A stretch of DNA of 20,900 bases. It comes from a virus. Below are positions 1-20,900 of the stretch, one piece after another. The position numbers and the translations under genes were made by a program. The stretch lies in the IMG/VR virus record IMGVR_UViG_3300030333_001638, positions 1 to 20,900 of that record. One strand, given 5' to 3'. How positions within the stretch are numbered: position 1 is the first letter of the stretch; the number at the start of each line of letters is the position of its first letter. The notes under the pieces were generated by a model. That model was not told the DNA's origin. It made no database searches and saw only the letters and a list, made by a program, of their open reading frames with translations.

Positions 1-1065
1 CCCGATAAATATGGAGATGCTCTCGCTCCAGTAATCCTGGATAGATGCGTCGATAGAAAGAATATGCCGACTGATCCTGATCGCTTTTCGGAGATGGATT
101 TAGTTGAGAGAGAAGCCAGTTACGGACGATCACAATTTACCCTCCAGTTTCAACTTGATACTACTCTTTCTGACCTACAAAGATTCCCTCTTCGTTTAAG
201 TGATTTGATTGTGATGGAGGTAGATCAGAATGCACCAGAGAAATTGGTCTGGTCTTCTGGCGCTGAATACAGAATTAATGATTTACCGACTGTTGGTTTT
301 AGTGGAGATTATTACCACCGACCTGCTTTTATTCATGGTGATTGGATTGAGTTTCAAGGATGCGTAATGTTTGTTGACCCTTCAGGTCGAGGTATGGATG
401 AAACTGCTTATGCAATAGTCGCTCAATTAAATGGAAATTTATTTGTATTAGAGGTCGGTGCTTTTAGAGAAGGTTATACAGAGCCAGTTTTAGAAGGTCT
501 AGCCCAAGCAGCAAAACGACAGAAAGTAAAACTGATTCTTCTTGAAGACCAGTTTGGACAAGGAATGTTGCAAAGTTTGCTCCAGCCTTATTTGAGAAAT
601 ATTTACCCATGCACTATTGAACCAGTAAGAAGCAATATGCAAAAGGAAAGAAGAATAATCAATGCTCTTGAACCAGTTTTAAATCAACATAGATTAATAA
701 TTAATAGGTCAGTCGTAGAAAAAGATTCACAACCTAGAGATGATGATCCGATAGAAACAGCTTTGGCATATCAGCTGTTTCACCAGATGACACACTTAAC
801 TGTCGATAAGAATTGTTTACAACATGATGACAGATTAGACGCATTGGCTGGTGCTATTGAATACTGGAATGAGTCTCTTGCTATAGATGAAAATAGAGCT
901 ATTAAAGAACGTGAAGCAGAACTCTGGGATCTTGAATTGGCTGCGCACAAGGGAGATATTGAAGGGGCTCTCGACGCAAAGATACTTGGGATTCCTCTTG
1001 CATCGCTCCCGCAAAGTCGAGGAAAAGAAACCTGGATGCCTGATAGAGAAAAAGTCGGACGTTAA
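1..1065 (+). CDS. terL: Terminase large subunit, C-terminal part (5' end outside window)
   Basis: Packaging motor and nuclease that translocates phage DNA into the procapsid through the portal and cuts it (T7 gp19 family). The reading frame is open from base 1, so the ATG at 64 is internal; the 354 visible residues compare with about 586 in T7 gp19. The motif YGRSQFTLQFQLDTTLSD (from about base 121) is typical of T7-type terminases, where the ATPase passes into the nuclease domain. The RNase H-like nuclease follows: an Asp in FVDPSGRG (codon 376-378), acidic residues in LLEDQFGQG (544-549), and Asp residues in HDDRLDAL (826-840) are the likely metal ligands. It lies directly upstream of small genes and the portal, unlike T7, where terminase follows the tail fibre. 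The small-subunit gene is not in the window. The family call is certain; the individual metal ligands are inferred from motif position. Confidence 0.95.
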   Translation, partial: PDKYGDALAPVILDRCVDRKNMPTDPDRFSEMDLVEREASYGRSQFTLQFQLDTTLSDLQRFPLRLSDLIVMEVDQNAPEKLVWSSGAEYRINDLPTVGFSGDYYHRPAFIHGDWIEFQGCVMFVDPSGRGMDETAYAIVAQLNGNLFVLEVGAFREGYTEPVLEGLAQAAKRQKVKLILLEDQFGQGMLQSLLQPYLRNIYPCTIEPVRSNMQKERRIINALEPVLNQHRLIINRSVVEKDSQPRDDDPIETALAYQLFHQMTHLTVDKNCLQHDDRLDALAGAIEYWNESLAIDENRAIKEREAELWDLELAAHKGDIEGALDAKILGIPLASLPQSRGKETWMPDREKVGR

Positions 1066-1087
1066 AATTAAAAGGCCAAGAGCTTTT

Positions 1088-1267
1088 GTGATTCGTATCC
1101 CTGGTGCTTTTATGGGGATGTCGTCTGAATATTGTGGAGGATTTCAAACTGTGGTTATGGCAACTAATAAGGACAATGCCTGGGAAGTCGCTGCTGATAC
1201 AGATGAATGGGAATTGCTAGACTTTGAAGTAGAAAGTGTCATGGTATTTCCTAAAGATCCTAAATAG
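1088..1267 (+). CDS. Small hypothetical protein, start uncertain
   Basis: Not recognised. The frame ending at 1267 reads as protein-like after the terminase stop (1063-1065), with RIPGAFMGM, AWEVAADTDEWELLDFEVES and a short acidic C-terminus; it is soluble-looking, with no membrane segment. The start is ambiguous. GTG at 1088 (59 residues) keeps the plausible segment VIRIPGAF and has an AGG 12 nt upstream. ATG at 1112 gives 51 residues with only a GGTG upstream. An ATG at 887 would overlap the terminase by 179 nt, and its extra residues look like an out-of-frame reading of terminase. The protein-like stretch seems to begin around KIKRPRAF (about 1064), just before the GTG, so a non-standard start or a CTG at 1040 cannot be excluded. 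The stop is 2 nt before the next gene, consistent with co-translation. Confidence 0.5.
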   Translation: MIRIPGAFMGMSSEYCGGFQTVVMATNKDNAWEVAADTDEWELLDFEVESVMVFPKDPK

Positions 1268-1269
1268 TT

Positions 1270-1461
1270 ATGAATGATGATGAAATGCTTTGGCCTCCGA
1301 TAGATGAAATGCTCATCCGTCGTTTAAAAGAAATTTATCCAGATAAATGTCCTTCTATTGAAACTCCTGATAGAGAGATATGGAGATACTTAGGCCAAGT
1401 TGAATTGGTAAGAATGCTTGAATCCGTCTACACTGAACAAAATAAGCTTAATGAGGATTAA
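1270..1461 (+). CDS. Conserved-looking small hypothetical protein (63 aa)
   Basis: Function unknown. The 63-residue product is acidic and amphipathic: an N-terminal acidic segment, then LIRRLKEIYPDKCP (residues 15-28), then DREIWRYLGQVELVRML (34-50), probably two helices around a Cys-Pro turn. From memory, small proteins with a YPDKCP-like motif followed by DREIW occur in other marine podoviruses near portal or terminase genes; this is recall, not a search. The start is the first ATG, two bases after the preceding stop; an in-frame ATG at 1285 is a possible alternative. The gene ends 5 nt before the next ATG. Its place between terminase and portal suggests a packaging or head accessory role, which is inference only. 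Confidence 0.7.
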   Translation: MNDDEMLWPPIDEMLIRRLKEIYPDKCPSIETPDREIWRYLGQVELVRMLESVYTEQNKLNED

Positions 1462-1466
1462 TTGTT

Positions 1467-1766
1467 ATGTGTGGAGGCGGCGGAGGCGGCGGAGGTGGTA
1501 GCGCAGAAAGCGTTGCTCTCCAGCGACAATCATTAGCTTTATCAAGAGAGCAGTTTGCTGAAAGTAAACGACAATGGGGAGCACAGTTTGATTGGCAGAA
1601 GAAAAAGTCAGAAGAACAAAAAAGAGCAGCTCAAGCTAGACCAGGGAAAGGCCCAGTTAGAACTGCTGAATATGCAGCTTCTGCTTTAGGTGATCGTTCT
1701 GCTTTAGGATTTGGAAAAGATAGACTGAAGAGAGATGTTCAAGGTACAGGTCTAGGTATCGTTTAA
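1467..1766 (+). CDS. Small virion-associated candidate, gp7.3-like position and tail
   Basis: A 99-residue basic protein placed directly before the portal gene. It begins with Met-Cys and nine glycines, then has a helical Gln/Arg/Lys-rich segment (about residues 15-55) and a C-terminus with SALGDRSALGFG, basic residues, and a Gly-rich end GTGLGIV. T7 gp7.3, a small virion protein encoded just upstream of the portal, is also about 99 residues, basic, and ends in a glycine-rich hydrophobic tail (GGGINI). Size, position and tail style therefore point to an analogue, though sequence similarity is too weak to claim homology by eye. The Cys at position 2 is not preceded by a signal peptide, so it is not a lipoprotein signal. 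GAGG at 1453-1456 is a possible weak ribosome-binding site. The stop is 3 nt before the portal ATG. Confidence 0.72.
   Translation: MCGGGGGGGGGSAESVALQRQSLALSREQFAESKRQWGAQFDWQKKKSEEQKRAAQARPGKGPVRTAEYAASALGDRSALGFGKDRLKRDVQGTGLGIV
1473..1499 (+). repeat. Nine-nucleotide tandem repeat encoding polyglycine
   Basis: Three consecutive 9-nt units: two identical GGAGGCGGC copies and a third, GGAGGTGGT, with two C-to-T changes. They encode residues 3-11 as nine glycines. The stretch is far more GC-rich than the surrounding DNA. Changes in copy number would stay in frame and alter the linker by three residues at a time. Confidence 0.9.
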
Positions 1767-1769
1767 ATT

Positions 1770-3506
1770 ATGGAATTAAACATCACTACTAATGTTGATG
1801 CTCAACCAGGCAAAGCTCCTTCTAAGGAAAAGAAAGGCAGTGTTGCCTCTCGGTATGAACAGTTAAAAACTAATCGCAATCCGTATGAAGATAGAGCTAT
1901 TGATTCAGCGAAGGTAACAATTCCTTCTCTTTTTACAAATGAAGTACATGGAGATCAAGGTCGTTTAAAAACTCCATATCAGTCAACAGGAGCTAGAGGT
2001 CTATTACATTTAGCTAATAAGCTTGGCTTAAGTTTATTCCCACCAAATACTCCCTTCTTTAAATTAGAAATAGATAATCTTGCTCTGAACGTAGAAGAAG
2101 CTGGCCCAGAAATAAAGACTGAACTTGATACTGCATTGGTCAAAGTTGAGCAAGCAGTAATGACAATGCTTGAAACTATGTCAGCTAGAGCTTCTCTCCA
2201 TGAAGCTTTTAAGCAGTTATTAGTTTCTGGAAATGTATTACTTTATGTAAACCCAGAAGGAATACGAGTTATTCATCTTCAGAACTATTGTGTGCAACGT
2301 GATCCGATGGGAAAGATCACAGAGATTATTGTTGAAGAAGAAGTTTATCCAGAAGCTTTACCTGAAGGATTTCTTGCAGATAAATTAGAAGATAATAAGA
2401 CTACTGGCCCTGTAAAGAAAACAGTTAAGGTTTATACCTGCGTCAAGTTTGATAAAGGAGTTGCTACTTGGTATCAAGAAGCTAAAGGAGAAGAAGTTCC
2501 AAATACATACGGTATGTGTCCAGAAGGATGTAGTCCCTGGATTTGTCTCAGATTTAATCGACTCTCAGATGAAGAATATGGACGTTCATTTATTGAACAG
2601 TTTTATGGAGATTTACTTTCTCTTGAGTCGTTATATCAAAGTGTTCTTGAAGGTAGTGCAGCCGCTGCAAAGATTCTCTTTTTAGTTAATCCAAACGGAA
2701 CTACTAGACCAAGAACAATTGCTAATGCCGCAAATGGTTCAATAATTCAGGGGAATGCGGCTGATGTCAGCGTTATTCAAAGTCAGAAAGCTCAGGATCT
2801 AGGAATAGCTCAACAAACAATTGAAAGAATCGAAGGCAGATTACAATTCGCTTTCTTACTTAACACTGCGATTCAAAGACCTGGAGAAAGAGTCACAGCA
2901 GAAGAGATTAGATTTATGGCCCAAGAGTTGGAGGCATCTATAGGAGGATTGTATTCAATACTGACGCAAGAATTACAGCTGCCACTAGTGCATAGACTTA
3001 TCTACATCTTGCAAAGACAGAAGAAATTACCTAACTTTCCTAATAGCGAACAAACAGGCGAACCATTAGTTAATCCAAAACCTGTTACAGGTTTAGAAGC
3101 TATTGGTCGTGGAGATGATCGCAACAAACTTGTTGAGTTTATCTCTATCGCTAACCAAGCTCTTGGCCCTGAGGTCATGGCTCAGTATCTAAACATGGGA
3201 GAAGCTTTAAGGCGTTTAGCTGCAAGTGGTTCCATTGATACGACTAATCTAGTCAAGACTCCAGAGCAATTACAGCAAGAGCAAATCCAAGCTCAAGCTG
3301 ATCAAGAGCAAATGCAGCAACAGCAAATGATGTTGTCTGCAATGCAGTCAGGAGCAGCTGCGAAAGTAGCTGACAATTACACTAAAGAAGGAGCACCTTA
3401 TGGCCCCCAATTCACCGAAGGAGGAGACACAGCAAACGCCCTCCCCCAACCAGTCCTCGACCCAGGAATCCCAAGCGGCCCCACAGGAGGTCAAGCCCAA
3501 GGCTAA
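1770..3506 (+). CDS. Portal (head-tail connector) protein
   Basis: T7 gp8-family portal: a ring at one capsid vertex that nucleates assembly, receives the terminase and later holds the tail. It has 578 residues, against 536 in T7. The N-terminal part contains the family signature: RYEQLKTNRNPYEDRA (about residues 28-43), then TPYQSTGARGLLHLANKL and LSLFPPNTPFFKLE. The centre carries DEEYGRSFIEQFYGDLLSLE, and the wing/stem region has RPGERVTAEEIRFMAQELE. Residues 498-527 are strongly Gln-rich, and the final ~35 residues are Gly/Pro/Gln-rich, GC-rich in DNA and probably disordered. From residue 543 onward the DNA is shared with a second gene in another frame (3400-3570). The start ATG follows the previous stop by 3 nt with no clear Shine-Dalgarno, so translation may be coupled. 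Confidence 0.96.
   Translation: MELNITTNVDAQPGKAPSKEKKGSVASRYEQLKTNRNPYEDRAIDSAKVTIPSLFTNEVHGDQGRLKTPYQSTGARGLLHLANKLGLSLFPPNTPFFKLEIDNLALNVEEAGPEIKTELDTALVKVEQAVMTMLETMSARASLHEAFKQLLVSGNVLLYVNPEGIRVIHLQNYCVQRDPMGKITEIIVEEEVYPEALPEGFLADKLEDNKTTGPVKKTVKVYTCVKFDKGVATWYQEAKGEEVPNTYGMCPEGCSPWICLRFNRLSDEEYGRSFIEQFYGDLLSLESLYQSVLEGSAAAAKILFLVNPNGTTRPRTIANAANGSIIQGNAADVSVIQSQKAQDLGIAQQTIERIEGRLQFAFLLNTAIQRPGERVTAEEIRFMAQELEASIGGLYSILTQELQLPLVHRLIYILQRQKKLPNFPNSEQTGEPLVNPKPVTGLEAIGRGDDRNKLVEFISIANQALGPEVMAQYLNMGEALRRLAASGSIDTTNLVKTPEQLQQEQIQAQADQEQMQQQQMMLSAMQSGAAAKVADNYTKEGAPYGPQFTEGGDTANALPQPVLDPGIPSGPTGGQAQG
3388..3393 (+). promoter_or_regulatory. Strong ribosome-binding site of the overlapping small gene
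   Basis: AAGGAG lies 6 nt upstream of the ATG at 3400, inside the portal coding sequence. It is one of the best Shine-Dalgarno matches in the window, where most genes have none, and it supports real initiation in the alternative frame. Confidence 0.6.
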
Positions 3507-3570
3507 GCCCAAGGCTAAAGCTGAACCTGGTGTAACTCAGGACAACGATCAACATTACACAATTCGCTAG
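3400..3570 (+). CDS. Overlapping small Pro/Gln/Lys-rich protein (56 aa)
   Basis: A 56-residue frame starting at ATG 3400 inside the portal gene (different frame) and ending with TAG at 3568-3570, 8 nt before the scaffold ATG. It fills the whole gap that portal and scaffold would otherwise leave. The product is hydrophilic and low-complexity: it begins MAPNSPKEETQQTPSP, continues Gln/Ser/Pro-rich, has a basic repeat KPKAKPKAKAEP (residues 32-43), and ends in DNDQHYTIR. A strong AAGGAG sits 6 nt before the start. The shared DNA is unusually GC-rich (63 of 100 bases over 3401-3500 by hand count), as expected if two frames constrain it. No function is recognised. By position it could be a head-assembly accessory, and the lysine-rich repeat could bind DNA or acidic scaffold, but that is guesswork. 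Confidence 0.62.
   Translation: MAPNSPKEETQQTPSPNQSSTQESQAAPQEVKPKAKPKAKAEPGVTQDNDQHYTIR
3493..3516 (+). repeat. 12-nt direct duplication spanning the portal stop codon
   Basis: AAGCCCAAGGCT occurs twice back to back (3493-3504 and 3505-3516). The portal stop TAA (3504-3506) falls across the junction. In the overlapping gene the two copies encode KPKA-KPKA. Confidence 0.9.
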
Positions 3571-3578
3571 TACCCACC

Positions 3579-4370
3579 ATGCCAGAAGCACTCACTATTA
3601 AAGAAGAACCAACAACAGCTGTTGCACCAGAGCAATCAACCGAAACTCCAAAAGAATCTGGGCTGCTTGCTGGTAAATACAAATCGCAGGAGGAGTTGGA
3701 GAAAGGTTATCTCGAACTCCAAAAGCAATTAGGAAAGCAACCTTCTGAAGATTCTGGAATCACTGAAGATCAGCCAGAACAAGGAGAAACAGAAACTCCT
3801 CAAGGTGCTAGAGAAATTTATGGTGATTACATAGGGAGCAAGTTTGAAGAGGCTGAGATTGATTACGAAGGAATGAATACTAGATGGCAAGAAACAGGCC
3901 AACTTACTGATGAGGATTACAACGAATTAAATGAAGCAGGTTTCAGCCGTGACATGGTTGAAGCTTATCTTCAGGGTGTTCAATTTAATGCTCAAAGAGA
4001 TACTGAATTACAACAGGGACAAGTTAAAGAGATACAAGATATGTATGGAGGAGAGGCTGCTTATGGACAAATGATTAGTTGGGCAGCTGGAGTCTTAACA
4101 GATAGTGAGAAAGCTGCATTTGATATGGCAATTAAAAATCCAAACTATGACATGGTAAAACTTGCTGTAGCTGGATTACATGCTCGTTATATGGCAGAAG
4201 GGAATAAGGAGCCAAAGCTAGTCAGTGGAAGGACTAACAGAAAAGGATCTAAAGCTAAGTTTGAATCAATGGCTCAGGTCGTTGCAGCCATGAATGATCC
4301 TCTTTATGCTTCAGATCCTGCGTTTAGAAAACAAGTAGAAGAGAAACTTTCTAGGTCAAATGTCGTTTAA
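3579..4370 (+). CDS. Capsid assembly scaffolding protein
   Basis: T7 gp9-type scaffold, which directs capsid-protein polymerisation around the portal and leaves before DNA enters. It has 263 residues, against 307 in T7. It is acidic and predicted mostly helical or disordered. After a Thr/Glu/Pro-rich N-terminus comes the family hallmark GLLAGKYKSQEELEKGYLELQKQLG (roughly residues 28-52, broken by no gaps). The middle is acidic (EDQPEQGETETPQGAREIYG), and the last ~60 residues become basic (GRTNRKGSKAKFESM), the part that in such scaffolds contacts the coat protein. Position between portal and capsid genes agrees. The start ATG has no convincing Shine-Dalgarno. The gene is followed by the only long non-coding gap in the window. 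Confidence 0.93.
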   Translation: MPEALTIKEEPTTAVAPEQSTETPKESGLLAGKYKSQEELEKGYLELQKQLGKQPSEDSGITEDQPEQGETETPQGAREIYGDYIGSKFEEAEIDYEGMNTRWQETGQLTDEDYNELNEAGFSRDMVEAYLQGVQFNAQRDTELQQGQVKEIQDMYGGEAAYGQMISWAAGVLTDSEKAAFDMAIKNPNYDMVKLAVAGLHARYMAEGNKEPKLVSGRTNRKGSKAKFESMAQVVAAMNDPLYASDPAFRKQVEEKLSRSNVV

Positions 4371-4380
4371 GAGTTATTAT

Positions 4381-4485
4381 TTAGATACCTAGACCTATTG
4401 ACTGAAACTCTGGCCCGTTGCGACGGATACCCTTAGTTGAAGGAAGTGAGGTCGGGAAACCTTCTTTCTTTTTCTAGGTATTTAA
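4381..4485 (+). ncRNA. Candidate structured leader RNA before the capsid gene
   Basis: This covers most of the 118-nt non-coding gap 4371-4488, which has no ATG. Bases 4381-4393 pair with 4473-4485 over 13 contiguous pairs (12 Watson-Crick, one G-U at 4384/4482). The 3' strand ends 3 nt before the capsid ATG and contains the only weak Shine-Dalgarno-like element (AGG, 4476-4478). Inside are a CCGT/ACGG hairpin closed by a UGCG tetraloop of the stable UNCG type (4415-4426) and a GAAGG/CCTTC hairpin (4439-4443 with 4460-4464) followed by a T-rich run. Together these suggest a three-way-junction-like fold. No known riboswitch or ribozyme consensus was recognised. Roles could include messenger stabilisation, RNase processing or control of capsid translation; all are inference. 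Transcription strand is assumed from the genes. Confidence 0.5.
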
Positions 4486-4488
4486 CTT

Positions 4489-5454
4489 ATGTCGAACATG
4501 ACCGTATCCAGGCTGGGCCTGGTTAACAATACGGGTAGCTCTTATGACGCTTTATTCTTAAAGGTCTTCTCTGGAGAGGTATTATCTGCCTTCCGTAAAG
4601 CTACTGTATTTGAATCTCTGCACAATGTGCGGACAATCTCCTCAGGAAAATCAGCTCAATTTCCAATAATTGGACTTTCCTCAACTTCCTACCATACGCC
4701 AGGAACCCAGCTGACAGGTGCTGCTATCAAGCACGCTGAAGCTACCGTCAATATTGATGACAAGCTTGTTTCTCAAGTTTTTCTTGCAGATATTGACGAG
4801 GCCAAGAATCATTACGATGTTAGATCTCAGTATTCGACTGAGATGGGCAACGCTTTGGCCTATAAATTTGACCAGAACGTAGCTGCAACTATTGCACAAG
4901 CTGCAAGAACTTCAACTAACTTCAATACTGATCTTCCTGGCGGTACTCGCATCAAGATCGTTGCTGCAAACAAAGCAGCTGTAACAGGTGCAAATCTAGT
5001 TACTGCGCTATGGACAGCAGCCGAGAAGATGGACATCAACAATGTCCCTGAAGACAATCGTTATGTTGTTCTTGGCCCAACTGAGTATTACAAGTTGGCT
5101 CAAACCACTGACGTACTCAACAGAGACTGGGGTGGATCTGGAGCATATGCAGATGGAACAGTCTTGAAGGTTGCTGGTATCAGCATCATCAAGTCAAATC
5201 ATCTACCTACTACAAACAGATCTGCTGTAACAGGTGAGAACAACACCTATCACGCTGACTACACTGACAACGTAGGTCTTGTCTTCAACAAGCAAGCAGT
5301 TGGTACTGTGAAGTTAATGGATCTGAAGATGGAGCAAACTGGTTCTGATGTTCATGCTTTATGGCAGGGAACATTCATGGTGGGTTCAATGGCTCATGGT
5401 ACTGGCGTTCTACGTCCTGACTGTGCAGTTGAGATCTACTGGGCTACTAGCTAA
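4489..5454 (+). CDS. Major capsid protein
   Basis: T7 gp10A-family HK97-fold coat protein forming the icosahedral shell. It has 321 residues (T7 10A has 344). The N-terminus has RLGLVNNTGSSYDALFLKVF and SGEVLSAFRKATVFE, then RTISSGKSAQFPIIG and the family signature HAEATVNIDDKLVSQVFLAD leading to EAKNHYDVRSQYS. The C-terminal part contains LWTAAEKMDINNVPEDNRYVVL and a GIS-I-KSNHLPTT strand typical of the P-domain. Codon choice differs from neighbours, with more C-ending codons (ATC, AAC, CTC, GTC), as expected for the most strongly expressed gene. There is no good Shine-Dalgarno; a second in-frame ATG at 4498 is an alternative start. The gene stands alone between the structured leader and a terminator. 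No frameshift extension like T7 10B is visible, because the terminator follows 10 nt after the stop. Confidence 0.95.
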   Translation: MSNMTVSRLGLVNNTGSSYDALFLKVFSGEVLSAFRKATVFESLHNVRTISSGKSAQFPIIGLSSTSYHTPGTQLTGAAIKHAEATVNIDDKLVSQVFLADIDEAKNHYDVRSQYSTEMGNALAYKFDQNVAATIAQAARTSTNFNTDLPGGTRIKIVAANKAAVTGANLVTALWTAAEKMDINNVPEDNRYVVLGPTEYYKLAQTTDVLNRDWGGSGAYADGTVLKVAGISIIKSNHLPTTNRSAVTGENNTYHADYTDNVGLVFNKQAVGTVKLMDLKMEQTGSDVHALWQGTFMVGSMAHGTGVLRPDCAVEIYWATS

Positions 5455-5464
5455 CTTCTGTACT

Positions 5465-5499
5465 GGGGGGCGTGAGCATAGCCCCCCTCTTTTCTTATT
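5465..5499 (+). terminator. Rho-independent terminator after the capsid gene
   Basis: A perfect 7-bp GC stem, GGGGGGC (5465-5471) with GCCCCCC (5481-5487), has a 9-nt loop and a T-rich tail (5488-5499, interrupted by two Cs and an A). It sits 10 nt after the capsid stop and just before the tail tubular A gene. T7 places its terminator T-phi at the same point, between genes 10 and 11, limiting transcription of tail genes relative to capsid. Confidence 0.87.
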
Positions 5500-5503
5500 T
5501 GTC

Positions 5504-6109
5504 ATGGCTTTAACTCTTACAACTGAACTAGAAGCAATAAATAAAGTTCTTCAAATGACAGGTGAAGCTCCTGTTAACAGTTTGGTTGGACAAGTAGGTA
5601 TTGCAAAACAGGCTCAAGATTCTTTAAATGCTGCGATGAGAGAGGTTCAATCAGAAGGTTGGACATTTAATACTGATTATGAAAAAAAATTAGTTAGGAA
5701 TACTTCTAATGAAATAGAGGTAGGTGGAACAACAACTCGTGTTTATGTTGATCCCTATCTTTATCCTGAATATGACATCATTATTAGGAATGGAAAGCTA
5801 TATGACAGAAAGACTCATAGCTTTACATTCACGGAAGATTTAAAAGTAGATATAACGACGATTCTTGATTGGTTAGAATTGCCTGAGTATGCAAGAAGAT
5901 ACATCATGGTTAGAGCTGGAAGACAGTTACAAGAAGCTGTAGTTGGTAGTGAAGATTATGCAAAGATTAATTTGACAGCAGAATTAGAAGCGAGGAGTCA
6001 TTTCTTAGAAGAAGAAACAACGAGAGATGAACATAGTATGCTTCGAGGAAATACAAATCAAACTGGACATTTCTCTACTTACAGACCTCATCGTGCGCTT
6101 ATTAGATAG
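5504..6109 (+). CDS. Tail tubular protein A
   Basis: T7 gp11-family gatekeeper/adaptor ring linking the portal to the tail nozzle. The 201 residues match the family length (T7 gp11 has 196). The start is ATG 5504: the sequence from MALTLTTELEAINKVLQMTG is the conserved N-terminus of these proteins. An upstream in-frame ATG at 5348 would begin inside the capsid gene and read through the terminator, so it is rejected. Further family features are AMREVQSEGWTFNTDYEKKL (about residues 44-63), a VYVDPYLYPEYDIIIRNGKLYD stretch, and a C-terminal ARRYIMVRAGRQLQEAVVGS helix. No Shine-Dalgarno is seen; the ribosome must load on the T-rich tail of the terminator, which suggests read-through transcripts or low expression. 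The stop is 2 nt before the next gene. Confidence 0.93.
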   Translation: MALTLTTELEAINKVLQMTGEAPVNSLVGQVGIAKQAQDSLNAAMREVQSEGWTFNTDYEKKLVRNTSNEIEVGGTTTRVYVDPYLYPEYDIIIRNGKLYDRKTHSFTFTEDLKVDITTILDWLELPEYARRYIMVRAGRQLQEAVVGSEDYAKINLTAELEARSHFLEEETTRDEHSMLRGNTNQTGHFSTYRPHRALIR

Positions 6110-6111
6110 CC

Positions 6112-8826
6112 ATGCCATTAGTTACAAAATCAATTCCTAATCTTATTAATGGTGTAAGTCAGCAACCAGCCGCCTTAAGACTTGCTTCACAGGCAGAGAA
6201 AGTTGTTAATTGTATTCCTAGTTCTGTTGAAGGTTTAAAAAAACGTCCTCCTTTCTATCATCAAGCACGAATGTTTACTGGTACAGCAGGAAGTACCAGG
6301 CCATTTAGTCATATTGTTGATCGAGATGGAAGTGTTCAGTATTTGGTTTATATCTCTGATGGAGATTTAAAAGTATTTAGTTTGGCTGGAGTTGAACAAA
6401 CTGTTAGTTTTCCAGATGGAAAAACTTATCTTGACATAGCAAATACATCAGAACCTGCAAATACTTTTCGATTAGCAAGTATTGCGGATCATACTTTTAT
6501 TACAAACAAAGAGAAAGAGATTGAAACAGAGACAACAACTTCTCCAACTTTTTCTGCAAATACTGGCGTAGTGTTTATTAGACAGGCTGAATATAATACT
6601 ACTTATTCAGTTACGTTAGATGCAGGAGATCATTCAGCAGTTAAAAAAGAATTCACTACCCCAGTTATAGGATCAGGCGCATCTTCTTCTGCTCCTAGTA
6701 ATAAAAGTATCTGCGATGGATTAAGAGACGCAATTAATAATGACAGCACATTAGGCCCAGAATATACAGCCACTACAATTGATGATTATCTTCTGAAGAT
6801 AGTTAAGGATGATGGAGGGACATTCACAATTGCTGTTAGTGACACGATTGCTGACATGTTTATTGTAGGAATAAAAGACGAAATAGAAGCAATACAACAG
6901 CTTCCACTTAAAGGAATTAACGGTCAAATACTTAAAGTCATTGGTTCAAGTTCAACAGAAGCAGATGATTACTATGTGAAGTTTGAGACTACTGATGGAG
7001 GTACAAGTGGAAAAGGTATCTGGAGAGAAACAGTTGCACCAAATATTGTTTATCAATTAAAGGCAACAACAATGCCTCATACATTAATTAGAAATGCTAA
7101 TGGTACATTTACATTTCAAAAACATACATGGGGCCATAGAATTGCAGGAGATGCAACGAGTGCTCCTAACCCTCCTTTCGTAGGAGAGAAGATTAAAAAT
7201 ATTAACGTATTTAGAAATAGATTAGTATTCTTAGCTGATGAATATGTATGCCTATCAGCTGCTGATGACTACACAAGATTTTGGCCTGAGACTGTTCAGA
7301 CAGTTGTAGATAGCGATCCTATTTTTGTAAGTACAGGTGGTACTGATATTAACTTCCTTACTTCAAGTATGGCATTTGCTAATACCTTGCTTTTATTTAG
7401 TCCTCACGGTCAGTTCAGATTAGATACAGGCGCATCAGGATTAGGAGCACCACTTACTCCTAGGACAGCAACTATTACGTCAATGACAAAATATGATTCA
7501 GTTGATTTAATTGATCCCATAGGTGTAGGTCGTACTGTTTTCTTTCCTATTAATAAAGGAGATTTCACTGGATTACGTGAGTTTTATTTGCCTGATGTCA
7601 CAGGTGCAACTCCTATTTCAGCAGAAGTTACAGCTTCAGTACCTAGATATATTCCTAAGAATTTAGTTGCTATAGCTGCTTCTGTTTCAGAAGAAACGAT
7701 TGTATTGGTTAGTAAAGATGAACCAACACGATTGTATATATATAAATTTCTTTTTGCAGATGAAACTAAATTACAATCTGCTTGGTCTTATTGGGAAATA
7801 AAAGGTAGCAAATCTATTCTCTCGGCTACTATTTTAGATAATGATCTTTATATTATTGCCGAATATGCTGATGGTGTTTACTTGGAGAAAGCATCATTAA
7901 GGCCTGAGACTGTTGATGCAGGAACAGAAATAGAAGTTCTGCTAGACAGAAAAACAACAGAAGCAAATTGTACCTTTAGTGTTACAAATGCAGGTGGTTT
8001 AAATGCTCAAACAGTAATTACTCTTCCCTATCCATTAGCGAATACTGGAGTAACAAAATTAGTTGGTAGACCTTTAACAGTAGGAGGTTCTAATTATGCA
8101 GACATCAATAGTTTTCCAACTTCTCAACCTTCTACCAATGCAGTTATTACAATTGTCAACGCAAAAGGATTAGTTATTAGCAGTACAGGAGGATCAACTA
8201 CAGCTAAGACTACAGGTAATGCGACTGTTACAATCAGTGATTTTCCTTCTTATCTATTCAGTAAAACAATTCAAGATAATGAAGCAATATCATTTACTAA
8301 ACAAGCTGCTACTAATACATATAAATTTAAAGCGTTAGTTAAATTAAAGCATGGACAAGTTCTAACTCCTACTGCTGAAACAGTTGGAGATGCTTCTAAC
8401 AATGGAACTATTACTGTTGATGGAGACGTAAGTACTACAGCTTTCTTTGTTGGAGAGCCTTATGACATGACTTATGAATTTAGTACACCATATTTAAAAC
8501 AACAAGATGAGTCTGGAACTATTTCTGTTGCAAGTAGTCCATATTTACAACTAAGAAAATGGTCAGTTGTTTTTGATAAGACTTCTGCATTTGAATTAAA
8601 AGTCACTCCTTTTGGAAGAGATACCTCAACTTATGTTTATAACGGAATACAAGTTGGACAGAACGTAATAGGTCAGGTTGGTATTCCAAAAGAAAGCTTC
8701 AGAGTTCCTGTTATGACTAGAAATATTGATGCAAAGATCGAACTGGTAAGTAGTAGCCCTTTACCTTGTATATTCCAGTCAGCTGAATGGGAAGGCTGGT
8801 TGCAGCAAAGAGCAAGGAGACTTTGA
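6112..8826 (+). CDS. Tail tubular protein B (tail nozzle)
   Basis: T7 gp12-family protein forming the hexameric nozzle of the short tail. It has 904 residues, about 110 more than T7 gp12 (794). The N-terminal signature SIPNLINGVSQQPAALRLAS with CIPSSVEGLKKRPP is diagnostic. The centre has the conserved VFRNRLVFLADEYVCLSAAD and RFWPETVQTVVDSDPI segments, then an FSPHGQFRLD motif. The C-terminal end has the typical RVPVMTRNIDAKIELVSSS and ends EWEGWLQQRARRL. Two Thr/Ser/Gly-rich stretches, near residues 170-280 and 620-720, look like beta-rich insert domains and may explain the extra length. The last codons contain the ribosome-binding site of the following gene. Confidence 0.94.
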   Translation: MPLVTKSIPNLINGVSQQPAALRLASQAEKVVNCIPSSVEGLKKRPPFYHQARMFTGTAGSTRPFSHIVDRDGSVQYLVYISDGDLKVFSLAGVEQTVSFPDGKTYLDIANTSEPANTFRLASIADHTFITNKEKEIETETTTSPTFSANTGVVFIRQAEYNTTYSVTLDAGDHSAVKKEFTTPVIGSGASSSAPSNKSICDGLRDAINNDSTLGPEYTATTIDDYLLKIVKDDGGTFTIAVSDTIADMFIVGIKDEIEAIQQLPLKGINGQILKVIGSSSTEADDYYVKFETTDGGTSGKGIWRETVAPNIVYQLKATTMPHTLIRNANGTFTFQKHTWGHRIAGDATSAPNPPFVGEKIKNINVFRNRLVFLADEYVCLSAADDYTRFWPETVQTVVDSDPIFVSTGGTDINFLTSSMAFANTLLLFSPHGQFRLDTGASGLGAPLTPRTATITSMTKYDSVDLIDPIGVGRTVFFPINKGDFTGLREFYLPDVTGATPISAEVTASVPRYIPKNLVAIAASVSEETIVLVSKDEPTRLYIYKFLFADETKLQSAWSYWEIKGSKSILSATILDNDLYIIAEYADGVYLEKASLRPETVDAGTEIEVLLDRKTTEANCTFSVTNAGGLNAQTVITLPYPLANTGVTKLVGRPLTVGGSNYADINSFPTSQPSTNAVITIVNAKGLVISSTGGSTTAKTTGNATVTISDFPSYLFSKTIQDNEAISFTKQAATNTYKFKALVKLKHGQVLTPTAETVGDASNNGTITVDGDVSTTAFFVGEPYDMTYEFSTPYLKQQDESGTISVASSPYLQLRKWSVVFDKTSAFELKVTPFGRDTSTYVYNGIQVGQNVIGQVGIPKESFRVPVMTRNIDAKIELVSSSPLPCIFQSAEWEGWLQQRARRL
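8814..8819 (+). promoter_or_regulatory. Ribosome-binding site deciding the gp13-like start
   Basis: AAGGAG inside the last codons of tail tubular protein B lies 9 nt before ATG 8829. It supports that ATG over the in-frame ATG at 8787, which would overlap the previous gene by 40 nt. Confidence 0.6.
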
Positions 8827-8828
8827 GG

Positions 8829-9290
8829 ATGGCAATTGTACGACCTTCAAAACTAACAGATGTTGCAATAGTTGCTGAGAATATGAGGAAGGAAGATATT
8901 GCAGAAGTAAAAGCGCAGACAGGTGCTTGTCCTAAGGGCGGTTTGATCTATGCTTATTTTATGAGTAAGCCATGCTTAACAGTTGTAAGTCGTCATGGTC
9001 ATTTAATGGCAATGGGTGGAGTTGTTCCAGAAGGGAAAGGTATAGGACGTATCTGGTTGTTAGGATGTCAATCAATGGTTGATGATTCTATTGATAGAAG
9101 ATGGTTTCTCAGAAAATCAAAGGAAACATTAGCTGAAATGCAGCGACTATATCCTCTACTTTTTAATATGGTCGATGCAAGAAATGAAGTCCATGTAAAA
9201 TGGATTGATTGGTTAGGTTTTACCTTTATCAAAAAACATTTAAACTGGGGACCAGAGTCCCAGATGTTTTATGAGTTCGTGAGGATCTAA
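8829..9290 (+). CDS. gp13-like internal virion protein A (GNAT-like fold family)
   Basis: A 153-residue protein related to T7 gp13 (138 residues; DUF2833-type family), which is needed for assembly of the internal core in T7. It begins MAIVRPSKLTDV, matching the T7 start TIRPTKSTD in style. It then shows the acyltransferase-like pattern of the family: LMAMGGVVPEGKGIGRIWLLG (about residues 58-78), a helix RRWFLRKSKETLAEMQRLYP, and the closing VKWIDWLGFTFIK motif, which mirrors T7 IRFLKTIGAVF. Whether it has acetyltransferase activity is unknown; T7 gp13 has none reported that I can cite. Position between tubular B and the gp14-like gene is the same as in T7. Confidence 0.86.
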   Translation: MAIVRPSKLTDVAIVAENMRKEDIAEVKAQTGACPKGGLIYAYFMSKPCLTVVSRHGHLMAMGGVVPEGKGIGRIWLLGCQSMVDDSIDRRWFLRKSKETLAEMQRLYPLLFNMVDARNEVHVKWIDWLGFTFIKKHLNWGPESQMFYEFVRI

Positions 9291-9293
9291 AGA

Positions 9294-10001
9294 ATGTGCC
9301 CTCCTGCCGTTATTGTTGGTGTTCTGTCAGCTGGTCTGGGATTTATGCAGTACCAGTCGCAAATTGCGATGCAGAACAAGCAGATAGAAGTAGCAAATAT
9401 GAATGCAGTTGCAAGATTTGAACAAGATAAACTTCAGGCTCAAGCTAATAATTTCAGAGAAAGACAGCAGGAAATGAGTACAGAATTAGCTAATGAGACA
9501 AGTGAATTTATGGCAAATAGAGCATTTGAGCAGGAAAGGGCACAAATTAATTTACAAATAGCTCAAGCACAAGAAGAAGCAGCAATTAAAAAACGAGAGA
9601 AGAAGTTAGAAGCTATAGGTGCTCAAGGAGAAATTCTTGCTACAGGTAAAGGGGGAGTAAATATTGTTAATTTATTAGCGGATGTCGATGCTAAATATGG
9701 ACAATTTGACTGGAATACAAATAGAAATTTAGCATTTACTGGTATTCAATCAGATATAGATAAACGTAGTGCAAATATTAGATTGGCGAGCAGGAAAGCT
9801 GGTCTTAATCCTTATATTAAACGTGTGGATTATGGGCCTGCTGCACCAATATTACAAGAGAAAGTCAGAGGAAATACAGGATTAGCATTGCTAAGTGCTG
9901 GATTACAAGGTGCTAGTGCAGGTATGAATTGGAGTAGTGCAGCTTCTGGAGCAGGATATGAATGGAAGGGATGGACTGGAGGTGGATATGTAAAAAAGTA
10001 A
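9294..10001 (+). CDS. gp14-like internal virion protein B
   Basis: A 235-residue protein matching T7 gp14 (196 residues) in order and architecture. T7 gp14 is an internal core protein ejected at infection that forms a pore in the outer membrane. The N-terminus has a Cys followed by a hydrophobic stretch AVIVGVLSAGLGFMQY (about residues 5-20), then a long Gln/Glu/Ala-rich helical region (about 25-115, likely coiled coil). A conserved-style segment follows: GAQGEILATGKGGVNIVNLLAD, then DKRSANIRLASRKAG. The Gly/Ser/Ala-rich C-terminus ends GGGYVKK. The start ATG follows GAGGATC in the end of the gp13-like gene, giving a possible ribosome-binding site. A 37-nt gap follows. Confidence 0.87.
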   Translation: MCPPAVIVGVLSAGLGFMQYQSQIAMQNKQIEVANMNAVARFEQDKLQAQANNFRERQQEMSTELANETSEFMANRAFEQERAQINLQIAQAQEEAAIKKREKKLEAIGAQGEILATGKGGVNIVNLLADVDAKYGQFDWNTNRNLAFTGIQSDIDKRSANIRLASRKAGLNPYIKRVDYGPAAPILQEKVRGNTGLALLSAGLQGASAGMNWSSAASGAGYEWKGWTGGGYVKK

Positions 10002-10038
10002 CATCCCCTAATCTCGGTAGAATTTACACCGTTTAACT

Positions 10039-13000
10039 ATGGCAAAACTCAGTAAGTACACTCATGGTAAAACTAAAGGAACTTCTGATCGTCAGAGTTC
10101 TGGAAGACTTTCATCGGTTGGTGGTGAAACAAGTACACCAATAAAAGAATTTAAGATAACAGGAAGTACAAGTCCAAGTCAGCCAATAAGACCTAGTACA
10201 AATGATTACTTTCAGTCTCAAGCTTTAAGTTATCCTCAAGCACCTACAATTAAAAGTTTTTCTGAAGCACCCGCAAATACTCAAAATTTAAAGAATTTAA
10301 TTGATGATCTAGGCCAAGTCAATACAAAACTTCAACAGTTTATTCCTGACTTTTGGAACTTTCAGAAGGCAATGGATACAGCTGCTAGGAAAAAAGCAGA
10401 GAAAAAAGCAGCAGAATCTAATACTCAATTAAATGCAGCTAAGAATGCGTTAGAGAAAAAAGCTGAGACAGATGAGAATGCTTCTGATTCTTATGGAATT
10501 TTCTCTTCAATGGATCAGAGAGTTGAGAGAGAACTTGTAATTGTAAATGCAAAGAATAAAGGATTAGCACTTATTAGTGGATTTAATGATGTAGCACTTG
10601 ATGATTATCATGCTTCTTATTCAGATGAAAGCAGAATAGATGAAAATTCAGGAGAGATAATTCCTATTAATCCATCTACTGATGAATGGTCGACTTATGC
10701 AACTAATTATTTTAAAAATAATATTGGAAATACTGCTGCATATTTAGAACTACAACCTCAAATTCAAGCAGCTATATATAGTGCAAGACGTTCAGTATCA
10801 AAAGAACATGCTACATATAAAGATAATAAAGCAAATAATACTTTTAAAACATCAGTTGGAAGCATAATTATAGAAGCAAGCACTGCATCACAAGAAAAAT
10901 TAACAGGAGTATATGGTACAGAATGGACAACTGACCAAGAAGTTGATGATCCAGGTACAAAAGTTCAAATAAATCCACCTTTAAGTTTTACTGGTGCTAT
11001 TAATGATTTCAATCAAAAGTCAGGTACATCAATAAAGAATTATCAGAAACAAGTAGAACCAAATCAGTTACTTACAACTATTGCTAATGGAGTAATACTT
11101 AATTCTAATACAGAGAATCTTGATGATAATGCTGATATAGCTTTAACTCTTTTAAAGAATACAAGAATAGGAGCAGGTAAAGGACAATTATTATCAGAGA
11201 TAGTCGGAGGAGAACAAGTTCTTGAAAACATGTGGGAACTTGCTATTGGAGAAAAGAGAAATGAAGCACAAAGAATAAGGGATGGTAATAGTAAAAATAC
11301 AGCAGCAAATGCTGCACGAATAGATTATGCAAATATCAATCAACAAGATGCTGATTTAACTACACCAGAGATTGATCCTATACTTAATGGTCAAAGTCAA
11401 AGGACTGTCGTTGTTGATGGCGTAGAATATTATATTGATTCAGGCCCAAATGCCATTAATCTTTCAGGTGTAGTTGGTAAGATAGATCAATTATTATTTG
11501 ATGCTGATAAGAAATTTTCAACAGGAATAGAAGCCTATGAATATAGACAAGAGTTATTAAGATTAAGAAGACAATTCTTAGAAAGTCGTACCGCTGGACA
11601 AAGAGAAGAAAATTATAACTGGTTGAAAAAACGAATTACTGAAAATCCAGATCAAGCAACTTTAAATAAAAGTCTTTTGAATTATTTCTTTAGGACAGAT
11701 AGGATATCAAGAGATCAATATGGACTATTAGAACCAGAGATTAATATTAATTATACGAACGAGAAGAGTATCTTTAATGATGAGATGAATGGCAAGAATG
11801 GTAGTGATGGAAAGATTGCAACTGCTACTGGATATATAGAAGCATATTATCGAGATAAGACTGGCATGAGTATGAAGAGTTTCGATGAATGGCCTACAGA
11901 AGATAAAAATGCTTATTTAGCAAGAGTTGCAAAATTCAAGAGAGAGGCTAATGCAATTTTCTTATTACCAATTTCACTAGAGGAAAGACTTGAAAAATTA
12001 AATGAATTAACGAGTGATTTGGATACTGAAATGAAGAATGCAAGTGCAAAGTTAAAAGAGAACAAAACAGGACTCAGTGAAAACAATGATACTCAAGTTG
12101 GTACTAATAAATCTGTAACTAAAGATAATAATGAAGGAGATAATAATAACAACGAAGGATCTACTCAATTTACCTATCAAACTCCAAAAGAATTAATTGC
12201 AAGTTTAGACGGAGGATTAAATGGTAGAGGAAACGATCAGCAAAACAGTGCTTTAGCAACAGCAGCTAGAAGTGAAACTTTATATTCAACTCCAATACTT
12301 GTTCAGCAATTAAATCAATTTGAAGACCTAGCATTAGTTATAAAGAAATCAGGGAACAGACCTCCTAACATCTGGGGATGGATTCAAGGAGAGGTGCTTA
12401 AGCCTGTTCGTGGGCCAAGAGCTTTAAGTTATACAAGAGAGATGCCCGCTATTCTTGGCAGGATTAATAAAGATATGTCAGCTAAAGAGTTTTATTTAAG
12501 TCAGATGAAATTACATGGTCTTCCTATTACAGAAAGACATCACGAGATTTTAGATCTTATTTTCCCTGACAAACGTAATTCTCAATTTAAGTTTGAACCT
12601 AATACAACAGTTCAGATGGAAGCAGGTAATGAGAATGCTTTTAATCTCGAAAATTTATCTGGACAAGAAATAACACAAACAGCTTCGACAGATTTAACAG
12701 GTCTTTTAAATGAAGGGCCGCCACCATTGCCACCAATTATAAACATTAAAAAAGTACCTACAAATTTAACAGGACAACAAGAAGCATCATTTGATCGTAC
12801 TTGGGAAGTTGATACACCTAAAGAACAGAGGCAGTCAGAATTTGGTAATGCTTTATATCAAGCAGGGTTTAAAGATGAAGAAGAATTAACAACAATGATT
12901 GCCATCGCAATGGCAGAAACAAACATTCGCAGTATCAGAAATCATACAACTCTAAATGATAGAGATGAAAGTTATGGAGTCCTTCAAATAAATATGCTGG

Positions 13001-13302
13001 ACAATGAAGCAACAAACTTTATGGGACGATGGAGAGAGAAAAAATGGCCTTGGTTAAAGAATAGAAATGATTTGTTTGATATAAATCAAAATGCAAAAGC
13101 TGCATATGATATTTTCAAAAACGAACCTTGGTTAAATGATGGTAAAGAAGGATTATTTAATGCTTGGTCTAGTTATGAAAATGGCAAACATATTGAATTT
13201 ATGGATGAAGCAAGAAAGATAGCAAAACAGATTATCTTAAATCAGAGTAAGCCTAGATACGAGGAATCCAGTACCATAGGTGGAAGGTCTAATATTGCGT
13301 AG
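10039..13302 (+). CDS. gp15-like internal virion protein with C-terminal lytic-transglycosylase-like domain
   Basis: A 1087-residue ejection protein in the place of T7 gp15 (747 residues). Residues 1-100 are Ser/Thr-rich and flexible. About 100-690 are helical, with Ala/Lys/Asn-rich repeat-like helices such as AARKKAEKKAAESN (about 115-128). An Asn-rich linker lies near 690-715, and a Pro-rich linker EGPPPLPPI near 890-900. The last ~160 residues look like a soluble lytic transglycosylase (lysozyme fold): MIAIAMAETN with candidate catalytic Glu960, then DRDESYGVLQINML (residues 976-989), matching the family's E-S-x-G-x-x-Q-I-N pattern, then ARKIAKQIILN. In T7 this activity is at the N-terminus of gp16, so its location here is unusual. 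It would cut peptidoglycan during DNA ejection. The gp15 assignment of the N-terminal part rests on gene order more than on motifs. Confidence 0.82.
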   Translation: MAKLSKYTHGKTKGTSDRQSSGRLSSVGGETSTPIKEFKITGSTSPSQPIRPSTNDYFQSQALSYPQAPTIKSFSEAPANTQNLKNLIDDLGQVNTKLQQFIPDFWNFQKAMDTAARKKAEKKAAESNTQLNAAKNALEKKAETDENASDSYGIFSSMDQRVERELVIVNAKNKGLALISGFNDVALDDYHASYSDESRIDENSGEIIPINPSTDEWSTYATNYFKNNIGNTAAYLELQPQIQAAIYSARRSVSKEHATYKDNKANNTFKTSVGSIIIEASTASQEKLTGVYGTEWTTDQEVDDPGTKVQINPPLSFTGAINDFNQKSGTSIKNYQKQVEPNQLLTTIANGVILNSNTENLDDNADIALTLLKNTRIGAGKGQLLSEIVGGEQVLENMWELAIGEKRNEAQRIRDGNSKNTAANAARIDYANINQQDADLTTPEIDPILNGQSQRTVVVDGVEYYIDSGPNAINLSGVVGKIDQLLFDADKKFSTGIEAYEYRQELLRLRRQFLESRTAGQREENYNWLKKRITENPDQATLNKSLLNYFFRTDRISRDQYGLLEPEININYTNEKSIFNDEMNGKNGSDGKIATATGYIEAYYRDKTGMSMKSFDEWPTEDKNAYLARVAKFKREANAIFLLPISLEERLEKLNELTSDLDTEMKNASAKLKENKTGLSENNDTQVGTNKSVTKDNNEGDNNNNEGSTQFTYQTPKELIASLDGGLNGRGNDQQNSALATAARSETLYSTPILVQQLNQFEDLALVIKKSGNRPPNIWGWIQGEVLKPVRGPRALSYTREMPAILGRINKDMSAKEFYLSQMKLHGLPITERHHEILDLIFPDKRNSQFKFEPNTTVQMEAGNENAFNLENLSGQEITQTASTDLTGLLNEGPPPLPPIINIKKVPTNLTGQQEASFDRTWEVDTPKEQRQSEFGNALYQAGFKDEEELTTMIAIAMAETNIRSIRNHTTLNDRDESYGVLQINMLDNEATNFMGRWREKKWPWLKNRNDLFDINQNAKAAYDIFKNEPWLNDGKEGLFNAWSSYENGKHIEFMDEARKIAKQIILNQSKPRYEESSTIGGRSNIA

Positions 13303-13307
13303 AGCTA

Positions 13308-16300
13308 ATGTCGTATCAACTTGTTATTGATCCTGAGACTAAGGAAGAAAAATATGAATGGGTAGACAGAACTGAGTCGTCAGCTGACCAGCAGCGTAGA
13401 GAAATCAAGGAACGTAGAGATAATGCAGAACCTTTTGACCTTAAGGAAGCTGCAATAGGTACAGCAAAAGCTGTTCCTCGCATGTTTATCAATGCAGGAA
13501 TTAATGCTGTTCAGGAAGGTAGCGACACAATTAGAGATATTGGTGGATATATGGGTATAGGTGAAGGAACTACCTTTGCAGAGCCTGACAAGCCAATACT
13601 CGGATTAGGTGATTGGAAACCAAAGCCATTAGAAAGCAGTGGAATAGCTGAAGATATAGGAACAGGAATACTTCAGTTTGGTCTTGAATGGGTGATGCTC
13701 AGTAAGGCATTACGCATTGCAAACTGGGGATTAAAAGCAACTCCTTTAGCAAAACCACTTGCTTATGCAGGAGCTAAGGCAAAGAAAATAGAAAAAGCAG
13801 GTTTAAATCTGATAGGCAAATCTCCTGTTGCTCCAAGGACTTTGCAAGATCTTACAAAGTTTGGAATTAAGACAGCAACATCAACTAGTCCTAAAGCTAC
13901 TATTGTTGATTTTGCTGGATTCGATCAATATGAAGGTCGCCTATATGACTTAGCTGCTAATAGCAATACTTGGTTTAATAATGTTCAACATATTCCTCTT
14001 ATTAATCAGCTTGCTACAAATCCAGAAGATGAAGGATTAAGAGGTCGTTTTAAACAGGCTTTAGAAGGAGTTTTTATTGATCTTGGTATTGGTGGTGTTA
14101 TATCTGCAAGATCAGCAGCAAAAGTAATTGATTCAAGAATTAAATTAAATACTTTTCTGAATACTGCAAAAGATAGTCCTGATTATGCACGAGTTAGGCA
14201 AGAAGCAATACAAGCAGGAGCAGCATTAGAGCAGGTTCCTGAAATCAAACAGGCTCTTAGTGGAGATAGAAAACTCGCAAGAATGGATCGAGCAGCTTTT
14301 GATAAGTCGATGGCTCATCTGCCACCAGCTGAGAGAGCAAAGCTTTGGAAAGAGATGCGAACAAGAAGAGGTTTAGTAGCAGAGAAAAGAGGAGTTAAAA
14401 CTGTTACTGGTGATCTTGATTCAATTAGACAACAGATTGAAGAACTAGGCCCAGAACCACCAAAGCCAGGTAAAGGTCAAAGTATCGTTAACGGAAAACA
14501 TACTCCAGCTTATAAGCGTTGGAATAAATGGAATAGAACTAATAAGTCTTTACAAGCACGATTACAAGAATTAGAAAATACTATTGATCCGACAAATGAT
14601 GCTTATAGCCGAGAATTAGCAGAACGGAGAATGGATGATGAGACTTATTCCTACGAACCTGGCGATCCAGAATATAGAGATGTAGCATCTCGAAACGCTA
14701 AAGAAATGGCTGATGCCATTGAATCAGGAGATGTTCCTTACTGGTGGGGGCCAGGTGATCCTGCTTGGAAAGCTAAGGATGTTGAGTTTTGGGGAGATAC
14801 ACGTAAAAGAAAAGTAGATGAAAATGTAGCGGCAATGGTAATGGAAGGTAGATCTGTTAGTGAAATTATTGAAAATCTAAAAGCTAATAGACCTCAGAGA
14901 ATACCTGGAGAAGCAACCTTCCCATCAATAGCAGATGCAAAAGGAATTAGTCTTGCAAACTATAGAGGTGTTGACAAAATAAAAGCTAAGTTAAGAAGTT
15001 TAGTTGGACAAGAATTTAAGTTCACAGATCCATTAACAAAAGAAGTATCTGTTCATCGTTATACAAGAGATGATTATGCACCTGTATATGAACTTATAGA
15101 ATTAATGGGAGAAGAATTGTTTGATGATGTTGCATTAAGTCTTAAACAAATTGATGCAGAAGGTAGTTTTAATTTTGCAAGAAAAATCATAGAAATACAC
15201 AGAAGAACAATTTCAACAGGGCAATTTAGCGATACTATGGTACATGAATTATGGCATAGTTTATCTCGTTATTTACCTGCGAAAGATTTAAAAAGATATG
15301 CTAAAGAGTGGAAAGGTGCAAGAGAAAGATATCTCAAAGATATGAGAAAAAAATTACTTAAAGATCCTCAAGGCAAAGATGGAAAGGTTTTAAGTGCTAA
15401 GCAAGTTCAAAAGTTAAGGGATGGACTTGTATTGCGAGGTAAAGAATTAGTAGAAGAAATGAGATTAAAAATGAAAGAAGAACTTGGAGCTGAACCAGCG
15501 AGACAAGATGTTCTGGATGCTTTTGCGAAAACTGCTGAAAGCAAAAGAATGCAGAAAACTTTTGATGAATTTGAAACTCACCGTCTAGCTCAAGCAGAAT
15601 TAGATGGTTTTAGAAATGGCAAATATACGAATGATAATTATAGATTTGTTTCGATGGATGAATATTTTGCAGAGATGTTAAAAGATCAATTCTTCTTACA
15701 TATAAACAAGAAGGCACTTGCACCTGAAGGAAGTTTTAGAAGACTTCTTCAAGATGTTGGTATTTTCTTTAAAGAACTTTGGGTGCAAATTCATGCAGCT
15801 TTAGGTGGTCCTAATACTGAAAAAATATTTAATGATTATTTGAAAGGAAGGAATAAGAAGAAGTTAAGAAAATATTCGATGGAAACTTATTTTGAGCCTG
15901 GATTTACAGAAGCAGCAGAGGCAACTGCAATGGTTGATGCTTTAGATATTCTTATTGCTGGTGGAAAAACTGAAGTTGTAGAGAGATCAGCTTTTGACGA
16001 TATCTTATTTGGAGGTGGAATTAGAACTTCTGTAGATGCTCGAATTAAATATACTCCTGATGAATTAGCAGATCTTTCTGACTTCATCAGAAGTTTTGAA
16101 GATCCTACTTACGAGAAGGTTTTAAAGAAACTTGATGATTATCTATACCCAGAGAAAGGAGATAAAGCAGCTCCTTATCCTATTAATGAAAAGGATGCTG
16201 AACGAATAGATGATCTATTAGACATTCTTGAAGAACAAGATCCCAAAGCCTATGAAGAATGGGATTGGATGAGAGAAGAGTCTCTGGATTCAAAAGCAAG

Positions 16301-19300
16301 AACAGATGCAGCAGATGAAGCTCGCTTCCAAGAGGAATCAAGACTCTATGAAGAACAGCAAGCTAGACAAGAAGCAGGTGACGATCCTCGTGGTTTCTAT
16401 GAAGAGGATGCAAGAGCTTTTGATGAAGCACAAGCTAGAAGAACTCAAGAACCTGCTGGTGGAAAGAGAACTAGAGAAGAAGTCGAAGGTGCTGCTGAAG
16501 ATGTTTTAGAAGCATTCCAAAAAGTACAAGATGGTGATGCAGATATGCTTGATACTCCTGCCTTATGGCAAGACGTAACTACGCTTAGATCTCCAAAAGG
16601 TAGAGACTATTACCCAGGTTCAAGTGCTCCAGGTGGAGACTTTGAAAAAGTCCTTGATGCCTTTAGTCATCGTTTCGATAGGATCATTGAGACTGGAATG
16701 CCTTCTATTAGTAGTAGAAGAATTGCTCAGGAGTTAGCAGATACTTTCAGGAAGCAAGGTATTAATGTCGATGAAATCTTGTATGATGAAAGCATTGCAG
16801 GAGCAACAGAAATCTTCTCTAATAATGTTGAGAATATTACTAACCTTTTAAAGATAAGATTTGGTCTTAACTTTACTGGTGGAGAAGCTGCTAAGTGGGC
16901 TATTAAAGCAGATAATGCTATTAATAATCCTTCTATTAATAGAGAAGAAGCGTTAGGAGAAATGATAAGACATTTAGAAACTGCATTGCAGTTCTCTAGG
17001 GTTTATCAAATATGGACAAGAAGTGCAGGTCAATTACTTCAATCAGCTCAGGCACAAATCAAAGGAGAAGGTATTACTGAAACTCTGAAGAGACAGAATT
17101 TAGGTTTCGATAAAGTTGCTGCATTGAGTGAAGCATCAAAAGTATCATCACAAGTTCTTGTCTCTAATCTTCCAGAAGAATTTTTAACTGCATTAAGAAC
17201 AGGTGAATGGACACCTAGAGCAGAAGCTTTTGCATATCAATTAACAATGCTTGCAAAAGATGCAGATGTTGAACATGGGTTAAAGACTATTCAGGATTTA
17301 TTAGGTGCAAATGAGAAAGCAAAAGGCATGAGGAAGAGGCCAGAAGTAACTGACTTCGAGAAAATCTCTAAAGGATTAAGTGTCTATTACGTTAATAATC
17401 TTTTATCTGCTGCAAAAACATGGATGGTTCAAGGTTTTGGTCTTGCAAGAACAATGGCTGAACCTGCTTTTATGTCAACTGGTGCTCTTATAAGCAGAAA
17501 TCCATCACTACATAGAGCAAGACTTGCCTTATTGCAATACAACTATATAGTTAGATCTTTTTATGGCTCATTAAAACTTGGGAAGAAAGCATGGGATATA
17601 GGTCAATCTTTATATGATCCAAAAATCCGTACAGCTGCTTGGGCTGGTGATGCTGCTGGAGATGTTGATATAAATACTTCTTATGCACAGAATCGTGCTT
17701 ATCAAATGGATGATCCTCATCCTTCTTACGACTTAAATACAAGTCCTTTTGTGAAAGAAGCTAGTGAAAATCCTGGTCTTTTCTCAGCACATACTTTATG
17801 GAAGTTAAACACTTGGAATATAAGAGGTCAGCTTGCTTTAGATACCTTGACCAAGAGTCTGTCTGGTAATGCTTTAGCTCATGTTGTTGGAGTAGAAGAA
17901 GGTTTAATGATGGGTAAAAGAAAAGGCTTAAAAGGTGCTGAATTAAGTAGTTATGCAGAGCAATGGGCTGATGCAAAAGTTGAGTTTTATACCTTCGATG
18001 CAATCATTAATGGGGAAACAATTGCAGATGCAATTATGAAAGATGAGACTGCATTGCAAATAGGAAGAATCCTGACTTTTACAGATCAAACTAGGGCAAG
18101 GATGCCAGGTAGAACTTATGCCTTTGGAGAAGAATTAGCTAAGGCTAGAGGGATGGTAGATGAAGGAGAGATAGATGAATTCGCAAAGGCATATAGAGCT
18201 GGAGAATTAGAAGGAGCACAAAAGAAATGGAATAGATTTATTAGAGGTGCTGATGGTGTTGTTCAGAATGCAAAGAACTTAGAAGATTTGCCTATGCCAG
18301 GTGAATTGACTCCAACTCTTACATCTGGTTGGTCGCAAATTCCTCAAGCTTGGGGCAAGTTACAAGCAAGAAGAGAAGGAGCAATATATACCTTTATCCA
18401 ACCATTCAATAGATCACCTGGAGATATTACAAAGCAATGGATCAGAATGATTCCAGGTTTAAATATGACAGTCGATACTTTCTATAGAGATCTATTTAAT
18501 GAGAATGCTTATTTGCGTAATAGGTGGAAAACAGAAGTAGCAGTAGGAACAACAGTATCAGGATTATTTGCAGCAACTGTTTTAAACAATGAAGAGTTTC
18601 CTATTGAGTTCACAGGTTATGGGCCAAATAATCCAACGATGAGGAAAGAATGGACAGATGCAGAAAGACCTCCTTTATCTTGGAGGACAAGAGGAAAGGA
18701 TAAAGATGGTAATCCTGTTTATGGTAAGTGGCGTTCTTATAGAGCATTTGAACCAGCTGCAACATTTATCGCAGGATTAGCTGATTACAAGATGTTATAT
18801 AACGATCTTTCACAAGATCAGAAAGATGATCTGATTGCAGGGTTCTCTGTATCTTTAGCAGCACAAGTCATGGTAGGAAGATATAACGCTACTTATTACA
18901 AGGGTATTACTGAATTATTAGATGCTGTTGCTTCTGTAATTCCTGGTGTTCAGGGTATTACTAAAAGAGAATTAGAAGCTTCAGAAAGAAATAAATTATC
19001 CAGATATTTCCAGCGATTTGTTACTAACTTCATTCCAGAATCAGGACGACTAAGAGAAGTAAGTAGAGCAATGGATAGATATAAGAGAACAATTGATTCA
19101 GGTGTTAATCCTATTGTTGCTTTTGATGAAGCAGATGAAGGATTAGTTAAACAAAGAGATGAATTAGGTCGTGTTATATATCTTAAGAAAGCAGATGCAG
19201 AAGGAGAAGATCCAAATCCTCTATTGAATTTTGCAGCTAATTACTTTAGGCAACAGTTAGATGAGATCAAGAATACAATTCCTGGGTTCTCTGAGACATT

Positions 19301-20030
19301 ACCTGAAAGAATAAATTGGGTTACTGGCTTACCAGTTAGGAATGCTGGATTCTTAGGTAGTAATGATCTTCCATTAGATGATGCTCCTTGGTTATCAAGA
19401 CTTACAGGTGCTTACTTTGGAACATTGAAAGGTGCAGTTAGTGAATTTGGAGTAGGTGCTAAAGGTCATTCATTTGATCCACGATTGAAATCTCAGAAGA
19501 GTAAAGGAGTAGCAACTTATGAATATAAAGCTTCTATTGTTAATGATGAGATGATAAAAATGAATAGAGCAGGTGCAGTATTCCCTCCTCCAAGACCTAC
19601 TGATTTCGGTAAAGGAATTAGATTAAGCCCTCCTGCATTTAGAAAATATAAGGAATATATCTACACAGTTAAACTTCCTGCTTATGGTGGAAAGACTTTG
19701 ACAGAAGCTTTATACAGCAGAATTACAGCTAAAGATTATCAAGCCAATCAAGATTATGTGGTTCATCCTATAGATGGAACAGATGGGTTAAAAGGTTTTA
19801 AGAGATTTCCTGAATTGCGTAAAATTATTAATGACTATAAACATGCAGCTAAAGAAGAATTTAGAAAAGATGGCAGTAATGAGTACAGGATGGAGGTTAC
19901 ACTAATAGAAAATAGACAAAGAGAAAGTGAAAGGATCGAAGAGAATACAAGAAGAACGCAGATATCTTTAGAGGGAGACGGTAGTATGGAACTAAATGCT
20001 CAAGACTTTGCAGCCTCAATTAACAGGTAA
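13308..20030 (+). CDS. Giant gp16-like internal virion protein with zincin metallopeptidase motif
   Basis: A 2240-residue protein in the place of T7 gp16 (1318 residues), the largest ejected core protein. The N-terminal part has Gly/Ala-rich amphipathic helices and DFAGFDQYEGRLYDL (from residue 201), a motif I recall from large internal proteins of other marine phages. Residues 646-650 are HELWH, a classical HExxH zinc-peptidase motif. Downstream, DEYFAEM (784-790) offers Glu785 or Glu789 as third ligand, separated by a long charged helical insert. About 975-1075 is a very acidic, Glu/Arg/Ala-rich linker. From ~1080 to the end the sequence looks like the gp16 core: NNLLSAAKTWMVQGFG (about 1363-1378), a hydrophobic VAVGTTVSGLFAATVL (about 1743-1758), and KWRSYRAFEPAATFIAGLAD. 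No transglycosylase domain is seen here. The peptidase could act on envelope proteins, cell-wall peptides or the protein itself; this is inference. Confidence 0.85.
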   Translation: MSYQLVIDPETKEEKYEWVDRTESSADQQRREIKERRDNAEPFDLKEAAIGTAKAVPRMFINAGINAVQEGSDTIRDIGGYMGIGEGTTFAEPDKPILGLGDWKPKPLESSGIAEDIGTGILQFGLEWVMLSKALRIANWGLKATPLAKPLAYAGAKAKKIEKAGLNLIGKSPVAPRTLQDLTKFGIKTATSTSPKATIVDFAGFDQYEGRLYDLAANSNTWFNNVQHIPLINQLATNPEDEGLRGRFKQALEGVFIDLGIGGVISARSAAKVIDSRIKLNTFLNTAKDSPDYARVRQEAIQAGAALEQVPEIKQALSGDRKLARMDRAAFDKSMAHLPPAERAKLWKEMRTRRGLVAEKRGVKTVTGDLDSIRQQIEELGPEPPKPGKGQSIVNGKHTPAYKRWNKWNRTNKSLQARLQELENTIDPTNDAYSRELAERRMDDETYSYEPGDPEYRDVASRNAKEMADAIESGDVPYWWGPGDPAWKAKDVEFWGDTRKRKVDENVAAMVMEGRSVSEIIENLKANRPQRIPGEATFPSIADAKGISLANYRGVDKIKAKLRSLVGQEFKFTDPLTKEVSVHRYTRDDYAPVYELIELMGEELFDDVALSLKQIDAEGSFNFARKIIEIHRRTISTGQFSDTMVHELWHSLSRYLPAKDLKRYAKEWKGARERYLKDMRKKLLKDPQGKDGKVLSAKQVQKLRDGLVLRGKELVEEMRLKMKEELGAEPARQDVLDAFAKTAESKRMQKTFDEFETHRLAQAELDGFRNGKYTNDNYRFVSMDEYFAEMLKDQFFLHINKKALAPEGSFRRLLQDVGIFFKELWVQIHAALGGPNTEKIFNDYLKGRNKKKLRKYSMETYFEPGFTEAAEATAMVDALDILIAGGKTEVVERSAFDDILFGGGIRTSVDARIKYTPDELADLSDFIRSFEDPTYEKVLKKLDDYLYPEKGDKAAPYPINEKDAERIDDLLDILEEQDPKAYEEWDWMREESLDSKARTDAADEARFQEESRLYEEQQARQEAGDDPRGFYEEDARAFDEAQARRTQEPAGGKRTREEVEGAAEDVLEAFQKVQDGDADMLDTPALWQDVTTLRSPKGRDYYPGSSAPGGDFEKVLDAFSHRFDRIIETGMPSISSRRIAQELADTFRKQGINVDEILYDESIAGATEIFSNNVENITNLLKIRFGLNFTGGEAAKWAIKADNAINNPSINREEALGEMIRHLETALQFSRVYQIWTRSAGQLLQSAQAQIKGEGITETLKRQNLGFDKVAALSEASKVSSQVLVSNLPEEFLTALRTGEWTPRAEAFAYQLTMLAKDADVEHGLKTIQDLLGANEKAKGMRKRPEVTDFEKISKGLSVYYVNNLLSAAKTWMVQGFGLARTMAEPAFMSTGALISRNPSLHRARLALLQYNYIVRSFYGSLKLGKKAWDIGQSLYDPKIRTAAWAGDAAGDVDINTSYAQNRAYQMDDPHPSYDLNTSPFVKEASENPGLFSAHTLWKLNTWNIRGQLALDTLTKSLSGNALAHVVGVEEGLMMGKRKGLKGAELSSYAEQWADAKVEFYTFDAIINGETIADAIMKDETALQIGRILTFTDQTRARMPGRTYAFGEELAKARGMVDEGEIDEFAKAYRAGELEGAQKKWNRFIRGADGVVQNAKNLEDLPMPGELTPTLTSGWSQIPQAWGKLQARREGAIYTFIQPFNRSPGDITKQWIRMIPGLNMTVDTFYRDLFNENAYLRNRWKTEVAVGTTVSGLFAATVLNNEEFPIEFTGYGPNNPTMRKEWTDAERPPLSWRTRGKDKDGNPVYGKWRSYRAFEPAATFIAGLADYKMLYNDLSQDQKDDLIAGFSVSLAAQVMVGRYNATYYKGITELLDAVASVIPGVQGITKRELEASERNKLSRYFQRFVTNFIPESGRLREVSRAMDRYKRTIDSGVNPIVAFDEADEGLVKQRDELGRVIYLKKADAEGEDPNPLLNFAANYFRQQLDEIKNTIPGFSETLPERINWVTGLPVRNAGFLGSNDLPLDDAPWLSRLTGAYFGTLKGAVSEFGVGAKGHSFDPRLKSQKSKGVATYEYKASIVNDEMIKMNRAGAVFPPPRPTDFGKGIRLSPPAFRKYKEYIYTVKLPAYGGKTLTEALYSRITAKDYQANQDYVVHPIDGTDGLKGFKRFPELRKIINDYKHAAKEEFRKDGSNEYRMEVTLIENRQRESERIEENTRRTQISLEGDGSMELNAQDFAASINR

Positions 20031-20037
20031 CTGATCT

Positions 20038-20900
20038 ATGGCCTACGCATTCGACACTTACTCAGGGAATGGGTCGCAAACCGATTTCAATATCACGTTT
20101 CCTTATATCAATGAGGATCATGTAAAGGTATATGTCAACTATGTAAATACCTCATTCACCTTTGAGCCGAACAAGTCAACAGTCCGTTTGGCGAGTGCTC
20201 CTGACAATGGAGTAGTTGTAGAAGTCAGAAGAATTACACCTCTAACAGGAGTTCTTGTTGACTATGCAGATGGTTCAACTCTTACAGCAGGAGACTTAGA
20301 TACTAGTAACTTACAGCATTTATATAACGCTCAAGAATTAGATGATATTCAGAATAAAGCAATATCCCTATCTCCTACTACTGGCTTACCTACAGCTAAT
20401 AACAGAAAGATTACTGAAGTTGCTGATCCAACAGCAGCACAGGATGCAGCGACAAAGAACTATGTAGATACAACAACTCAACCAGTAGATGCAGAGCTAA
20501 CAGAACTCGCAACAATGAGTTCAGGGACAGCTTCTTCTCTTGCTGATCTGACTGGTACAGAAGTCCAGATCCTAGATGGAGCAACAGTTACCACTAACGA
20601 ATTAAATATTCTCGATGGAGTCACCGCTACAGCAGCAGAAATTAATTACGTCGATGGTGTTACTTCTAATGTTCAGACTCAGCTAGATGCAAAGCAGCCA
20701 TTAGATGCAGAGTTAACAGAACTAGCAACTATGAGTTCTGATACAGCCGCTGCATTGGCTGATCTAACTCAAGCTGAAGTACAGATCCTAGATGGAGCAA
20801 CTCTTTCTACTGATGAACTTAATTTTGTTGATGGTGTTACTTCAGCATTACAAACACAGTTAGATGCCAAGCAACCACTAGATGCTGACTTAACTAATCT
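20038..20900 (+). CDS. Tail fibre protein, N-terminal part (3' end outside window)
   Basis: T7 gp17-type tail fibre, the receptor-binding appendage. The first ~130 residues are the conserved tail-attachment domain: AFDTYSGNGSQTDFNITFPY, INEDHVKVYVNYV, VEVRRITPLTGVLVDYADGS and LDTSNLQHLYNAQELDD, all close in pattern to the T7 gp17 N-terminus. Then comes ITEVADPTAAQDAATKNYVD, a segment found in many fibres before the shaft. From about residue 150 the protein becomes repetitive, built of PLDAELTELATMSS-type segments and 13-residue units with a central DG. The visible part is 287 complete codons plus 2 bases and is open to the window end. The start ATG follows the giant gene by 7 nt. Receptor-binding and any chaperone domain would lie beyond the window. 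Confidence 0.93.
   Translation, partial: MAYAFDTYSGNGSQTDFNITFPYINEDHVKVYVNYVNTSFTFEPNKSTVRLASAPDNGVVVEVRRITPLTGVLVDYADGSTLTAGDLDTSNLQHLYNAQELDDIQNKAISLSPTTGLPTANNRKITEVADPTAAQDAATKNYVDTTTQPVDAELTELATMSSGTASSLADLTGTEVQILDGATVTTNELNILDGVTATAAEINYVDGVTSNVQTQLDAKQPLDAELTELATMSSDTAAALADLTQAEVQILDGATLSTDELNFVDGVTSALQTQLDAKQPLDADLTN
20485..20900 (+). repeat. Modular shaft repeats of the tail fibre
   Basis: A segment encoding VDAELTELATMSS or its close copies starts at 20485, 20701 and (diverged) 20878, so the first unit is 216 nt (72 residues) and the second 177 nt (59 residues). Inside each unit is a run of 13-residue blocks with a central Asp-Gly: three blocks at 20569-20685 and two at 20785-20862. 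The 39-nt difference is exactly one block. The array continues past the window end. Confidence 0.88.

Follow-up and report, generated by a model that had tools for sequence, protein, structure and literature searches.

A giant, probable internal virion protein encoded among the late genes of a T7-like phage

The window analyzed here, 20,900 bases that make up the whole of IMG/VR record IMGVR_UViG_3300030333_001638, holds the late-gene module of an uncultured T7-like ocean phage, with genes for the terminase, portal, scaffold, capsid, and tail tube proteins, for proteins in the gp13 and gp14 positions, for a 1,087-amino-acid (aa) protein and a giant protein of 2,240 aa, and the start of a tail-fiber-like gene. 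Gene names given without a cited match were taken from position and sequence. Among cultured phages, its closest relatives are those of Prochlorococcus named P-SCSP1 (77% identity in the capsid protein and 62% in the portal protein). A small ORF starting with MCGGGGGGGGG (positions 1467 to 1766) lies between the terminase and portal genes, and the tail-fiber-like start (positions 20038 to 20898) carries repeats of the type AELTELATMSS...LDGATxTTxELNxLDGVT.

The 2,240-aa ORF sits directly downstream of the gp13-, gp14-, and gp15-position genes, a large protein among phage late structural genes, which is a setting described for phage-type polyvalent proteins. Gene position together with the N- and C-terminal modules (Table 1) places it among the T7 gp16-like proteins, and it is probably packaged in the virion and ejected with the DNA. 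The lytic transglycosylase found at the N terminus of T7 gp16 is absent from the 2,240-aa protein. A lysozyme-like domain lies near the C terminus of the preceding gp15-position protein; in T7 it is at the N terminus of the gp16-like protein, and P-SCSP1u is arranged like the window.

Table 1. Features of the giant ORF and of the end of the preceding gene (positions in the window)
Feature	Position	Strand	Basis
SLT_3 domain, lysozyme-like, close to the C-terminal end of the gp15-position protein (ORF 10039-13302, 1087 aa)	12856..13119	+	E = 7e-8
Giant internal virion (ejection) protein, 2240 aa, T7 gp16/IVP-D equivalent	13308..20030	+	Position and modules
N-terminal module, about residues 60-330, common to internal virion proteins of S-TIP28, CRP-804, and P-SCSP1u	13485..14297	+	Profile E = 9e-14, 1e-9, and 4e-7
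Zincin-type domain, about residues 585-862	15060..15893	+	Alignment of relatives, conservation, profile match
Predicted strand region ahead of the catalytic helix, F605-I631; D607, V608, and G619 invariant	15120..15200	+	Inferred from pattern, not from AF2 models
HELWH, residues 646-650; predicted zinc ligands H646 and H650, predicted general base E647	15243..15257	+	Conservation; aligns with HELVH (N4) and HEAVH (phiKMV)
Charged helical insert, about residues 671-764, fast-evolving, variable length	15318..15599	+	Alignment, AF2, dN/dS
NYR, residues 777-779, near-invariant, ahead of the second helix	15636..15644	+	Alignment
DEYFAE, residues 784-789; E785 predicted third zinc ligand, E789 kept only within the clade	15657..15674	+	Alignment, profile match
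C-terminal module, about residues 1480-2240, also present in internal virion proteins that have no zincin	17745..20027	+	CRP-804 E = 1e-81, S-TIP28 8e-45, P-SCSP1u 1.5e-36

Conservation of the HELWH and DEYFAE motifs

An earlier note on this DNA had paired HELWH at residues 646 to 650 with DEYFAEM at residues 784 to 790, separated by a charged helical insert, as a credible zincin site. Both motifs are located in the 2,240-aa ORF (the second at window positions 15657 to 15677), and the stretch between them is modeled by AlphaFold as helices (pLDDT 82 to 95) and is the variable part, with a length of 57 to 150 residues in 21 nonredundant members of the family. Because an HExxH motif arose by chance in 1.25% of shuffles of the 2,240-aa protein, the motif alone is unusual, not decisive, and the weight falls on its conservation.

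Relatives of the domain were recovered at 78 loci in a first IMG/VR scan and at no fewer than 109 in a second, the domain lying mostly inside giant ORFs of 1,400 to 2,700 aa. HELWH is present in 78/78 loci of the first scan and the E-x-x-A/T/S-E motif in all but two, both cut off by the contig end; where the domain is not ended by a contig edge, both motifs are intact (76/76 loci). Since TMVHELW was one of the search patterns of that scan, alongside a separate strand pattern, this conservation was possibly a search artifact, and the loci without TMVHELW were therefore counted separately. Both motifs proved intact in all 31 of them (TMIHELW, VMIHELW, TAVHELW, and PMIHELW variants), which were retrievable only via the strand pattern. 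Conservation counts from the 109 loci of the second scan are left out because its search pattern requires HELW.

The earlier note had made its reading depend on H646, E647, and H650 being kept in homologs, and these residues, together with E785 and E789, are invariant in 21/21 nonredundant relatives. Also invariant in these members are I597, D607, V608, G619, L648, W649, L652, R654, L656, P657, and D660 and, further downstream, N777, Y778, R779, F787, D793, and G833; almost all of the invariant positions are kept in a larger set (n = 37). Purifying selection acts on the two motif halves, where dN/dS, calculated from four close relatives, is the lowest of the whole protein (0.10 to 0.26 overall, with 0.16 to 0.26 around HELWH and 0.11 to 0.13 around DEYFAE); values are 0.25 to 0.38 in the flanks and C-terminal module and 0.14 to 0.74 in the insert.

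Profile kinship to other phage HExxH domains

Profile comparison by hhalign with a set that includes phiKMV gp37, LUZ19, N4-like virion RNA polymerases (vRNAPs), the DarB-like protein of Serratia phage Parlo, and others gave a probability of 80 to 84% and scores of 42 to 44, against shuffle maxima of 18 to 21, with the alignment in register from the strand through HExxH and the E-x-x-A helix into the helix that follows. With HExxH masked, the whole set still scored 27.2 against a null maximum of 15.6; the similarity to N4 alone fell to shuffle level upon masking, so that the superfamily assignment rests on the whole set. Against N4-like vRNAP domains the probability was 37 to 74%, depending on the alignment used, and direct comparisons with single N4 or P-SCSP1u sequences were too weak, so alignments were needed. 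Only the H, E, H, and E columns are invariant across phiKMV gp37, the N4-like vRNAPs, the Parlo DarB-like protein, and P-SCSP1u. E785, invariant in the clade, lines up with the Glu that is invariant in phiKMV and N4, and it was preferred as the candidate third ligand over E789, which is conserved in neither phage. Sub-threshold Pfam matches to zincins (ATLF, SprT-like) fall on the motif region of three relatives (L082, L081, and L025). Profile comparison groups the domain with those of phiKMV gp37 and N4 vRNAP in one broad superfamily, the metallopeptidases of polyvalent proteins.

Each of these systems resembles the window protein in part. In phiKMV (Autographiviridae), gp37 is the gp16 equivalent of a T7-like phage (PMC8954989) and has HEAVH at residue 423 (H423 and H427), then a helical insert, and then E496 on an E-x-x-A helix; unlike the window protein, it has 1,337 aa, lacks the NYR and DExFAE signature, and carries W at the E789 equivalent, and its N- and C-modules are hardly detectable by the profiles of the window family. 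Chain G of PDB 9sfn matches the entire gp37 sequence; a literature search found no paper describing that entry. The database label of phiKMV gp37 (L188:7567-11580), copied across many phiKMV-like genomes, is "internal virion protein with endolysin domain" despite the zincin-like HEAVH/E496 domain. The C1 domain of N4 vRNAP (Schitoviridae; PDB 9pnr) likewise belongs to an ejected giant and presents a strand, HELVH, a helical insert, an NEFMAW helix, and a following helix, with H2228, H2232, and E2310 as the counterparts of the predicted ligands, whereas the protein is fused to an RNA polymerase and its similarity is not significant with HExxH masked.

In 2017, Iyer et al. described zincin-like metallopeptidase domains within giant proteins that phages deliver (PMC5512222). 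Their polyvalent zincins, which include phage P1 DdrB, share with the window domain an HEXXH helix, a second Glu helix, a variable insert, and a location inside large phage-delivered proteins from late genes; the paper has 12 clades. The window domain differs in giving no match to PF18818. A more distant likeness is found in a 2,895-aa protein (L006) encoded beside phage genes on a Rhizobiales metagenome-assembled genome contig, with TMVHELW followed by H and the subsequent helices (profile E = 8e-7). With DnaJ, RuvA_C, and LPD38 domains it is a typical polyvalent protein, but its identity is about 20% and it lacks the ejection modules of the window family.

The P-SCSP1u protein of 2,563 aa (ULF50148.1) shares the N- and C-modules with the window protein and has its own HESFH at residue 1204, in a region not convincingly alignable to the window clade or to the phiKMV/N4 set. 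It is annotated as a hypothetical protein (L109:10961-18652, OM416779.1, PSCSP1u_00023) and carries the internal virion modules (E values in Table 1), despite a report that the internal core protein is missing from the MPP-C core genome (PMC9860041). A weak ParB-like stretch (NCBIfam E = 0.004) is also present in it, and visual inspection alone hints at an ART-like stretch.

A modular domain without a database family

The internal virion proteins of Synechococcus phage S-TIP28 and Roseobacter phage CRP-804, the latter annotated as internal virion protein D, have both flanking modules and no HExxH at all, and conversely, another locus (L084) matches the window protein only in the zincin domain by profile comparison. 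The domain therefore behaves as a cassette in a gp16-like ejection protein, and these alignments indicate a module inserted between the N- and C-terminal modules. The L084 protein (L084:4701-12812; 2,704 aa, on contigs of 43 to 70 kb) belongs to the same zincin clade and has a ParB-like stretch recognized by eye (DGHQRHDLA...IAEGSGTAIDAAKV).

For the clade, none of the family models in Pfam, PHROGs, or NCBIfam scored above its cutoff; PF18818 (MPTase-PolyVal) gave no match at E values up to 10 and none in the Pfam scans. Pfam matches such as those to XRCC4, RST, and EspA were sub-threshold and were rejected as coiled-coil or chance. No close match to the domain was found by tblastn in 50,697 phage records, and none in cultured phages. 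The clade is without a name in these three databases and is a widespread new branch of a known theme. The AlphaFold model of the window domain has a mean pLDDT of 67, with the highest values in the insert, and that of L082, an insert-poor relative, has a mean of 61; both are of low confidence and do not form the expected beta-sheet. Foldseek searches with them against PDB and viral models returned helical noise only and no zincin. In these low-confidence models, HELWH and E785 lie on two helices, as a zincin needs.

Discussion

Motifs, conservation, and profile match support a zincin-type domain in the internal virion protein, as the earlier note had proposed. Its further suggestion, that this is a candidate for an undescribed activity, is not supported, since zincin-like metallopeptidases in phage-delivered giant proteins are published (PMC5512222), the N4 virion RNA polymerase carries one (PMC12633501), and phiKMV gp37 has an HExxH/E domain that aligns with that of the window protein. 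On the sequence evidence, the domain is likely a zinc endopeptidase module of the polyvalent type, housed in a T7-like internal virion protein. Zn2+ would be bound by H646, H650, and E785, and water activated by E647, the predicted general base; metal binding and catalysis, like the packaging and ejection of the protein, are inferred. This view of fold and activity is much stronger than any view of the job that the enzyme performs.

For that job, Iyer et al. listed processing before packaging (P1 DdrB), processing inside the head or the host cell, and an attack on proteins of the host (PMC5512222). We tentatively favor, at somewhat less than even probability, the processing of ejected phage proteins over a host target and, after that, a structural role. 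During or after ejection, the domain would cut ejected phage polypeptides in cis or in trans, which may free or remodel modules of the 2,240-residue chain once past the tail. N4 vRNAP is reported to be packaged unprocessed despite such a domain (PMC5512222); the case for self-cleavage before packaging is weaker for it, and cutting after ejection seems the likelier course.

The main rival, and the preference of the earlier note, is that the same zincin acts as an effector peptidase, delivered to the periplasm or cytoplasm to cut a host envelope, transcription, or defense protein early in infection. Iyer et al. proposed this role for some polyvalent metallopeptidases (PMC5512222); the module is inserted and widespread and occurs in giant proteins that are otherwise unrelated. 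T7-like relatives do without it, a pattern more in keeping with an accessory weapon than with a maturation step that is essential. However, domain-profile scans detected no further effector domain in the 2,240-aa protein, and we regard the effector reading as rather unlikely. Less probable again is its most specific form, in which a distinct ocean-wide clade (HELWHxLxRxLP ... NYR ... DExFAE) of virion-delivered metallopeptidases, a cassette gained by T7-like phages, would cut a specific host envelope or defense protein at the onset of infection.

A domain kept for its metal-bound structure or its fold, serving core packing, folding for ejection, or contact with DNA or the channel without proteolysis, ranks below these and seems improbable. 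It agrees with the reported packaging of N4 vRNAP in unprocessed form, for which the metallopeptidase region is needed for encapsidation (PMC5512222), and with the accessible text of the N4 structure paper, where the HExxH motif in vRNAP is noted and given no activity (PMC12633501). A purely structural site would, however, be expected to lose its base sometimes, and E647 is invariant alongside the ligands, including in the 31 loci retrieved independently of HELWH. An HExxH that arose by chance in a helical ejection protein lacking a metal site, compatible with the plain helices and lack of a recognizable fold in the low-confidence models and with the occurrence of the motif in shuffled sequences, is already contradicted by the invariance, the selection, and the profile match through both motifs, and is very improbable.

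HExxH domains are frequent in proteins ejected with phage DNA, and to these the present analysis adds a large uncatalogued marine clade, linked to phiKMV gp37 and N4 vRNAP, for both of which structures have been solved and tractable hosts exist. Sister proteins that have the same flanking modules and no zincin offer a natural comparison, and what injected phage peptidases cut becomes a question that a single point mutation in a laboratory phage can address.
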